Origin: Saccharomonospora sp. NB11
Lineage (GTDB): Bacteria; Actinomycetota; Actinomycetes; Mycobacteriales; Pseudonocardiaceae
Assembly: GCF_015910535.1 (NCBI RefSeq)
Contig: NZ_JACBJG010000003.1
Location: 372,001-436,000 of the forward strand
DNA: 64,000 bases
Reading direction: 5' to 3'
Shown in pieces: positions 1 through 64,000 of this stretch. How positions within the stretch are numbered: the stretch's first letter is position 1; the number at the start of each line of letters is the position of its first letter. The notes beneath the pieces are model-generated. The model was not told the origin of the DNA and ran no database searches. It worked only from the letters and a program-made list of their open reading frames with translations. A program made the translations under genes and the position numbers.

Positions 1-459
1 TACCACACCGACGACGCCGTCGAAGGCGACCTGCTCATGCGGGGTCGCAGGGTCGCGCTCACCGCGTTGGAGAGCCGGGGCACGTGCATGACCGACGACG
101 TGTGCGTGCCGCGGACCCGCATCGCTGAGCTGATCACCGGCTGTGAGCGCATCGCCGATGACGTGGGACTGACCGTGGCCGTCGTGGGACACGCGGGTGA
201 CGGCAACATGCACCCGACGGTCGTCTACGACGCACACGCCGAGGGCGAGTTCGAGCGCGCCAAGCGGGCGTTCGACGCGATCCTCGACCTCGGGCTCTCG
301 CTCGGCGGCACGGTGACCGGCGAGCACGGCGTCGGCAAGTTCAAGCAGGAGTGGTTGAGCCGCGAGATCGGTCCGGTGGGCATCGACGTCCACCGGCGAC
401 TGAAGCGCGCCCTCGACCCGGAGAACCTGTTCAACCCGGGGTCGATGTTCTCGCTCTGA
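1..459 (+). CDS. FAD-linked oxidase, C-terminal part (partial at 5' end)
   Basis: This is the C-terminal end of a GlcD/D-lactate-dehydrogenase-like FAD-linked oxidase; the reading frame is open from the first base of the window, so the start and the N-terminal FAD-binding domain lie outside. The visible 152 residues carry the family's C-terminal signatures: GHAGDGNMHP, then GGTVTGEHGVG, then a KRALDPENLFNPGS tail. In this family these segments form the cap/substrate domain that holds the 2-hydroxyacid near the flavin and binds a metal ion. The substrate (glycolate, D-lactate or another 2-hydroxy acid) cannot be told from this fragment. The gene ends 12 bp before a convergent small membrane-protein gene. 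Confidence 0.9.
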   Translation, partial: YHTDDAVEGDLLMRGRRVALTALESRGTCMTDDVCVPRTRIAELITGCERIADDVGLTVAVVGHAGDGNMHPTVVYDAHAEGEFERAKRAFDAILDLGLSLGGTVTGEHGVGKFKQEWLSREIGPVGIDVHRRLKRALDPENLFNPGSMFSL

Positions 460-471
460 CGACGCGCGCCG

Positions 472-870
472 TCAGAGCACGGTGAACAGGCCGATCACCG
501 ATCCCACGGCGAGACCGAGCGACGCGGCGAGGAGCAACACCCAGCGTGCGGCCAGCGGTTCCGTCTCCAGCCGGTGACTGCCACGTCCGGCCTGGGCGGT
601 GTGGGTGTCGGTGTCGTCGTTCGCCCGTCGGGCGGGCGGTTCGCCGTCTGCGGCGCCGGAGAGCAACCCGTACCCGGCGGAGCCGCCGGGAAGATCCGTG
701 CCGGGCGCCGGTCGTGCGGCGGGCATGGTGGGTCGCGCGGGCGGCGTCGGCTGCGTGGTCTGTGCGGGCGGTGTCGAGGGCACCGTCGGCGCCGTGGGGG
801 CTGCCGGTGGTGCGTACCGCGCCTGCGCACGCAACGCCTCCGCAAGCAGGCGCTCCGGGTCGTCGCTCAT
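472..870 (-). CDS. Proline-rich protein with C-terminal membrane anchor
   Basis: This 132-residue protein is not one I recognise. Residues 1-20 look helical (DDPERLLAEALRAQARY), residues 20-60 are a proline/alanine/threonine-rich linker, and residues 108-130 form one hydrophobic helix that would leave the protein tail-anchored with its bulk in the cytoplasm. A TACGCT hexamer lies 8 nt before the ATG on the minus strand, so the transcript is probably near-leaderless. It is convergent with the FAD-oxidase and followed by no co-directional gene within 12 bp. Function unknown. Confidence 0.7.
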   Translation of the reverse strand: MSDDPERLLAEALRAQARYAPPAAPTAPTVPSTPPAQTTQPTPPARPTMPAARPAPGTDLPGGSAGYGLLSGAADGEPPARRANDDTDTHTAQAGRGSHRLETEPLAARWVLLLAASLGLAVGSVIGLFTVL

Positions 871-954
871 CGCTGCTCAGCGTAGTCCGGGCGTCGGACG
901 TCGACCGGGCCCCCACGGTGGTGTCGCACGCGCGCGTCCGGGGCTCCCACCGGC

Positions 955-2115
955 TCAGACCACGCCTGGCGGGGTGACGACCCAGGAACCGCGGCGCAGG
1001 ACACCGGTGAGTCGCAGGTCGTCGTCGAGCACCACCAGGTCGGCGAGCAGGCCGGGCCGCAGCGAACCGGTCTCGGTGTCGATGCCCAGCAACGCCGCCG
1101 GGTGGGTGGCAGTGGCCGCGACGGCGTCGGCGATGTCCAGACCGGCGTCGAGCACCAGGTTGCGGAACGCGGCATCCATGGTGAGGGTGCTGCCCGCCAG
1201 CGCCCCGCTGTCCGGGAGCGTGGCGACCCCGCCCGCGACGTCCACGTCGAGGTTGCCCAGCCGGTACCGGCCGTCGGCGACGTCCGTGGCCGACATGGCG
1301 TCGGTGACCAGCACCGTCCGCGAACGCCCCGCGTGCCGGGCCGCGAGCCGCAGCACGTCGGGATGGACGTGGACGAGGTCGCAGATCAATTCCACGCTGA
1401 CCCGCTCGTCGTCGAGCAGCACGCCCACCGGTCCGGGTTCGCGGTGGTGCAGTGGCCGCATGCCGTTGAACAGGTGGGTCGCCACGGTGGCGCCCGCGTC
1501 GACGGCGGCCCGCACCTGCTCGCCCACCGCGTCGGTGTGTCCGATGGCGGCGATCACGCCCGACTCGACGAGCGCGCGCACGGCCTTGATGCCGCCGGTG
1601 AGTTCCGGGGCCAACGTCACCATGCGGATGGTGCCGTGGCCCGCGTCGAGCAGGCTTTCGACGACGGCGGGGTCGGGTTCGCGCAGCACGGCGGGGTCGT
1701 GTGCCCCGCACCGGGCCTCGGCGATGAAGGGTCCCTCCAGGTGTGTGCCGACGAGGTCGCCGTCGGTGACGAGGTCCTGCAGCGCCGCGAGCTGGTCGGC
1801 GATGACGTCCGGGGTCGCCGACACGAGACTCGCCACCAGGCTGGTGGTGCCGTGCCGCCGGTGGGTCTCGATCGCGGTGTGCGCCTCGTCGGGGTCGGCG
1901 CTGGTGAACGACCCGCCTCCGCCGCCGTGGCAGTGCATGTCGACGAAGCCGGGCACGACGTGCGCGCCGGCGAGGTCGAGGTGTTCGCCCGCCGGGGGCG
2001 TTCCCGTCCCCACCGCGCTGATCCGCTCACCCGAGACGGAGAGCCACCCCGTGTCGAGCGTTCCGTCGGGGCAGTGGACGCGTGCGCCGGTGAGGACGAT
2101 GTCGGTGCCGTTCAC
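955..2115 (-). CDS. nagA: N-acetylglucosamine-6-phosphate deacetylase
   Basis: NagA removes acetate from N-acetylglucosamine 6-phosphate to give glucosamine 6-phosphate, the first step of using chitin- or cell-wall-derived amino sugars. The 386-residue product has the amidohydrolase metal motif DMHCHG near residue 60, HLEGPF near 125, GHTDA near 195 and HLFNGMRPLHHREPG near 220, all typical for NagA. A GTG at 2121 is also in frame, but a TAAGAT hexamer at 2122-2127 (read on the minus strand) sits exactly 6 nt before the GTG at 2115, so I place a leaderless start there. A DasR-like palindrome lies immediately upstream, which fits repression lifted by glucosamine 6-phosphate. Confidence 0.93.
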   Translation of the reverse strand: MNGTDIVLTGARVHCPDGTLDTGWLSVSGERISAVGTGTPPAGEHLDLAGAHVVPGFVDMHCHGGGGGSFTSADPDEAHTAIETHRRHGTTSLVASLVSATPDVIADQLAALQDLVTDGDLVGTHLEGPFIAEARCGAHDPAVLREPDPAVVESLLDAGHGTIRMVTLAPELTGGIKAVRALVESGVIAAIGHTDAVGEQVRAAVDAGATVATHLFNGMRPLHHREPGPVGVLLDDERVSVELICDLVHVHPDVLRLAARHAGRSRTVLVTDAMSATDVADGRYRLGNLDVDVAGGVATLPDSGALAGSTLTMDAAFRNLVLDAGLDIADAVAATATHPAALLGIDTETGSLRPGLLADLVVLDDDLRLTGVLRRGSWVVTPPGVV

Positions 2116-2127
2116 AGTCACATCTTA

Positions 2128-2141
2128 TTGGTCCAGACCAA
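2128..2141. promoter_or_regulatory. DasR-type operator (dre-like palindrome) of nagA
   Basis: The 14-bp sequence TTGGTCCAGACCAA is a near-perfect palindrome and matches the core of the DasR responsive element known from streptomycetes (TGGTCTAGACCA). It touches the upstream edge of the nagA -10 hexamer, so a bound GntR-family DasR would block the promoter. The match to a known element is by eye; DasR itself is not encoded in this window. Confidence 0.75.
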
Positions 2142-2203
2142 GAGGGAGCCATCGTCCGGGGTCGTCGCGGACGTGACGTGGCTTGCGCCGGTCGGCGTCC
2201 GCG

Positions 2204-2827
2204 TCAGTGACCTCTCGGGTTTCGGCCGTCGTTCATCGCGCGTTGCAACGCCTCCAACGCGCGGCTCGCCGTGGACTTCACCGTTCCCCGCGAGATGCCC
2301 GCGGCCTCCGAGATCTCCGCCTCGGACAGGCCGCCGTAGTAGCGCAGCACGAGCACCTCACGCTGCCTCGGCGGCAGCTTCGACAGCGCGGCCACCACGG
2401 CCTGGTGCTCGGTGGAGAGCATGGCGAGGCTCTCGGCCGAGCGGGCGTTGACAACGTGCGGCGGCACGTAGTCCCGCGCGGTCTTGCGTCGACGCAGGAC
2501 GCTGCGGGAGCCGTTGACGACGGCCGTCCGCAGGTACGACACCGCGGCGGCGGCGTCGCGCAGCTTGCCCCAGTTGCGGTGCAGACCCGTGAACGCCTCC
2601 TGCACGACGTCCTCGGCCGTGGCGGGCTCGTCCACGAGCAGGATCGCCAGGCGCACGAGCCGCATCCGGTGCTGCCGGTAGAGGTCCTCCAGGGTCAGCG
2701 GGCCGGACGGCTGCACCCGCTGGACGGGAGCGTCCAACGTGCGCAGATGGGACAGCGTCTGTTCGACGTCACGCTCCGCTCCGCGCGCGACCCCACGGTG
2801 TCGCATCGGCTCGGCGCTGCCGTGCAT
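2204..2827 (-). CDS. ECF RNA polymerase sigma factor, SigE-like (SigE family actinobacterial group)
   Basis: The 207-residue product is a small extracytoplasmic-function sigma factor. Region 2 is seen around LEDLYRQHRMRLVRLAILLVD with the following AEDVVQEAF segment, and region 4 around LPPRQREVLVLRYYGGLSEAEIS and GISRGTVKSTASRALEALQ, the helix-turn-helix for the -35 element. I chose the ATG at 2827; a TTG at 2866 is also in frame but lies directly behind a TACGCT hexamer (2868-2873, minus strand), which looks like the gene's own -10. No anti-sigma gene is adjacent; nagA follows 88 bp downstream in the same direction. Confidence 0.88.
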   Translation of the reverse strand: MHGSAEPMRHRGVARGAERDVEQTLSHLRTLDAPVQRVQPSGPLTLEDLYRQHRMRLVRLAILLVDEPATAEDVVQEAFTGLHRNWGKLRDAAAAVSYLRTAVVNGSRSVLRRRKTARDYVPPHVVNARSAESLAMLSTEHQAVVAALSKLPPRQREVLVLRYYGGLSEAEISEAAGISRGTVKSTASRALEALQRAMNDGRNPRGH

Positions 2828-2962
2828 CGAAAATCCCGCCCATCCTCGTCGACTTCTCCTGGACAAGAGCGTATCGGCTGTCGACCCGCGGACCTAACGT
2901 ACGGGCGTCCCGCGTCGGGGGCGCCTTCTTCGCGCACGTCGGCCGGGCCGTAGCGTGGAGGC

Positions 2963-3241
2963 ATGGCGTGGTTCGTGGTGGAGCAGACGTACGTGCCGGA
3001 GACGTTCGCCGCGGTGCGGCCCCGGCACCGGCAGTTCCTGGCGTCGCTGGTGGAGGACGGCACAGTGGCGGTCGCGGGTCCTGTCGGCGACACGGGTGGC
3101 ATGGTCATCTACCGGGCGGACGACCGGGAACACCTGCAGCGGATCATCGACGCCGACCCGTACCACCTGGAGGGCGTGCTGGCGGAGCGCACGGTGCGGG
3201 AGTTCGATCCGGTGCTGGGAGCCTGGCTGACGGGTCAGTAG
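2963..3241 (+). CDS. YciI-family protein
   Basis: This 92-residue single-domain protein belongs to the YCII-related family, a ferredoxin-like fold; the family has a conserved His-Asp pair and its cellular role is mostly unknown. The sequence shows the family pattern RPRHRQFLASLVEDG, AGPV, then DPYHLEGV near residue 65. A TAGCGT hexamer at 2951-2956 lies exactly 6 nt before the ATG, so the mRNA is probably leaderless. Its last 7 bases overlap, tail to tail, with the next gene on the other strand. Confidence 0.85.
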   Translation: MAWFVVEQTYVPETFAAVRPRHRQFLASLVEDGTVAVAGPVGDTGGMVIYRADDREHLQRIIDADPYHLEGVLAERTVREFDPVLGAWLTGQ

Positions 3242-3732
3242 CCGCCGCCGAGCTTCGTGTGGTCCCAACTCACGACCGTCGTCGGCGTGCACACCAACCC
3301 CACGCGTTTGGTCGCCTGAGCGGCGACCAGCCCACGCACGGCGTCGGGGTCGGTGCCCTCCGGAGCGCGGGCGAGGGCGAGGGCGAGTCCGATGCTCGTC
3401 ACCGTGTCGAGGTCCGTGACGAGCTCGACGTCGCACTCCAGCGACACCCCGCGGAGTTCGTCGTAGGACTGCCCGGACTCCACGAGCAGCGTCGCGCGCG
3501 GGTCGCGGCGGAGGTTCTGCGCCTTCTGCGACCGCGCGTACGTCCAACTCGCCAGCCGCCACTTGGAGCCGTCGGTCTCGCGCACGACGTACCAGAGCGG
3601 CACCAGGTGCGGTCGGCCGTTCGGGCCGAGGGTGGCGATCGTGACGGTGCTGTCGGCGGCGCGGTCGGCGACGAATCGCGCGACCTCGTCGTCGGTCATC
3701 CGGATCGCGTCGCGGCGCGACGAAGCAGCCAC
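3235..3732 (-). CDS. Pyridoxamine 5'-phosphate oxidase-family flavin/F420 protein
   Basis: The 165-residue protein has the split-barrel fold of the PNPOx-like family (ATLGPNGRPHLVPLWYVV near residue 32, then KAQNLRRDPRATLLVE near 70). Members bind FMN, F420 or heme and act as small reductases or oxygenases; in actinobacteria many use F420. It is too diverged to be true PdxH. The start is a GTG, with TAGGGT 7 nt upstream on the minus strand, so it is likely near-leaderless. Substrate unknown. Confidence 0.82.
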   Translation of the reverse strand: MAASSRRDAIRMTDDEVARFVADRAADSTVTIATLGPNGRPHLVPLWYVVRETDGSKWRLASWTYARSQKAQNLRRDPRATLLVESGQSYDELRGVSLECDVELVTDLDTVTSIGLALALARAPEGTDPDAVRGLVAAQATKRVGLVCTPTTVVSWDHTKLGGGY

Positions 3733-3742
3733 GGGCCGGACC

Positions 3743-4657
3743 CTACTTCCGACTCACGGTCGCCGCTCGGCCGCCGTGGCCGGTGATCGCCGCTTCCTTG
3801 GCGCCTCGTCGGGCGATGTCGTCGAGCGCCGCCCGGTCGGCCGCCGGAACCCGCGACCGTGACCCGAGCTCGACGAGCGGCGGAAGGAACGCGCGGATCA
3901 GCTTGATCGCGCCGACCCAGCGAGGGACGTGGATCGTGCGGGCCCGCCTGCGGATGCCTCGTTGGAGGTCGTCGAGCGCGACCCGCAACGGGTAGGTCTT
4001 GCCCAGTGGGCCGGGCATGGATCCCCGAAGCCTGCCGAACACGGGGTGGGCGTCGGCGCTCTCCACCAGGTCGGTCTTGATCCACGTCGGGTGAGCCACG
4101 CCGACCTTCACGCCGAGGTGGGCGACCTCGGCCCTCAGGCTGTTGCAGAACGCCTCGACCCCGGCCTTCGCGGCGGCGTAGTTCGCCATGCCGGGCGCGT
4201 GGGTGATGGCGGCCAGCGACGAGATGGCCAGCAGGTAGCCCTTGCGCTCGATGACGTGCGGCAGCGTGACGCGGAACGTGCGCCACACGCCGAGCAGGTC
4301 GACCTCGAAGACCCGCTCGAACGCCTCCGGATCGACCGAGCGCACGAAGCCCGTGGTGGCGATGCCCGCGTTGGCGATGACGACGTCGATGCCGCCGAAG
4401 TGGGCGACGACGCCGTTGACCGCGGCCTGGAGGGCCTTCCAGTCGGTGACGTCGGCCTGCCACGAGCGGGCGGCGGGGCCGATGCGGTCGGCGACCCGCT
4501 GCTGTTCCTCGGCCTCCAGACCGACGAGGGCGACCTTCGCTCCGTCGGCCGCGAGTCGTTCGGCGAGTCCCGCGCCGATCCCTCGGGCGGCGCCCGTGAT
4601 GAGCACGACCTTGTTGCGCACGTTCCTCGTGGTCCACCAGGTGGGCAGCGACGTCAT
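3743..4657 (-). CDS. Short-chain dehydrogenase/reductase
   Basis: This 304-residue SDR has the NAD(P)-binding motif TGAARGIG near residue 23, NAG near 97, and the catalytic Ser-Tyr-Lys set as the helix YAAAKAG near 160. The C-terminal extension of about 60 residues rich in Arg/Pro is typical of the mycobacterial-type SDR group often annotated as acting on lipids. The upstream in-frame ATG at 4699 is rejected because the ATG at 4657 has a good ribosome site (GGAGAGG 7 bases upstream). The gene is divergent from an F420-type oxidoreductase and shares a repeat-bearing promoter region with it. Substrate not identifiable. Confidence 0.88.
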   Translation of the reverse strand: MTSLPTWWTTRNVRNKVVLITGAARGIGAGLAERLAADGAKVALVGLEAEEQQRVADRIGPAARSWQADVTDWKALQAAVNGVVAHFGGIDVVIANAGIATTGFVRSVDPEAFERVFEVDLLGVWRTFRVTLPHVIERKGYLLAISSLAAITHAPGMANYAAAKAGVEAFCNSLRAEVAHLGVKVGVAHPTWIKTDLVESADAHPVFGRLRGSMPGPLGKTYPLRVALDDLQRGIRRRARTIHVPRWVGAIKLIRAFLPPLVELGSRSRVPAADRAALDDIARRGAKEAAITGHGGRAATVSRK

Positions 4658-4701
4658 CGGGTGCCTCTCCTCGTTGCGGTCTGCACGGCTGATCCGCAAC
4701 T

Positions 4702-4729
4702 TACTCGAAGTAGGCTACTCCGCGGTAGG
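4702..4729. promoter_or_regulatory. Tandem operator-like repeats between SDR and LLM genes
   Basis: Two near-identical half-palindromes stand side by side: TACTCGAAGTAGG (4702-4714) and TACTCCGCGGTAGG (4716-4729). Each pairs TACT with AGTA or GGTA around a short centre. Possible -10 hexamers for both directions overlap them (TAGGGT 4726-4731 on plus, TAAGTT 4698-4703 and TAGCCT on minus), so a regulator bound here would control both genes at once. The regulator is not obvious in the neighbourhood. Confidence 0.5.
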
Positions 4730-4773
4730 GTTGTGGTCGGAATGATCGCGGACGACCTTCCGTTGCCAGGGGC

Positions 4774-5610
4774 ATGACAGTGAACCTCGGTTCCATCGGG
4801 ATCTGGCATGTCGCGCCGCACCTCGACGCCTCGCTCGCGGCCGAGGCGGAGAAACTCGGCTACGGAGCCGTCTGGCTGGGTGGTTCACCGCCCGCCGACC
4901 TGCGTGCCGTCGAGGAGCTGCTCGACGCGACCGAGCGCATCGCCGTGGCCACCGGCATCGTCAACATGTGGCAGGCCGACCCGGTCGAGACCGCCCGCTC
5001 CTACCACCGCATCGCGGCGAAGCACCCGGGACGCTTCCTGCTCGGCGTCGGCGTCGGCCACCGCGAGGTCACGCAGGAGTACCAGAAGCCCTACGACCGG
5101 ATCGTGTCCTATCTGGACACTCTCGACGCCGAAGGGGTGCCCCGCGACGCCCTCGTGCTCGCCGCGCTCGGCCCGAAGGTGCTGCGGTTGTCCGCCGAGA
5201 GGACGGCGGGAGCGCACCCGTACCTCACCACGCCCGAGCACACCCGCCGGGCACGCGAGATCCTCGGCGACGGTGTTCTGCTCGCGCCCGAGCAGAAGGT
5301 CGTGCTCGACCCCGACCCCGAGCGGGCCCGCGCGGCCGCTCGCCCGATGGTGTCGCATTACCTTCGACTGACGAACTACGTCAGCAACCTCCGCAGGCTC
5401 GGCTGGACCGAGGCCGACGTCGCCGACGGCGGCAGCGACGCGCTCGTCGACCAGCTCGCCGTCCACGGCGACGCCGACACGGTCGCCCGAGGCGTGCGGG
5501 CCCACCTCGACGCCGGTGCCGACCACGTCTGCGTCCAGGTCCTGCCGCACGGGCCGGACCCGCTTCCCGCCTACCGCGAACTCGCCGAGGCGTTGGGACT
5601 CGGAGGTTGA
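4774..5610 (+). CDS. LLM-class F420-dependent oxidoreductase
   Basis: The 278-residue TIM-barrel protein belongs to the luciferase-like monooxygenase family in its F420-dependent actinobacterial branch. Typical segments are GIWHVAPHLDAS at the start, EKLGYGAVWLGGSP near 30, ERIAVATGIVNMW near 70 and HPGRFLLGVGVGH near 105, which in this family line the deazaflavin pocket. The C-terminal part has GDADTVARGVRAHLDAGADHVCVQV. It probably works with reduced F420 on a small organic substrate that cannot be named. It is divergent from the SDR gene and may share its regulator. Confidence 0.88.
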   Translation: MTVNLGSIGIWHVAPHLDASLAAEAEKLGYGAVWLGGSPPADLRAVEELLDATERIAVATGIVNMWQADPVETARSYHRIAAKHPGRFLLGVGVGHREVTQEYQKPYDRIVSYLDTLDAEGVPRDALVLAALGPKVLRLSAERTAGAHPYLTTPEHTRRAREILGDGVLLAPEQKVVLDPDPERARAAARPMVSHYLRLTNYVSNLRRLGWTEADVADGGSDALVDQLAVHGDADTVARGVRAHLDAGADHVCVQVLPHGPDPLPAYRELAEALGLGG

Positions 5611-5694
5611 TCGATTCGGATACAAGGGGTTGATCGATCAGGGTCCGAAGGGGTAATGCGGCTCACCGCGAGAGTGCGTCTTCGCTCGTACTAT
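5605..5694 (+). promoter_or_regulatory. Upstream region of fbaA: direct repeats and -10 hexamer
   Basis: An 11-bp direct repeat GGTTGATCGAT occurs at 5605-5615 and 5628-5638, the second inside the palindrome TGATCGATCA. Further down a TACTAT hexamer at 5689-5694 is the best -10 candidate, giving a leader of about 75 nt before fbaA. The first repeat overlaps the stop of the preceding gene. Whether a regulator uses the repeats is inference. Confidence 0.4.
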
Positions 5695-5774
5695 GCGGGC
5701 GAGAGGGTGCCCGGCGCGCGTGTCGACGCGCGAGGGCGCCGTCCCGCAAGCGCCCGTTCCCGAGGAGGACAACG

Positions 5775-6803
<1,029 letters not shown>

Positions 6804-6830
6804 CCGACCCGGCGCTGTCGAGGGCCCGCC

Positions 6831-6864
6831 GTGCGTCATGGCGCACAATGACGTCATGACGCAC
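6831..6864. promoter_or_regulatory. Inverted repeat over the DUF3151 promoter and start
   Basis: Perfect 10-bp arms GTGCGTCATG (6831-6840) and CATGACGCAC (6855-6864) flank a CACAAT hexamer (6844-6849) that lies 6 nt before the ATG at 6856. The inner TGACGTCA (6849-6856 region) is a second small palindrome. The arms contain both candidate ATGs (6838 and 6856). It may be an operator across the -10, or an RNA hairpin hiding the start. Confidence 0.5.
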
Positions 6865-7272
6865 GGCAACCTCCTCGAACCCGAACCCACCCGACTTCCG
6901 GAGCGGCCCGAGGCGCAGGCCGCTCTCGACTCCGCCACGGACCCGGCCGACGTCGCGGCCGAGCACCCGGACTTCAGCGAGGCGTGGGCCGCGCTGGCGG
7001 AGCGGGCGCTGGCGGACGGCGAGGTCGTCGCCGCCTACGCCTACGCCCGCACGGGGTATCACCGGGGACTCGACCAGTTGCGCAGGTCGGGCTGGAAGGG
7101 GTTCGGTCCCGTTCCGTGGTCGCACCGGCCGAACCAGGGGTTCCTGCGTTCGCTCGCCGCGCTCGCGCGTGCGGCGAAGCACATCGGTGAGACCGAGGAG
7201 TGGGAGCGGTGCTCGACGTTCCTCGCCGACTCCGACCCCGAGGCGCCGAAGGCCACCGGCCTGGCCGAGTGA
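6856..7272 (+). CDS. DUF3151 family protein
   Basis: A conserved actinobacterial protein of unknown function, 138 residues from this start. The family block is seen as a helical repeat-like region (SEAWAALAERALADGEVVAAYAYARTGYHRGLD) followed by RSGWKGFGPVPWSHRPNQGFLRS; tetratricopeptide-like helices are possible. An ATG at 6838 is also in frame; I prefer 6856 because a CACAAT hexamer lies exactly 6 nt before it, as for other leaderless genes of this window. The gene stands between fbaA and purA as in other actinobacteria, hinting at a core but undefined role. Confidence 0.85.
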   Translation: MTHGNLLEPEPTRLPERPEAQAALDSATDPADVAAEHPDFSEAWAALAERALADGEVVAAYAYARTGYHRGLDQLRRSGWKGFGPVPWSHRPNQGFLRSLAALARAAKHIGETEEWERCSTFLADSDPEAPKATGLAE

Positions 7273-7279
7273 GCGGGTC

Positions 7280-7948
7280 TCAGCAGCGGTCGAGCATGTC
7301 CTTCAGCGCGACCTTCTCGTCCTCCTCCACCGTCAGCTCCCAGGTGTGCTTCACGTCGATCCAGTAGATCGCGTAGGTGCACCAGTAGCTCTCCAGCGGT
7401 GGCCGCCAGGACTCGGGGCCCTTGTCGCCCTTGGCCTGGTTGACGCGGTCGGTGACGGCGAGCAGGTTGACGCCGTCGAGGTCGTTCGCGAACTGCTCGC
7501 GCTCGTCGTCGGTCCAGGTGCTCGCGCCGGAGCGCCAGGCCTCGGCCAGCGGCACGACGTGGTCGATGTCGACGTCGGACGGGTCGGTCCAGGTCTCCCC
7601 GTCGTACGGGCTCGTCCACGAGCCGGTCGTCGGGCGGCACTTGTCGTCCACCTTCACGCCGTCACCGTCGCGCTTGAGGACCACCTCGCGGGTGTTGCAG
7701 CCCTCGCCCTGGTTGCTCCAGTGCGGGAAGCGGTCGCGTGAGTAGCCGTCCATGGGGCCGTCCGGGGCGACCTTCAGCTCGTCGAGCTGCCGACGCGCGG
7801 TGTCCGCGGCGTCCGTCTCCGCACCGGACGTGGCCGTCGTGGAGCTGTCGGTTGCCCCCTCGACGCGGTCTTTGACGGCGGCGCAGCCGCCCAGCAAGAG
7901 GACACTGGCGGTGATGGCTATTGCACGGAGAGTGGTTGACTTGCGCAC
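7280..7948 (-). CDS. Secreted HNH-type nuclease lipoprotein (DUF1524/GmrSD-like domain)
   Basis: The 222-residue protein starts with a lipoprotein signal peptide (Arg-Lys, hydrophobic stretch, lipobox LLGGC with Cys about residue 22). The mature part has the HNH-like core DIDHVVPLAEAW and the following NLLAVTDRVNQAKGDKGPESWRPP, the treble-clef pattern of the DUF1524/HNH family, plus several Cys that could form disulfides outside the cell. It is probably an exported nuclease for DNA scavenging. I start it at a GTG with CACAGT exactly 6 nt upstream; an ATG at 8002 would add 18 residues before the signal peptide. Confidence 0.85.
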   Translation of the reverse strand: MRKSTTLRAIAITASVLLLGGCAAVKDRVEGATDSSTTATSGAETDAADTARRQLDELKVAPDGPMDGYSRDRFPHWSNQGEGCNTREVVLKRDGDGVKVDDKCRPTTGSWTSPYDGETWTDPSDVDIDHVVPLAEAWRSGASTWTDDEREQFANDLDGVNLLAVTDRVNQAKGDKGPESWRPPLESYWCTYAIYWIDVKHTWELTVEEDEKVALKDMLDRC

Positions 7949-8014
7949 CACTCGACTGTGACCGATTCGGGTGAACAACTCAATACGTACGGTGAACGTC
8001 ACACGAGAAGACGA

Positions 8015-8050
8015 GCGGGGAGCCCCCGGATCGCTCCGAGGGCTCCCCGC
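8015..8050 (-). terminator. Hairpin terminator downstream of the lipase gene
   Basis: Perfect 11-bp arms GCGGGGAGCCC (8015-8025) and GGGCTCCCCGC (8040-8050) enclose a loop that can itself pair (CCGGA/TCCGA). It lies 21 bp beyond the lipase stop on the minus strand and before the HNH gene. There is no clear T-tract, as is common in high-GC actinobacteria. Confidence 0.75.
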
Positions 8051-8071
8051 CGTGCTGTCGTCACTCGCGGC

Positions 8072-9325
8072 TCACGAGCCGAGCAGGCTGGAGCAGTTGT
8101 TCTTCGGCTGCCCGCCGTTCAGCATCGAGGACAGCCAGGCCACCGCCTCCGGGTAGGCGCGCAGCATGCCGCCGATGTGCGAGGGCACGTACGACGTCGT
8201 GAACTGCACGGTCCCGCCCCGCTCGCACCAGTCCACGGCCATCTGCCTGCCCTGGCCGTACGGCACGATGTCGTCGAGCCTGCTGTGCAGGACGAACACG
8301 GGCACGTCGGGCGCGCGGAGCCCGATGCGCTGCTCCGCCACGGCGGAGGCGTACGGCTCCTCGTCGAGGTACTCCTGCAGCGCCCTGCCGTCCTTGGTGA
8401 GCTTCGAGGTCTTCATGAACGCGTACTTGAGGATCGCGTCCTCGGTGCAGGCGTCGGCGATCTCGCCCAGCAGGCGCCGACCCTCGTCGTTCACCACCTC
8501 GTCGAGGTTGATCTCGTCGTACGCGGCGTCGAGGCTCAGCAGCGAGAACCCGAGGAAACCGGCGGCGTAGTGGCCGTCGAGCACGGGCGCGACCTCGGCG
8601 AGGTTCGCGGGCGGCGCACCCGCGTAGGCGGCCTTGACGTCCAGCTCGGGCGCGTACTCGTCGACGAGTTCCGCCGCCGCGGCGGACGCCCCGCCACCCT
8701 GCGAGTAGCCGGCGAGCACCACGGGGCTGTCGGCCGACAGTCCGGCCTCGGGAATGCGCTGGGCCGCCTTCGCCGCGTCGAGCACCGCGTGTGCCTCGGC
8801 GGCGCGGTTGACGTAGGTGTGGACGCCCGGCGTGCCGAGACCCTCGTAGTCGGTCACCACGACCGCGTAGCCGAGGGCGAGCAGGCCGGAGACGAACGGC
8901 CCCTCGTAGTCGAGCCCGAGCGAGAACTTCTTCGACGGTGCGCAGTCGTCACCGACGCCCTGCGTTCCCGGCGCGTAGCTGACCAGCGGTCGGGCGCCTT
9001 CGCCTCGCCATTCGCGGTTGGGCACGAGCAGCGTCCCCGTCACGGCGTTCGCCTCGCCGTGCGTGTCGCTGCTGCGGTACATGAGTCGGTACACGTCCGC
9101 GTTTGGCTTGATCAGCTTCAGCGGATCGATGTAGAAGGTGCTCTCCTCGTACTTCAACACGTCCCCCGGCTCGCCGGTCAGCGGGCTCGGCGGGGTGTAG
9201 AAGTCGTCGGCGGCGGTCGGTTCGGCCTGTGCGGGGTGACCCGCGGCCACGGTGAGGCCGGTCACCAGAAGGGCGGTGACGGCGGTGACGAGCGAGCTGA
9301 GAAGACGTCGACCGGGTGGACGCAT
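8072..9325 (-). CDS. Secreted lipase/esterase of the secretory lipase (LIP) family
   Basis: This 417-residue alpha/beta hydrolase is exported: Arg-rich start, hydrophobic helix about residues 8-30 and an AEP cleavage region. The nucleophile elbow is GYSQGGG (Ser near residue 195), an acid residue is likely in LHSRLDDIVPY and the catalytic His in VPSHIGG near 385, all as in secretory lipases (fungal CalA-like and mycobacterial relatives). It probably cleaves long-chain acyl esters outside the cell. The ATG at 9325 is chosen because AAGGAG stands 6 nt upstream; the ATG at 9382 lacks this. Confidence 0.9.
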   Translation of the reverse strand: MRPPGRRLLSSLVTAVTALLVTGLTVAAGHPAQAEPTAADDFYTPPSPLTGEPGDVLKYEESTFYIDPLKLIKPNADVYRLMYRSSDTHGEANAVTGTLLVPNREWRGEGARPLVSYAPGTQGVGDDCAPSKKFSLGLDYEGPFVSGLLALGYAVVVTDYEGLGTPGVHTYVNRAAEAHAVLDAAKAAQRIPEAGLSADSPVVLAGYSQGGGASAAAAELVDEYAPELDVKAAYAGAPPANLAEVAPVLDGHYAAGFLGFSLLSLDAAYDEINLDEVVNDEGRRLLGEIADACTEDAILKYAFMKTSKLTKDGRALQEYLDEEPYASAVAEQRIGLRAPDVPVFVLHSRLDDIVPYGQGRQMAVDWCERGGTVQFTTSYVPSHIGGMLRAYPEAVAWLSSMLNGGQPKNNCSSLLGS

Positions 9326-9367
9326 GGGCGCTCCTTGTGAACTTGTGACAACGCTGTCCCCGGTCGG

Positions 9368-9395
9368 ATTCTGTTGCGACAACAGGCGTTGTCAA
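9368..9395 (-). promoter_or_regulatory. Promoter of the secreted lipase gene
   Basis: On the minus strand a perfect -35 TTGACA (9390-9395) is followed after 16 bp by CAGAAT (9368-9373), a good sigma-70-type -10. The sequences ACAACGCTGT (near 9350) and its near inverted copy in ACAGGCGTTGT (near 9385) flank it and may bind a regulator. Confidence 0.55.
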
Positions 9396-9475
9396 TGTCA
9401 CGCCGATCTTTTCCGTCCCGAGTCACGAAACCGCAGGTCGGATTTGCGCGCGAACGGACAAGTTTTCCCGTCCGG

Positions 9476-11502
<2,027 letters not shown>

Positions 11503-11531
11503 TCCGCCCCGCCCCGCCCCGACGCCGAACC

Positions 11532-11615
11532 GCGAACACGCGTGCGTGAGGTGCGGACACGAGTGCGAAAGGTGCGGACACGCCGGGCGAGGGGACCTCT
11601 CCCCGGCGTGTCCGC
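11532..11615. repeat. 21-bp-period repeat array with terminal hairpin (array A)
   Basis: Units start at 11532, 11553 and 11574, exactly 21 bp apart, with the core GCGGACACG (first unit GCGAACACG). The third unit continues as GCGGACACGCCGGG (11574-11587) and is answered by its exact inverse CCCGGCGTGTCCGC (11602-11615), a 14-bp perfect hairpin that could terminate transcription. The array fills the gap between convergent purA and the glycerophosphodiesterase gene. The same units recur at 47412-47612. Confidence 0.8.
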
Positions 11616-11663
11616 GGTCCAGGAACGGTTGTTGGCGTTTCCCGTACGGGTCTTCGCAGTTGT

Positions 11664-12788
11664 TCAGCCCTGGTGTGAGCGCACGGCCTCCACGGCGATG
11701 TCCGGGTGGTCGGCGAACACGCCGTCGATTCCCGTCGCGAGGAACGCCTCGTACTCCTCGAAGATGCGGCCCCACGCCGCCGGGTCGTCCGACGACCGCA
11801 GGTCGGTGGGAAGGAACTCGTTCTCCGCCCGGAACGTCCACGGATGCACGTCGAGACCGACACGGTGAGCGTCCGCCACGAGAGAGGTCGGCTCGCCGAG
11901 GCTGCCGTCCTCGTCACGGGCCACGACGAGGTCCTTGGCCGGGCCGAGCCCCTCCGCGTACGTCGCGACCTCGGCCAACCCCTCCGGCGTCAGCAGGTCG
12001 TCGTAGGTGCGCGGGTCGCCGGAGTGCACGAAGTCGTACGGCGCTCCCGAGGCGTCCACGAGCTGCACCAGTGGGACCCGCAGCCGGTCGTCGAGCTGCT
12101 TGAGGTTCGTCACCTCGAACGACTGCACGTAGACCTTCGCGCGCGGGTGGTTCAGGCCGTTGCGGTCGAGCGCTTCGACGAGCTTGGGTTCGAGGGCGAG
12201 GCCCTGCTCGGCGAAGTACGTGGGGTGCTTGGTCTCGATGTAGAGGCCGATCGGACGCCCCAGCTCGCGCGACAGCCGGCGGGAGAGGTCGACGACCTCC
12301 TGGAACGTGGGGATCTCGAACCGCCCGTCGTAGACGGTGTTGTTGGGTCGCAGGTCGGGGATGCGTTCGACGGCTCGCAGCGTCTTCAGCTCGGCGAGGG
12401 TGAAGTCCTCGGCGAACCACCCGGTGACGGGCTCGCCGTCGACCAGCTTGGTGGTCTTGCGGTCGGCGAACTCCGGGCGTCGGCTGACGTCGGTCGTGCC
12501 ACCGATCTCGGGTTCGTGCCGGGTCACGAGCACGCCGTCGGACGTGGTGACGAGGTCGGGCTCGATGTAGTCGGCGCCCATGCGCGCGGCGAGTTCGTAC
12601 GACGCCAGGGTGTGTTCGGGCCGGTAGCCCGACGCGCCTCGGTGACCGACGATCACGAACTCGTCCTTCCCGCGCGCGTCTTTGGGTTCAGCGCCGGGTT
12701 CGGTGCCGGGTTCCGCGCTCGCCGGGGCGAGGGCGCCCCCGAGCCCCGTGAGGCCGCACAGGGCCAGCAGTGCGAGTTTCCTTCGCAT
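11664..12788 (-). CDS. Secreted glycerophosphodiester phosphodiesterase
   Basis: The enzyme hydrolyses deacylated phospholipids to glycerol 3-phosphate and an alcohol. The 374-residue product has a signal peptide (MRRK start, hydrophobic helix, ASAEP cleavage region). The mature part begins with the GDPD core [33 protein letters not shown], with catalytic His, metal-binding Glu and Asp, then TRHEPEI; the length and inserts resemble GlpQ. The ATG at 12788 is picked for its GGCGGGAGA ribosome site; a start at 12872 would bury the signal peptide. It lies convergent to purA and divergent from purD. Confidence 0.92.
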
Positions 12789-12922
12789 TCTCCCGCCTTC
12801 CACGTGTGGGTGGGTCTCACCTGAACTTTGATCTTCGACCGGAACGATGGGGCGACGGTCCGGCGTCCGCAAGGGGACGGACCGGTGAACGAAGCCCGAC
12901 CGTTGCCGCTTACGCTGTGCCC

Positions 12923-14185
12923 GTGCGCGTCCTCGTTATCGGCTCCGGAGCTCGGGAGCACGCTCTGGTACTCGCTGCGTCCCACGATCCGGCGGTGACG
13001 GCGCTGGCCTGTGCACCGGGCAACGCCGGAACCGCGTCCGTGTCGGAAACCCTCGGTGTCGACCTGACCGACCCCAAGGCGATCGCCGACCTGGCGGTGT
13101 CGTGGAAGGCCGACCTCGTGGTCGTCGGCCCCGAGGTCCCGTTGGTGGCCGGCGCGGCAGACGCCGTGCGCGCCGCGGGCATCGCCTGTTTCGGGCCGAG
13201 CGCGGAGGCCGCTCGCATCGAGGGGTCGAAGTCGTTCGCCAAGGACGTGATGGCGGCGGCGGGAGTGCCGACGGCGCGGAGCGAGGTGGTCGACAACCCG
13301 GCGCACCTCGACGCGGCGCTCGCCCGGTTCGGCCCCACGTGGGTGGTGAAGGACGACGGCCTGGCCGCGGGCAAGGGCGTGGTCGTCACCGACCAGCTCG
13401 ATCGCGCCCGTCAGCACGCGTTGATGCTGCTCGACGGCGGTCATCCCGTGGTGCTGGAGTCGTTCCTCGACGGCCCCGAGGCGTCGCTGTTCTGCCTGGT
13501 CGACGGCCAGACCGTGGTGCCGCTGCTGCCCGCGCAGGACTTCAAGCGGGTGGGCGACGACGACGCGGGCCCGAACACCGGTGGCATGGGTGCGTACGCG
13601 CCGTTGCCGTGGGCGCCCGAGAAGCTGGTCGACGAGGTGGTCTCCACGATCGTGCGGCCGGTGGTGGACGAGTTGGCCCGACGCGGCACGCCGTTCACCG
13701 GACTGCTGTACGCGGGGCTGGCGTTGACGTCGTCGGGACCGCAGGTGATCGAGTTCAACTGTCGCTTCGGTGACCCCGAGACCCAGGCGGTGCTGGCTCT
13801 GCTGCGCACGCCGCTGGCGCAGTTGCTGCACGCGACGGCCACCGGCAGGCTGGCGGAGCAGCCGCCGCTGGAGTGGGCCGAGGGCGCTGCGGTGACCGTG
13901 GTCGTGGCCGCGGACGGGTATCCCGGCAAGCCGCGTGTCAACGACGTGATCACCGGAAGCGAGGCCGAGGGGGTGCTCCACGCGGGCACTCGTCGGAGGG
14001 ACGACGGCGCCGTGGTGTCCTACGGTGGCCGAGTGCTGTCGGTGGTCGGCACCGGACCCGATCTCACCGCGGCGAGGGAGCAGGCGTACGAGCGCGTGGC
14101 CCGCGTCAACCTGGCCGGTTCGCACCATCGTTCCGACATCGCGGCCCGGGCCGCTCGGGGCGAGTTGTCGGTCCCGAACTCCTGA
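12923..14185 (+). CDS. purD: Phosphoribosylamine-glycine ligase (GAR synthetase)
   Basis: PurD ligates phosphoribosylamine and glycine with ATP, step two of purine synthesis. The 420-residue ATP-grasp enzyme starts with [13 protein letters not shown], has GPEVPL near residue 72, [14 protein letters not shown] near 145, [11 protein letters not shown] near 215 and [12 protein letters not shown] near 280 (metal ligands). A TACGCT hexamer at 12911-12916 stands exactly 6 nt before the GTG, so the transcript is leaderless; the in-frame ATG at 12770 would run into the opposite gene and is rejected. Confidence 0.96.
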
Positions 14186-14212
14186 CACACCGCACGTCGG
14201 CGGGGTGTTTTC
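14184..14212 (+). terminator. Possible terminator after purD
   Basis: ACACCGC (just after the purD stop) can pair imperfectly with GCGGGGTGT, followed by TTTT. The two unpaired G bases make the stem weak. Confidence 0.35.
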
Positions 14213-14281
14213 CTTCGCGAATAGGCGTAGCGACGGTACCTTTCGCTCACCGATTCGTCGGCCACGGTGGCGTTTCGGTTG

Positions 14282-14333
14282 GTAGCCTGCAGCGAGAGTT
14301 GGCTGGCTACAGGCCGTAGCAGGGGGTGCGAGA
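14282..14333 (+). promoter_or_regulatory. Probable promoter of the ESX substrate operon
   Basis: TAGCCT at 14283-14288 is a good -10 hexamer about 45 bp before the first gene. The same bases form an inverted repeat GTAGCC/GGCTAC with 14304-14309. A GGGGG-rich ribosome site precedes the GTG at 14334. Confidence 0.4.
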
Positions 14334-14756
14334 GTGTCAGGACAATCCGCGCAGGCGCCGTGGTCGCTCCTCGGGCCGAAGCATGAGAGAGGCGCGGCAC
14401 CGCCGGCTCCCGAGGTGCCGGCCCTGCCCGTGATCAAGGACATCACCGTCTCGCCGGACAAGATCGTGGCGGTGGCCGACGTGATCGAGGAGCAGGCGCG
14501 AGCCCTCGAACGCAAGATCACCGAGCACATCGGTGCGCTGAGTCTGCCCGCGCCCGCGGACGACATCGTGTCGCAAGAAGCCGTCGAGGTGTGGAACACG
14601 GTCATCAGCGGCGGTCAGGACTCGTACCGGAATCGGGTGCTCGCCTACGTGAAGGGGCTCCACAACCTGGCCGACCAGTTGCGCGCTGCCGGTCGCCGTT
14701 ACCAGGCGGGTGACGAGGACGGCGCGGCGGCGATCCAGGACGCCGCAGGCAGGTAG
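14334..14756 (+). CDS. ESX-cluster helical protein, PE-like
   Basis: This 140-residue protein opens a type VII secretion substrate operon. After about 30 disordered residues it is nearly all helix (SPDKIVAVADVIEEQARALERKITEHIG, then two further helices with SYRNRVLAYVKGLHNLADQLRAAGRRYQAGDEDGA), as in PE/WXG-type partners. A classical WXG motif is missing. It starts at GTG behind a GGGGG ribosome site. From its position before a PPE-like protein and EspG-like chaperone I infer it is one half of an exported heterodimer. Confidence 0.75.
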   Translation: MSGQSAQAPWSLLGPKHERGAAPPAPEVPALPVIKDITVSPDKIVAVADVIEEQARALERKITEHIGALSLPAPADDIVSQEAVEVWNTVISGGQDSYRNRVLAYVKGLHNLADQLRAAGRRYQAGDEDGAAAIQDAAGR

Positions 14757-14762
14757 CTCCTG

Positions 14763-15053
14763 ATGAACCGCACGGCCTGCCCTGCCTCGCGCCCTGCTCC
14801 GGTGGGTCTCGGCGGCCGGTCCCGGCCGGTACTCCCGCGAGGGACGGCAGCCGTGACGAAGCCTGCTCGGTGGTGCGGCCTCGTCCACTCCGACGAGATC
14901 GACAACTCCGACAGGCCGTGCAGCTCGGAGCGCCCGCGGAGCCACCACCGTCACGCTCGGCACCTCCGGCGTCGCGGTCACCCGGCTCGGCTCGGCCTGC
15001 TCCCAGTTCTTCCGAAGAGTCGTCAGACGGTGCCAGACAAGGACGCGACATGA
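14763..15053 (+). CDS. Doubtful small coding region inside the ESX operon
   Basis: A 96-codon frame fills the gap between two operon genes. It starts 6 bp after the previous stop and its TGA overlaps the next ATG as ATGA, the arrangement of translational coupling, and its third codon positions are GC-rich. The product is low-complexity, rich in Arg, Pro and Cys, with no domain I know, and the other frames are not clearly worse in the second half. It may be a real small protein or a decayed gene. Confidence 0.3.
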   Translation: MNRTACPASRPAPVGLGGRSRPVLPRGTAAVTKPARWCGLVHSDEIDNSDRPCSSERPRSHHRHARHLRRRGHPARLGLLPVLPKSRQTVPDKDAT

Positions 15054-16672
15054 ACGACGTCGACATCACGGCTCAGGCCGCCCGAATCCGCGACCACCGG
15101 TTCACCGGTTACACGGACGCGATGCTCGCCGACGAGATCGACCTGATGCGCTCGGGTCGGGGCGTCGCGGGACTGTCCGACACGGTCGCCGCACTCAAGG
15201 CCGTCGCCCGCGCGCTGGAGGAGACCGACGAGACGCTGCGGTCACAGCTCGCCGAACTCGGCGTGGAGTGGAACAGCGACGCGGGCCGCGAGGCGGCGTC
15301 GGTGGTCGACAGCGGTGCGAACTTCTCGCGTGAGGCGGGCGAGAAGGTGAACGACTCCGCCGAGCGGGTCTTCGCCCAGGGGGAGGCGTACAACCGCACG
15401 GTGCACTCGTTGCCTGATTCCGCGGTCCTGCGGGCGCCGAGGCCGGAGCCCGGGTTCACCGACTTCGCATTCAGCCTGCTCGGGTTCGAGAGTGACCAGG
15501 TGAAGCGGCTCGAACAGTGCCTCGAAGCGCGGGAGCAGGCCATCCAGGCGCTCGACGCCTACGCGCGGCAGAGCGGGGAGAACCTCGTCGGGGTGGAGGA
15601 GCTGGGTGCTCCCGAACGGCTCGTCGCGAAGGTGCCGGAGCGCGTGCCCCAGTCGATCGACGCCGGTGGCGGACCCGGTGGAGCCACGTCGGCGGCGAGT
15701 GTGTCCGCCGGTCCGGCCGCTCCCGGGTCGTCGTCGGGGCAGTCCGCTCCGCCGCCCCAGGCGGCGTCGTCCGCGTCGGCCACGCAGTCGACGAGCGCAG
15801 CCGGTGTGGTCACACCCTCGTCGGTCGCGCCGGCGACCGATGCGTCGGCCCGGTCGACGAGTGGGGCCCGGGTCGGGGCGCAGGCGCCCGCCCCGTCGTC
15901 TCCGGCGACCCCGAACCCGAGTGGGACGCCGCAGCAGGCGGGGGCCGGTGTGCCCCCGACCGCGGCGGCGGTCGGAGGTGTCGCGGGTGTCGCCGGAGCG
16001 GGTGCGGCTGGTGCAGCGGGAACGTCGGGTGTCGGCCGTGGAGACGAACTCGCTCGGGGGCAGAAGACTGCGGGAGCGCCCGTGGCGCCCACCACGTCGG
16101 ACGGGGATGCGGGCAGAGGGACCCGGTCGGCAGGCGGCGGTGCTCCGAGTCCGGGCGGCGCTCCCCACGCCGGGGCGGGGACGGCCAAGTCGATGACCAC
16201 CGAGCGCCAACTCGCACCCGGCCTGGCGAGTGGGGCCGTGGTGCCCCAGGAGGACGAACCGGCCGTCCTCAGCGGATCGGCACCGACTCCCGACGGCGGC
16301 GGCTCGTCGCTGAACGCGGTCGGGGGTGGCATCGCGGCACTCGGTGCGGGTGGTGTGGCCGGTGCGCTGGCAGGACAGGAACGGTCCGGCCGGGGTGTGG
16401 GTCGCAGCGCCCCCGGCGCCCAGTTGTCGCCGCGTCCGCTCGCGGTGGGTGATCTGCCGGAGGAGGAGGCCAAGGTCCAGCGTCGTTCCGAGCGGCTCAA
16501 CCCCGGAGCCTCGCCCCGCAAGGAGGAATTCCTGGAGAAGGCGGTGCCCGGGGAGGACGAGGACGGTGAGCACGTCCGGCGCTTCGCGGTGGAGGACGAC
16601 GACCTCTTCACCGACCAGCGCATGGTCGCGCCGGACGTCATCGGCGACGACGGTGCGGACGGTCGCCCGTGA
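15050..16672 (+). CDS. PPE-like ESX substrate with long Ala/Gly/Ser/Pro tail
   Basis: The 540-residue protein has a helical N-terminal domain of about 190 residues (YTDAMLADEIDLM, then LKAVARALEETDETLRSQLAELGVEWNSDAGREAA) that looks like the WXG/PPE-type four-helix hairpin, followed by about 300 residues of Ala/Gly/Ser/Pro-rich low complexity and an acidic-basic C-terminal end. Such architecture fits a type VII secretion substrate with a cell-wall spanning tail. I take the ATG at 15050, where the helical domain begins; an upstream in-frame start at 14870 codes for a poor-quality extension. It overlaps the EspG-like gene by 4 bp. Confidence 0.8.
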   Translation: MNDVDITAQAARIRDHRFTGYTDAMLADEIDLMRSGRGVAGLSDTVAALKAVARALEETDETLRSQLAELGVEWNSDAGREAASVVDSGANFSREAGEKVNDSAERVFAQGEAYNRTVHSLPDSAVLRAPRPEPGFTDFAFSLLGFESDQVKRLEQCLEAREQAIQALDAYARQSGENLVGVEELGAPERLVAKVPERVPQSIDAGGGPGGATSAASVSAGPAAPGSSSGQSAPPPQAASSASATQSTSAAGVVTPSSVAPATDASARSTSGARVGAQAPAPSSPATPNPSGTPQQAGAGVPPTAAAVGGVAGVAGAGAAGAAGTSGVGRGDELARGQKTAGAPVAPTTSDGDAGRGTRSAGGGAPSPGGAPHAGAGTAKSMTTERQLAPGLASGAVVPQEDEPAVLSGSAPTPDGGGSSLNAVGGGIAALGAGGVAGALAGQERSGRGVGRSAPGAQLSPRPLAVGDLPEEEAKVQRRSERLNPGASPRKEEFLEKAVPGEDEDGEHVRRFAVEDDDLFTDQRMVAPDVIGDDGADGRP

Positions 16673-17442
16673 CCGTTGCTGGCAACAGCGTGGTGCTGTC
16701 GGCGCTGGAGTTCGACGTGCTGTGGGACGAACTCGACCTGGCTCGCCGACACGTCGCGCTGGAGGTACCGAGTCCGGGGGTCACCTGGACCGAACGCGCG
16801 CGGTTCGTCGAGCAGGCCTGGGAGAGCCTGGCCGATCGGGGACTCGCCCGTGGACGCAGGGTGGTGCCCGAGATCGCGGACCTGATGCACCTGCTCGCGA
16901 GGCCGCGGACGAGCGTCGACGTGTGGGTGTGGACGGACCGACGGATCACGGGGCTGGCGGCGAGTTCGGGTCGCGACGCCGTGCTGGGGGTCGTCGACTC
17001 GGGCGAGGTGTGGCTCATCCCGTCCCGCGACGAGGCGCTCGCCGCGTCGGCGGTGTCGGTGGCGGGCGAGCTGGCTCCCGGAGTGGGACGGTCGGTCAGT
17101 GTGCCGCACGACGTGCTCATCGAGGCCGACGCCGAGGCACGCGGTGACGCGAAGGCGCTCGTCCCGGCCCTGCAGGACCGTGGGGTCGAGCTCTGGCAGG
17201 CGCAGGAACTCGCGGGCATGTTGCTCGGCATGGTGACGCGCGGGCAGTTCGGTGCGCAGCGACTCGACCGCGACGGTCGCGTGCGCCGTGCCGAGCGGGT
17301 CGTCGCGTTCTACGACACCGACGCGGGTCGGTACCTGTTCCAAGTGGCACCTGGTGGCGACCGCCGGGACTGGGCCACCGTGGCTCCAGCGGACAACACG
17401 CTGCTGGCGGAACGAGTGTGGGAGCTGCTCGGCGACGTCTGA
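16669..17442 (+). CDS. ESX secretion-associated protein EspG family
   Basis: EspG proteins are cytosolic chaperones that bind the tip of PE-PPE heterodimers and bring them to the ESX membrane machine. The 257-residue length and the pattern LSALEFDVLWDELDLARRHVALEVPSPG at the start, the central WVWTDRRITGLAASSGRDAVLGVV and the C-terminal GQFGAQRLDRDGRVRRAERVVAFYDTDAGRYL match the family. Its GTG overlaps the preceding TGA (GTGA), so it is translated together with the PPE-like gene, as expected for a dedicated chaperone. No ESX membrane genes are in the window, so export must use a machine encoded elsewhere. Confidence 0.88.
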   Translation: MTVAGNSVVLSALEFDVLWDELDLARRHVALEVPSPGVTWTERARFVEQAWESLADRGLARGRRVVPEIADLMHLLARPRTSVDVWVWTDRRITGLAASSGRDAVLGVVDSGEVWLIPSRDEALAASAVSVAGELAPGVGRSVSVPHDVLIEADAEARGDAKALVPALQDRGVELWQAQELAGMLLGMVTRGQFGAQRLDRDGRVRRAERVVAFYDTDAGRYLFQVAPGGDRRDWATVAPADNTLLAERVWELLGDV

Positions 17443-17562
17443 GCACTCTCCGTGCTCGCTTTGCTGCGCAGGGGAACCGTGGGCGTGGTCGCCACGTCGT
17501 AGAAGACGCGTGACTGACTGCGGCATCGGGCGAGTCAGGTGTGTCACGGGGAGGACAGAGAC

Positions 17563-17874
17563 GTGCCGGTGTACGACGCGGAATCGATGACCATCACGGC
17601 ACAACGGGTCGAGAAGATCGCGGAGGAATTCCGCACTTCGATGGACAAGCTCAAGGGCATCCAGGGCGACAACCCCTTCGGCGAGGTGGAGGACCCCGAC
17701 AACCCCGACAAGGTCGCGGGCACGGTCGGGCGGTTCACCGAGGGCATGCGGTCGGAGTTCTCGGCGGCTGCCAGCCGGGTCGACGCTGCCGGTGCGGCGT
17801 TGCGTAAGGCGGTCGAGGCGATGTCGGAGGCCGACGCGGTGGCGGCCGAGAACCTGACGGCGAGGGACCTCTGA
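17563..17874 (+). CDS. Small WXG100-like helical protein
   Basis: A 103-residue all-helical protein of the ESAT-6/WXG100 size class: helix one MTITAQRVEKIAEEFRTSMDKLKG, a turn with GDNPFGEVEDPDNPD, and helix two FTEGMRSEFSAAASRVDAAGAALRKAVEAMSEAD. The turn has no WXG. GGGGAGG stands 8 nt before the GTG at 17563, which I prefer to the ATG at 17539. It directly precedes and touches (1 bp) the WXG-transglycosylase gene, so it is probably its secretion partner. Confidence 0.8.
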   Translation: MPVYDAESMTITAQRVEKIAEEFRTSMDKLKGIQGDNPFGEVEDPDNPDKVAGTVGRFTEGMRSEFSAAASRVDAAGAALRKAVEAMSEADAVAAENLTARDL

Positions 17875-19025
17875 TGACCGGCGCCGGAATACCGGCCGAG
17901 TGGGCCGAGGTCGAGAAGAAGGCGGCGCGGGTCGACAAGGTCGACCCGGGTGCGATCGAGGAGGTGGCTCGTCAGTTCGACGAGGCGTCGCGCAACGCGG
18001 CCGACCACACCACCGATCTCACCAACGCCGCGGAGCCGCTGCGGGATGGCGGTGTGTGGTCGGGGCCGGCGGCGGACGCCTTCTTCGACTACGTCAACTC
18101 GATCGCCGAGGCGGGCCAGAAGGTCAGGGACAAGCTCGACGAGGTCGCCGCCGAACTGACGGCCCTGCAGGAGACGCTCTCGACCATCAAACGCCAGATC
18201 GAGACGGTCAAGGACGAGGCGGAGCAGGCGATCACCGACCGCAACGAGCAGGCCCAACGTGAGGCCGATGCGGCCAGTGCCGCGATGCGGGCGTTCGAGA
18301 ACGGTGAGCGCGAGTCTCCGCCGTCGCCGACGGCGGAGGAGATCATCGCCAAGGCGGGCGAGCGGAACAGCCGGACGGCGCAGGACGCGGCGAAACGGAT
18401 CGACGAGCTGCTCCGGCAGTCGGTCGAGGCCATCGAACGGGCGCAGGAGCTCATGAAGACCGAGGTCGGCGACGGGTTCTCCAGCGTGCCGGAACCGGGT
18501 TCGGCGCAGTCCCAGCAGCAGGCGACGGGCGGTATCACCGGCGGAGGTGGTTCGGCCGGCGGCGGAGGCACCGGTGGCGGGGGAACCGGCGGGTCCGGCG
18601 GAAGCACCGGTGGGGGCCTCGCCGGGTACGGTCCCAGCGGACCGCCGCCGACCAGCGGCCCGCCCCCGGGCAACGTGGAGCAGTGGATCCGCGAGGCGAT
18701 CCGGATTCTCCAGGCCAACGGCATCCCGGTCACCGAGGACAACATCGACGAGATCTGGACGATCATCGAGAAGGAGTCGGGTGGCAACCCGCACGCCATC
18801 AACGACTGGGATTCCAACGCGGCGAAGGGCACGCCGTCGAAGGGGTTGATGCAGTGCATCGACCCGACCTTCGAGGCGTACAAGCTGCCCGGGCACGACG
18901 ACATCTGGAATCCGGTCGACAACATCATCGCCGGCGTGCGGTACACGTTCGACCGCTACGGCGGGTTCGAGGGACACCCCGGCCTGAAGTCGATGGCGCA
19001 GGGCGGCGCGTACCAGGGCTACTAG
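17874..19025 (+). CDS. WXG100 domain fused to a lytic transglycosylase (SLT) domain
   Basis: The 383-residue protein has three parts. Residues 1-150 form a WXG100-type hairpin with the turn GVWSGPAADAFFD near 60. Residues 150-265 hold a helical stretch and a Gly/Ser/Pro linker. Residues 265-383 are a soluble lytic transglycosylase-like domain with the catalytic Glu in EKESGGNPHAIND and GLMQCIDPTFEAYK, NPVDNIIAGVRYTFDRYGG. It should be exported by a type VII system and cut peptidoglycan strands outside. There is no Sec signal, which agrees with WXG-driven export. It ends the operon before a strong hairpin. Confidence 0.88.
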   Translation: MTGAGIPAEWAEVEKKAARVDKVDPGAIEEVARQFDEASRNAADHTTDLTNAAEPLRDGGVWSGPAADAFFDYVNSIAEAGQKVRDKLDEVAAELTALQETLSTIKRQIETVKDEAEQAITDRNEQAQREADAASAAMRAFENGERESPPSPTAEEIIAKAGERNSRTAQDAAKRIDELLRQSVEAIERAQELMKTEVGDGFSSVPEPGSAQSQQQATGGITGGGGSAGGGGTGGGGTGGSGGSTGGGLAGYGPSGPPPTSGPPPGNVEQWIREAIRILQANGIPVTEDNIDEIWTIIEKESGGNPHAINDWDSNAAKGTPSKGLMQCIDPTFEAYKLPGHDDIWNPVDNIIAGVRYTFDRYGGFEGHPGLKSMAQGGAYQGY

Positions 19026-19053
19026 GGCCTGGAGCACGGACGCCGACCTGCCA

Positions 19054-19081
19054 GGGCCCGTCCCGCACGAGGGGCGGGCCC
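19054..19081 (+). terminator. Terminator of the ESX substrate operon
   Basis: GGGCCCGTCCC and GGGGCGGGCCC pair over 11 bp with one T-G mismatch around the 6-nt loop gcacga, 29 bp beyond the stop. Confidence 0.7.
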
Positions 19082-19112
19082 GTCCGTCCAGGGGGCCGCT
19101 TAAGGTGGCGGC

Positions 19113-20285
19113 ATGGTGGTCGATTCCGCACGCATGCCCGGGCCGTCTCGCCGCAGCGACGTGGCGCCGTTCCACGTCATGGAGGTGCTGTCGGCCGCGA
19201 AGGAGCGGCAGCGCACACACGGCGACGTGATCGCCTTGTGCGCCGGTCAGCCGACGTCGGGTGCGCCCCGACCGGTGTTGGAGGCCGCTCAGCGGGCACT
19301 GGGGGAGGCCGACCTCGGATACACGGGTCAGCTCGGCATTCCCGAGTTGCGCGAGGCGATCGCCGGGCACTACGCGCGCTGGTACGGGCTGTCGGTGTCG
19401 CCCGACGACGTCATCGTCACCACGGGGTCGTCCGGCGGTTTCCTGTTGTCGTTCCTCGCGGCGTTCGAGGCCGGGGCGAGGGTCGCGATGGCTCGGCCCG
19501 GCTACCCCGCCTACCGCAACATGCTCGCGTCGCTGGGGTGCGAGGTCGTCGAGTTCGACACCGACGAACGCACCCGGTTCCAGCCGAGCACCGACCTGCT
19601 CGACGAGCTGGGTGAGGTGCAGGGCGTGATCGTGGCGAGCCCCAGCAACCCGACGGGCACGGTGTTGCCCGCCGACGAGCTGGCGGCGGTGGCGCGGTGG
19701 TGCGACGCGCGGGGCGTGCAGTTGATCAGCGACGAGATCTACCACGGCATCAGCTACGAGGCCGAGGTCGACTGCGCCTGGCAGACGTCACGGGAAGCGG
19801 TGGTGCTGGGGTCGTTCTCGAAGTACTTCGGGATGACCGGCTGGCGGCTGGGGTGGGCGCTCGTGCCGCAGCGGCTGCACCGCGCGGTGGACGTGCTGAT
19901 GGGCAACTACACCATCTGCGCCCCGGCTCTCGCCCAACACGCGGCTGTGGCCGCGTTCACCGAGGAGTCCTACGCCGAACTGGACGCCAACGTCGAGCGC
20001 TACCGCACCAACCGGGACGTGCTGCTCGACGGGCTGGCCGACATCGGGTTCGGCAAGGTCGCCCCGGTGGACGGCGCGTTCTACGCCTACGTCGACGTCG
20101 CGGAGCACACCGACGACAGCCTGGCCTGGTGTCGTCGGCTGCTCGACGAGACCGGCGTGGCGATCACGCCGGGTGTGGACTTCGACCCTGTCAACGGTGG
20201 GCGTTTCGTCCGGTTGTCGTACGCTGCCTCGGAGGCTGAGGTGACCGAGGCGGTGCGGCGGCTCGGTGCGTGGTTGTCCCGGTAG
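19113..20285 (+). CDS. PLP-dependent class I/II aminotransferase
   Basis: The 390-residue fold-type I aminotransferase has GYTGQLGIPELREAIAGHY near residue 65, VTTGSSGGF near 100 (PLP phosphate), SPSNPTGT near 175, DEIYHGI near 205 and the PLP lysine in SFSKYFGMTGWRLGW near 240, with the substrate-carboxylate Arg near FVRLSYA at 370. It belongs to the aspartate-aminotransferase-like group; the amino acid used is not decidable. TAAGGT at 19101-19106 is exactly 6 nt before the ATG, so it is leaderless and independent of the ESX operon. Confidence 0.9.
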   Translation: MVVDSARMPGPSRRSDVAPFHVMEVLSAAKERQRTHGDVIALCAGQPTSGAPRPVLEAAQRALGEADLGYTGQLGIPELREAIAGHYARWYGLSVSPDDVIVTTGSSGGFLLSFLAAFEAGARVAMARPGYPAYRNMLASLGCEVVEFDTDERTRFQPSTDLLDELGEVQGVIVASPSNPTGTVLPADELAAVARWCDARGVQLISDEIYHGISYEAEVDCAWQTSREAVVLGSFSKYFGMTGWRLGWALVPQRLHRAVDVLMGNYTICAPALAQHAAVAAFTEESYAELDANVERYRTNRDVLLDGLADIGFGKVAPVDGAFYAYVDVAEHTDDSLAWCRRLLDETGVAITPGVDFDPVNGGRFVRLSYAASEAEVTEAVRRLGAWLSR

Positions 20286-20394
20286 GGCACAACCCGGAGA
20301 TGTCCCTGAAAGTCGGCTCCGGTTGCGGCGCGAAGGCACCCGACCGTGACAGGCTGGACAGCACACAGCGACAGCGCGAGGCAGCGGAGGAATC

Positions 20395-20577
20395 ATGTTC
20401 TGGAAGATCGTCGGCGGCTTGCTCCTGGCGTGGGTGGCCTTCATCGTGATCGGCGCCGCCATCGGCTTCCTCGTCAAGGCGGTCTTCTGGATCGCCGTGA
20501 TCGGCGGCGGTGTGTTCCTCGGGGCGGCCGCCTACGGGGCGCTCAAGAACGACAAGCGCAAGCAGCTCAAGTCCTGA
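20395..20577 (+). CDS. Small two-helix membrane protein
   Basis: A 60-residue protein with two hydrophobic helices (about residues 4-24 and 28-48) and a basic cytoplasmic tail NDKRKQLKS. GGAGG stands 4-5 nt before the ATG. The family is common in actinobacteria but without known function. Its stop abuts the stop of the HAD gene on the other strand with no gap. Confidence 0.8.
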   Translation: MFWKIVGGLLLAWVAFIVIGAAIGFLVKAVFWIAVIGGGVFLGAAAYGALKNDKRKQLKS

Positions 20578-21162
20578 TCAGGCCGCGAACAGCAGTCGGC
20601 GGGCGTGGTCGGCACCCTGCCACAGGTGTGCCTGGAGCCCGGCTTCCCGCGCGCTGACGACGTTGACCTCCCGGTCGTCGAAGAACACGCAGTCACCGGG
20701 TTCGGCGCCGAGCCGGTCGGTGAGCAGGTCGAAGATCTTCGTGTCGGGTTTGGCGCACGCCACGTCGGCGGAGAAGACGCGCACCCGGAAGTGCTCGGCC
20801 CACGGCTGTCGCTCGGCGAAGCGAGCGAACGAGGCCGGTGCGTTGGACAGCAGCGCGAGGCGTGCCCCGGCTTCGGTGAGGTCGTCGAGCAGTGTGGCCG
20901 ACGCCGGGTGGAGCTGCGACCAACCGTGGACGTCGCCTCGGGTCAGTTCCTCGACGGCGGTCGCGTCGAGGGCGGCTCCCGCGGTCGCGGCGACCGCGGT
21001 CCAGTACTCCTCGTCGGAGCAGCCTCGGTCGTACGCGTCGCGGTGGGCCCAGTAGGCGGACTCGAACCGCTCGGGCGACACGCCGAGTCGAGCGGCGAGC
21101 CGGGGCAACGCCTCGGTGCGGGTGCAGAGCACCTCGCCGTAGTCGAACACGACCCACGTCAT
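20578..21162 (-). CDS. HAD-superfamily hydrolase
   Basis: This 194-residue phosphatase-like enzyme has motif I as VVFDYGEV (second Asp replaced by Gly-Glu: D-Y-G, so the usual acid/base Asp of DxD is missing), motif II in LALLSNAP, Lys in CAKPDTKIF and motif III in CVFFDDREVNV. The cap is alpha-helical (C1 type). Similar proteins with DYGxV are known among HAD hydrolases acting as epoxide-hydrolase-like or haloacid-dehalogenase-like members. Its ATG overlaps the threonine aldolase stop by 4 bp (ATGA), so the two are co-translated. Confidence 0.87.
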   Translation of the reverse strand: MTWVVFDYGEVLCTRTEALPRLAARLGVSPERFESAYWAHRDAYDRGCSDEEYWTAVAATAGAALDATAVEELTRGDVHGWSQLHPASATLLDDLTEAGARLALLSNAPASFARFAERQPWAEHFRVRVFSADVACAKPDTKIFDLLTDRLGAEPGDCVFFDDREVNVVSAREAGLQAHLWQGADHARRLLFAA

Positions 21163-22202
21163 GCGCGGATTCCCTTCCCGATCCGGTCGAGCGCTTCGGT
21201 CACGTCGTCGTCGTCGACGTCCCGGTGCAGCACGAAGCGCACCTTGCCCGCCATGGGCAGCGTGAGGACACCGAGCGAGCGGAGCGTCGCGATGGTCGCG
21301 GACACGTCGCCGGCTGCCGCGAGGACGATGTTGGTCTCCGGCTCCACGACGTCCCAACCCTGGTCGCGCAGCCCGGCCGCGAGCCGCTTCGCGTTGGCGT
21401 GGTCGCGGGCGAGGTCGTCGACGCGGTCGAGCGCGACCAGGCACGCCGCGGCGAGCACGCCGCCCTGACGTACCCCACCGCCGAGCATCTGCCGCATCCG
21501 CCGAGCCTGCTCCACGAACTCGACGCTGCCCGCCAGCACGGAGCCCACGGGAGCGCCGAGGCCCTTGCTGAAGCACGCCGACACGCTGTCGACCCCGGCG
21601 GTCAGCGTTGCGGGCGGGACGCCGAGGGCGACGGAGGCGTTCCAGATGCGAGCGCCGTCGAGGTGCACGCGAAGGCCCGTGTCGTGTGCGGCGGCGACCA
21701 GCGCCGTGTGTTCCTCGGGCGGGGTGACGGCTCCGCCTGCCGCGTTGTGGGTGTTCTCCAGCGACAGCAGCGTGGTGCGCAGCGCGTAGTACGGTCCGTC
21801 GCCGCCCGCAGCCGCGCGCACGGTCGCGGGGGTGGGACGGCCGGGGCCGCCGTCGTGGTCGAGCGGGTCGGGCATGCCTCCGGCCAGCCACGCCGCAGAG
21901 CCCAGTTCGTTGATCAACACGTGCGCGTTGCGGGGCGCGAGGAACCGGTCGCCACGGCGCAGGTGGGTCGACAGCGCGGCGAGGTTGGCCATCGTCCCGC
22001 TGGGGGTCCACAACGCGGCGGGCATGCCGAGCACGTCGGCCGCTCGCTCCTCCAGCGCGCGGACGGTGGGATCGACGTCGATCATGTTGTCGCCGACCTC
22101 GGCCTCGGCCATCGCCGATCGCATGCGGGAGTCCGGCTTCGTGACCGTGTCGGAACGGAAGTCCAGGGGCGGGAGCGAGGCAGAGCTGTCATCGACCGTC
22201 AC
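21159..22202 (-). CDS. Threonine aldolase / beta-eliminating lyase family
   Basis: The 347-residue PLP enzyme starts with the family signature DFRSDTVTKPD and has GDNMIDVDPTVRALEE near residue 40, ALWTPSGTMANLAAL near 70, HLDGARIWNAS near 190 and the PLP lysine in SACFSKGLGAPVGS near 220. Low-specificity L-threonine aldolase, splitting threonine to glycine and acetaldehyde, is the likely activity, giving glycine for purine and one-carbon pathways. I choose the GTG at 22202 just before the conserved start; the frame is open much further (22490) but that part reads into the next gene's promoter. Confidence 0.9.
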   Translation of the reverse strand: MTVDDSSASLPPLDFRSDTVTKPDSRMRSAMAEAEVGDNMIDVDPTVRALEERAADVLGMPAALWTPSGTMANLAALSTHLRRGDRFLAPRNAHVLINELGSAAWLAGGMPDPLDHDGGPGRPTPATVRAAAGGDGPYYALRTTLLSLENTHNAAGGAVTPPEEHTALVAAAHDTGLRVHLDGARIWNASVALGVPPATLTAGVDSVSACFSKGLGAPVGSVLAGSVEFVEQARRMRQMLGGGVRQGGVLAAACLVALDRVDDLARDHANAKRLAAGLRDQGWDVVEPETNIVLAAAGDVSATIATLRSLGVLTLPMAGKVRFVLHRDVDDDDVTEALDRIGKGIRA

Positions 22203-22338
22203 GCGCCCGATGACATCACATGCCGGACGTCGCTCGCCTCGGCCCCCGCCGATGGGTGACACTGCTCGGCACGTGCAACCGTGGAGCGGGGTCCTTCCGT
22301 CTCCACCGTCGACAACAAGACCGACCGGAGACGTCTGC

Positions 22339-22854
22339 GTGGCCCACCATGACGACGACGAGTTCGCGGAGTACTTCGCGGCCAAGCGAGATTCGGTACG
22401 TCGAACGGCGTACCTGCTGTGCGGGGACTGGCACAAGGCCGACGACCTCGCCCAGACCGCGTTCGTGTCCTTGCACCGGCGCTGGCGCAAGATCCGCGAC
22501 CGTGCGGCCGTGGACGCCTACCTGCGCAAGACGTTGGTGCGGGCCGCGATCGACGAGTCGCGGCGGCCGTGGCGGCGGGAGCAGCACACCGACGAGCTGC
22601 CCGAGCCTCGGGGAACGTCCGACGCCGACGCGCTGGCCGATCGGGTGAGCGTGCGGGCGGATCTGCTCGCCGGGCTCGCGAAGGTCCCGGCGAAGCAGCG
22701 GGCCGTGCTCGTCCTTCGCTACTTCGACGGCCTCGACGTGAGCAGCACGGCGCGGGCGTTGCGGTGCAGCGAGGGCAACGTGAAGAGCCAGACGGCGCGG
22801 GGCCTGGCGAAGCTGCGGGCGGCGTTGGGCGAGGAGGTGGAGGCGCATGGGTGA
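22339..22854 (+). CDS. ECF sigma factor, SigE-like family
   Basis: A 171-residue ECF sigma factor. Region 2 begins FAEYFAAKRDSVRRTAYLLCGDWHKADDLAQTAFVSL, region 4 is LAKVPAKQRAVLVLRYFDGLDVSSTARAL with CSEGNVKSQTARGLAKLR. CGGAG lies 7-8 nt before the GTG at 22339. The next gene overlaps it by 8 bp and codes for a membrane protein with a charged cytoplasmic N-terminus, a probable cognate anti-sigma factor. It is divergent from the threonine aldolase. Confidence 0.9.
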   Translation: MAHHDDDEFAEYFAAKRDSVRRTAYLLCGDWHKADDLAQTAFVSLHRRWRKIRDRAAVDAYLRKTLVRAAIDESRRPWRREQHTDELPEPRGTSDADALADRVSVRADLLAGLAKVPAKQRAVLVLRYFDGLDVSSTARALRCSEGNVKSQTARGLAKLRAALGEEVEAHG

Positions 22855-23593
22855 GCTGGACGAGCGACGGCTCGAACGGTTGTTGAACGACGCGGCGGGC
22901 GAGGTGCCCGCACCGTCGTTCACGGTGGACGACGTGACCTCCGCGTCACGGCGCATCACGGCACGGCGGCGTTCGCTGGCGACCGTGGCGGCGGCGGTCG
23001 TGGTGGGCGTGGGCGCGGTGACCGGTGTCGTGGTGGGTGCCGCGGGCAACGGCCCTGGTGAGGGCCACACGACGGCGCTCGCCCCCGGCGAGTCGCAGCC
23101 GTCCGAGGAGGTCGCGAAAAAAAGTTCGGAGACGGGGCAACCCGAGGGCGACGGTCCGCGTGGACAGGGTGTCGAGAGCTTCCCCGACGGCTCGCCGAAG
23201 CAGGGCGGCGGGTCGAACGGGGAGGACGGCCCTCGGGCCGAGGGCACTCCTGGGTGCCAGGCGATCGATCGGGAGCTCGCCACTGCCCTCGCTGGCGAGC
23301 TTCCGATTGATCCCGGGCAGGCGCCCGTCGGCTACGGCCCGTGCTCCGATCCCGGGTCGCGCTCGGCGGCGTTCCGGGTGCCCGGCGGTGTGGTCGCCGT
23401 CGTCCTCCATCCCGACGCTGACGGCGTCGTCGCCGTGCCGCCGGAGGTGGCCAGCGTCGTGGTCGATCGGAACGTCGGCACGCAGCGCCTCACCGTGGTG
23501 GCGACCGCCGAGGGCAGCGCCGACGAGTCGGACGTGCCGTTGCGGGACGAGCTTCCCGCTCTCGCCGACCGCCTTGCCGCCGCGCTGGGCTGA
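22847..23593 (+). CDS. Membrane protein, probable anti-sigma partner
   Basis: The 248-residue protein has a cytoplasmic N-terminus of about 40 residues (DERRLERLLNDAAGEVPAPSFTVDDV), one membrane helix near 45-66, a disordered Gly/Glu/Ser-rich linker to about 130 and an extracellular domain with two Cys (GCQAID and GPCSDP). This is the layout of ECF anti-sigma proteins, though a ZAS Cys-His motif is absent. It overlaps the sigma gene by 8 bp. A run of seven A at about 23117 in this GC-rich gene (codons for AKKS) is unusual. Confidence 0.75.
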   Translation: MGELDERRLERLLNDAAGEVPAPSFTVDDVTSASRRITARRRSLATVAAAVVVGVGAVTGVVVGAAGNGPGEGHTTALAPGESQPSEEVAKKSSETGQPEGDGPRGQGVESFPDGSPKQGGGSNGEDGPRAEGTPGCQAIDRELATALAGELPIDPGQAPVGYGPCSDPGSRSAAFRVPGGVVAVVLHPDADGVVAVPPEVASVVVDRNVGTQRLTVVATAEGSADESDVPLRDELPALADRLAAALG

Positions 23594-23653
23594 CCGAACA
23601 CGTCGTTCGCACGGCGCGTGACCCGCCGGGTCGGGGTGGCAGACTATCCGGCC

Positions 23654-24232
23654 ATGACCTCCGCCGCGAGTACGCCGAAGGGCGAGCGCAGACGCGCTGC
23701 GCTCGTCGCGGCCGCTGCCGAACTGCTGAACGAAGGCGGTTTCGACGCCGTCCGCCACCGTGCCGTGGCCGAACGCGCCGGGCTGCCGCTGGCGTCGACG
23801 ACCTACTACTTCGAGTCGCTCGACGAGCTGGTGTGCGCGGCGGCGGAGCATCAGGGCCGCACCGAGTTGGAGGCCGGGCGGGCGAGGTTGGCGGAGCTGC
23901 CCACGCAGACCCGGCAGGTGGACGACGTGGTCGAGCTGGTGCTCGACCTGCTGCTCGGGCGGGACCCGCACTACGAGGCCGTGGTGGGCCGCTACGAGCG
24001 GCTGGTGGGCACCGGCCGCCGACCGCATCTGCGCCCCTTGATGCGGGTGCTGTCCGCCGAGCTGAGGGAACTGCTCATGGAGATCTTCGTGCGGTCGGGG
24101 GTGGACATGGACGCCGAGCGTCTCGAACGTCTCATCGCCCTGGTGGACGGCTCCGTGGTGAACGCGCTCGTCGCGGTGGACCCCGATCCGCGTGGGGTCG
24201 CGGCGCGGGTGTTGCGAGAGGAACTGAGCTGA
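23654..24232 (+). CDS. TetR-family transcriptional regulator
   Basis: The 192-residue repressor has the N-terminal helix-turn-helix (ERRRAALVAAAAELLNEGGFDAVRHRAVAERAGLPLASTTYYFESLDELV) and a C-terminal helical ligand domain. A GACTAT hexamer exactly 6 nt before the ATG at 23654 suggests a leaderless start; a longer frame begins at 23618. Its target is not evident; it stands between the sigma pair and purB, both in the same direction. Confidence 0.88.
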   Translation: MTSAASTPKGERRRAALVAAAAELLNEGGFDAVRHRAVAERAGLPLASTTYYFESLDELVCAAAEHQGRTELEAGRARLAELPTQTRQVDDVVELVLDLLLGRDPHYEAVVGRYERLVGTGRRPHLRPLMRVLSAELRELLMEIFVRSGVDMDAERLERLIALVDGSVVNALVAVDPDPRGVAARVLREELS

Positions 24233-24317
24233 CTCGATCCGTCCACGCACTGGGACGACAGGCGCGGAGCCGACCCTGTGTCCGGTGTGGTCGAGGTGGC
24301 GTGGCTAGCCTGACCGT

Positions 24318-25748
24318 GTGACGGACAAGCCCCGAATCCCGAATGTGCTCGCCGGCCGGTACGCCTCCGCCGAGTTGGTGCGGCTGTGGTCCCCCGAGCA
24401 CAAGGTCAGGCTCGAACGCGATCTGTGGCTCGCGGTGCTCAAGGCGCAGCGGGAGCTGGGCGTGGAGGTCCCGGACGAGGTCGTCGCCGACTACGAGCGG
24501 GTGATCGACCAGGTCGACCTCGACTCGATCGCCGCTCGCGAGCGCGTCACGCGACACGACGTGAAGGCCCGCATCGAGGAGTTCAACGCGCTCGCCGGGC
24601 ACGAGCACGTCCACAAGGGCATGACGTCGCGGGACCTCACCGAGAACGTCGAGCAGCTCCAGGTGCGGCGTTCGCTGGAGCACCTGCGGGTGCGGGTGGC
24701 CGCCGTGCTGGCTCGCCTCGCCGAGTTGGCCGCGCAGCACAGCGAGCTCGTCATGGCCGGTCGGTCGCACAACGTCGCCGCGCAGGCGACGACGCTCGGC
24801 AAGCGGTTCGCGACGGCCGCCGACGAGTTGCTGGTGGCGTTCGAGCGGCTCGACGACCTGCTCGCGCGGTACCCGCTGCGGGGCATCAAGGGGCCGGTCG
24901 GCACGGCGCAGGACATGCTCGACCTCGTGGGGAGCCCGGAGCGGCTCGCGGACCTGGAACGCAGCGTGGCCGCGCACCTCGGGTTCGAGCGGGTGTTCAC
25001 GAGCGTGGGCCAGGTGTACCCGAGGTCGTTGGACTTCGACGTGCTGTCGACGCTGGTGCAGCTCGCGGCGGCCCCGTCGAGCCTCGCCACGACGATCCGG
25101 CTGATGGCGGGCCACGAGCTGGTCACCGAGGGCTTCAAGCCCGGTCAGGTCGGTTCGTCGGCCATGCCGCACAAGATGAACACCCGGTCCTGCGAGCGGG
25201 TGAACGGCCTGGCGGTGGTGCTGCGGGGCTATCTGTCCATGGTCGGCGAGCTGGCGGGCGACCAGTGGAACGAGGGCGACGTGTCGGACTCGGTGGTGCG
25301 CCGGGTGGCGTTGCCGGACGCGTTCTTCGCCCTCGACGGTCTGCTGGAGACGTTCGCGACCGTGCTCCGCGAGTTCGGGGCGTTCCCCGCGGTGATCGAC
25401 CGCGAACTCGCGCGGTACCTGCCGTTCCTCGGCACCACGAAGGTGCTCATGGCCGCGGTGCGCGCCGGGGTGGGGCGGGAGACCGCCCACGAGGTCATCA
25501 AGGAGCACGCGGTCGCCGTCGCATTGGCCATGCGCGAGCAGGGGCAGCAGGAGAACGACCTGGTCGAGCGGCTCGCCGCCGACGAGCGGTTGCCGTTGGG
25601 AGCCGAGGAGTTGCAGGCGTTGCTCGCCGATCGACTCGCGTTCACCGGCACGGCGGGCGCGCAGGTGGAGACGATCGTCGCGCGCGTCGAGGAGATCGTG
25701 CGCCGGTTCCCGGACGCGGCGACCTACGAGCCGGCTCCGATCCTGTAG
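24318..25748 (+). CDS. purB: Adenylosuccinate lyase
   Basis: PurB cleaves fumarate from SAICAR and from adenylosuccinate, serving two steps of purine synthesis. The 476-residue fumarase-superfamily enzyme has TRHDVKARIEEFN near 75, HKGMTSRDLTENVEQLQ near 100, GRSHNVAAQATTLGKRFA near 150, KGPVGTAQ near 195 and the signature loop VGSSAMPHKMNTRSCERV near 275 with the catalytic Ser. TAGCCT at 24306-24311 is exactly 6 nt before the GTG start, so it is leaderless. purC, often close to purB, is not here. Confidence 0.96.
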   Translation: MTDKPRIPNVLAGRYASAELVRLWSPEHKVRLERDLWLAVLKAQRELGVEVPDEVVADYERVIDQVDLDSIAARERVTRHDVKARIEEFNALAGHEHVHKGMTSRDLTENVEQLQVRRSLEHLRVRVAAVLARLAELAAQHSELVMAGRSHNVAAQATTLGKRFATAADELLVAFERLDDLLARYPLRGIKGPVGTAQDMLDLVGSPERLADLERSVAAHLGFERVFTSVGQVYPRSLDFDVLSTLVQLAAAPSSLATTIRLMAGHELVTEGFKPGQVGSSAMPHKMNTRSCERVNGLAVVLRGYLSMVGELAGDQWNEGDVSDSVVRRVALPDAFFALDGLLETFATVLREFGAFPAVIDRELARYLPFLGTTKVLMAAVRAGVGRETAHEVIKEHAVAVALAMREQGQQENDLVERLAADERLPLGAEELQALLADRLAFTGTAGAQVETIVARVEEIVRRFPDAATYEPAPIL

Positions 25749-25760
25749 CGCGAGTGGCCC

Positions 25761-26396
25761 TCAGAGCGTGATCGGCTCGCCGTGCGGGGCGACGCGCACC
25801 TCGGTGCCGTCCGGGGCGAGGTTGGTGTACAGGCCGAAGTAGCCCGCGGTCCTGGCGAGCAGCGCCTCGTGGACGGGGATCGCGAGCCGGGGTGCCACCG
25901 CGCGCAGGTAGTCCACGGCCTCGGCGGCCTTCAACCACGGGCCCACCGTCGGCAGGGCGAGGACGTCGACGGGGTGCGGGGGCACGAAGAACGCGTCGCC
26001 GGGGTGGAAGAACGCGCCGTCGTCGACGACGTACCCCACGTTCGGGACCACGGGGATGTCGCTGTGGATCGTCGCGTGCTGCCCTCCCACGGCCGTCACG
26101 CGGGTGCCGCCGAAGTCGAGGGAATCGCCGGGGGAGGCGGTGACGACGGGAATTTCCAGGTTGTCGATGGTCTTGGTGGTGCCGGGGTCGACGACGAGGC
26201 GTGCGGAGGGGTTGGCCGCGAGCAGGGCGGGCAGCTTCTCCACGTCGATGTGGTCGTAGTGCTGATGGGTGATCAACACCGCGTCGAGGTCGCGCAGTGA
26301 CTCGAAGCCGCTGGAGAGTGCGCCGGGGTCGAACAGCAGGCGGGCATGGTCGGTCTCCAGCAGCATGCACGAGTGCCCGTAGTGGACGAACTTCAC
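25761..26396 (-). CDS. Metallo-beta-lactamase-fold hydrolase
   Basis: This 211-residue MBL-fold protein has the metal motif THQHYDHID near residue 43 and further conserved His/Asp in GGQHATIH and FHPGDAFF. It is of the UlaG-like/YcbL-type 'MBL fold metallo-hydrolase' class whose members hydrolyse esters, lactones or phosphodiesters. It starts at GTG with GGGAG 5 nt upstream. It is convergent with purB (12 bp apart) and divergent from the aldehyde dehydrogenase. Confidence 0.88.
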   Translation of the reverse strand: MKFVHYGHSCMLLETDHARLLFDPGALSSGFESLRDLDAVLITHQHYDHIDVEKLPALLAANPSARLVVDPGTTKTIDNLEIPVVTASPGDSLDFGGTRVTAVGGQHATIHSDIPVVPNVGYVVDDGAFFHPGDAFFVPPHPVDVLALPTVGPWLKAAEAVDYLRAVAPRLAIPVHEALLARTAGYFGLYTNLAPDGTEVRVAPHGEPITL

Positions 26397-26452
26397 GGTG
26401 ACTCCCTTGTTGGCGGGTTGGCAGTAACCGGGGGCTTCCCTACGCTGTCAGC

Positions 26453-27922
26453 ATGACGAGCACCGAGCAGGCCGTCGAGACGTTCGACTCGTTCGATCCG
26501 GCGACCGACCGGGTCGTGGGCACCTACCCGGTGCACGACGCCGCCGCTGTGGACGCCGCCGTCGCGAAGGCCCGCGAGGCCGCCCGATGGTGGGCCTCGC
26601 TCGGGTTCGCCGGACGCGCCGAACGGCTCCGCCGGTGGAAGGGCGTGCTCGTTCGCCGCATGTCCGAGCTGTGCGACGTGGTGAGTTCCGAGACGGGCAA
26701 GCCGCGTGGTGACGCGCAGTTGGAGATCGTGCTGGCCGTCGAGCACATCGAGTGGGCGGCGCGCCATGCACGGAAGGTGCTCGGACCTCGGCGTCGATCC
26801 TCCGGCCTGCTGCTGGCCAACCAGGCCGCCACCGTCGAGTACCAGCCGCTCGGGGTTGTCGGGGTCATCGGGCCCTGGAACTATCCCGTCTTCACCCCCC
26901 TCGGGTCGATCGCGTACGCGCTCGCGGCGGGCAACGCCGTGGTGTTCAAGCCCAGCGAGTACACGCCCGGGGTCGGCGCCTGGCTGGTGGACGCGTTCGC
27001 GCAGGCCGTGCCCGAGCAGCCGGTGTTGTCGCTGGTGACCGGGTTCGGCGCGACGGGAGCGGCGTTGGTGCGCTCCGACGTCGACAAGATCGCGTTCACC
27101 GGTTCGGCCGCCACCGGGAAGAAGATCATGGCCACGGCAGCGGAACGCCTGACCCCGGTGATCATCGAAGCCGGTGGCAAGGACCCGTTGCTGGTCGACT
27201 CCGACGCCGATCTCGACGCGGCGGTCGACGCCGCCGTGTGGGGTGCCTTCTCCAACGCCGGACAGACCTGTGTCGGTGTCGAGCGCGTCTACGTCCACAC
27301 GGCCGTGTACGACGAGTTCGTCGCGAAGCTCACCGAGCGGGCCCGGGGTATCCGGCCGGGCGAGCACTACGGGCCGATGACCATGCGGTCGCAGCTCGAT
27401 GTGGTGCGCCGACACATCACCGACGCCCTGGCGAAGGGCGGCCGTGCGCTCGTGGGTGGCGCGGACGCCGTCGGCGACCGCTACGTGCAGCCGACGGTGC
27501 TGGTCGACGTGCCCGAGGACTCCGAGGCCGTGCGGGAGGAGACCTTCGGCCCCACGATCACGGTGACGCAGGTCGCCGACATGGACGAGGCCGTGGAGAA
27601 GGCCAACGACTCGTCCTACGGGCTCGGGTCCACGGTGTTCTCACGTCGGCGTGGGATGGAGCTGGCGCGCCGACTGCGGACCGGGATGACCGCGATCAAC
27701 GCGCCGTTGTCGTTCGCGGGTATCGCGACGTTGCCCTTCGGCGGGGTCGGGGAGTCGGGCTTCGGCCGCATCCACGGTCCCGAGGGGCTGCGGGAGTTCG
27801 CGCGGCCGAAGGCCATCGCGCGGCAGCGCTATCGCATGCCGCTGGTGATGACCACGTTCGCCCGCACGGCCAAGACGGACGAGCTGGTGGGCAAGCTCGT
27901 GCGGTTCCTGCACCGGCGCTGA
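26453..27922 (+). CDS. NAD(P)-dependent aldehyde dehydrogenase
   Basis: The 489-residue enzyme belongs to the ALDH superfamily in the group with vanillin, succinate-semialdehyde or fatty aldehyde dehydrogenases. It has the cofactor strand VIGPWNYP near 143 with GNAVVFKPSEYTPG, FTGSAATGKKI near 217, the general base Glu in IEAGGKDP near 240 and the nucleophile Cys in NAGQTCVGVERVY near 275. A hydrophobic-basic C-terminal stretch could touch the membrane. TACGCT at 26441-26446 is exactly 6 nt before the ATG. It lies next to, but is not separated by an operator from, the IclR locus, so I do not count it in that regulon. Confidence 0.9.
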   Translation: MTSTEQAVETFDSFDPATDRVVGTYPVHDAAAVDAAVAKAREAARWWASLGFAGRAERLRRWKGVLVRRMSELCDVVSSETGKPRGDAQLEIVLAVEHIEWAARHARKVLGPRRRSSGLLLANQAATVEYQPLGVVGVIGPWNYPVFTPLGSIAYALAAGNAVVFKPSEYTPGVGAWLVDAFAQAVPEQPVLSLVTGFGATGAALVRSDVDKIAFTGSAATGKKIMATAAERLTPVIIEAGGKDPLLVDSDADLDAAVDAAVWGAFSNAGQTCVGVERVYVHTAVYDEFVAKLTERARGIRPGEHYGPMTMRSQLDVVRRHITDALAKGGRALVGGADAVGDRYVQPTVLVDVPEDSEAVREETFGPTITVTQVADMDEAVEKANDSSYGLGSTVFSRRRGMELARRLRTGMTAINAPLSFAGIATLPFGGVGESGFGRIHGPEGLREFARPKAIARQRYRMPLVMTTFARTAKTDELVGKLVRFLHRR

Positions 27923-27948
27923 CCACGACGTCCGTGAGACCGGACAAC

Positions 27949-27964
27949 GTCCGAAGTTTCGGAC
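27949..27964. promoter_or_regulatory. IclR operator 1 (autoregulation)
   Basis: GTCCGAAGTTTCGGAC is a palindrome with two mismatched centre bases. It lies 8 bp before the iclR -10 hexamer TAGGCT (27973-27978), in the -35 zone. The same palindrome occurs at the MFS gene (32439-32454) and, degenerate, at 32332-32347. Confidence 0.85.
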
Positions 27965-27984
27965 ATTGCTGGTAGGCTGGACGC

Positions 27985-28758
27985 ATGGCTCGTCTCGTGC
28001 CCGCCGTGCTCCGCGCGGCCGACATCCTCGAACTGTTCCTCGGCGACGACGCCACGCTGTCGGCCGCCGAGATCGGCCGACGCCTGGAACTGCCGAGGTC
28101 GACGGCGCACGAACTGCTGACCACCCTGGTCGAACGCCATTACCTCGTGCGGCGCTCGGGCGAGGAGACGACCTATCAGCTCGGTCCGCGGTTGCTGGAG
28201 CTCGGATCGCGTTACCAGCAGCGGCTGGAGTTCGCCGCCGAGGCCGACGCGGTGGCGCGGCAGGTGGCGGCGGAGTGCCGCGAGACCGTGCACGTCGGAG
28301 TGCTCGACGGCATCGAGGTCGTCTACGTGTCCAAGGTGGACTCCACGCACTCGGTGCGGCTCATCTCCGAGGTGGGACGGCGACTTCCGGCGCACTGCAC
28401 GGCCGTCGGCAAGGTGCTGTTGGCGGGACTGTCCGACGCGGAACTGTCCGAGCGGCTGAAGGGGCGACGACTCGTGGCCCTGACGGAGCACAGCATCACG
28501 TCGCGGACCGAACTTCGCGCGCAGCTCGATCAGGTGCGCACGTCGGGGGTCGCGTTCGAACGCAGTGAGTCCAATGTCGACGCCGGCTGTGTCGCGGCGC
28601 CCGTCGTGGACGCCACGGGACAGTGGGTGGCGGGCATGAGCATCTCCATCCCCACCTCGCGGCACAGCGACGAGGCGTGGCCGACGTGGGAGAAGCTCGT
28701 GCGGGAAGGCGCCGCCGAGTTGTCGCGCCGGTTGGGCGGTCGTCCGGTGAACTCGTGA
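27985..28758 (+). CDS. IclR-family regulator of the acid catabolism locus
   Basis: The 257-residue regulator has the N-terminal winged helix (LRAADILELFLGDDATLSAAEIGRRLELPRSTAHELLTTL) and the C-terminal effector domain typical for IclR (VHVGVLDGIEVVYVSKVDSTHSVRLISEVGRRLPAHCTAVGKVLLAG, then CVAAPVVD). TAGGCT is exactly 6 nt before the ATG, so the mRNA is leaderless. A palindrome in its own promoter is shared with two promoters at 32.3-32.5 kb, so I infer that it senses the transported acid or an intermediate and represses transporter, enzymes and itself. Confidence 0.92.
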   Translation: MARLVPAVLRAADILELFLGDDATLSAAEIGRRLELPRSTAHELLTTLVERHYLVRRSGEETTYQLGPRLLELGSRYQQRLEFAAEADAVARQVAAECRETVHVGVLDGIEVVYVSKVDSTHSVRLISEVGRRLPAHCTAVGKVLLAGLSDAELSERLKGRRLVALTEHSITSRTELRAQLDQVRTSGVAFERSESNVDAGCVAAPVVDATGQWVAGMSISIPTSRHSDEAWPTWEKLVREGAAELSRRLGGRPVNS

Positions 28759-28768
28759 GCCCGCGCGA

Positions 28769-28799
28769 CGAAGGGCCGCCGGTTGGCGACGGCCCTTCG
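28769..28799. terminator. Bidirectional terminator between iclR and the KGSA dehydrogenase
   Basis: Perfect 10-bp arms CGAAGGGCCG (28769-28778) and CGGCCCTTCG (28790-28799) in the gap of two convergent genes; the arms lengthen by a few GC pairs outside. Confidence 0.8.
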
Positions 28800-28810
28800 C
28801 GCGAGGTGGT

Positions 28811-30184
28811 TCAGCGGGGCAGCAGCGTCGAAGGCACGTTCTGGAACGCAACCGGACGCAGGAAGCGCGCCGAGGCGGTGATTCCCACCGACGTGTGCAG
28901 CGGCGACGTCGTGGCGGGGTACGGACCGCCGTGATGCATGGCCGGGGTGACCGACACGCCCGTGGGCCAGCCGTTCCACAGCACCCGGCCCACGCGGTCG
29001 GCCAGCTCGGTGAGCAGCGGGCGGGCGACGTCGTCGGACTCCTCGCCGTGCACGGTGCCGGTGAGCTGGCCCTCCAGCGACCGGGCGACGGCGAGCAGTT
29101 GTTCGTCGTCGTCGTAGGTCACCACGAGCGACGTGGGTCCGAAGCACTCCGTCGCGAGTGCGTCGGGGTCGGCCAGCAGGTCGGCCGCCGTCGTGGCGAG
29201 CAGTGTCGGGGTCGGTCCGTCCTCGCCCAGGGCGCCTTCTACCAGCACGCGCACCGACGGGTGGCCGCGCAGGGCTTCCAACCCCGTCGTGTAGTTGTCG
29301 GTGATGCGGTCGTTGAGCATCGCGGTGGCGTTCTTGCTGCGGGCGTGCTCGGCGGCCAGCTCGGGCAGTCGGGAGTCCGACGGCACGAGCAGCAGTCCCG
29401 GTTTCGTGCAGAACTGGCCGGTGCCGAGCGTGAACGAGTCGACGTAGCCGGTGGCGATCTCCTCGCCCCTGGCCTGTGCTGCCGCCCGGGTGACGAACAC
29501 CGGGTTCACGCTGCCCAGCTCGCCGTAGAACGGGATGGGCTCCGGACGCGAGACGGCGAGGTCGAACAGCGCCCGACCGCCCCGCAGCGACCCCGTGAAC
29601 GCGACAGCCTTGGTGCGCGGGTCGAGAACCGCGTCCCGGCCGTCGGCCTCGCCGTGGAAGAGCGCGAACGTCCCCTCGGGGGCACCCGCCTCCGCCAACG
29701 CCGTCCGCACGATCGCCGCGGTGGCGTCGGACAGCTTCGGGTGGCCGGGGTGCGCCTTCACCACCACGGGGCAGCCCGCGGCCAGCGCCGAGGCCGTGTC
29801 GCCGCCCGCCACGGAGAACGCGAACGGGAAGTTCGACGCCGCGAACACCACGACCGGGCCGAGCGGCAGCAGCACGCGCCGCAGCGCCGGACGAGGCCCG
29901 GTGGGCCAGTCGGGGTCGGGCTCGTCCTCGATCACCTCGAAGCCGTCCCGCACCTGCCCCGCGAACGACCGGAGCTGGAAGGTGGTGCGCACCAGCTCGC
30001 CACGCAGCCGCGCCTCGGGCAGGTGGCTCTCCTGCTGTGCCAGCGGCACCAGTTCGTCGGCGGCGGCGTCGAGGGCGTCGGCGACGGCTTCCAGCGCCTT
30101 CGCGCGCGTCGTGTCGGGAAGCTGCGCCCACGGCCGGGCGGCCTCGGCCGCCGCGGTGAGCAGAGTGTCGGTCACGTCGGTCAT
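28811..30184 (-). CDS. 2,5-dioxopentanoate (alpha-ketoglutarate semialdehyde) dehydrogenase-like ALDH
   Basis: The 457-residue ALDH belongs to the NADP-linked group that turns alpha-ketoglutarate semialdehyde into 2-oxoglutarate, the last step of oxidative pentose-acid and hexarate routes. The markers are FAASNFPFAFSVAGGDTASALAAGCPVVVKAHPGHP near residue 115, the Glu in FYGELGSVNPVF near 225 and the Cys in GTGQFCTKPGL near 265. It starts at the ATG 30184, overlapping the dehydratase stop (ATGA); the frame's upstream extension is out-of-frame reading of the dehydratase. It is the last gene of a three-gene operon with dehydratase and U32-like gene. The exact substrate is inferred from family. 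Confidence 0.88.
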   Translation of the reverse strand: MTDVTDTLLTAAAEAARPWAQLPDTTRAKALEAVADALDAAADELVPLAQQESHLPEARLRGELVRTTFQLRSFAGQVRDGFEVIEDEPDPDWPTGPRPALRRVLLPLGPVVVFAASNFPFAFSVAGGDTASALAAGCPVVVKAHPGHPKLSDATAAIVRTALAEAGAPEGTFALFHGEADGRDAVLDPRTKAVAFTGSLRGGRALFDLAVSRPEPIPFYGELGSVNPVFVTRAAAQARGEEIATGYVDSFTLGTGQFCTKPGLLLVPSDSRLPELAAEHARSKNATAMLNDRITDNYTTGLEALRGHPSVRVLVEGALGEDGPTPTLLATTAADLLADPDALATECFGPTSLVVTYDDDEQLLAVARSLEGQLTGTVHGEESDDVARPLLTELADRVGRVLWNGWPTGVSVTPAMHHGGPYPATTSPLHTSVGITASARFLRPVAFQNVPSTLLPR

Positions 30185-31356
30185 GCGTCGTCTCCTTCCG
30201 GAGCGGTCGCCTTGGTGCCGCGGAACTGCCAGTCCTCGGCGAACAGGTCGAAGCGCGCGGCCTGGAACGGATGCTCGGCCACGAAGTCGGTGTCGAGCTC
30301 CACACCGAGGCCCGGCGCGGTCGGCAGCGTGAAGTAGCCGTCCTCCACGGGAGGCAGTCCGGGCGCCGCCTGCTTGACGTGCTCGTCGGCGAAGTCGTTG
30401 AAGTGTTCCTGGATCTTGAAGTTCGGTGTGCACGCGGCCAGGTGCAGGTTGGCCATCGTCAGCACGGGGCCGCCCACGTTGTGCGGAGCCACCAGCACGA
30501 AGTGCGTCTCCGCCGTGGCCGCGAGCTTGCGGGTCTCCAGAATGCCGCCCAGGTGGCCGATGTCGGGCTGGATGACGTCGGCGGCCTGGAGTTCGAACAG
30601 CTCACGGAACTCCGCCCGGTCGTGGATGCGCTCGCCGGTGGCCACCGGGGCGTCGACCTGCTCGGCGACCTTCGCGAGCGCCTTGAGGTTCTCCGGCGGC
30701 ACGGGTTCCTCCAGCCAGCTCGGGTCGAACTTCGCGAGCGAGCGGGCGATCCGGACCGCCTCCGCGGGCGCGAACCGGCCGTGCATCTCGACGAGGATCT
30801 CCACGTCGGGACCCACGGCGTCGCGCACGGCCTCCACGAGTTCGACCGAACGCGTGCGCTCCCGCGAGTCCAGCTCCCACTGGCCCGGTCCGAAGGGATC
30901 GAACTTCAACGCGCGGTAGCCGCGATCGACCACGCGCCGGGCGGCGGCGTGGAACTCCTCTGGCGTGCGTTCGACGGTGTACCAGCCGTTGGCGTACGCC
31001 TTGACCCGGTCGCGCACCTTGCCGCCGAGCAGCCGCCACACCGGCTGGCCGAGAGCCTTGCCCACGATGTCCCAGCACGCCATCTCCACGCAGGCGATGC
31101 CGGACATCATGATCTCGCCGGGCCTGCCGTAGTCGCCGCGCTTCATGCGCTGCACCAGGGCCTCGATGTCGAACGGGTCGGCGCCGAGCACGTGCCGGGG
31201 AACGGCCTCCGTCAGGTAGCCCTTCAACGCCTCGGTGTGGCCGAGCATCCGAGTCTCGCCGACGCCGGTCAGCCCCTCGTCGGTGGTGACGCGGACGAAG
31301 GTCAGATCACGCCACGGCGTGCCCATCACGAACGTCTCGACATCGGTGATCTTCAC
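30181..31356 (-). CDS. Enolase-superfamily acid-sugar dehydratase (D-galactonate/mannonate dehydratase-like)
   Basis: The 391-residue enzyme has the MLE/MR fold: N-terminal capping domain to about 125, then the barrel. Metal ligands are the Glu in EILVEMHGRF near 212, the Glu in WLEEPVPP near 238 and the Glu in ATGERIHDR near 264; the His of EMHGRF and the His of APHNVGGP near 314 correspond to the two catalytic His of GalD-type dehydratases. It should take water off an aldonic or aldaric acid to give a 2-keto-3-deoxy acid. The GTG start overlaps the U32-like stop (GTGA). Confidence 0.88.
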   Translation of the reverse strand: MKITDVETFVMGTPWRDLTFVRVTTDEGLTGVGETRMLGHTEALKGYLTEAVPRHVLGADPFDIEALVQRMKRGDYGRPGEIMMSGIACVEMACWDIVGKALGQPVWRLLGGKVRDRVKAYANGWYTVERTPEEFHAAARRVVDRGYRALKFDPFGPGQWELDSRERTRSVELVEAVRDAVGPDVEILVEMHGRFAPAEAVRIARSLAKFDPSWLEEPVPPENLKALAKVAEQVDAPVATGERIHDRAEFRELFELQAADVIQPDIGHLGGILETRKLAATAETHFVLVAPHNVGGPVLTMANLHLAACTPNFKIQEHFNDFADEHVKQAAPGLPPVEDGYFTLPTAPGLGVELDTDFVAEHPFQAARFDLFAEDWQFRGTKATAPEGDDA

Positions 31357-32324
31357 GTCGCACTCCTCGTCGGCTCGGTGACGGCGGTGGTGTCGGGGAC
31401 GGCCAGCCCCTGCGCGGGCAGCGTCGACGCCACGGCGTCGGGGGCGTACCGGGCGAGGGTCTCAAGGCCGATCTCGGCGCGACGCACGCGCTCCCGGGAG
31501 AGACTGACGGCGGTGCTGGTCAGGTGCGTGCCGCTCGGGTAGATGTTCGGCGCGTTGCGCAGGCCGAACTTGAGGTACACGGGTGCGGCGACCCGCACGA
31601 TCTCGGCGATCTCGAAGTGCCGGACGAACCCGCCGAGGTCGTCGGGTGACTCGACGTAGATGTCGATCGGGATGTCGATGGCCGCTCGTACCGCGGCGAG
31701 CTGGGCCAGCGAGAGGTCAGTGGGCACGTTGTAGGTGTCGGCACCGTGGTCCTGGGCGATGCGGATGGACGCCGGGTTCGACAATCCCATCTGCACGCTC
31801 ACCTTGAACTGCAGGTCGGCGGGGAGTTCGCCCGTCTCGCGCATGCGGGAGGCGACGCTCAGCACACCGAGGTCGGTGACGAGCACGCTGCGGACGCCAG
31901 CCTCCGCGGTGCGCCGGATGTCGGCGAGCACGTGGACGAGTTGTTCGGTTCCCCTGGCCTGCGCGGCCATCGACCCGCCGCCCTGGGCGAGCGACCCCGC
32001 GCCCGTGTCCCACCCGGCCACGGGGCGCGCGAACAGGCTCAGCTCCACGCTCCGCGCCTCGGCGAGCGCGGCCATGGCCGTGAGTTCGGTCCGGGTGAGC
32101 AGCATGCCGCCGCTGCCCTGGGAGACCCGGTGGACGGTGACTCCTCGGGCGTCGGCCTCGCTGAAGACGGCCTCCATCGCCTCGACCCCCTCGACACTGG
32201 GGATCTCGACGCGGTACGCGGCGCCGTCGGGAAAGCGTTTCGTGCTGCTCGGGAGCTCGCCGGGGTCTGTCGAAGGCAGTCCGAGCGAGCGCAGGAAGGA
32301 TCGCGACCGTTCCACCGCATCCAC
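31353..32324 (-). CDS. Peptidase U32-like TIM-barrel protein
   Basis: The 323-residue protein shows no signal peptide. The part from about 125 to 230 (ADIRRTAEAGVRSVLVTDLGVL, NPASIRIAQDHGADTYNVPTDLSLAQLAAVRA, IDIYVESPDD) resembles the U32 family of TIM-barrel proteins; some U32 members are proteases, others modify RNA or quinones, so the role here is open. It is the first gene of the operon with the dehydratase and KGSA dehydrogenase. I start it at the GTG 32324; the frame runs to 32483 but that stretch contains the IclR operators. No ribosome site, so perhaps leaderless. Confidence 0.65.
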   Translation of the reverse strand: MDAVERSRSFLRSLGLPSTDPGELPSSTKRFPDGAAYRVEIPSVEGVEAMEAVFSEADARGVTVHRVSQGSGGMLLTRTELTAMAALAEARSVELSLFARPVAGWDTGAGSLAQGGGSMAAQARGTEQLVHVLADIRRTAEAGVRSVLVTDLGVLSVASRMRETGELPADLQFKVSVQMGLSNPASIRIAQDHGADTYNVPTDLSLAQLAAVRAAIDIPIDIYVESPDDLGGFVRHFEIAEIVRVAAPVYLKFGLRNAPNIYPSGTHLTSTAVSLSRERVRRAEIGLETLARYAPDAVASTLPAQGLAVPDTTAVTEPTRSAT

Positions 32325-32331
32325 CAATCTT

Positions 32332-32347
32332 GTCCGAAATATCGGAT
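32332..32347. promoter_or_regulatory. IclR operator 2 (U32-dehydratase-KGSADH operon)
   Basis: GTCCGAAATATCGGAT differs from the perfect palindrome in two bases. It starts 8 bp upstream of the U32-like gene's GTG and covers a minus-strand GATATT that could be the -10. Confidence 0.75.
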
Positions 32348-32438
32348 GGCATTCGTGTCTGCGAACGACATTAGGGCTGCGACCGTTGACAGCGCAAGGG
32401 GCTGGTCTTACGGTTCCGCCAACGCAATGACGGACGTG

Positions 32439-32454
32439 GTCCGAAATTTCGGAC
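32439..32454. promoter_or_regulatory. IclR operator 3 (MFS transporter gene)
   Basis: GTCCGAAATTTCGGAC is a perfect 16-bp palindrome, 23 bp before the GTG of the transporter gene. It stands 92 bp from operator 2, so one repressor could cover both divergent promoters. Confidence 0.85.
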
Positions 32455-32477
32455 GTAACTGATCGGGGAAGACAACG

Positions 32478-33809
32478 GTGCACCCTGACACCTCGCGGGT
32501 CTCACCGCGCACGATCCGAGCGATCACGCTGCGACTTCTGCCCTTGCTCGCGGTGCTCTACGTGATCGCTTACATCGACAGATCGAACGTCGGCTTCGCC
32601 AAGCTCACGCTCCAGGAGGAGCTGGGGCTCTCGGCGACGGTCTTCACGTTGGGCCAGGTCTTCTTCTTCGTGGCCTACGCGGTGCTCGAAGTGCCCAGCA
32701 ACCTGGCGCTCCACCGATTCGGGGCCCACCGCTGGATCGCCCGCATCATGATCACGTGGGGCCTGGTCACCGTCGCCACGGTACTGGTGACCGAGACCTG
32801 GCAGTTCTACCTGGCTCGATTCCTGCTCGGAGCGGCGGAGGCCGGGTTCTTCCCCGGTGTCATCTACTACCTGACGCGGTGGTTCCCCTCGGCCCACCGA
32901 GGTGCCGCCATCGGGCTGTTCATGCTCGCCGGGCCGATCTCGTTCATCGTGGGCAACCCGCTGATGGGTGCGCTCAACGACCTCGACGGCGTGTGGGGTC
33001 TCGCCGGTTGGCAGTGGATCTTCATCGCGACCGGTGTGCCCGCCGTGCTCGCCGCCCCCGTCGTGCTGTGGCTCCTGCCCCGCGACCCCGACAGCGCGAA
33101 GTGGCTCGACGACGGCGAGCGCGCAGCCCTCAAGAATGCTCTCGCCGCCGAGGACGCCGAGGCCGGTGACCAACCGCACAACCCGTGGAAGGTGCTCGCC
33201 GACCGCCGCGTGCTCGCGATGGCCGTCTTCTTCCTCTGCTTCCCGCTCGCCACGTACGGTCTGGCGTTCTGGCTGCCGACCATCGTCGAGGGCTTCGGCG
33301 GTCTGTCGGGGCTGGAGGTCGGACTCGTGTCGGCCATCCCGTACGTGTGCGTGATGGTGGGACTGCTGGCCGTCCCGCGACTGGCCAGGACGAGGGGCAC
33401 GCCGTTCGGCTGGCTTGCGGCGATGCTGGGCTTCTCGGCGGCGGGCTTCACGCTCGCGGCGCTGGTGTCGTCGCCGGCGTTGCAGATGGTCGGCATCTGC
33501 GTCGCGTCGATCGGTGGTTACGCCGCACAGCCGGTGATGTGGGGGCTCGTGCCGAAGTTCCTCACCGGTGCCGCCGCGGCGGCGGGGATCGGAGCGATCA
33601 ACGGCATCGGCAACCTCGGCGGTGGGTTCGGGCCGATGGGCATCGCGGCGGTCGTGGACGCGACCGGCTCGCCGCTCACCGGTTTGATCTTCCTCATCGT
33701 CGTCTCGCTCGTCGGCGTCGCCGGGGCCTTCGGGCTGCGTCGAGTGCTGACCCGCGGTCGGTCCGAGCAGCAGCCGCCGGAGCGACCCGAGACCGTGGCC
33801 AACGTCTGA
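32478..33809 (+). CDS. MFS transporter of the anion:cation symporter (ACS) family
   Basis: The 443-residue carrier has twelve hydrophobic helices and the ACS-family start LPLLAVLYVIAYIDRSNVGFAKL, plus GAAEAGFFPGVIYYLTRWFP near 115, as in transporters for galactonate, glucarate, galactarate or phthalate. It should take up the acid that the divergent operon degrades. GGGGA stands about 10 nt before the GTG start. The perfect IclR palindrome lies in its promoter. A 15-bp hairpin follows the gene. Confidence 0.92.
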   Translation: MHPDTSRVSPRTIRAITLRLLPLLAVLYVIAYIDRSNVGFAKLTLQEELGLSATVFTLGQVFFFVAYAVLEVPSNLALHRFGAHRWIARIMITWGLVTVATVLVTETWQFYLARFLLGAAEAGFFPGVIYYLTRWFPSAHRGAAIGLFMLAGPISFIVGNPLMGALNDLDGVWGLAGWQWIFIATGVPAVLAAPVVLWLLPRDPDSAKWLDDGERAALKNALAAEDAEAGDQPHNPWKVLADRRVLAMAVFFLCFPLATYGLAFWLPTIVEGFGGLSGLEVGLVSAIPYVCVMVGLLAVPRLARTRGTPFGWLAAMLGFSAAGFTLAALVSSPALQMVGICVASIGGYAAQPVMWGLVPKFLTGAAAAAGIGAINGIGNLGGGFGPMGIAAVVDATGSPLTGLIFLIVVSLVGVAGAFGLRRVLTRGRSEQQPPERPETVANV

Positions 33810-33822
33810 CCGCCCCGAGACC

Positions 33823-33874
33823 GCGATCGGCGATCCGTGTCCCTCCCTCCCGGGAACGGCGGATCGCCGATCGC
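33823..33874 (+). terminator. Strong hairpin terminator after the MFS gene
   Basis: Perfect 15-bp arms GCGATCGGCGATCCG (33823-33837) and CGGATCGCCGATCGC (33860-33874) around a 22-nt loop, 14 bp past the stop. Confidence 0.8.
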
Positions 33875-34003
33875 GCACCGTGACCGTCCGAGGGGGCTCG
33901 CCTGGGCCGTTCCGGCGAATCCCGACTCGCTCGCGCTCGTGCGAGCAACGGCCTCCGAGGTCCACACGTCTTCAGGTGTGCAAGCAGTCGGTGCCGGCTG
34001 GCT

Positions 34004-34048
34004 CAGGGGCCGAGGGGTGTCGGGGGCTTCTCGGCCCCTGGGTTACGC
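34004..34048 (+). promoter_or_regulatory. Hairpin and -10 before purS
   Basis: Perfect 11-bp arms CAGGGGCCGAG (34004-34014) and CTCGGCCCCTG (34030-34040) end 2 bp before a TACGCT hexamer (34043-34048), about 44 bp from the purS start. The right arm occupies the -35 zone, so this may be an operator, or a terminator of transcripts from upstream that insulates the purSQL genes. The rest of the 282-bp gap from 33810 holds only this and the preceding hairpin. Confidence 0.45.
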
Positions 34049-34091
34049 TCGAACTGCATTTGACCTGCGCAGAGCCTAGGAGCAGCCAGTC

Positions 34092-34331
34092 GTGGCCCGA
34101 GTAGTCGTCGACGTCATGCCCAAGCCCGAAATCCTCGACCCCCAAGGCCAGGCCGTCGCCGGTGCGCTCGGCAGGCTCGGGTTCACCGGGGTGACCGAGG
34201 TCCGTCAGGGCAAGCACTTCGAGCTGGAGGTCGACGACGACGTCGACGACGAGACGCTCGCCAAGATCGCCGAGGGGTTCCTCGCCAACCCGGTGATCGA
34301 GGAATGGACGGTTCGGAGGATCGACTCGTGA
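34092..34331 (+). CDS. purS: Phosphoribosylformylglycinamidine synthase subunit PurS
   Basis: PurS is the small dimeric bridge that channels ammonia between PurQ and PurL in step four of purine synthesis. The 79 residues show the usual [28 protein letters not shown] start and KHFELEVD middle. AGGAG stands 10 nt before the GTG start. The purQ start overlaps its stop (GTGA). Confidence 0.95.
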
Positions 34332-35014
34332 GCGCCCGCATCGGTGTGATCACCTTCCCTGGCACGCTCGACGACGTCGACGCCGCCCGCGCGGTGACGC
34401 GGTCGGGCGCCGAGGCGGTGTCCCTGTGGCACGGTGACGAGGATCTCAAGGGCGTCGACGCGGTGATCGTCCCCGGAGGGTTCTCCTACGGCGACTACCT
34501 GCGCTGCGGCGCCATCGCCCGGTTCGCGCCCGTGATGACCTCGGTCGTCGAGGCGGCGGGTCGGGGCATGCCGGTGCTCGGCATCTGCAACGGCTTCCAG
34601 ATCCTCTGCGAGGCGGGACTGCTGCCGGGCGCCTTGGTGCGCAACGACAAGCTGCACTTCGTGTGCCGCGACCAGTGGCTTCGGGTCGAGAACACCTCGA
34701 CGAGCTGGACGACGCGCTACGACGAGGGCGCCGAGGTGCTCATCCCGCTCAAGTCGGGTGAGGGCGGTTACATGGCCGACGAGGCGACGCTCGACGAGCT
34801 GGAGGGCGAGGGTCGCGTGGTGTTCCGCTACGTCGACGGCAACCCCAACGGCTCGCGACGCGACATCGCGGGTGTGTGCAGCGCCGACGGCCGCATCGTG
34901 GGCCTCATGCCGCACCCCGAACACGCCATCGACGCGCTGACCGGGCCGTCCGACGACGGACTGGGAGTGTTCCTCTCGGCACTCGACGCAAAGTCGCTGG
35001 TCACGTCGGCCTGA
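34328..35014 (+). CDS. purQ: Phosphoribosylformylglycinamidine synthase subunit PurQ (glutaminase)
   Basis: PurQ is the class I glutaminase of the FGAM synthase complex and supplies ammonia to PurL. The 228-residue product has [17 protein letters not shown] at the start, [13 protein letters not shown] near 45, the catalytic Cys in [11 protein letters not shown] near 86 and the His-Glu pair in LMPHPEHA near 195. The in-frame ATG at 34304 is inside purS; the GTG at 34328 with the GTGA overlap is chosen. Confidence 0.95.
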
Positions 35015-35040
35015 CGAGAGCCTGCGGTTAGTCTGGTCCC

Positions 35041-37341
35041 GTGGCAGCACCTCACGTGGAAACCCCCGCCGTCGACACCACCGCACTCGCCGAGCAGACC
35101 CCGGAGCAGGCCCAGCCTTACGTGGAGCTGGGGTTGGCCGACGACGAGTACGCGCGTATCCGCGAGATCCTCGGGCGCAGGCCCACGGACGCGGAACTCG
35201 CCATGTACTCCGTGATGTGGAGCGAACACTGCTCCTACAAGTCGTCCAAGAAGCACCTGGCCTACTTCGGCGAGACCACGACCCCGGAGATGCGCGAGAA
35301 GATGCTCGCGGGCATCGGTGAGAACGCGGGCGTGGTCGACATCGGTGACGGCTGGGCCGTCACGTTCAAGGTGGAGAGCCACAACCATCCGTCCTATGTG
35401 GAGCCGTACCAGGGTGCGGCCACCGGCGTGGGTGGCATCGTGCGCGACATCCTCGCGATGGGCGCGCGGCCACTCGCGGTGGCCGACCCGCTGCGCTTCG
35501 GGCCCGCGGACGCTCCCGACACGCGTCGGGTGCTGCCGGGGGTGGTCGCGGGCATCGCCGGGTACGGCAACTGCCTCGGCCTGCCCAACATCGGCGGCGA
35601 GGTCGTGTTCGACTCCAGCTACGCCGGAAACCCCCTGGTCAACGCTCTGTGCGTCGGTGCGATGCGGGTCGAGGACCTGCATCTGGCCCACGCCTCCGGA
35701 ACGGGCAACAAGGTCATCCTCTTCGGGGCGCGCACGGGCCTCGACGGCATCGGCGGCGTGTCCGTGCTCGCCAGTGACAGCTTTTCCGGTGACGAGAACT
35801 CCGGTGGCCGCAAGAAGCTGCCGAGCGTGCAGGTGGGCGACCCCTTCATGGAGAAGGTCCTCATCGAGTGCTCGCTGGAGCTGTTCGCGAAGAAGCTCGT
35901 CGTGGGCATCCAGGACCTCGGCGGCGCGGGGCTCGCGTGCGCCACGTCGGAGCTGGCGGCGGCCGGTGACGGCGGCATGCACATCGACCTCGACCGCGTC
36001 CCGCTGCGGGCGGAGGGGATGACCCCCGCCGAGATCCTGTCCAGCGAGTCGCAGGAGCGCATGTGCGCGGTCGTCCGGCCGTCCGATGTGGACGCCTTCA
36101 TGGAGGTGTGCCGCAAGTGGGACGTCACCGCCACCGTCATCGGTGAGGTGACCGACGGCGAGCGACTCGTCATCGACTGGCATGGTCAGACCGTGGTCGA
36201 CGTGCCGCCGCGCACGGTGGCGCACCAGGGTCCGGTCTACGATCGCCCGTACGCGCGCCCCGCCGAGCAGGACGCGTTGCAGGCCGACACGCCCGACTCC
36301 CTCCCCCGCCCGTCCACGCCGGACGAGCTGCGGGAGACGCTGCTGCGCCTGATCTCCTCGCCGAACCTCGCGTCGAAGGAATGGGTCACGCAGCAGTACG
36401 ACCGCTACGTGCGCGGCAACACGGTGTTGGCGCAGCCCGCCGACTCCGGCATGGTCCGGATCGACGAGTCCACCGGTCGCGGCGTCGCCGTCGCCACCGA
36501 CTGCAACAGCCGCTACGTCTACCTCGACCCCTACGCGGGGACGCAGCTCGCGCTCGCCGAGGCGTACCGCAACGTCGCCACGAGCGGTGCGATGCCGGTC
36601 GCGGTGACCAACTGCCTGAACTTCGGCTCGCCCCGCGACCCGGGTGTCATGTGGCAGTTCGAGCGGGCCGTCCACGGTCTCGCCGACGGGTGTGCCGAGC
36701 TGGGTGTTCCGGTCACCGGCGGCAACGTCAGCTTCTACAACCAGACCGGCGACCAGGCGATCCTGCCGACTCCGGTGGTCGGTGTGCTCGGGGTGATCGA
36801 CGACGTCAGCCGTCGCATCCCCACCGGCATCGGGGCGGAGGCGGGCGAGAGCCTGCTGCTGCTCGGTGAGACCCACGACGAGTTCGGCGGGTCGGCGTGG
36901 GCGCAGGTCGTGCACGGTCACCTCGGCGGGTTGCCGCCGAAGGTCGATTTGGAGCGCGAGCGGCTGCTGGCCGAGATCCTCGTGGCGGGCTCCCGCGACG
37001 GCATGATCTCGGCGGCGCACGACGTCTCCGACGGCGGCCTGGCCCAGACCATCGTCGAGATGGCGTTGATCGGGCAGTGCGGGGCGCGCATCGTCCTGGA
37101 CCCGGACGCCGACCCGTTCGTGCAGCTCTTCTCCGAGTCGGCGGGCCGCGTGCTCGTGGCCGTGCCGAGGACGGAGGAGTTGCGCTTCACCGAGATGTGC
37201 TCGGCCCGCGGTCTGCCGTGGCGCAAGACCGGCGTGGTCGACCCCGAGGCCGACGCCGTGCACATCCAGGACGTGGCCGAGTTCGGCCTCGACGAGCTGC
37301 GCGAGGCCTGGGAGGGCACGCTGCCCACGCTGTTCGGCTGA
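35041..37341 (+). CDS. purL: Phosphoribosylformylglycinamidine synthase subunit PurL
   Basis: PurL uses ATP and ammonia to turn FGAR into FGAM. At 766 residues it is the small (Gram-positive/actinobacterial) form that needs PurS and PurQ. Motifs are [15 protein letters not shown] near 60, KVESHNHPS near 110 (catalytic His), [13 protein letters not shown] near 122, [16 protein letters not shown] near 300 and the second half with NVSFYNQT near 560 and [13 protein letters not shown] near 655. TAGTCT at 35029-35034 is exactly 6 nt before the GTG, so purL probably also has its own leaderless transcript despite lying 26 bp after purQ. Confidence 0.96.
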
Positions 37342-37357
37342 CGCGCTGGATGTTCGA

Positions 37358-37389
37358 GGGGCCGTGGGCTTGATGTCGTCCACGGCCCC
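37358..37389. terminator. Terminator between purL and the convergent secreted protein gene
   Basis: GGGGCCGTGG (37358-37367) and CCACGGCCCC (37380-37389) form a perfect 10-bp stem with a 12-nt loop. A second small palindrome ACTCGTGACGAGT follows near 37418. Confidence 0.75.
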
Positions 37390-37434
37390 GGGTGTCGATG
37401 GACTCCTGCACTACTCAACTCGTGACGAGTCCGA

Positions 37435-38424
37435 TCAGTGGATATAGGCGCCGAGGATGCAGAATCCGCCTTCCTCGTCGAAGTGTTGTGCCAGGACGAA
37501 GAGTGTCTCCTCCGAGTGTGTGAAGTCGGCGCGTGCGGTATAGGAATCGAGGTCCGCGTTCTCCATGGTGAAGCTGCCGTCCAAGGCAGCGGCTTCCTGA
37601 ACCGCTTGCGCCGCCCCCTCCCGAGGCTCGCTGCACATCATGCCGCTCAGTGCCGCGGAGTCACTCTCGTCGAGAGCGTCGTTGACCTGCTTCATGAACT
37701 CGTCGCTGCTGATTCCGTCCGGCCCCGCGCCTTCGATGTTCGAGACGTCCGGTGTGAAACCGCCGATGCAGGTTCTCGCTCCGTTGTCGAGTTCGAGCAC
37801 CGTGATGATGCCCTTGACGGGCGTACTGTTGAGTGTGCCCGACAATTGGACTACATACGCATTCCAGCCGTTACCCGGGTTCTTGAGGGGTTCGCCAATC
37901 ACAGAATATCGAGCTGAGCCGGTGATGGCGGATTGAACTGGTCCTTCGGCGTCAGTTCTGATCTCGTCGCAGATTAAGCCCATGGCGGTCTCCGTATCCT
38001 TTCCGACAACGGCATCCACGAATCGAGTAGCGAACGACGACGGGTCCGTTGTCGATGCCTGGCTGGTCTCGGTCGTACCAGCCACACCGTCTCCCGGCGG
38101 CACGGGCTGTCCAGTCGCGACCGCGTTCTGGGCAACGACCGGGTCTCGCTGCTCGACGAGGAAGCCAGGGGTGAGGAAGCCGGTGACGAGGAACGCGACG
38201 AGAGCGACGGCGGTGATGCCGATACCGACGATGAGGCCTGCCTTGCGCGGCTTCTTCGATGGTGGCTCGAAACCGCCCTGCTGACCGGGGCCCGGCCACG
38301 GATTGCCGTACTGGTGCTGGTGGATCTGGTTCGGGAGCCCCGCACCGTCTGCGGGTTGCCTCGGGAACGGACCGTGGGGTTGATCGGGGGACGGCTGCCA
38401 GGCCGGTTGGGGCGGAAACGTCAT
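37435..38424 (-). CDS. Membrane-anchored protein with two DUF4878-like modules (paralogue 1)
   Basis: The 329-residue protein has a Pro/Gln-rich cytoplasmic N-terminus (1-65), one membrane helix (about 68-90) and an extracellular part with two repeats of about 100 residues. Each repeat begins with a helix (FVDAVVGKDTETAMGLICDEI; FMKQVNDALDESDSAALSGMMCSEP) and ends with a Cys-bearing strand (ARTCIGGF; GFCILGAY), so one disulfide per module is likely. The fold looks like the SnoaL/DUF4878 lipoprotein type; role unknown. AAGGAGG 6 nt before the ATG 38424 sets the start. A paralogue follows upstream. Confidence 0.8.
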   Translation of the reverse strand: MTFPPQPAWQPSPDQPHGPFPRQPADGAGLPNQIHQHQYGNPWPGPGQQGGFEPPSKKPRKAGLIVGIGITAVALVAFLVTGFLTPGFLVEQRDPVVAQNAVATGQPVPPGDGVAGTTETSQASTTDPSSFATRFVDAVVGKDTETAMGLICDEIRTDAEGPVQSAITGSARYSVIGEPLKNPGNGWNAYVVQLSGTLNSTPVKGIITVLELDNGARTCIGGFTPDVSNIEGAGPDGISSDEFMKQVNDALDESDSAALSGMMCSEPREGAAQAVQEAAALDGSFTMENADLDSYTARADFTHSEETLFVLAQHFDEEGGFCILGAYIH

Positions 38425-38611
38425 CAACTTCCTCCTTGATGAGGCGCTTCGGTGGTACGTATCGGTACTCGCGGCGCGAGCGACCGCAAAAGCACTGGTG
38501 TTCTCCGGTCGACGCCTGACCAGAGGCCAGAATCGCATGTCGGAGACTGCCCCAGGTGGAACTCATCGAAGTTCGAGGCGAGTCACAATCGCGGAAGCCC
38601 GAGCGAATACG

Positions 38612-38656
38612 ACAAGGCCCCGGGACCCGACGTGCTGTCGGTACCCAGGGCCTTGT
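38612..38656 (-). terminator. Long hairpin after paralogue 2
   Basis: ACAAGGCCCCGGG (38612-38624) pairs with CCCAGGGCCTTGT (38644-38656) with one mismatch, and CCGAC/GTCGG closes the inside. It separates the two tandem paralogues. Confidence 0.75.
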
Positions 38657-38686
38657 TCGTGTGCGGAATCGACCTCGTCGTGTTCG

Positions 38687-39742
38687 TCAGTAGCCCGCAG
38701 CGCTGAAGATGCAGTACGTGCCCGTGGTGTTCTCGGCGGACATGATGAGCCCGCCCGTGTCCGACGTCATCGTCGCGGTGAAGCCCTCGGCGCCGCCGCC
38801 GAAGTCGATGAGCTCCACCTCCTCGATCTTGAGGGTCTCGCTGCTGGAGGCCTTCGTCTTGAGGTCTTCCAGCGCGTCCTCCCAGCCCTCGCACACCATG
38901 CCGGGCAGGGCGGCGCTGTCACCCTTGTCCAGGGTCGACATGACCTTGTCGAGGAACTGCTGGCCCTCGCTGCTCAGGTCCGACGGGCTGCCGCTGCCCG
39001 TGGAGCCGGTGTCGCCGGTCGAACCGGTGTCTCCCGTGGAGCCCGTGTCGCCGGGTGCGGGCGCCCCGATGTCACCGCCGGCGCCGGAGGTGTCGATCTG
39101 GACGTCCTGCCAGCACCACCCGTTGCCCGAGTCCTTCAGCAGAGCGGCGACCTTGTACTCGCCCGCCGTGCCGAGAACGGCCGCCTGGTCCCCCTGCACC
39201 TGCGGCTCACCGGTCATCTGAACCTGGCCGAGTGAGCCCGCCATCCCGACGGCCTCGTTCACCATCTCGGTCGCGTCCGCACAGAGCAGGTTCTGCAGCG
39301 TGGCGCTGTCACCCGAGGTCAGCGCGTCGGCGATCTGCTGGGCGAGAGCACCGGGACCGCCGTCCCCGCCCTGCTGGCCTCCCGCGCTCGTTCCCGAGTC
39401 GCCGGACGTGCTCTCACTGTCGTCGTCGTCGCTCAGGAGGAAGCCGGGAACGACGAATGCGGTGATGACGAACGCCACCACGGCGACCACCGCGATGCCG
39501 ATACCGACCCACAGGCCGGTCTTGCTCTTCTTCGGCTCCTGCGGTGGGAAGCCGCCCATCTGGCCGTACTGGTTCGGGTCCATCGGGCCGTACTGGGCCT
39601 GCTGCGGATAGCCGGGCATGCCCGGGTACTGGCCGCCCTGCTGCGGAAAACCGCCGGAGGGCGGCCCTGGCACCGGCCCTGGCTGACCGTACGGTGACTG
39701 TCCGGGCTGTCCGGGCTGACCGGGTTGGGGTGGATAGGTCAT
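38687..39742 (-). CDS. Membrane-anchored protein with two DUF4878-like modules (paralogue 2)
   Basis: At 351 residues this is a longer copy of the gene next to it: Pro/Gln/Gly-rich cytoplasmic start to about 78 (many GYPQQ-like steps), a membrane helix near 82-105, an acidic Ser/Gly linker, module one (LAQQIADALTSGDSATLQNLLCADAT to GWCWQDVQI), a GDTGSTG-type threefold repeat linker and module two (FLDKVMSTLDKGDSAALPGMVCEGWE to TYCIFSAAGY). The same Cys pairs are kept. GGGAAGG lies 10 nt before the ATG 39742. Function unknown; wall-facing binding is the best guess. Confidence 0.8.
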   Translation of the reverse strand: MTYPPQPGQPGQPGQSPYGQPGPVPGPPSGGFPQQGGQYPGMPGYPQQAQYGPMDPNQYGQMGGFPPQEPKKSKTGLWVGIGIAVVAVVAFVITAFVVPGFLLSDDDDSESTSGDSGTSAGGQQGGDGGPGALAQQIADALTSGDSATLQNLLCADATEMVNEAVGMAGSLGQVQMTGEPQVQGDQAAVLGTAGEYKVAALLKDSGNGWCWQDVQIDTSGAGGDIGAPAPGDTGSTGDTGSTGDTGSTGSGSPSDLSSEGQQFLDKVMSTLDKGDSAALPGMVCEGWEDALEDLKTKASSSETLKIEEVELIDFGGGAEGFTATMTSDTGGLIMSAENTTGTYCIFSAAGY

Positions 39743-39984
39743 GACTGCTGTGCCTTCCCTCAGCTGCGCTCCCCCGTGAAGCGCGTCGTGGATCTCCCTC
39801 AGACGCCGCGGCCCGATCCTTCGGTTCCCCCGGGCGCGCGTCGGTGTGAGCGCATTCTGCCTGCATGCACGTGCCCCGGAGGTGCGGGGGCGTGTCCGGA
39901 CACACACCGGTGTCACCGGGTGACGAGGCGATGATTCACCGTGACGAGAAGGCGGACAACGCAGCAGTTATGGGACTGTCACGA

Positions 39985-40024
39985 CAGAGGGCTCCCACCG
40001 GTGAGACCGAGTGGAAGCCCTCTG
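39985..40024 (-). terminator. Terminator downstream of the GH25 gene
   Basis: CAGAGGGCT and AGCCCTCTG (39985-39993, 40016-40024) with an inner CCAC/GTGG make a 13-pair stem with one internal mismatch, 83 bp past the stop on the minus strand. Confidence 0.6.
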
Positions 40025-40050
40025 CGTGGGACTGTTCAGTTATGTCCACA

Positions 40051-40100
40051 GTGTCCGAACTTGCCCGGACTTGCCCGGACTCGTCCGAACTCGTCGGGGT
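40051..40100. repeat. 10-bp-period tandem repeat
   Basis: Five successive 10-mers: gtgtccgaac, ttgcccggac, ttgcccggac, tcgtccgaac, tcgtcggggt. The common core is CCGrAC at one helical turn spacing. It sits 7 bp beyond the lysozyme stop. Confidence 0.7.
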
Positions 40101-40106
40101 GGAACG

Positions 40107-40970
40107 TCAGCCGTTGGCCAGCGCCTGCAGCCGGTCGTACGCGCCGTTGAACGAGTTCTGGTCGATCGGGTCGGACGAGTACTGCCAGATGGTGTGGTAG
40201 CCCCAGTTGTACGGCAGCTCACCCACCGACGACGCGTACCGCGCCACCCAGAGCGGGACGGTGCCGGAGAAGTCGCCCGCCGTGCCGACACACTGGTTCC
40301 ACCAGCTCGTCGACGTGTAGATCACCGGCCAGCGGCCGGTGCGGGCGTAGTAGGTGTCGTGGAAGTCCTTCACCCACGCCGCCATCTGCGCCTGCGTCTT
40401 GCCGTAGCAGGTCGCGCCGTACGGGTTGTACTCCATGTCCAGGGCGCCGGGCAGCGTCTTGCCGTCACGCGACCAGCCGCCGCCGTTGTCGACGAAGAAG
40501 TTCGCCTGCGCCGCGCCGGACGAGACGTCCGGACGCGCGAAGTGGTACGCGCCGCGAATCATTCCCACGTTGTAGGAACCGTTGTACTGCTGCGCGAAGT
40601 AGGGATTCTTGTAGTTCGTTCCCTCGGTCGCCTTGACATAGGCGAATTTCTTGCCCTGATTCCACCAGTACGCCCAGTCGACGTTTCCTTGCCAACTGCT
40701 GACGTCGATACCGGGGACAGTGGCGTAGGCCTGCATCCCGTCGGAGTTCAGGCCCTGCGGTTCCAGGGCGCGCTTCTTTGTGAACGAGGTCGAGTGGTCG
40801 CCCTCGTGCTTCCTGATCTGCGAACCCATGGCGTGATCGACCTGGTTCTGGCCGGTCGCGCTGGTGTCGACGTCGGCCGCCGCGGGGGTCAGTGCGCCGA
40901 GCAGGAGCGCGCTGACGGACGCGGCGACGGTGGCGGCTGCTATCCGCCACCTTCTCCATCCGATGCCCAT
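40107..40970 (-). CDS. Secreted GH25 lysozyme (1,4-beta-N-acetylmuramidase)
   Basis: The 287-residue muramidase has a signal peptide (basic start, hydrophobic helix, PAAADVD cleavage region) and a glycoside hydrolase family 25 domain from about 85: PGIDVSSWQGNVDWAYWWNQGKKFAYVKATEG (first catalytic Asp), NVGMIRGAYHFARP, GALDMEYNPYG (catalytic Asp-x-Glu) and VIYTSTSWWN. It cleaves the peptidoglycan glycan. AAAGGA stands 8 nt before the ATG. Its leader carries an inverted repeat; a T7SS-associated gene lies upstream. Confidence 0.93.
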   Translation of the reverse strand: MGIGWRRWRIAAATVAASVSALLLGALTPAAADVDTSATGQNQVDHAMGSQIRKHEGDHSTSFTKKRALEPQGLNSDGMQAYATVPGIDVSSWQGNVDWAYWWNQGKKFAYVKATEGTNYKNPYFAQQYNGSYNVGMIRGAYHFARPDVSSGAAQANFFVDNGGGWSRDGKTLPGALDMEYNPYGATCYGKTQAQMAAWVKDFHDTYYARTGRWPVIYTSTSWWNQCVGTAGDFSGTVPLWVARYASSVGELPYNWGYHTIWQYSSDPIDQNSFNGAYDRLQALANG

Positions 40971-41190
40971 CGGAGATGTCCTTTCATCAACTATGCCCTC
41001 GCGCCGAACCGTTCACTGAAGGTGTCGGTTCGGCGGTCGATTGTGAGCACAGCGCGCCCGGGATGTCACTAGTTGACGTGAAGACTTTAGGCCGAGTGGG
41101 TAATTTTTATGCCCGATTCCCGACGAAAGGAGGTGTCATTCCCCGTCGAAAGATGTGGTCCGAGACGGATGTGGCGCGACGGTGTCTCGA
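40971..41190 (-). promoter_or_regulatory. Leader and promoter region of the GH25 gene
   Basis: This 220-bp gap is markedly AT-richer than its surroundings. It has an inverted repeat GCCGAACCG (41003-41011)/CGGTTCGGC (41026-41034), about 33 bp upstream of the start, which could be an operator or an RNA hairpin. No reliable promoter hexamers were assigned. Confidence 0.4.
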
Positions 41191-41217
41191 AACGAAAAAC
41201 GCCGGGTGACTCGGCGT
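41191..41217 (-). terminator. Rho-independent terminator after the T7SS-associated gene
   Basis: Read on the minus strand, ACGCCG-loop-CGGCGT (41199-41217) is followed directly by TTTTTCGTTT. This is the only canonical hairpin-plus-T-tract in the window. Confidence 0.8.
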
Positions 41218-41248
41218 AGTTCGGGCCGGGCGGTCCGGGCGGGGCGTC

Positions 41249-41860
41249 TCAGAGCGGGTACATCCGCGCGTGTTCCAGTTCCTCCGGCGTGACGGTCGCG
41301 GTGATCACGTCGTCGGGGTTCAACGCGAGCGAACACCCGCCGAGGAGATCGACGACGTCCGCGCCCTTGACCTTCCGCGCGTACGGCCAGTCGCGGGGAG
41401 CGAGTGCCTTGGCCGTGTAGGCGGGCACGACCACGTCGCCGTCGAGGTCGTGGAACCCGACCAAGGTGCGCTGTGTCGGGCTGTATGCGTAGACGTACAA
41501 ATCGGCGCCGAGCACCGCGGGTGCGATGTCCTCCTCGGGACGATGCCGCGTGTAGACGAGCTGGAGCAGGTATTCCAGTTCGCTGCTGGGCTCGGGGAAA
41601 CCAAGCGCCTGCGGTGACGGTCGGTACTGATCGTTGAAGTGGAAGTCGTCCACGATCTCGCCGTGGTTGTCGACGGGATAGGCGCCGACGACGGCCCACT
41701 CGGGCACGTTGCCCCTCGGGTCGAACGCCTCGTCGATCACGTAGAGCCAGCTACCGGGGTTCGCCCGCGCGTTCGCCCGCATCTCGGCCGTGATCTCGGG
41801 TTTGCGGACGGCGGCGGACTGTTCGGGCACGAGGCGGTGAGGGTCGTCGCGCTGGGCCAT
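41249..41860 (-). CDS. Type VII secretion system-associated protein
   Basis: The 203-residue soluble protein matches the actinobacterial T7SS-associated family: TAEMRANARANPGSWLYVIDEAFDP, WAVVGAYPVDNHGEIVDDFHFNDQYRPSP, then an SseB-like half with LVGFHDLDGDVVVPAYTAKALAP. These genes are usually near ESX loci; here it stands alone, 22 kb from the ESX substrate operon. GGGGAA precedes the ATG by 4 nt. It is divergent from the SCP2-like gene and shares its short promoter region. Biochemical role unknown. Confidence 0.82.
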   Translation of the reverse strand: MAQRDDPHRLVPEQSAAVRKPEITAEMRANARANPGSWLYVIDEAFDPRGNVPEWAVVGAYPVDNHGEIVDDFHFNDQYRPSPQALGFPEPSSELEYLLQLVYTRHRPEEDIAPAVLGADLYVYAYSPTQRTLVGFHDLDGDVVVPAYTAKALAPRDWPYARKVKGADVVDLLGGCSLALNPDDVITATVTPEELEHARMYPL

Positions 41861-41915
41861 GTGCTTCCCCAGGTGGTGTCCGTGCCGGCTTTCGTTCCCA
41901 CTTTACTGTGATGGC

Positions 41916-42311
41916 ATGCCGTCTTCACGCTTGATTGATCCCGGCGAGTTGCGGGCCGCGTGCGAGCGCGTGCTGCCCTGGCTCGACGGCGGAGACGAAC
42001 CCGCGCGGGCTGAGCTGGCCGCCGCCGTGCGGTCGAGCCTGAAGACACTCGCCGCTGTGGCCCCCGGCCGCAGCGTCGAGGTGCGCGTGCCGCCGTTCGC
42101 GGCCGTGCAGTGCGTCGCCGGTCCCCGGCACACGCGAGGCACCCCGGCCAACGTCGTCGAGACGGACCCGCGCACGTGGCTCGAACTGGCCACGGGGCGT
42201 CTGAAGTGGACCGACGCGGTCGACAGCGGACGCGTCTCGGCGTCCGGAACGCGCGCCGACGTCTCGCAGTGGCTGCCGATCGTGCGGCTGTCCTCCTCGC
42301 GCCCGGAATGA
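41916..42311 (+). CDS. Sterol-carrier-like family protein
   Basis: This 131-residue protein resembles the actinobacterial 'sterol carrier family' proteins: helices RAACERVLPWLDGG and ARAELAAAVRSSLKTLAAVAPGRSVEVRVPPFAAVQC, ending with GTPANVVETDPRTWLELATGRLKWTDAVDSGRVSASGTRAD, the SCP2-like sheet. Such folds bind lipids in the cytoplasm; ligand unknown. TACTGT at 41904-41909 is exactly 6 nt before the ATG, giving a leaderless start. In other actinobacteria such a gene often lies next to purF, 2 kb away here. Confidence 0.85.
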   Translation: MPSSRLIDPGELRAACERVLPWLDGGDEPARAELAAAVRSSLKTLAAVAPGRSVEVRVPPFAAVQCVAGPRHTRGTPANVVETDPRTWLELATGRLKWTDAVDSGRVSASGTRADVSQWLPIVRLSSSRPE

Positions 42312-42453
42312 CCGGGTCGACTCGTCGTGACGCAACTTGACCGTTTCGACGCGGAGAGTAGTTTCCCCAAGATCAGGGGTTTCGCTCGGTTACGATTCAC
42401 CAGCCGCGATCAGCGTCGGCTCTCACGACGAGGAAGGGAACGGACAGCGAACG

Positions 42454-43329
42454 ATGGTTGCGCAGGACGGTGTCGGAGCTGAGGCCACCACTCCGACAAC
42501 TCGTCGGATGATCGTCGGTGCGCAACTTCGTGGGCTGCGGGAACGGGCGGAGATCAGCCGGTCCCAGGCGGGCTATCACATCCGGGCCTCCGATTCGAAG
42601 ATCAGCCGCATGGAGCTGGGGCGTGTCGGCTTCAAGGAACGCGACGTCGCCGACCTGCTGACCCTGTACGGCGTCACGGACGAGAACGAGCGTGAGGTCC
42701 TGCTCCGGATGGCTCGCGAGGCGAACGAGCCGGGCTGGTGGCAGAAGTTCAACGACTACACGCCCAAGTGGTTCGAGCCGTTCCTCGGGCTCGAACAGGC
42801 GGCGTCGCGCATCCAGACCTACGAGCTCCAGTACGTGCCGGGTCTGTTGCAGACCGAGGACTACGCGCGAGCCGTCATCACGCACGGGCTGCCCGAGGTC
42901 GCCGACTCGGCCGCCGAGGCGAGGGTGGAGGTGCGGATGCGGCGGCAGCGACTGCTGCTGCGCGCCAACCCGCCGAAGCTGTGGGCCGTGGTGGACGAGT
43001 CGGTGATTCGTCGGCCGCTGGGTGGCCGCGCGGTGCATCGCGCGCAGCTCGAACGGCTGCTCGACGCTACGACGCTGCCGAACGTCACGGTGCAGGTCGT
43101 GCCCTACAGCCGCAGCGGCTACGCGGCGGAGAGTCCCTTCACGTTGCTGCGTTTCGCCCAGCCCGAACTGCCGAACATCGGCTACGTCGACCACATCGCC
43201 GGCGGGATCTACCTGGAGAAGCCGGACGAGATCGAGTTGATCGGGCGCGCGCTCGACCGGCTCGCCGTGGACGCGGAGACGCCGGAGCGTTCCCGCAAGC
43301 TGATCGCGGAGATCTTGGCGGAGAGCTGA
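42454..43329 (+). CDS. XRE-family regulator with DUF5753 domain
   Basis: The 291-residue regulator has an N-terminal helix-turn-helix (GAQLRGLRERAEISRSQAGYHIRASDSKISRMELGRVGF) and a DUF5753 C-terminal domain (QTYELQYVPGLLQTEDYARAVI, then RRQRLLL and VVPYSRSGYAAESPFTLLRF). It is of the WhiJ/BldB-associated class that pairs with DUF397 proteins, and a DUF397 gene follows. TACGAT at 42391-42396 may be its -10. Such pairs often regulate antibiotic production or development in streptomycetes. Confidence 0.92.
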   Translation: MVAQDGVGAEATTPTTRRMIVGAQLRGLRERAEISRSQAGYHIRASDSKISRMELGRVGFKERDVADLLTLYGVTDENEREVLLRMAREANEPGWWQKFNDYTPKWFEPFLGLEQAASRIQTYELQYVPGLLQTEDYARAVITHGLPEVADSAAEARVEVRMRRQRLLLRANPPKLWAVVDESVIRRPLGGRAVHRAQLERLLDATTLPNVTVQVVPYSRSGYAAESPFTLLRFAQPELPNIGYVDHIAGGIYLEKPDEIELIGRALDRLAVDAETPERSRKLIAEILAES

Positions 43330-43415
43330 GCCCGGTTCCCCTGACGCACTGACCAGCGCTATAGGTTGCTCATTGTGGCCCCCATCACCATGTGATTAAT
43401 CCCGCGCGCTTGCTG

Positions 43416-43481
43416 CTGCACGTGCATTCGCCTGTGCGCGCGGCGGTGCTACTCTTCGCGCACAATCGAATGCACGTGCAG
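43416..43481. promoter_or_regulatory. Nested perfect inverted repeat before the DUF397 gene
   Basis: The 15-bp arms CTGCACGTGCATTCG (43416-43430) and CGAATGCACGTGCAG (43467-43481) are exact inverses. Inside, TGTGCGCG (43433-43440) and CGCGCACA (43457-43464) form a second 8-bp stem. The structure lies 40 bp before the DUF397 start and 86 bp after the XRE gene. Confidence 0.75.
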
Positions 43482-43521
43482 ATGCATCCTCCGAAGGTTG
43501 TCGGTCGGGAAGGTGAGGATC

Positions 43522-43800
43522 ATGGCGAAGGCGATCGGTCACGGTGTCGCGAGCGCTGCGAACACGGCGAGTACCACGGCTGCGGTGCCCGCGGACAGTC
43601 TCCCGGAGGCGACCTGGCGCAAGAGTTCCTACAGCGGCGCCATGGGCAACTGCGTGGAGGTCGCCCGCCTGGCCTCCGGTGACGTGGCCGTCCGCAACTC
43701 GCGTGACCCGCACGGTCCCGCCCTCGTCTACACGCGAGCCGAGATCGCCGCGTTCCTCGCGGGCGCCAAGGACGGTGAGTTCGATGACCTTGCTGTCTGA
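43522..43800 (+). CDS. DUF397 domain protein
   Basis: A 92-residue protein with the DUF397 signature WRKSSYSGAMGNCVEVA, then VAVRNSRDPHGPALVYTRAEIAAFLAGAKDGEFD. DUF397 proteins are small partners, probably antagonists, of XRE-DUF5753 regulators such as the one just upstream. AAGGTGAGG 3-9 nt before the ATG 43522 makes it the start. The next gene overlaps it by 17 bp. Confidence 0.92.
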   Translation: MAKAIGHGVASAANTASTTAAVPADSLPEATWRKSSYSGAMGNCVEVARLASGDVAVRNSRDPHGPALVYTRAEIAAFLAGAKDGEFDDLAV

Positions 43801-44233
43801 GGTGGACGCCGTGGACACTGCTCTCAGCTCCGATGTGGACAGCATGGCTGCCCAGGAGCAGGCCGAGGCCGCCGCGGTGGAGGACGTGCTCGGCAGGCTC
43901 ATCGCGCGTGGTTACACGTTCGTGCACCCGAGGGACCCCCAGGGCGAAATCGTCGCGGTGGTCGGGGTTCGCGTGCACGGGACCGTCGTCGACGTCGTCC
44001 GTTTCGACGCGGAGGACGACGTGACCGCCATGCGGATGCCGTCGGACGAGTCGAACATCCTCGCTCCGACCAGCGTGCAGTGGCGGCGCGACGGTGACAT
44101 GTACGAGGTCGTCGACGCGCTGCTCGACCTGCCCGACGTGCCCGAGACGCCGCCCACGGCCCGCGCGCTCGGCCGAGGCTGCTGGGTCGGCAACGACCGA
44201 GGGCGATCGGTGTACCTCCGCGCCAGTGCATGA
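43784..44233 (+). CDS. Hypothetical protein following DUF397
   Basis: The 149-residue product has no domain I know. A helical acidic start (residues 1-45) is followed by strands with YTFVHPRDPQGEIVAVVGVRVHGTVVDVVRFDAEDDVTAMR and a conserved-looking end RGCWVGNDRGRSVYLRA. It overlaps the DUF397 gene by 17 bp and has a ribosome site GGTGAG within it, so it is co-translated. Context suggests it belongs to the DUF397/XRE unit. Confidence 0.75.
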   Translation: MTLLSEVDAVDTALSSDVDSMAAQEQAEAAAVEDVLGRLIARGYTFVHPRDPQGEIVAVVGVRVHGTVVDVVRFDAEDDVTAMRMPSDESNILAPTSVQWRRDGDMYEVVDALLDLPDVPETPPTARALGRGCWVGNDRGRSVYLRASA

Positions 44234-44319
44234 GCTTCGCGTCACGGGAACGGGTCGCCCCGGGAGGCTTCGGGCCTAGACTGAGGGCGGCCCGTTCTCG
44301 TCTGTAGGGAGCCCTCTTC

Positions 44320-45861
44320 GTGAATCGAGTCCGGACGGATGAGGTTGAGCCGGAACCTCGTGAGGAATGCGGTGTCTTCGGAGTCTGGGCGCCGGGCGAG
44401 GACGTCGCGAAGCTGACGTACTACGGCCTGTACGCGCTGCAGCACCGCGGCCAGGAGGCGGCCGGCATCTCGGTGTCCAACGGCAAGCAGATCGTCGTGT
44501 TCAAGGACCTCGGTCTCGTCAGCCAGGTCTTCGACGAACAGGTGCTGTCGTCGTTGCAGGGCCACGTCGCCGTCGGTCACTGTCGCTACTCCACGACCGG
44601 CTCCGGCACGTGGGAGAACGCCCAACCCGTCTTCCACCAGACCAAGGCCGACACGGGACTGTCGCTCGGTCACAACGGCAACCTGGTGAACACCCACGAG
44701 CTGCACGAACGCGCGCAGCGGCTCGGCGTGGTCGAACGTGGCGGCGCCACCACCGACTCGCACCTGCTCTGCGGCCTGCTGGCCCACGCCGCCGCCGACC
44801 GGGGGCTGGAGGGCGCGGCCCTGGAACTGCTCCCGGACGTGCGCGGCGCGTTCTGCCTGGTGTTCGCCGACGAGAACACGCTCTACGCCGCCCGCGACCC
44901 CCACGGGGTCCGCCCGCTCGTGCTCGGCAGGCTCGAACGCGGCTGGGTGGTGGCGAGCGAGACCGCCGCCCTCGACATCGTCGGCGCGTCGTTCGTGCGC
45001 GAGGTCGAGCCCGGCGAACTCATCGCCATCGACGCGGGTGGCCTGCGGTCCAGCCGGTTCGCCAACCCCGAGCCCAAGGGCTGCGTCTTCGAGTACGTCT
45101 ACCTGGCCCGTCCCGACACGGTGATCTCCGGCCGCAGCGTGCACGCCACCCGGGTCGAGATCGGTCGCAGGCTCGCGAAGGAACACCCAGCCGACGCCGA
45201 CCTCGTCATCCCGGTGCCCGAGTCCGGCACCCCCGCCGCCATCGGGTACGCCCAGGGCTCCGGCATCCCCTACGGCTCCGGGCTGGTCAAGAACAACTAC
45301 GTCGGCCGCACGTTCATCCAGCCGTCGCAGACCATCCGGCAGCTCGGCATCCGCCTCAAGCTCAATCCGCTGCGCGAGGTCATCCGCGGCAAGCGGCTGG
45401 TCGTGGTCGACGACTCCATCGTGCGCGGCAACACCCAGCGCGCCCTCGTGCGCATGCTTCGCGAGGCGGGTGCCGTCGAGGTGCACGTCCGGATCGCCTC
45501 GCCGCCCGTGCGCTGGCCGTGCTTCTACGGCATCGACTTCGCCGAGCGTGCCGAGCTCGTCGCCAACGGCGCCGACCTCGACGGCATCCGTCGCCTGATC
45601 GGGGCCGACTCGTTGGGATATGTGTCACTCGACAGCCTCGTGGCCGCCTCCGAACAGCCCGCGTCGCGGCTCTGCGCGGCCTGTTTCGACGGCGAGTACC
45701 CGATTCCGCTGCCCGACGAAGAGCTGATCGGCAAGCACGTGCTCGAGAACCTCGGCGAGAGCGGCCCCGAAGCGATCCCGACGGAGTCGTCGGACAAACC
45801 GAGTCCGTTGCCCTCCGCGACGCCGGGGTACGGTGCCGAAGATGCCGTTCGGCGTCCCTAG
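44320..45861 (+). CDS. purF: Amidophosphoribosyltransferase
   Basis: PurF makes phosphoribosylamine from PRPP and glutamine, the first and controlled step of purine synthesis. The 513-residue product has a short propeptide and the nucleophile Cys in EECGVFGVW near 17, GHCRYSTTGSG near 88, the PRPP motif VVVDDSIVRGNT near 365 and the four iron-sulfur cysteines (GCVFEYVYLARPD, CFYGIDF, and CAAC near 450), so it is the 4Fe-4S B. subtilis-type. GGGAG stands 8-9 nt before the GTG. A TAGACT hexamer at 44277-44282 may be its -10. Confidence 0.96.
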   Translation: MNRVRTDEVEPEPREECGVFGVWAPGEDVAKLTYYGLYALQHRGQEAAGISVSNGKQIVVFKDLGLVSQVFDEQVLSSLQGHVAVGHCRYSTTGSGTWENAQPVFHQTKADTGLSLGHNGNLVNTHELHERAQRLGVVERGGATTDSHLLCGLLAHAAADRGLEGAALELLPDVRGAFCLVFADENTLYAARDPHGVRPLVLGRLERGWVVASETAALDIVGASFVREVEPGELIAIDAGGLRSSRFANPEPKGCVFEYVYLARPDTVISGRSVHATRVEIGRRLAKEHPADADLVIPVPESGTPAAIGYAQGSGIPYGSGLVKNNYVGRTFIQPSQTIRQLGIRLKLNPLREVIRGKRLVVVDDSIVRGNTQRALVRMLREAGAVEVHVRIASPPVRWPCFYGIDFAERAELVANGADLDGIRRLIGADSLGYVSLDSLVAASEQPASRLCAACFDGEYPIPLPDEELIGKHVLENLGESGPEAIPTESSDKPSPLPSATPGYGAEDAVRRP

Positions 45862-45891
45862 TCGTTACGAAGTGAGGATGGAGCCGCTTCC

Positions 45892-46962
45892 GTGAGCGAG
45901 TCCGCGCGCGCCACGTATGCCGCCGCCGGTGTCGACATCGACGCAGGCGACAAAGCCGTCGAACTGCTCAAGCCCCACGCCGAGCGAGCGGCTCGGCCCG
46001 AGGTGGTGGGCGGGGTCGGCGGTTTCGCCGGACTGTTCGCGCTCAAGGCGGGGCGGTGGACCGAGCCGCTGCTCGCGTCGTCCACCGACGGTGTCGGCAC
46101 CAAGATCGCCGTAGCCCAGGCGCTGGACAAGCACGACACCATCGGCATCGACCTCGTGGCGATGGTCGTGGACGATCTGGTGGTCACCGGCGCCGAGCCG
46201 CTGTTCCTCCAGGACTACATCGCCGTCGGCAAGGTGATCCCCGAGAAGATCGAGTCGATCGTGTCGGGGATCGCCGAAGGTTGTGTGCGAGCCGGCTGTG
46301 CCTTGCTCGGCGGAGAGACCGCGGAGCATCCCGGCATGATGGGCGAGCACGACTACGACGTGTCCGCCACCGGTGTGGGCGTGGTCGAGGCCTCGGCCGT
46401 GCTCCGACCGGAACTGGTGCGGCCGGGTGACGTCGTGATCGGCCTCGGCTCCACGGGGCTGCACTCCAACGGCTACTCGCTCGCGCGGCACGTGCTGCTC
46501 GACATCGCGCGGATGCCGTTGGAGGGCCACGTCGAGGAGTTCGGTCGCACGCTCGGCGAGGAGCTGCTCGAACCCACCCGGATCTACGCGAAGGACTGCC
46601 TCGCGCTCGTGGCCGAGGCGGAGGTGCGCACGTTCGCGCATGTCACCGGCGGCGGGCTCCAGGAGAACCTCGCGCGCGTGATGCCGCACGGCGTCGTGGC
46701 GCAGCTTGAACGTCAGACGTGGACGCCCGACCCGGTCTTCGCGATGATCGCGCAGCGCGGCCGCGTGGAGCGCGAGGAGATGGAGCGCACCTTCAACATG
46801 GGCGTCGGCATGGTGGTCGTCGTCTCGCCCGAGGACGTCGATCGCGCGCTCGCGGTGCTGACGGCCCGGCACGTGCCCGCGTGGGTGCTGGGCGAGGTGC
46901 GGCCGTCGGACGACCCGGACGGTCCGCGCGTGACCCTGACCGGGGACCATCCTCGCTTCTGA
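45892..46962 (+). CDS. purM: Phosphoribosylformylglycinamidine cyclo-ligase (AIR synthetase)
   Basis: PurM closes the imidazole ring, turning FGAM into AIR with ATP. The 356-residue enzyme shows TYAAAGVDIDAGDKAVELL, LLASSTDGVGTKIAVAQ near 65, GIDLVAMVVDDLVVTGAEPLF near 90, GGETAEHPGMM near 140 and GGGLQENLARVMP near 245. GGAG is 9 nt before the GTG. It follows purF by 30 bp, and arfB follows by 8 bp. Confidence 0.96.
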   Translation: MSESARATYAAAGVDIDAGDKAVELLKPHAERAARPEVVGGVGGFAGLFALKAGRWTEPLLASSTDGVGTKIAVAQALDKHDTIGIDLVAMVVDDLVVTGAEPLFLQDYIAVGKVIPEKIESIVSGIAEGCVRAGCALLGGETAEHPGMMGEHDYDVSATGVGVVEASAVLRPELVRPGDVVIGLGSTGLHSNGYSLARHVLLDIARMPLEGHVEEFGRTLGEELLEPTRIYAKDCLALVAEAEVRTFAHVTGGGLQENLARVMPHGVVAQLERQTWTPDPVFAMIAQRGRVEREEMERTFNMGVGMVVVVSPEDVDRALAVLTARHVPAWVLGEVRPSDDPDGPRVTLTGDHPRF

Positions 46963-46969
46963 CACGGAC

Positions 46970-47398
46970 GTGATGGCCGAGAACCTGCGGGTCAGCGCCC
47001 GATTCGTGATCGCCGAGTCGGAGCTGTCGGAGCGGTTCTCCCGAGCGTCCGGCCCGGGAGGCCAGGGCGTCAACACGACCTCGTCGCGGGTCGAGCTGTC
47101 GTTCGACGTGGCCCGCTCGCCGTCGGTGCCCGACGCGCTGCGCGCTCGGCTGCTGGAACGGTTGGGCGGGCGGCTCGTCCAGGGTGTGCTCACCGTCGTG
47201 GCGAGCGAGCACCGGGAGCAGTGGGCGAACCGGCGGGCGGCGCGGGAGCGGCTGGTCGCCCTGTTGCGGCAGGCCGCGGCTCCGCCGCCGAGGAAGCGCC
47301 GTCCCACGAAGCCCACGAGGGGCTCGCAGGAACGCCGCCTCGCGAGCAAGAAGCGCCGCTCCCAGCTCAAGCGCAACCGCCGCTCCTGGGACGACTGA
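46970..47398 (+). CDS. arfB: Peptidyl-tRNA hydrolase ArfB (ribosome rescue factor)
   Basis: ArfB frees ribosomes stalled on mRNA without a stop codon by hydrolysing the peptidyl-tRNA. The 142-residue protein has the release-factor GGQ motif in SGPGGQGVNTTSSRVEL near residue 30 and a basic tail (RKRRPTKPTRGSQERRLASKKRR) that would enter the empty mRNA tunnel. It starts with GTG-ATG 8 bp after purM and probably is co-transcribed. An array of 21-bp repeats follows it. Confidence 0.93.
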   Translation: MMAENLRVSARFVIAESELSERFSRASGPGGQGVNTTSSRVELSFDVARSPSVPDALRARLLERLGGRLVQGVLTVVASEHREQWANRRAARERLVALLRQAAAPPPRKRRPTKPTRGSQERRLASKKRRSQLKRNRRSWDD

Positions 47399-47411
47399 CC
47401 CCCCCGGACGT

Positions 47412-47612
47412 CGTGTCCGCAGCCCGCGCGCGCGTGTCCTCGGCCTGTGCACTCGTGTCCTCGGTCTGGGGACTCGTGTCCCCGGTCTGTGTACGCAAGT
47501 TTGCGCCGCACGTCGCGGACACGCGCGCAGGAGATGCGGACACGCGTGCGCAACTCGCGGACACGAGTGCGGGAGGTGCGGACACGCGCGCGCAGCTCGC
47601 GGACACGCCGGG
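47412..47612. repeat. Palindromic array of 21-bp repeats (array B)
   Basis: Four units in one orientation, cores CGTGTCC at 47412, 47433, 47454 and 47475, are followed by a perfect palindrome CGCAAGTTTGCG (47494-47505) and five units in the other orientation, cores GCGGACACG at 47515, 47536, 47557, 47578 and 47599. Every step is exactly 21 bp. The last unit is GCGGACACGCCGGG, the same end as in array A (11574-11587). It lies between the convergent arfB and response-regulator genes. Confidence 0.9.
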
Positions 47613-47621
47613 TTGGGTTGC

Positions 47622-48302
47622 TCAGGGGCGCCAGTGGTACTGCCGTTCGGGGCGGCCGGTGTGGCCGTAGCGGAGGCGGACGTCCGCCTGGCCGGTGTCG
47701 ACGAAGTGTTCGAGGTACCGGCGGGCGCTCGGGCGGGACAGTCGTGTCACGTGCGCGCACTCCGTCGCCGACAGCCCTTCGGGGTGAGCCGTCAGCGCGC
47801 CCTTCACCAGCTCCGCCGTCTGCGTGGTGAGGCCCTTGGGCAGCGGTGCCGTGCCGGGCCGGCGGGTCCCGAACACGTCGTCGACGTCGGGTTGCGCTGC
47901 CGCCGGACGGGTCGCCAGCCGGGCCAACTTCCGGTGCAGCGACCCCGCTCGGTCGAGCTGGTCGCGCAGCGCGGCGTAGGAGAACGGCTTGATGAGGTAG
48001 TGCAGCGCCCCGCCGCGCAGTGACCGGCGGATGGTGTCCACGTCGCGCGCGGCGGTGATGACGATGACGTCGATGTCCACGGTCGTCGGGTCGGCGCGCA
48101 ATTCCCGCAGCACGGTGAGCCCGTCGACGTCGGGAAGGTAGATGTCGAGCAGGACGAGGTCGGGTCTCTCCTCCCGGACGAGCCGCAACGCTTCCGCGCC
48201 GGTGTGGGCCGCGCCGATCACGGTGAACCCGGGTGTGCGGTCGACGTACCCGCTGTGCACCTTGGCCACCATGAAGTCGTCGTCGACGACGAGTACCCGC
48301 AT
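47622..48302 (-). CDS. Response regulator, CitB/DcuR-like
   Basis: The 226-residue regulator has a receiver domain with acid pocket LVVDDDFM, phosphorylation Asp in LVLLDIYLPDVDGL near 54, Thr in VIVITAA near 84 and Lys in YLIKPFS near 105, and a C-terminal helix-turn-helix (PEGLSATECAHVTRLSRPSARRYLEHFVD) as in regulators of citrate/dicarboxylate uptake. It starts at ATG 48302 sharing one base with the kinase stop. It should control the divergent tctCBA genes. Confidence 0.92.
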   Translation of the reverse strand: MRVLVVDDDFMVAKVHSGYVDRTPGFTVIGAAHTGAEALRLVREERPDLVLLDIYLPDVDGLTVLRELRADPTTVDIDVIVITAARDVDTIRRSLRGGALHYLIKPFSYAALRDQLDRAGSLHRKLARLATRPAAAQPDVDDVFGTRRPGTAPLPKGLTTQTAELVKGALTAHPEGLSATECAHVTRLSRPSARRYLEHFVDTGQADVRLRYGHTGRPERQYHWRP

Positions 48303-49879
48303 CACGGTGCCACCATCTCGGTCGGCGGCGCGGAGGGCAAGACCGCTGTGAACACCGCACCACTGTCGTTGTGCAGCTCCACCCGGCCGCCGCGGCGACG
48401 ACACGCCTGACGGGTGAGCGCGAGCCCGAGCCCGCGTCCGTGTTCGGCGGCTTTGGTGGTGAAGCCGTGCGCGAACACCTCGGTGGCGATCTCCGGCGCC
48501 ACGCCGGGGCCGGAGTCCCGCACCACCACCGTCACCGTCCCGTCGTGGTCACGGACGTCGACCTCCACCCAGGCGTCCGGTGCTCCGCGTACGGCGTCGA
48601 GGGCGTTGTCGACGAGGTTGCCGACCACGGTCACGAGGTCGGCGGACAGGCGTTCGTCGGTGTCGGAGAGGTAGCTGTCGTCGGTGAGTCGCAGCCCGGT
48701 GCCCTGTTCGGCCGCGAGGCTGGCCTTGGCGATGAGCAGGGCGGCCACGGCGGTGTCGCCGATGCGGGCGGTCACCTGGTCGTGCCATTCCTCGTGCTCG
48801 CGCCGGACCAGGTCGACGTACTGGCGGACTTCGTCGTACTCGCCGAGTTCGATGAGTCCGGCGATGGTGTGCAGGCGGTTGGAGAACTCGTGTGCCTGGG
48901 CCCGCAGGGTGTCGGTGGTGCGCGAGCTGGTCGCCAGTTCCTCCCGCAACGTCACGAGTTCGGTGCGGTCGCGCAAGGTCACCACCGCGCCGAGGCGGCG
49001 GCCGTCGCGCGACACGGGCATGCGGTTGAGCACGAGCACCCGCCCGGCGCGCAGCACGATCTGGTCGACTCCGTCGGTCTGCCCGGTGAGGACGTCGCGC
49101 AGCCGCCCGCCGAGGTCGAGGTCGTCGACGGCGGCGCCGACGCAGTCGACGGGGAGGGCGAGCAGTTGTCGGGCGTGGTCGTTGACCAGCGTGATGCGGT
49201 GCTGTTGGTCGAGGCCCACCACGCCTTCCTTGATGCCGTGCAGCAACGCCTCCCGGTGTTCCACGAGCCCGGTGATCTCGCGGGGTTCGAGCCCGAGGGT
49301 CTGCCGCTTCACCCGCCACGCGAGCAGGAACGACCCCGCGACGCCGAGCACCAGCGCCATGCCGAGGAGCGCGAGCGCGTCGGCGGGCCGGTTGGCGACG
49401 CCCTCGAAGAAGCCGGGCATGGCCTTGCCCGCGGCGACGATCCCGATCATGCGGCCGCGGGCGTCCATCACGGGCACGTGCGCGACGAGGGAGCCGTCCA
49501 CCTCGCCGACCCAGGCGCGGCCTCGTGTCACCGTGCTGTCGCCGAGTGGCAACGGCGTGCGCAGTTGCGAGGGGTCGGGTGTGGCGAGGACGGTGCGGTC
49601 GGCCTGGGCGATGACCACGAAGTCGGCTCCGGACAGGCTCCGCGCGCTCTCGGCGAAGCCGGGCAGCGGGTCGTGGTTGACGGGATCGGTGAGGCTCGCG
49701 CCCACGCCGGGGGTGGCCGCGACGTTCTCCGCCACGGACAGCAGCGCGCGGCCCTCGTCCTCGACGAAGTTGTCGTTCGACTGGATCACCGAGTACACGG
49801 TCACACAGCCGAGCAGCGCGAACACGAGCGACAGGTGCCAGCCCAACAACTGCCTGGCCAGCGACTTCTTGCTCCCCAC
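48302..49879 (-). CDS. Sensor histidine kinase, CitA/DcuS-like
   Basis: The 525-residue sensor has a membrane helix near 12-32, an extracellular PAS/Cache domain (about 40-175) of the CitA type, a second membrane helix near 185-205, a cytoplasmic PAS (LLHGIKEGVVGLDQQHRITLVND) and the kinase core with the phospho-His in HEFSNRLHTIAGLIELG near 360, N-box LVTVVGNLVDNALDAV and G-box RDSGPGVA and GRGLGLALT. It likely binds a tri- or dicarboxylate outside. I use the GTG at 49879, which has CATAGT exactly 6 nt upstream; the frame is open to 49933. Confidence 0.92.
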   Translation of the reverse strand: MGSKKSLARQLLGWHLSLVFALLGCVTVYSVIQSNDNFVEDEGRALLSVAENVAATPGVGASLTDPVNHDPLPGFAESARSLSGADFVVIAQADRTVLATPDPSQLRTPLPLGDSTVTRGRAWVGEVDGSLVAHVPVMDARGRMIGIVAAGKAMPGFFEGVANRPADALALLGMALVLGVAGSFLLAWRVKRQTLGLEPREITGLVEHREALLHGIKEGVVGLDQQHRITLVNDHARQLLALPVDCVGAAVDDLDLGGRLRDVLTGQTDGVDQIVLRAGRVLVLNRMPVSRDGRRLGAVVTLRDRTELVTLREELATSSRTTDTLRAQAHEFSNRLHTIAGLIELGEYDEVRQYVDLVRREHEEWHDQVTARIGDTAVAALLIAKASLAAEQGTGLRLTDDSYLSDTDERLSADLVTVVGNLVDNALDAVRGAPDAWVEVDVRDHDGTVTVVVRDSGPGVAPEIATEVFAHGFTTKAAEHGRGLGLALTRQACRRRGGRVELHNDSGAVFTAVLPSAPPTEMVAP

Positions 49880-50021
49880 CGGGCCACTATGACACCGGCT
49901 GCGCGGGTCGGCGGACGACCACAACGACCACAACGATCGTTAGGTGCGTAACCGCGACGGTATGGGGGCCGCTCGGGCACGATGACGCGCTGTCAGATCA
50001 GCCCTCACAGTGAGGTGAGAA
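49880..50021. promoter_or_regulatory. Divergent control region of the two-component and tct operons
   Basis: In this 142-bp gap GACCACAAC occurs twice in direct tandem (49917-49925, 49926-49934) followed by GATCGTT. Such 9-10 bp direct repeats are typical sites for CitB/DcuR-type regulators. GAGGTGAGAA just before the tctC GTG is its ribosome site. Confidence 0.55.
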
Positions 50022-51008
50022 GTGCGCCAACCGAAGACGTGGCTCGCGGTGCTCGGCGCGGTACTGCTCGTGTTGCTCGTTCCACCGTTGATCTCCACGG
50101 GCGGTGACGAGGCGGACTCGCGCATCCGCGGTCTGCGGGTGATGGTGCCGAACACGCCGGGCGGTGGCTACGACATCACGGCCCGCACGGCGGTGAAGGT
50201 GTTCGAGGACGCCGACCTGAACGGGCCGACGGAGGTCTTCAACCTGCCGGGCGCGGGCGGCACGGTCGCGCTGGGGCGGCTCGTCGCCGAACGTGGCAAC
50301 GGCAAGCTCGCCATGTCGATGGGGCTCGGCGTGGTCGGGTCCGTCTACACGAACTCGTCGCCGTCGACGTTGCAGGACACGACGCCCATCGCGAAGCTCA
50401 CCGAGGAAGCCGACATCATCGTCGTCGGCAAGGACTCGCCCTACGAGGACGTCCACGACCTGTTGGAGGCGTGGAAGGCGGACCCGAACGGCATGCCGGT
50501 CGGCGGTGGTTCGTCGCCCGGCGGTCCGGACCACCTCGCGCCGATGTTGACGGCCAAGGCCGTGGGACTCGACCCGAGGAAGGTCAACTACGTGCCGTTC
50601 GACGGCGGCGGCGAGCTGATGGCCTCCGTACTCGGCGGGAAGATCGCGTTCGGCGTGTCGGGAGTCGGAGAGACCCGCGACCAGATCGAGGCGGGGGAGC
50701 TGCGGGCATTGGCCGTGACGAGCCCGGAGCGGGTTCCCGGCATCGACGCCCCGACGTTGCAGGAGGTGGGCGTCGACGTCAGCTTCACCAACTGGCGCGG
50801 CGTCGTGGCACCGCCGGATCTGTCGGACGACGACCGGCGGAAGTTGATCGACCTGTTCACCGCGATGCACGACACCGACCAGTGGCGTGAGGCCCTGCGG
50901 CTCAACGGCTGGGACGACGCGTTCGCCACCGGCGAGGAGTTCGGCGATTTCCTCGCGGCCGAGAACGCCAGGGTCGCGTCGGTGCTGAAGGAGCTGGGGC
51001 TGGCATGA
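50022..51008 (+). CDS. tctC: Tripartite tricarboxylate transporter binding protein TctC
   Basis: TctC is the extracytoplasmic receptor that hands citrate-like carboxylates to TctAB. The 328-residue product has an N-terminal hydrophobic signal/anchor (residues 7-25, no clear lipobox) and the Bug-family fold: VMVPNTPGGGYDITART near 40 (the loop that grips the carboxylate), PGAGGTVAL near 75, VGGGSSPGGPDHLAP near 160 and VNYVPFDGGGELMASVLGG near 190. The TctB start overlaps its stop (ATGA). The substrate is unknown. Confidence 0.94.
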   Translation: MRQPKTWLAVLGAVLLVLLVPPLISTGGDEADSRIRGLRVMVPNTPGGGYDITARTAVKVFEDADLNGPTEVFNLPGAGGTVALGRLVAERGNGKLAMSMGLGVVGSVYTNSSPSTLQDTTPIAKLTEEADIIVVGKDSPYEDVHDLLEAWKADPNGMPVGGGSSPGGPDHLAPMLTAKAVGLDPRKVNYVPFDGGGELMASVLGGKIAFGVSGVGETRDQIEAGELRALAVTSPERVPGIDAPTLQEVGVDVSFTNWRGVVAPPDLSDDDRRKLIDLFTAMHDTDQWREALRLNGWDDAFATGEEFGDFLAAENARVASVLKELGLA

Positions 51009-51553
51009 ACGCACCTGCCGTGAACACCACCGACGATTCCGAACCCGACGACCGCGCGCCACGCCGCTGGTGGCAGGGGCGCGGCGAGCTGGGACTCTGT
51101 GCGTTCCTGTTCGCGCTCGGCGTGTTGGTGATCGCCGACGCGGTGAGCCTGCCCACCGACTTCACCCAGCGCGGCCCACTCGGGCCGAAGGCGGTGCCCG
51201 TGGTCGTGGGCGGCCTGTTGCTGCTGGTCGCGGCCTTCCTGGCCGTCGACGTGCTGCGCGGGGGTCGGGGCGAGGCCGAGGGCGGCGAGGACGTGGACCT
51301 GTCGACGCCGCCCGACCGGCGGACGGTGCTACTCCTCTCCGGCGCGTTCCTTGCCAACGCCGCGTTGATCGACGTGGTCGGGTTCCCGTTGTCGTCGGCA
51401 CTGATGTTCTGGGGCGTGGCCTACGCGCTGGGCAGCCGTGACACGGTGCGCGACCCGTTGATCGCAGCGGTGTTGTCGGTGACGACGTGGTTCGTCTTCA
51501 ACGAGCTGCTGGGCGTGTCGTTGCCCGGTGGCCCCCTGATGGAGGTGCTGTAG
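51005..51553 (+). CDS. tctB: Tripartite tricarboxylate transporter small subunit TctB
   Basis: TctB is the small four-helix membrane subunit. The 182 residues have a polar start, helices near 32-50, 65-85, 112-132 and 140-165, and the family start GELGLCAFLFALGVLVIADAVSLPTDFTQRGPLGPKAVP. It overlaps tctC by 4 bp and is followed after 3 bp by tctA. Confidence 0.92.
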   Translation: MNAPAVNTTDDSEPDDRAPRRWWQGRGELGLCAFLFALGVLVIADAVSLPTDFTQRGPLGPKAVPVVVGGLLLLVAAFLAVDVLRGGRGEAEGGEDVDLSTPPDRRTVLLLSGAFLANAALIDVVGFPLSSALMFWGVAYALGSRDTVRDPLIAAVLSVTTWFVFNELLGVSLPGGPLMEVL

Positions 51554-51556
51554 CCG

Positions 51557-53074
51557 ATGGACGTCACAGCGTCGCTGTCGAACCTGATCGACGGCTTCGG
51601 CACCGCGCTCACCCCGACCAACCTGTTGTTCGCCGCGCTGGGCGTGGTGCTCGGGACGGCCATCGGGGTGTTGCCGGGAATCGGCCCGGCGATGGCGGTC
51701 GCTCTGCTGCTGCCCGTGACGTACGGGCTGGACCCCACCGCCGCGTTCATCATGTTCGCGGGCATCTACTACGGCGGCATGTTCGGTGGCTCCACCACGT
51801 CGATCCTGCTGAACACTCCGGGCGAGAGCGCTTCGGTGGTGACCGCGATCGAGGGTTATCCGCTGGCCAAGCGGGGCAAGGCACCGCAGGCGCTGGCCGC
51901 GGCCGCGATCGGCAACTTCGTCGGCGGCCTGATCGGCACTCTCGCGCTGGTGCTGCTGGCGCCGGTCGTGGCGTCGCTGGCCGTGGACATCGGCGCGCCG
52001 GACTACTTCGCCGTGATGGTGCTCGCGTTCGTCGCGGTGACGTCGGTGCTGGGCAGGTCGCGGGTGCGCGGGTTCGCGTCCCTGTTGATCGGGTTGTCGA
52101 TCGGCCTCGTGGGTCTCGACCAGATGACCGGGCAGGCGCGGCTGACGTTCGGTTCGTTGCATCTGTCCGACGGGATCGACGTGGTGATCGTGGCGGTCGG
52201 CCTGTTCGCGGTCGGTGAGGCCCTGTGGGTGGCGGCGCACCTGCGTCAGACACCCGAGAAGCCGTTGGCGGCGGGACAGCCGTGGCTGGGGCGCGACGAT
52301 CTCCGACGCACCTGGAAGCCGTGGCTGCGTGGCCCGGTGATCGGCTTCCCGTTCGGGGCGATTCCGGCCGGTGGTGCGGAGATCCCGACGTTCCTGTCGT
52401 ACGTCACCGAGCGGCGGCTGGCCAAGCGCAAGGACGAGTTCGGCAAGGGCGCCATCGAGGGCGTGGCGGGACCGGAGTCCACGGCGAGCGCGTCGGCGGC
52501 GGGGACGTTGACGACGATGCTCACGCTCGGGCTGCCCACCACGGCCGTCACCGCAGTGATGCTCGCGGCGTTCCAGCAGTACGGCATCCAGCCCGGGCCG
52601 CTGCTGTTCGACCACGAGTCGGAACTGGTGTGGGCGCTGGTGGCGAGCTTGTTCGTGGGGTTGGTGCTGCTGTTGGTCATCAACCTGCCGCTCGCTCCGG
52701 TGTGGGCGAAGTTGCTGCGCATCCCACGGCCGTACCTCTACGCGGGCATTTTGTTCTTCGCCGCCGTGGGCGCGTACTCCGTGGGTGGTCAGGCGATCGA
52801 CCTGGTGCTGTTGTTCGTCGTCGGCGTGATCGGGTTCGTGATGCGCCGGTTCGGGCTTCCCGTGCTGCCCGCGATCATCGGCGTGATCCTCGGCCCGGCG
52901 GCCGAACTGCAGATGCGTCGTGCGCTGCAGATCAGCAACGGCGACCTGATCGGTCTGGTCGATTCGCCGATGGCGGTGACCGTCTACGTCGTGGTGGCGT
53001 TGATCCTGGCCTGGCCCTTGCTGCGTCGCCTGCTGTCGCAGGGCAGGAACCGCGAGGAGGTCGGGGCTTCCTGA
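51557..53074 (+). CDS. tctA: Tripartite tricarboxylate transporter large subunit TctA
   Basis: TctA is the large ion-coupled permease. The 505-residue product has about twelve membrane helices and the family signature [24 protein letters not shown] near 35 with [21 protein letters not shown] near 70, plus [44 protein letters not shown] in the second half. GGAGG stands 12 nt before the ATG. It is last in the tctCBA operon and convergent with the oxidoreductase gene. Confidence 0.95.
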
Positions 53075-53084
53075 TCGCCGGCGT

Positions 53085-53993
53085 TCAGCGGGAGGCGCGG
53101 GCCCGGCACAATTCGAGCACCCGTTGCAGGTGGACACCCCTGTGCACGTCGCAGGGGTGCTCCCGCACCCCGGAGTCGATCATCGCCGCGAAGTCGTCCA
53201 GCAGAGCCGTGTACGACTCCGGTCCGCCGTTGTGCTCCCGACCGAGCACGCGCAGGCCGTGTTCGCCGTAGACCGCGAACTCCACGGCGGTGGGCCGGAC
53301 GGGCAGCCGTGACGCCAGCGCCACGGAGCTGGTCGCCCCGCTCTCGTGGGCGAGCATGAGGTGCCACAGCTCACCGTCGTCCCGGCGCGCGGCGACGACG
53401 TCGGTGATCGGGCCGAGTGCCGCGTCCACGAGGTCGAGCACGTGGGGACCGATGTCGCCGAGAGCCCCGATCTCGTGCCGCCACGCGGCGTTGCCGTACT
53501 GGTCACCGAGGAATGCTCCCGAGAGCCAGCGGGCGCTGGCCCCGGTCCACCCGCCGGTCTCGGCGAGCCCGGCCAGCCAGTCGCGGGTACGCACGGCATA
53601 GCGCAGCGTGAGCATGAGCAACGCCACCACGTCGGCGTCCGACACGGCGCGAGCCACGCGCTCGGCCTGCGCGACGTCGGCGGCGAGGGGCTTTTCGAGG
53701 ATGAGATGCTTGCCCGCCTCGGCGGCGGTGACGGCGAGTTCTCCCTGAACGGACGGGGGAACGGCGAAGGCGACCGCGTCGACCGAGTCGAGCAGGTCGG
53801 TGAAGGAGGAACACGCGGTGGCGTCGTAGGTGTCGGCCAGTTCGGCCGCGGCCTCGGGCCGACGGGTCCACACGGCACTCAACGTGGTGGCGGGGTGATC
53901 GACGATCCCGGGCGCGTGTATCCGCGTCGCCCACGACCCTGCGCCGACCAGGCCCACTCTCAGCGGCGAGTCCACTGGCTCCACGGTCTCCAC
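53085..53993 (-). CDS. Gfo/Idh/MocA-family oxidoreductase
   Basis: The 302-residue dehydrogenase has the NAD(P) motif VGLVGAGSWATRIHAPGI near residue 14 and the EKPL motif (HLILEKPLAAD near 92) of the Gfo/Idh/MocA family, then the mixed-sheet C-terminal domain. Substrates are usually sugars or inositols; this one is unknown. TAAGCT (54000-54005, minus strand) stands exactly 6 nt before the GTG, so the mRNA is leaderless. Confidence 0.9.
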   Translation of the reverse strand: METVEPVDSPLRVGLVGAGSWATRIHAPGIVDHPATTLSAVWTRRPEAAAELADTYDATACSSFTDLLDSVDAVAFAVPPSVQGELAVTAAEAGKHLILEKPLAADVAQAERVARAVSDADVVALLMLTLRYAVRTRDWLAGLAETGGWTGASARWLSGAFLGDQYGNAAWRHEIGALGDIGPHVLDLVDAALGPITDVVAARRDDGELWHLMLAHESGATSSVALASRLPVRPTAVEFAVYGEHGLRVLGREHNGGPESYTALLDDFAAMIDSGVREHPCDVHRGVHLQRVLELCRARASR

Positions 53994-54030
53994 AGCGGCA
54001 GCTTAGAGCACGACAACGGTGAGACAGGCC

Positions 54031-54074
54031 CGGCGTTCACCGGCGCCAGGTGCTGCGCACGCCGGTGAACGCCG
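54031..54074 (-). terminator. Perfect hairpin between DUF3073 and the oxidoreductase gene
   Basis: Perfect 15-bp arms CGGCGTTCACCGGCG (54031-54045) and CGCCGGTGAACGCCG (54060-54074) with a 14-nt loop, 85 bp beyond the DUF3073 stop. Confidence 0.75.
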
Positions 54075-54158
54075 ACCACTGAAGTCCGATGCCGAGCACA
54101 CACGCTGACGCGAGGGGGGATTCGAGTGTCCCGCATCCACCCTCGCGCCGGCGTCGGA

Positions 54159-54347
54159 TCAACGGCGGTAGTCGTCGTACCCGTCGTCGTACGGGTCCTC
54201 GTACCGATCCTCGTCCTCGCGGGTGTCGTCGTTGGACGACTTGCCCGACAGCTCACGCTGCAGTGCATCGAAGTCCGTGGTGGGAACGCTGTACTTGAGC
54301 TCCCGGGCCACTTTTGTCTGCTTGGCCTTAGCTCGGCCGCGCCCCAT
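54159..54347 (-). CDS. DUF3073 family protein
   Basis: A 62-residue highly charged protein with the family start MGRGRAKAKQTKVARELKY and an Asp/Tyr-rich tail. Its role is unknown, but it is nearly always present in actinobacteria near purM, as here at 7 kb distance. AGGGGG stands 7 nt before the ATG 54347; the upstream ATG at 54428 is rejected. Confidence 0.92.
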   Translation of the reverse strand: MGRGRAKAKQTKVARELKYSVPTTDFDALQRELSGKSSNDDTREDEDRYEDPYDDGYDDYRR

Positions 54348-54555
54348 GGCTCGACCCCCTTGCACAGGGGCGGGGCGGCCGGGGGTAATCGGCGGCCCCG
54401 CGTCGTCTCGACTACTTTTCCTAACCACACCGTACCGTGCCTCCGGGTGCTTATGCGACGTGGCACGGTGTGCGACCGCTGACAGTATCCCCCGCGACGG
54501 CGCCGAGCGACCAGCCGGTGCCCGGCGAGTGGGCGAGTCGTGTCACGATTCACGG

Positions 54556-55464
54556 GTGCTTCGACCGTTCGCGGCCTACCTCAGGGTGTACGAACCGCTG
54601 TCGTCCTTCGGCGATCCGCCGGACGACGCGCTGCTCGCGGCCGTCGAACGCTCCGAGATGACGCCGAACGAGGCGATCGCGCGCGAGCAGTGGCTATGGC
54701 TGAAGTCACAGATTTCGCCCATCCACACTCTGCCCGCCGAGACGGCGGACGGGAAGGCGGGGCCGAGTCTGCGCACCGACGTGCTCGTGATCGAACCGGG
54801 CGAGGTGCCGATCAGCGACGACAGCGTCGAGCTGGCCACCGAGCCGCTCGTCTGTCCTCTGGAGATCAGGGTGCGTTCGGCCGCCGCCCTGGCAAGCTTC
54901 CTCGACGACGCCCCTCCTGCGTTGCAGGCGGCCGTGCTCGACGCCAAGGGGCTCACCCCGGAGGCGGTGCGGAGCCGCTCGACCGCCGCGTTGCGCGACC
55001 TCTACGGCTCGACCATGCACGTGCTGTCGACCAACTGGACCGTCCCGCTGCCGTGGTTCACCATCGTCGATCCCGACGAGCGGCGCATCGTGCTGGGCAC
55101 CGGACCGTCGGACCCGATCCGGGAGGTGTCGTGGCGGGTGGCGATGGCCGACGCGATGGACCGCATCACCGAGGCCGAGCAGCTCGTGCGTGAGGCACTC
55201 GGGGAGGACTCGGGCCCGAGCCGCATCCTCGCCGAGACCAGCCGCTGGCTGTCGAGCTTCCACCCGCTGTCGGCGGTCGAGCTCGACTACGGCGGTCTCG
55301 TGCAGCTCATCGAGGACCCGGTGCTCGCCACCGACACGAGCGCCGACGAGGTGCACGCGATCCTCGACGGGCTGCGTCGGGAGTCGGTGGAGGAGGTCGC
55401 CGAGGCGTTCGAGAACCTGCGCGACTACTGGGGCGACCTGGCCTCGCGCGAACGCTTCAACTGA
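54556..55464 (+). CDS. Conserved hypothetical protein
   Basis: I do not recognise this 302-residue protein by domain. It starts LRPFAAYLRVYEPLSSFGDPPDD, has TDVLVIEPGEV and VCPLEIRVRSAAALASFLDDAPP and a polar, helical second half, and no membrane helix. It starts at a GTG with CACGAT exactly 6 nt upstream. It is divergent from DUF3073 and convergent with the asparaginase gene. Found in relatives in this place, but without a role. Confidence 0.8.
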   Translation: MLRPFAAYLRVYEPLSSFGDPPDDALLAAVERSEMTPNEAIAREQWLWLKSQISPIHTLPAETADGKAGPSLRTDVLVIEPGEVPISDDSVELATEPLVCPLEIRVRSAAALASFLDDAPPALQAAVLDAKGLTPEAVRSRSTAALRDLYGSTMHVLSTNWTVPLPWFTIVDPDERRIVLGTGPSDPIREVSWRVAMADAMDRITEAEQLVREALGEDSGPSRILAETSRWLSSFHPLSAVELDYGGLVQLIEDPVLATDTSADEVHAILDGLRRESVEEVAEAFENLRDYWGDLASRERFN

Positions 55465-55465
55465 C

Positions 55466-56401
55466 TCACGCCAGGCGGGCCAGCTCGGCCTCCACCGCGT
55501 CGGTCACCCGCAGCTCCCCGACCTCGCGACCCGCACCGAGCACCAGACCGGCACCGCGGCCGAGGCCGTCGAGCACCGCCTGTGCGGCCGGGTTGTCCGG
55601 CAGCGCGCCGAGTGCCCGCAGCGCCGCGACCAGGATCGGTCCCCGGGCCCGAGAGCCGCCGTCGTCGATCTTGAGCGCCACCGTGGTGCCGTCGGCCAGC
55701 GTCATGGCGTGGACGCCCTCGGCGCCTCCCTTGCACAGCAGGCCGGGCACGGACAGCATCAACAGCGTGTCCTCGCGGCCGGTGCCCGCCACGAGCCACG
55801 GATAGGTGCGCATCACCTCGCCGACGCGGGTCCGGGCCGCCGCCGCGAACGCCCTGGCGAGCCCCGTGAGGGAGAACGCGAAGAGCGGGGCGCCGCACCC
55901 GTCGACACCCACGGCGGCGATCTTCTCGCCGGTCAGCTCGACCACAGTGTCGGCGATGACGCGCTGCAACGGGTGGTCGGGATCGGTGTAGGTGGCCGTC
56001 GGCCAACCCCGTTGCACGCACGTGGTCAGCATGGCGGCGTGCTTGCCGGAGCAGTTCATCGCCGCCCGACGCGGGTCGGGAGGGCAGTGCAGGTCGTCCT
56101 CGGCCAGGCCCGCGGCGGCCAGGACGGCAAGCGCCCGCTCGACGTGGCCGGACTCACCCGAGTGGGACGCGCACGCGAGAGCGAGATCGTCGTCGGAGAT
56201 CTCCAGCCCGGCGTTCAGCATGCCGAGCGCCTGGAACGGCTTGTTGCTCGACCGGGGGAACACGGGGGTGTCCACGTCGCCGAGGGCGGCCCGGACGGTG
56301 CCGTCCGGTGCCGTGACCACCACGGCGCCTCGATGCACACTCTCCACGAACCCGGACCGTGCCACCTCGACCAGCACCGGGTTCTCCGTCGCGAAACTCA
56401 T
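55466..56401 (-). CDS. L-asparaginase II-type
   Basis: The 311-residue protein belongs to the asparaginase II family (a beta-lactamase-like group distinct from E. coli AnsB). It has the start LVEVARSGFVESVHRGAVVV, RSSNKPFQALGM near 50, CASHSGESGHVERAL near 76 and MNCSGKHAAML near 115. It would hydrolyse asparagine to aspartate and ammonia in the cytosol. GGAAG precedes the ATG and the rsiG stop is 12 bp upstream, so they are in one operon. Confidence 0.9.
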   Translation of the reverse strand: MSFATENPVLVEVARSGFVESVHRGAVVVTAPDGTVRAALGDVDTPVFPRSSNKPFQALGMLNAGLEISDDDLALACASHSGESGHVERALAVLAAAGLAEDDLHCPPDPRRAAMNCSGKHAAMLTTCVQRGWPTATYTDPDHPLQRVIADTVVELTGEKIAAVGVDGCGAPLFAFSLTGLARAFAAAARTRVGEVMRTYPWLVAGTGREDTLLMLSVPGLLCKGGAEGVHAMTLADGTTVALKIDDGGSRARGPILVAALRALGALPDNPAAQAVLDGLGRGAGLVLGAGREVGELRVTDAVEAELARLA

Positions 56402-56413
56402 GCACTTCCGTTC

Positions 56414-57028
56414 TCAGTCCGGCTCGCCGTCGACAGGGCTCTGACGGCGTTCGCTGTCCAGCAGTTCGTCGACCGACGCGGCGCCCTGCGCGTAGCGGCG
56501 TGCGATCTCCGCGTTGAACGCGTCGACGACGGCCTGCACCTCGCGACGACGTTGGGAGACGGACTTCTCCTGCTCCCGGTAGCTCGCGAGGGCCTCGGAC
56601 AGTCTGCCGTCCGACAACGAGGTGACGTCGGAGAGGTCGGCATCCCCCACGAGTGCCTCCGCGCTGCGCCGGTACTCGCCCGCCCGTGACGGCTCCAGCT
56701 TCTGGTAGCGACCCGATCCGGTGGCCGGGCCGAGCGCGTTGTCGGCGAGGATCGCGGTGAGTTGGTCGACCACGCGGGTTTGGCCACCCGAGGCACGTCG
56801 CTGCTGCTCCGCCTTCACGATGTCGATGCGGGCGTGGAGCAGTCGCCGCAGGTAGGACAGGTCGGTCTCTTCTTGTGCCGCCTCGTTGCGGCGTTCCCGC
56901 AACGTCGACATCGGAAGGCCGCCGAGGTCTCGCGCGTAGTCGTCGGCCAGCACACGGTCGATCCGACGGCGGCCGCCGGGCCGGACTTCGATCACGGGGT
57001 CATCCTGCTCTACGACGACGGAATCCAC
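56414..57028 (-). CDS. rsiG: RsiG-like c-di-GMP-binding anti-sigma factor (AmfC family)
   Basis: RsiG sequesters the sporulation sigma factor WhiG when loaded with c-di-GMP in streptomycetes. The 204-residue product has the paired coiled-coil helices carrying the ligand signature E(X)3S(X)2R(X)3Q(X)3D: the second copy, starting at EKSVSQRRREVQAVVD near 157, is perfect; the first, EETDLSYLRRLLHARID near 53, has His in place of the Gln. It starts at GTG 57028. No whiG gene is in this window. Whether this organism uses it for development is inference. Confidence 0.82.
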   Translation of the reverse strand: MDSVVVEQDDPVIEVRPGGRRRIDRVLADDYARDLGGLPMSTLRERRNEAAQEETDLSYLRRLLHARIDIVKAEQQRRASGGQTRVVDQLTAILADNALGPATGSGRYQKLEPSRAGEYRRSAEALVGDADLSDVTSLSDGRLSEALASYREQEKSVSQRRREVQAVVDAFNAEIARRYAQGAASVDELLDSERRQSPVDGEPD

Positions 57029-57046
57029 CAGTGGACGGGCGTACTT

Positions 57047-58177
57047 TCAGCCACGTAGACGCTGTGCGGCTTCTCGGCCGGGAGCGGCGTGTTCGCGGGG
57101 GAGCGAGTCCGGGTCCACGGACGCCTGCACCACACGGTCGTCGGTGCCCGCCGTCAACTCCGCGTGCCACGGCGTGGAGCGCTTGAGCAGCGCCAGCGCG
57201 ATGGGGCCGAGCTCGTGGTGCTGGGCCACGCTGCCGACCCGTCCCACCGTTCGGTCGCCGAGTCGGACGGGATCGCCCGTCTCCGGGTAGATCTCCTGGG
57301 AGCCGTCGAGGTGCAGCAGCACCATGTGCCGGGGCGGCCTGCCCACGTTGTGCACCTTGGCGACGGTCTCCTGCCCCCGGTAGCAGCCCTTCGCCACGTG
57401 GGCGGCGGAGCCGATCCAGTTCACCTCGTGCGGGATCGCGCGTTCGTCGGTGTCGACACCCAGCCTCGGCCGCCGCGACTCCACGCGCAGCGCGTCGAAG
57501 GCCCAGGAGCCCGTCGGCCGGGCTCCGGCGTCGGTGAGCCGGGTCCACCAGTCGTCCAGCTCGGCCCTGCGCACGAGCAGGTCCACACTCGACGGTCCGG
57601 GCCAGGGCATCCGGCGCGCCACGCCGCCGGAGAAGCGCGCGACCGCGTACGGACGCTGCTCCAGCGCGATGTCGAACCGCTCCAGCATCGAGGGCACCTC
57701 GGGCCCCAGCAACGTCAACAGCGCCCACTCGTCCGTCGCGTCGGTGATCTCGACCTTCGACCAGAACTTCATGGCCTCGAAGTAGGCCAACAACGTCTGC
57801 TTGGCCTCACCTCTCGGCAGCGCCGAGGTGGCGGTGGCACCCGGGTCGGTGTCGAGGTAGACGACCTCGTCGACGTGGGCGAGCACCATGTGCGCGTCGA
57901 TCCGCCCCTGGCTGTCGAGGACGAGCGCCTCGGTGCCCTCACCGTCCGGGAGCTGGGTGACGTGCTGCGAGATCACCAGATGCAGCCACGACAGTCGTTC
58001 CTCGCCGGAGACGGTGATGATCTGCCGATGTGATCGGTCGACGACGGCGACACCGCGGCTGGCGGTGCGCTGTTCGGCGAACGGGTCACCCCAGTGCCAG
58101 GGCACACCGGCCTCGGGAAGATCGTCGGGAGGTGCGACGGCGCCGGGACGCCTCAGCAGCGGAGACTCATACGCCAT
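57047..58177 (-). CDS. ygfZ: Folate-binding protein YgfZ
   Basis: YgfZ-type proteins resemble the glycine-cleavage T protein, bind folate and help to assemble or repair iron-sulfur clusters. The 376-residue protein has VDRSHRQIITVSGEERLSWLHLVISQHV near 45 and the family signature KGCYRGQE near 265. TACGAT (58184-58189, minus strand) lies exactly 6 nt before the ATG 58177, so it is leaderless; the frame is open to 58465 but that overlaps pabC. It is divergent from pabC, the order known from mycobacteria. Confidence 0.92.
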   Translation of the reverse strand: MAYESPLLRRPGAVAPPDDLPEAGVPWHWGDPFAEQRTASRGVAVVDRSHRQIITVSGEERLSWLHLVISQHVTQLPDGEGTEALVLDSQGRIDAHMVLAHVDEVVYLDTDPGATATSALPRGEAKQTLLAYFEAMKFWSKVEITDATDEWALLTLLGPEVPSMLERFDIALEQRPYAVARFSGGVARRMPWPGPSSVDLLVRRAELDDWWTRLTDAGARPTGSWAFDALRVESRRPRLGVDTDERAIPHEVNWIGSAAHVAKGCYRGQETVAKVHNVGRPPRHMVLLHLDGSQEIYPETGDPVRLGDRTVGRVGSVAQHHELGPIALALLKRSTPWHAELTAGTDDRVVQASVDPDSLPREHAAPGREAAQRLRG

Positions 58178-58226
58178 ACCCCGATCGTAGGCTGGTTCGT
58201 CGATCCCGGGTGAGTACGGTGGTCCC

Positions 58227-59075
58227 ATGCGAGTTCTGGCCTTCCTCGACGGGACGCTCGGCGACCCCACGAAACCGTACGTCCGCGTGGACAACACGGG
58301 TGTGCTTCGGGGTGACGGGATCTTCGAGACCGTGCTCGTGGTCGACGGCAAGCCCCGGGAACTGGGCCCGCACCTCGACCGCCTGGCCCGGTCCGCGGCG
58401 ATGCTCGACCTGCCCGAGCCCGACCTGCCCCTGTGGGAGCAGGCCGTCCAGCAGGTGATCGACAACTGGCAGGGCTCGTCGGAGATCGCCGTGAAGCTGG
58501 TCTACACCCGTGGTTCCGAGGGTGACCCCGACGTCGAGCCGTTCTGCTACGCGCTCGGCATGGACATCGACGACAAGATCCGTACCGCGCGCGCCGAGGG
58601 CATCGCGGTGGTGACGCTCGACCGGGGCTTCGGGCCGGAGATCTCCCAGCGCGCTCCCTGGCTGCTGCTCGGTGCCAAGACGCTGTCGTACGCGGTCAAC
58701 CTGGCCGCGCTGCGGGAGGCGGGCCGTCGCGGCGCCGACGACGTGATCTTCACCGCCACGGACGGCTCGGTGCTGGAGGGACCGACGTCCACGGTGCTCG
58801 TGGCGAAGGGCCGCACCCTGTACACGCCGCCACCGACCGTCGGCATCCTGCCGGGCACCACGCAACGTGCCGTGTTCCGGGCTGCCGAGAACGCGGGCTG
58901 GACCGTGAAGATGGAGACCCTGCGGGCGGACGAGTTGGCCTCGGCCGACGGGGTGTTCCTCGCGTCGTCGGTGCGCAAGGTGACCCGGGTGCACACGCTC
59001 GACGGCACGCGGTTGCCCGACTCCACGGACATCCACAGCGAGCTGTGCGACGCCTACGAGAGCCAGTACGCCTAG
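58227..59075 (+). CDS. pabC: Aminodeoxychorismate lyase (class IV PLP enzyme)
   Basis: PabC frees pyruvate from aminodeoxychorismate to give p-aminobenzoate for folate. The 282-residue fold-type IV enzyme has VDNTGVLRGDGIFETVLV near 20, the PLP lysine in LLLGAKTLSYAVNLAALREA near 150 and the Glu in DGSVLEGPTSTVLV near 185. A branched-chain or D-amino acid aminotransferase cannot be excluded. TACGGT at 58215-58220 is exactly 6 nt before the ATG. The divergent ygfZ and this gene share a 49-bp promoter region with back-to-back leaderless starts. Confidence 0.88.
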   Translation: MRVLAFLDGTLGDPTKPYVRVDNTGVLRGDGIFETVLVVDGKPRELGPHLDRLARSAAMLDLPEPDLPLWEQAVQQVIDNWQGSSEIAVKLVYTRGSEGDPDVEPFCYALGMDIDDKIRTARAEGIAVVTLDRGFGPEISQRAPWLLLGAKTLSYAVNLAALREAGRRGADDVIFTATDGSVLEGPTSTVLVAKGRTLYTPPPTVGILPGTTQRAVFRAAENAGWTVKMETLRADELASADGVFLASSVRKVTRVHTLDGTRLPDSTDIHSELCDAYESQYA

Positions 59076-59078
59076 CGG

Positions 59079-59690
59079 TCAGCCGACCACGCGCTGCAGC
59101 ACCGCCGAGCAGTGGGGGGTCATCGGCTCGTTCACCATCGCGCGCTCCTCGACCCAGCCGAGGTCGCCGTTGATGAGGCCGTACAGCCGCTTGGCCGCGG
59201 TGACCTCCTTGGCGCTCGCGGTGCGCACCACGGCGTCGGTTCCGAGTTCCCAGGCCGTCTGGCTGCGCGGCTTGCCGTAGAAGATCTCGACGATGCCGGT
59301 GGAGTGGGCCAGCAGGAGTTCGATGGTGTCGTCCGGCTGGGGTCGCCACCAGCCGGTCTCACGGGCGGCGAGGCGAAGTACTTCGCCGTCGTCGTCCAGC
59401 AGCCATGTGCGGGACTCGTGGTGGAGGAACGGCCTGCCGTCGTGCGCGATGACGAGCTGTTGGGCGAACCGGTACGTGCGGTCGACCGTCGGGTAGCTCA
59501 CCTCGCCCTCGCCCCGCCAGACCCCCACGAGGGGGAGCAGGGCCAGACAGGCGTCGTTCAGCTCGGCGCCTTGTCGCAGGTTCGCGGTGTCACCGGAGAT
59601 GGGCAGGTCGTCGAACTGCGGCAGATTGCGGTGCGCCGTCTTCTCGGCGCGTTCCGCGGCAGCCCGAATAGCGTCGTCGCCGCTCGTCAT
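59079..59690 (-). CDS. Nitrobindin-family heme-binding protein
   Basis: The 203-residue beta-barrel protein has the nitrobindin/FABP-like GxWxGxG start LVGVWRGEGEVSYPT near 57 and the His of the C-terminal strand (MTPHCSAVLQRVVG) that ligates ferric heme in relatives. These proteins bind NO and isomerise peroxynitrite. The 45-residue N-terminal extension is usual for actinobacterial members. It is 3 bp from pabC, convergent. Confidence 0.9.
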   Translation of the reverse strand: MTSGDDAIRAAAERAEKTAHRNLPQFDDLPISGDTANLRQGAELNDACLALLPLVGVWRGEGEVSYPTVDRTYRFAQQLVIAHDGRPFLHHESRTWLLDDDGEVLRLAARETGWWRPQPDDTIELLLAHSTGIVEIFYGKPRSQTAWELGTDAVVRTASAKEVTAAKRLYGLINGDLGWVEERAMVNEPMTPHCSAVLQRVVG

Positions 59691-59733
59691 GACGTCGTGG
59701 CTCGCTGAGTGTCGGTGTCGAAGTGGGCGTCGA

Positions 59734-59829
59734 TCAGTGGTCGGTGTACAGGCGGTACACCACGTACCCGCTGAACCAGATGGACGCGACGACGACCAAC
59801 ACCATCAGTGCCGTAAACAGAAACTCCAC
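59734..59829 (-). CDS. 31-residue single-helix membrane protein
   Basis: The short frame codes for a charged-poor helix (residues 3-24, FLFTALMVLVVVASIWFSGYV) and the end YRLYTDH. TATCCT (59836-59841, minus strand) is exactly 6 nt before the GTG, the same rule as for known genes here, which makes this small gene credible. It stands between nitrobindin and DUF1416 genes. Function unknown; such miniproteins often join larger membrane complexes. Confidence 0.65.
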   Translation of the reverse strand: MEFLFTALMVLVVVASIWFSGYVVYRLYTDH

Positions 59830-59892
59830 GGCCGAAGGATAACCCGCGCCGGGCCCGCCGCACCGGCCCGGGCCTTGAGAGTCCTGACACAA

Positions 59893-59930
59893 CCGAGGCC
59901 GCCCCACCACGGCGGGTGAGGCGGCCTCGG
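59893..59930 (-). terminator. Terminator of the sulfur operon
   Basis: Perfect 11-bp arms CCGAGGCCGCC (59893-59903) and GGCGGCCTCGG (59920-59930), 26 bp past the DUF1416 stop. Confidence 0.75.
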
Positions 59931-59956
59931 AGTCGACTCGGCAGCGGTTCGGCAGG

Positions 59957-60262
59957 TCAGGACACGGCGACGGCGACCCGGTGGATGCCGGGGCCGTCGA
60001 CGTGCAACGCGGCCTCGCCCTTGCCGGAGCGGTGCAGCGCGCGCACCGTCCACGCACCGGGCGCGGCGTAGAAGCGGAAGTCACCCTGCGGGGACGCCTG
60101 CACCTCGCCGGCGAACTCGCCCGTCGCGTCGAGCAGCCGCACGTACGCGCCGCCCAACGGGCCGTCCGTACCGATGACCGTGCCCGCGACGACCACCTGG
60201 CCGTTCGCGTCCGCGTCGGCCGGGGTGGCGGTCTGGGCGGGGGCTCCGCAACCGTCGCTCAT
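59957..60262 (-). CDS. DUF1416 / SseC-like protein
   Basis: This 101-residue protein has a start CGAP, then an immunoglobulin-like/carboxypeptidase-regulatory fold with GTVIGTDGPLGGAYVRLLDATGEFAGEVQASPQGDFRFYAAPGAWTVRAL. It is the usual companion of the CysA2-type sulfurtransferase in actinobacteria (SseC in mycobacteria). Its ATG overlaps the sulfurtransferase stop (ATGA), so both proteins are made together. Biochemical role unknown. Confidence 0.9.
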   Translation of the reverse strand: MSDGCGAPAQTATPADADANGQVVVAGTVIGTDGPLGGAYVRLLDATGEFAGEVQASPQGDFRFYAAPGAWTVRALHRSGKGEAALHVDGPGIHRVAVAVS

Positions 60263-61101
60263 CGCTGTCCTTCTCCCGTCTCCACCGGAACGCCGACCAG
60301 CGAGCCGTACTCGGTCCACGAGCCGTCGTAGTTCTTCACGTCCTGCAGCCCGAGCAGCTCACGCAGCGCGAACCACGTGTGGCTGGAACGCTCGCCGATG
60401 CGGCAGTAGGCGATGGTGGGCTTCGTCGTGTCGAGCCCCGCGTCGCGGTAGAGCTGCTCCAGCTCCTCGTTCGACTTGAAGGTGCCGTCCTCGTTCGCGG
60501 CCTTCGACCACGGCACGTTGATGGCGGTGGGGATGTGGCCGGCCCGCTGAGCCGCCTCCTGCGGCAGGTGTGCCGGGGCCACGAGCTTGCCCGCGTACTC
60601 GTCGGGCGAGCGGACGTCCACGAGGTTCTTCGCGTTGATGGCCTCGACGACCTCGTCGCGGAACGCGCGCAGCGAGTGGTCCTGCTCCGAGGCCTTGTAG
60701 TCGGTGCTCTCCCGGGTCACCGCGTCGGTGGAGAGCGGGCGGCCGTCGAGCTCCCACTTCTTGCGGCCACCGTCGAGCAGCTTCACCGGGCCGTGCCCGT
60801 ACAGCTTGAAGTACCAGTAGGCGTAGGCGGCGAACCAGTTGTTGTTGCCGCCGTAGAGGACGACGAGGTCGTCGTTGGCGATGCCCTTGGAGGACAGCAG
60901 CTTCTCGAAGCCCTCGCGGTCGACGAAGTCGCGCCGCACGGGGTCCTGCAGCTCGGTCTTCCAGTCGATCTTCACCGCACCCGGGATGTGGCCGCCGTCG
61001 TATGCGGTGGTGTCCTCGTCGACCTCGACGAACACGACACCCGGGGTGTTCAGGTTCTCCTCGGCCCATTCGGTGGTGACCAGCACGTCTTCACGGCTCA
61101 T
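60259..61101 (-). CDS. cysA: Sulfurtransferase (two-domain rhodanese, CysA2/SseA type)
   Basis: The enzyme moves a sulfane sulfur from thiosulfate or a thiol persulfide to an acceptor. The 280-residue length is typical of two rhodanese domains; the active Cys is in YCRIGERSSHTW near 235 in the second domain; the first domain (VDEDTTAYDGGHIPGAV) is structural. I choose the ATG 61101 with AAAGTGAG upstream; the ATG at 61122 lacks a ribosome site. It follows DUF4395 by 66 bp and precedes DUF1416. Confidence 0.93.
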   Translation of the reverse strand: MSREDVLVTTEWAEENLNTPGVVFVEVDEDTTAYDGGHIPGAVKIDWKTELQDPVRRDFVDREGFEKLLSSKGIANDDLVVLYGGNNNWFAAYAYWYFKLYGHGPVKLLDGGRKKWELDGRPLSTDAVTRESTDYKASEQDHSLRAFRDEVVEAINAKNLVDVRSPDEYAGKLVAPAHLPQEAAQRAGHIPTAINVPWSKAANEDGTFKSNEELEQLYRDAGLDTTKPTIAYCRIGERSSHTWFALRELLGLQDVKNYDGSWTEYGSLVGVPVETGEGQR

Positions 61102-61167
61102 GGCGGCACTCACTTTCTTCATCGGTGAAAAAGGGCAACGACCAGGCTGCTGGGGTGTGGTTGTGGT

Positions 61168-61602
61168 TCAGGCGCGCTTGGTTCGTGGTGTGACCCGCTG
61201 CAGCAGCAGATACACCTCGCAGCCCAGACAGAAGTCGAATACCGCGTTGAGGAACGCGGCGAGCAGCGCGAACGCGGTGGCCACCAGCGCGAGACCGGTC
61301 AGGCCGGTCACGTACCCGACGGTGCCCACGAGGGCGAACCCGAGGCCGACGGCCTGGGCGAACCGCAGCGGCGCGACCGACTCCCGCTCGGTGGTGGGCT
61401 TCAGCCGTGGTGCGACGAGTGCGCGGTAGAGCGCCGAATACGGTGTCGCCGACGGCCCGCGGAAGGCGCCGAGTGCGAACACCACGGTCTGCGCCGCGAG
61501 CAGCGGCCACCAGTCGGTGAGGAGGACCACCGCGAGGACGACCGTGGTGACCGCGGCCGCGAACCGAGGGCCACGTGGGTCCACGGATGCTCCGGCGGAC
61601 AT
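61168..61602 (-). CDS. DUF4395 membrane protein
   Basis: A 144-residue protein with four hydrophobic helices (about 14-32, 33-50, 85-105 and 108-130) and a Cys pair in FDFCLGCEVYLLL near the last helix, the DUF4395 pattern. It is a standard neighbour of thioredoxin and sulfurtransferase genes and may support sulfur transfer at the membrane. GGAGGTGAC directly before its ATG lies inside the leader-peptide stop region, coupling the two. Confidence 0.9.
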   Translation of the reverse strand: MSAGASVDPRGPRFAAAVTTVVLAVVLLTDWWPLLAAQTVVFALGAFRGPSATPYSALYRALVAPRLKPTTERESVAPLRFAQAVGLGFALVGTVGYVTGLTGLALVATAFALLAAFLNAVFDFCLGCEVYLLLQRVTPRTKRA

Positions 61603-61603
61603 G

Positions 61604-61726
61604 TCACCTCCGAGACGTCGATCGCTGGCTGTGCGCGGCGCGGGACGTGGGACACAGGCTGCTCCGCACGCGGCACAGATCGACGGCGCGCCGTTTCGTC
61701 AGCAGGTAGCGGGGCAGCCTGGTCAC
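61604..61726 (-). CDS. Leader peptide of the sulfur operon (putative cysteine-sensing uORF)
   Basis: A 40-codon frame starts at GTG 61726 with TACGCT (61733-61738) exactly 6 nt upstream, so translation begins at the mRNA 5' end. The peptide has LTKRRAVDLCRVRSSLC, the pattern of actinobacterial 'putative leader peptides' that precede sulfur-metabolism genes, with Cys codons at two places. Its stop is 1 bp before the DUF4395 ATG, and it contains that gene's ribosome site. Ribosome stalling when Cys-tRNA is scarce could switch the operon; this is inference from the family. Confidence 0.72.
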   Translation of the reverse strand: MTRLPRYLLTKRRAVDLCRVRSSLCPTSRAAHSQRSTSRR

Positions 61727-61767
61727 GCACCGAGCGTACCCAGCTCACACACTCTCGGGAACGACGT

Positions 61768-62205
61768 TCACTCTGTGAGACGCGTGTGCGGGGCCAGGGC
61801 GGTGCGGACCGAGTCCAGGGTGGGAACGCCGCTGATGCGCAGCAGTTCGGTGCCTTCGGGGGCGTAGGCGATCGTGGTGGGAGTGCGCAGCACCCGCAGC
61901 GACTGCGCTACCTCCGGCCGGTCGGTGACGTCGAGGTCGACGTGGGTGACGCCCTCGGTGGTGTCGGCGAACCGCGTCAGGACGGCACGCGCGTGCCGAC
62001 ACGGCCCGCAGAAGGTGGTCGACAGTTGGACCAGGGTGATCGCGTGCGGGTCGAGAGCGTCGGCGACGGCGCTCGGCAGTGCGGACGACGCGTTCGACGG
62101 TGTGGTCGACATGGCGCGGCGGATCCTCCCGTTGCGCAGGGACAGCAGCGTGCCGGTGAGCACGCCCACGACGAGCGTGCCCACGAGCACCCACAGGCCG
62201 GTCAT
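61768..62205 (-). CDS. Membrane-anchored thioredoxin-like protein
   Basis: The 145-residue protein has an N-terminal membrane helix (residues 3-22) and a thioredoxin domain with active site TTFCGPCRHARAVL near 65 and the cis-Pro in LRTPTTIAY near 110. It is probably the reductant or acceptor for the sulfurtransferase/DUF4395 genes next to it. The gene lies 10 bp behind the DUF2993 stop. Confidence 0.92.
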   Translation of the reverse strand: MTGLWVLVGTLVVGVLTGTLLSLRNGRIRRAMSTTPSNASSALPSAVADALDPHAITLVQLSTTFCGPCRHARAVLTRFADTTEGVTHVDLDVTDRPEVAQSLRVLRTPTTIAYAPEGTELLRISGVPTLDSVRTALAPHTRLTE

Positions 62206-62215
62206 CGCCGCACCG

Positions 62216-63028
62216 TCAGCCGCCGAAGGCGGTGGACACGCCCGAGAACGTGACGTTCTCGGCCTCGCCGTGCAGGGTGAGGGAGCCCGACTCGACCCGG
62301 ATCGCGGTCGGCGTCACCGTGAACGGCATCTCGCCCGCGTTGATGTCGGCCTCGAAGTGCGGGAGCAGGGCTTGCTGCACCTCGGGAGGCACGACGGTCG
62401 TCTCCTGGTCGTTGCCGAACTGCAGCCGGTGCGGCGTGATGCGGATCGTCGTGCCGTCCAGCTCGATCATGGCGAAGGCGAAGATCTCGATGCGCTCGCC
62501 GGCGACGTCGGCCTTGCCCGACAGGCGCACCCCTGCCGTGGACTCGTCCGAGTCCTCCTCGACCTGGGCCTCCTGCTCCTCGTCGACGCCCTCTCCGTGG
62601 AGCACGTACGCCTTCGAGGACGGCTCGATGCGCAGGTCGTCGATGTTCGTGAGCGGGGCGACCCTGGCGATGTCGCTGGCCTTCAGCGTGATCTCGCCCG
62701 CGAGGCGACCGATCTCGATGTTGTCGACGTTGCCCGCCGTGAGGTCCGACATGGGGGCCGTGACGTCGTAGAGGTCGGCGCGCACGGAGACGTCCTGCAA
62801 CTCCTGCACGCGCACGCCGTCGGCGCTGATGTTGATGTGATCGTATTCGCCGGACAACGCCTGGGTGACAAACGGGAAACCGTGAATGGTGACAGCCGGG
62901 TCATGCGTGAGATCGAGTTGTTCGCGGGCCTTCTGCGACACGGTGTGTTCGGCGAAGGTGGCGGCGGCGAAGTCGGCGCCCACGAGGAGTCCCACGAGCA
63001 CGACCAGCACGATCACGAGGCGCTTCAT
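62216..63028 (-). CDS. DUF2993 (LmeA-like) membrane-anchored protein
   Basis: The 270-residue protein has an N-terminal membrane helix (residues 5-24) and a DUF2993 domain with the lipid-binding-like pattern GFPFVTQALSGEYDHINISADGVRV near 50. Mycobacterial relatives such as LmeA bind lipids and support lipomannan elongation outside the membrane. AAGGAG stands 10 nt before the ATG 63028; an ATG at 63091 would add a hydrophilic 21 residues. It is divergent from glnR. Confidence 0.88.
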   Translation of the reverse strand: MKRLVIVLVVLVGLLVGADFAAATFAEHTVSQKAREQLDLTHDPAVTIHGFPFVTQALSGEYDHINISADGVRVQELQDVSVRADLYDVTAPMSDLTAGNVDNIEIGRLAGEITLKASDIARVAPLTNIDDLRIEPSSKAYVLHGEGVDEEQEAQVEEDSDESTAGVRLSGKADVAGERIEIFAFAMIELDGTTIRITPHRLQFGNDQETTVVPPEVQQALLPHFEADINAGEMPFTVTPTAIRVESGSLTLHGEAENVTFSGVSTAFGG

Positions 63029-63242
63029 CCGGCGTCGGCTCCTTGTCCCGTCCGGCTGCGTCCTGTCGGTTACCGCGGTGTTCACAACCACATCCGTTCT
63101 GTTAATTCCGTGTTTCAGCGGCCCCGATTTGGTGTGACCCCGGTTCCAGAACTGCTGTGGCCGCCGGACCCGGCACTATTCTCGACCGAACCGGGACCCC
63201 GTTTCGGTGTCCATGGAAAGCATGACGTGCGAGGTGGTGGCG

Positions 63243-63965
63243 ATGAGCCTGGACCTGTTGATGCTGACCCCTGAACAGCGAGCCATCTCCGTCCTCCCCG
63301 CACTGGACTTGCTGCCGCATACGGTACGGGTGCGCGCTCCGGAGGTCACCGCCATCCTGGACGCGGGGCACTGTGACGTCATCGTCCTCGACGCCCGCAG
63401 CGACCTGGCGTCGGCCAAGAGCCTCTGCCGACTGCTCAAGGGGTCCGGTGAGTCGACCACCCCGGTGCTCACGGTCGTGGGCGAGGGCGGGCTCGTGGCC
63501 GTGAACTCCGACTGGCGCACCGACGACATTGTGCTCCCCAACGCCGGGCCCGCCGAGCTGGACGCCCGATTGAGGCTGGTCGCCACCCGCGAGGGCACCC
63601 AGGACGAGCCCGAGGGGGAGCTCCGGGTGGGCGATCTCGTGATCGACGAGGTCACCTACACGGCTCGGCTGCGCAAGCGGACCCTCGAACTGACGTACAA
63701 GGAGTTCGAACTCCTCAAGTACCTCGCCCAGCACGCCGGTCGCGTCTTCACCAGGGCGCAACTGCTGCAGGAGGTGTGGGGCTACGACTTCTTCGGTGGC
63801 ACGCGCACCGTGGACGTGCACGTGCGACGGCTGCGGGCCAAGCTCGGTCCGGAGCACGAGCAGCTCATCGGCACCGTGCGCAACGTCGGCTACAAGTTCG
63901 AACGCCCCGGCAAGCCGGTCGCCGAGGGGGCGACCCCCGACACCCGGGAACTCACCTCGCGCTGA
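63243..63965 (+). CDS. glnR: Nitrogen-response transcription regulator GlnR
   Basis: GlnR is an OmpR-family orphan regulator that switches nitrogen genes (glnA, amtB, nirB) in actinobacteria. The 240-residue product has an atypical receiver (residues 1-120; the strand [11 protein letters not shown] keeps an Asp but the acid pocket is degenerate, as known for GlnR) and a winged-helix DNA-binding domain: [57 protein letters not shown] precedes ATG 63243; an ATG at 63207 is in frame. mshD would be expected just after the window's end. Confidence 0.95.
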
Positions 63966-64000
63966 GTCTCGGGCTCTGCTTCGACGTCATGAGGCCGCCA

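Follow-up and report, generated by a model that had tools for sequence, protein, structure and literature searches.

L-Arabinose is oxidised in Azospirillum, Herbaspirillum and Rhizobium by the Weimberg-type Route II, in which a sugar dehydrogenase, a lactonase, an aldonate dehydratase, a KDP dehydratase and a KGSA (2-oxoglutarate semialdehyde) dehydrogenase act in this order. The KDP dehydratase step is reported to be carried out otherwise by enzymes of the DHDPS family (L-KdpD) or the FAH family (D-KdpD) (PMC9795676, PMC7374468), and the former paper, a review, places the Schiff-base lysine of L-KdpD on strand 6.

A gene cluster with the same predicted order of chemistry is described here from a window of 64,000 nucleotides (the whole stretch of DNA that was analysed) of a soil actinobacterium. 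It differs from Route II in that the aldonate dehydratase is of the enolase type instead of IlvD/EDD, in that a U32-like protein takes the KDP dehydratase slot where Route II has a DHDPS-family enzyme, and in its probable IclR control together with a carrier gene. The aldehyde dehydrogenase (ALDH), on the other hand, is homologous to that of an Azospirillum operon (50% identity). The features of the cluster are:

27949..27964, no strand: operator in the iclR promoter, exact 16-bp palindrome, conserved 5' of iclR in relatives
27985..28758, forward strand: iclR, IclR-family regulator of 257 aa, PF09339 and PF01614 over cut-off
28811..30184, reverse strand: NADP(+)-type ALDH of 457 aa (PF00171), putative 2-oxoglutarate semialdehyde dehydrogenase
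30181..31356, reverse strand: enolase-superfamily aldonate dehydratase of 391 aa (MR_MLE N and C domains), putative L-arabinonate dehydratase
31353..32324, reverse strand: U32-like protein of 323 aa (partial PF01136 match), putative L-2-keto-3-deoxypentonate dehydratase
32332..32347, no strand: operator at the head of the U32-dehydratase-ALDH operon, 16-mer with two changes, 7 bp before the predicted GTG
32439..32454, no strand: operator in the MFS promoter, exact 16-bp palindrome
32478..33809, forward strand: MFS carrier of 443 aa, putative pentonate uptake, nearest model a D-galactonate transporter

The gene assignments of the original prediction (IclR, MFS, KGSADH-like ALDH, enolase-superfamily dehydratase and a weak U32 match) were borne out by profile searches and searches for solved relatives. 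The IclR protein matched PF09339 with 50.7 bits and PF01614 with 154.2 bits. For the dehydratase the best NCBIfam matches were gluconate/galactonate dehydratases, below cut-off (302.3 bits against 311 for the galactonate dehydratase model), and the carrier likewise stayed below the cut-off of TIGR00893 (D-galactonate transporter, E 4.5e-86). The ALDH, which we take to be 'type III' KGSADH-like, scored 67.7 bits where the KGSADH model NF042993 asks for 770, and this model was taken as another subfamily. Its only solved relatives at E <= 1e-20 were 3v4c and 1eyy/1ez0.

Three matching operators had been predicted and were recovered as such. The palindrome GTCCGAANNTTCGGAC is present in exact copies, with all 14 fixed positions matched, in the iclR and MFS promoters, and with two changes upstream of the U32-like gene, the predicted start of which is the GTG at 32324-32322. 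Two exact copies in the window compare with 0.00055 expected from a first-order Markov model of the window. With up to three mismatches the window count did not exceed chance (4 found, 5.2 expected), and the operator evidence therefore consists of the exact copies. Within the 4.3 Mb genome the exact 16-mer is confined to the cluster (about 0.04 expected), and the exact 14-bp core has three copies, two in the cluster and a third that forms part of a terminator hairpin (-30.5 kcal/mol, z -6.9, with U after it) on contig C28, directly 3' of a row of tRNA-Gly/Cys/Val genes and with outer bases that differ from the 16-mer. The three cores with one mismatch are the site of the enzyme operon, one within called ORFs (C23:171280) and one just beyond long ORFs (C27:140553), and a reversed-pattern control gave no genome-wide matches, exact or with one mismatch. 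The palindrome, in its exact and one-mismatch forms, is thus not frequent at unrelated genes, a point that the original prediction had raised, and the test also took in 20 hand-picked genomes. A wider regulon in the same genome was considered with the two-mismatch motif and set aside; this motif gave seven more places, of which the two inspected are the terminator (C28:198477) and a site inside ORFs (C23:171279).

In other genera, the corresponding genes again carry the palindrome. In raw row counts, with kinship ignored, a site with at most two core mismatches was present upstream of iclR in 22 of 44 rows, and one with at most one core mismatch upstream of the MFS gene in all 14 rows. The SSADH-like ALDH at 26453-27922 was rejected as a regulon member (0/23 rows with a site of at most three core mismatches), and apparent further sites that three relatives have at 115-138 kb from the cluster were dismissed as operators since 9/9 lie inside called reading frames. 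A palindrome common to regulator and target promoters, and kept in relatives, supports the view that regulator, carrier and three enzymes form a local IclR regulon. IclR-family local regulators (KdgR, BhcR and others) have the same domain architecture and likewise palindromes at their own and target promoters, whereas the cluster IclR falls below the curated cut-off of each of the nine NCBIfam models among the matches listed.

Entry of the pathway at 2-oxoglutarate, also foreseen, gained support from comparison. ALDH homologues (49-63% identical) were observed near DHDPS-family genes in five of six plasmid regions, hand-picked among the matches listed (30 of 452 records), and this is a setting where 2-oxoglutarate semialdehyde would be expected; the remaining region, from Rhodococcus, is uninformative on KGSA. 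The five include hydroxyproline-type operons in Arthrobacter (63%) and Citricoccus (57%), and an operon in Azospirillum thermophilum (50% identity) with Gfo/Idh, IlvD, SMP-30, DHDPS and ALDH genes. The DHDPS protein of this operon matches the solved L-2-keto-3-deoxyarabonate dehydratase 3fkk from end to end (E 1.5e-147), and its slot is the one taken by the U32-like gene in our cluster. We infer that the cluster ALDH oxidises 2-oxoglutarate semialdehyde.

The acid had been left open by the original prediction, and the neighbours in relatives narrow it to L-arabinonate as the most likely one. Some relatives of the cluster add genes for a Zn-dehydrogenase, an SMP-30 lactonase, alpha-L-arabinofuranosidase or GH43, and sugar transporters; in L076-L078, L143, L146-L149 and L151 the U32-like gene has GH51-type and/or GH43 genes as neighbours. 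In the same genome as our cluster, a Zn-ADH gene (57% identical) and an SMP-30 gene stand side by side at a saccharide locus (C21), beside a LacI gene and without the palindrome; against the arabinose reading, the locus holds a GH1 gene and no recognised arabinofuranosidase. Its Zn-ADH and SMP-30 proteins probably make the acid from the sugar, which would link the locus to the IclR cluster. The description of the cluster as self-contained was consequently partly right and too strong, because the sugar-oxidising half appears at this second, LacI-associated locus and because some relatives keep the U32-like and iclR genes with no dehydratase or ALDH nearby. Among 75 hand-picked genomes (raw counts, kinship ignored), the AraA isomerase was encoded in 0/26 U32-positive and 10/20 U32-negative genomes of the same family, which favours the L-arabinonate reading; outside the family AraA occurs alongside the U32-like gene in 7/29 genomes, which speaks against it.

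The original prediction gave no role to the U32-like protein, although no other part of the cluster is of more interest. PF01136 matches residues 135-223 with 37.8 bits (gathering cut-off 22.4), covering only profile positions 8-90 of 233; no other Pfam family, and hence no DHDPS or FAH, was hit at E <= 0.01, and BLASTP at 1e-3 gave no match to an L-KdpD. The structure model is a TIM barrel (mean pLDDT 85). The fold was set aside as a guide to the reaction, as Foldseek returned many generic TIM barrels with TM < 0.55 among the 50 matches listed. The partial PF01136 match and a Foldseek match to the U32 protein Mk0906 (5d88, rank 15) are shared with peptidase family U32 (UbiU, UbiV, RlhA, TrhP). 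In contrast to that family, the protein is linked to sugar-acid operons and contains no cysteine, and no alignment column has Cys in at least 20% of 67 sequences (window protein included; L061, L070, duplicates and proteins that contain X or fall outside 260-360 aa left out). It thus lacks the four-cysteine 4Fe-4S motif that is reported to be conserved in 8 of 10 U32 families (PMC6747719). K174 and K252 are invariant (67/67) and in the model lie on strands 5 and 8, not on strand 6 where the review (PMC9795676) has the Schiff-base lysine of L-KdpD.

Its proposed role comes from the surroundings of its relatives. In total 94 U32 loci were examined, three of which (L071, L095, L154) had no called U32-like ORF; the remaining 91 include a few same-genome repeats (e.g. 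L041/L106, L050/L110, L047/L111), and most neighbour genes were named by BLASTP/phmmer similarity to Pfam-checked representatives, not singly. Six loci (L055, L065, L066, L069, L075, L078) have Zn-ADH, SMP-30, dehydratase, U32-like and ALDH genes together, and no DHDPS, FAH or HpcH relatives were found near them. These five enzymes may cover all five steps that lead from L-arabinose to 2-oxoglutarate, and since the U32-like protein is the only one left for KDP dehydration, this role falls to it by elimination, with the same predicted reaction and neighbourhood slot as L-KdpD and D-KdpD. L160, with ALDH, IlvD, U32-like and Zn-ADH genes, is a near parallel. The counts, all raw and with kinship ignored, are uneven. 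The U32-like gene was present in 22/24 dehydratase-positive genomes of the order sample and 40/41 of the class sample. On the other hand, 26/48 U32-positive order genomes had no dehydratase at 1e-130, 36/91 U32 loci had no pathway gene within 6.5 kb, and DHDPS/FAH relatives were near in 4/39 loci with an aldonate dehydratase (L100 and L157, weak ones in L155 and L160). The two of 24 genomes with dehydratase only (G119, G169) were considered as possible cases of a displaced DHDPS/FAH gene; there the dehydratase is a lone gene in unrelated surroundings and uninformative.

Taken together, we lean slightly towards a local IclR regulon for L-arabinonate that uses a U32-like KDP dehydratase and the KGSA route. 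All three operators, those of iclR, the three-enzyme operon and the carrier gene, would be bound by IclR, which probably represses until an acid intermediate releases it. Uptake through the MFS protein would supply the acid, or supplement acid made intracellularly via the Zn-ADH/lactonase locus. The enolase-superfamily enzyme would dehydrate L-arabinonate to L-2-keto-3-deoxypentonate, the cysteine-free U32-like TIM barrel would remove a second water to give KGSA in place of a DHDPS-family L-KdpD, and the ALDH would convert KGSA to 2-oxoglutarate. It is about an even bet that the cysteine-poor U32-like TIM barrels include a third, unrelated family of KDP dehydratases and, more broadly, 2-oxo-4-hydroxy-acid (de)hydratases, some in the MhpD-type slot before DmpF-DmpG.

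The main rival, which we regard as unlikely, is a Route I scheme in which the U32-like protein acts as a 2-keto-3-deoxy-acid aldolase that yields pyruvate and glycolaldehyde, the latter being oxidised by the ALDH. Aldolases and lyases are among the top Foldseek matches, and many aldolases are TIM barrels. In L155, a small-genome relative, the U32-like gene is followed by SDR, APH-type kinase and enolase-family genes (L156 and L157 have genes similar in size), a set that would fit hexonate cleavage to glyceraldehyde and onwards via glycerate and phosphoglycerate to PEP. However, the relatives of the ALDH are placed where KGSA is the expected aldehyde, and in L088, L089 and L102 the U32-like gene precedes acetaldehyde dehydrogenase and DmpG-type aldolase genes, so that an aldolase is already there; the usual partner upstream of that pair is a hydratase. 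It is about an even bet that the cysteine-poor U32-like TIM barrels include a third, unrelated family of KDP dehydratases and, more broadly, 2-oxo-4-hydroxy-acid (de)hydratases, some in the MhpD-type slot before DmpF-DmpG.

The same enzyme logic could serve another acid (L-xylonate, L-lyxonate, galactonate or a hexarate), which we consider improbable. The nearest models of dehydratase and carrier, the KdgD-like genes that L100, L061 and L070 carry about 6 kb away from the U32-like gene, and loci with MFS, U32-like and ALDH genes and no dehydratase nearby (L044, L045, L050, L107-L110) are in its favour. Against it, GH51-type and GH43 genes as neighbours in other genera point to arabinose, the window cluster has no KdgD-type gene, and the DHDPS genes of this genome, two in number, match KdgD and L-KdpD at only 24-28% identity. 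We judge it very unlikely that the U32-like protein has an accessory or regulatory function, or acts as a U32-type redox enzyme, with a chromosomal DHDPS/FAH enzyme as the dehydratase. PF01136 is over cut-off and the genome encodes two FAH and two DHDPS proteins, but no conserved cysteines are available for an Fe-S cluster, and the pairing of U32-like gene and dehydratase holds in nearly all dehydratase-positive genomes. NCBIfam and Pfam revealed no DHDPS/FAH KDP dehydratase among the cluster proteins, all four genes lie off the cluster contig C23, and identity to an L-KdpD is only 24% for the two DHDPS proteins.

If the favoured L-arabinonate regulon is correct, a protein that is widespread and carries the annotation 'U32 family peptidase' would be a sugar-acid dehydratase. 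It would complete the oxidative route for L-arabinose in many actinobacteria and explain how AraA-less genomes of this family could use the sugar. A reaction employed to produce 2-oxoglutarate-derived chemicals from plant pentoses would gain a third lineage, and an acid-responsive regulator whose operator is very specific would become available. The matches listed from the open-licence literature contained nothing tying a U32 family peptidase to L-arabinose or a sugar pathway, an absence that is no proof. At E <= 1e-20, in raw counts, the U32-like family was present in 48 of the 397 order genomes and 69 of the 394 class genomes sampled.

The gene cluster lies on contig C23 of the 4.30 Mb genome, and its layout, together with the aldehyde dehydrogenase (ALDH) gene on its upstream side, is as follows.

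26453-27922, SSADH-like ALDH, upstream of iclR
27985-28758, plus strand, iclR
28811-30184, minus strand, ALDH of the cluster
30181-31356, minus strand, enolase-superfamily dehydratase
31353-32324, minus strand, U32-like gene
32478-33809, plus strand, MFS carrier

The minus-strand genes overlap by 4 bp at both the U32-like/dehydratase and the dehydratase/ALDH junctions. The genes downstream of the MFS carrier, labeled by sequence, are presumably purine genes.

The three matching palindromic sites of the original prediction were all recovered, two as exact 16-bp copies and one with two changes. The two exact copies compare with 0.00055 expected per window, and a search of the window allowing up to three mismatches gave four sites versus 5.2 expected, i.e. 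not above chance. The prediction was also borne out by a genome-wide scan for the palindrome, in which the exact 14-bp core occurred at three places, the third in a terminator hairpin. This hairpin follows genes for tRNA-Gly, tRNA-Cys and tRNA-Val (L007:6477-6512, another region of the same genome, near position 198478 of contig C28), and is a natural decoy for motif scans. Cores with one mismatch were found at three further places, one of them the site of the enzyme operon. Another of the three lies just outside long open reading frames at L009:3554-3567 (contig C27, position 140553). The gaps between site and predicted start codon are 20 bp for iclR, 7 bp for the U32-like gene and 23 bp for the MFS gene, a spacing that would suit repression.

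In related loci the best core match was sought in a stretch beginning 230 bp upstream of each gene and ending 40 bp inside it. A core with at most two mismatches was found in 28 of 63 rows for the U32-like gene and 22 of 44 for iclR, and all 14 MFS rows had a core with at most one mismatch; these counts overlap, since one site can score for both genes of a divergent pair. The background was 114 of 5000 random 270-bp stretches from the same loci with a core of at most two mismatches, some perhaps real sites. The dehydratase gene had a core in 3 of 25 rows (L082-L084) and the ALDH gene in 1 of 24 (L096), in each case where it is first among the enzyme genes. No such site was present at iclR of S. 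piscinae (L041/L106), L051 and L082-L084 (five mismatches), and the Saccharopolyspora sites were weaker, with at least three mismatches. The relaxed 16-mer (at most one mismatch) was matched in 19 of 20 chosen relatives, with no more than six matches per strand, and the reversed-pattern control matched in G251 alone, the sole genome of the 20 without a real match. In this comparative sense, as judged from sequence conservation, the regulon is real.

The SSADH-like ALDH gene is kept next to the cluster in many relatives, but the operator was found in none of its 23 rows, even with up to three core mismatches. Away from the main cluster, the relaxed palindrome was observed upstream of GH43 genes in L130 and L132, which suggests that in one genus arabinan breakdown also falls under the regulon; other outlying sites were found ahead of a row of sugar-ABC and GH43 genes (L129) and ahead of homologues of the carrier (L127, L131).

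The ALDH of the cluster is probably a KGSA dehydrogenase, as predicted from homologues and their gene contexts. It scored far under the cut-off of the NCBIfam KGSADH model NF042993, and among solved structures the only relatives at 1e-20 were 3v4c and 1eyy/1ez0. Six plasmid regions around homologues were picked from the 30 rows listed of 452 records, and five of the six had a DHDPS-family gene near the homologue. In Arthrobacter (63% identical) and Citricoccus (57%) the homologue is accompanied by genes for a DHDPS-family protein, a proline racemase family protein and FAD oxidoreductases, an arrangement known from hydroxyproline breakdown via KGSA. An Azospirillum thermophilum row contains an mmsAB transporter, Gfo/Idh oxidoreductase, IlvD/Edd dehydratase, SMP-30, DHDPS and, last, ALDH, and its DHDPS protein gave an end-to-end match to solved L-2-keto-3-deoxyarabonate dehydratase. 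In Paracoccus the homologue follows a DHDPS gene, and on a Rhizobium plasmid a gene annotated as L-arabinonate dehydratase precedes it and a 5-dehydro-4-deoxyglucarate dehydratase gene comes immediately after it; the Rhodococcus region was uninformative on KGSA. The end product of the pathway is likely 2-oxoglutarate.

Neighbours within 6.5 kb were counted in the 91 loci, of 94 examined, with a called U32-like gene: dehydratase 30, ALDH 27, Zn-ADH 21, SMP-30 15, IlvD 9, GH43 7, GH51-type 5 and IclR 51. Pfam searches on representatives confirmed SMP-30, IlvD/EDD, GH43, an alpha-L-arabinofuranosidase C-terminal domain and Zn-ADH, and identified at L078 a GH43 with an AbfB domain, outside the tally of seven, and a mutarotase. 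Zn-ADH, SMP-30, dehydratase, U32-like protein and ALDH occur all together in six loci, four from Frankia or Parafrankia and two from the family of the window. No pathway gene was nearby in 36 of the 91 loci; 19 of these are Amycolatopsis or Saccharopolyspora loci keeping the U32-like gene and iclR, and distant members make up some of the remainder. L-arabinose is the probable sugar, and L-arabinonate most likely the acid.

Elsewhere in this genome, a locus that probably serves uptake and oxidation of L-arabinose (L171; C21:124000-142000) carries Zn-ADH and SMP-30, a LacI regulator close to that of L078, two sugar ABC transporter gene sets, GH1 and Gfo/Idh; its Zn-ADH is 57% identical to that of the L099 operon. 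The relaxed palindrome (up to three mismatches) was absent from the 18 kb read there, and the sugar-to-acid half thus seems to be under separate control. AraA (PF02610) was absent from the genome of the window. In a comparison of 75 hand-picked genomes, AraA was found in 0 of 26 U32-positive genomes of the family, the window's included, versus 10 of 20 U32-negative ones, and in 7 of 29 U32-positive genomes outside the family.

Matching genes to steps in the six complete loci leaves over just one pathway-linked enzyme gene, the U32-like one, and just one step, conversion of 2-keto-3-deoxypentonate (KDP) to KGSA; we lean towards the prediction that the U32-like protein is the missing KDP dehydratase. 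Its partner dehydratase can belong to the enolase type or to IlvD/EDD (the latter in L074, L085, L090, L101, L155, L157 and L160-L162), as expected if the U32-like enzyme takes their common product. A U32-like gene was also present in 22 of the 24 dehydratase-positive genomes of the order sample, and in 40 of the 41 of the class sample. On a Thermomicrobium roseum plasmid, from another phylum, a U32-like gene 66% identical follows genes for IclR, a sugar ABC transporter, a mandelate-racemase-family protein and an MBL-fold hydrolase. In meta-cleavage operons, 2-oxopent-4-enoate hydratase occupies the slot before acetaldehyde dehydrogenase and DmpG aldolase (DmpF-DmpG). The U32-like gene of L088, L089 and L102 lies directly 5' of acetaldehyde dehydrogenase and HMGL/DmpG aldolase genes (Pfam on L089 only), in the place expected for that hydratase, whose C4 hydration chemistry is shared with the proposed dehydratase.

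The enzymes known for KDP to KGSA are of the FAH family (D) or the DHDPS family (L) (PMC9795676; PMC7374468; PMC6336799). DHDPS or FAH relatives are nearby in 4 of the 39 loci having an aldonate dehydratase, which counts against the dehydratase reading, and an FAH gene is near the U32-like gene in L156-L158. An aldolase function would suit the gene order of L155, from a small genome, where the U32-like gene is followed by genes for an SDR, an APH-type kinase and an enolase-family protein (Pfam on L155 only), with genes of like size at the same place in L156 and L157, which likewise come from small genomes.

Other members stand in unrelated surroundings. A conserved arrangement in three genomes (L079-L081) has MaoC-like and DHDPS-like genes flanking the U32-like gene, together with genes for an FAD oxidase, a transketolase-like protein and a CoA-transferase; L091 has hydantoinase B and L092 haem-oxygenase-like genes nearby. 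A distant member (29%) on an Enterobacter chuandaensis plasmid (L164; 71030-91899) lies in a cluster that resembles a biosynthetic one and also encodes a phosphotransferase, an aminotransferase and iron-containing redox enzymes. Function therefore probably differs among members of the U32-like family.

NCBIfam and Pfam gave weak and partial U32 matches only, and no solved chain matched the U32-like protein by sequence at E <= 1. The four-cysteine motif, kept in 8 of 10 U32 families (PMC6747719), is not found in the U32-like protein; that of the window is free of cysteine, and in an alignment of 67 sequences cysteine reaches 20% in none of the columns. Residues invariant in 67 of 67 include D151, K174, S176, N183, R213, D221, R235 and K252. 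AlphaFold gave an eight-stranded TIM barrel (mean pLDDT 85.2, pTM 0.85), in which K174, D221 and K252 fall on strands 5, 7 and 8, respectively, and Foldseek returned generic barrels, the U32 protein Mk0906 among them at rank 15.
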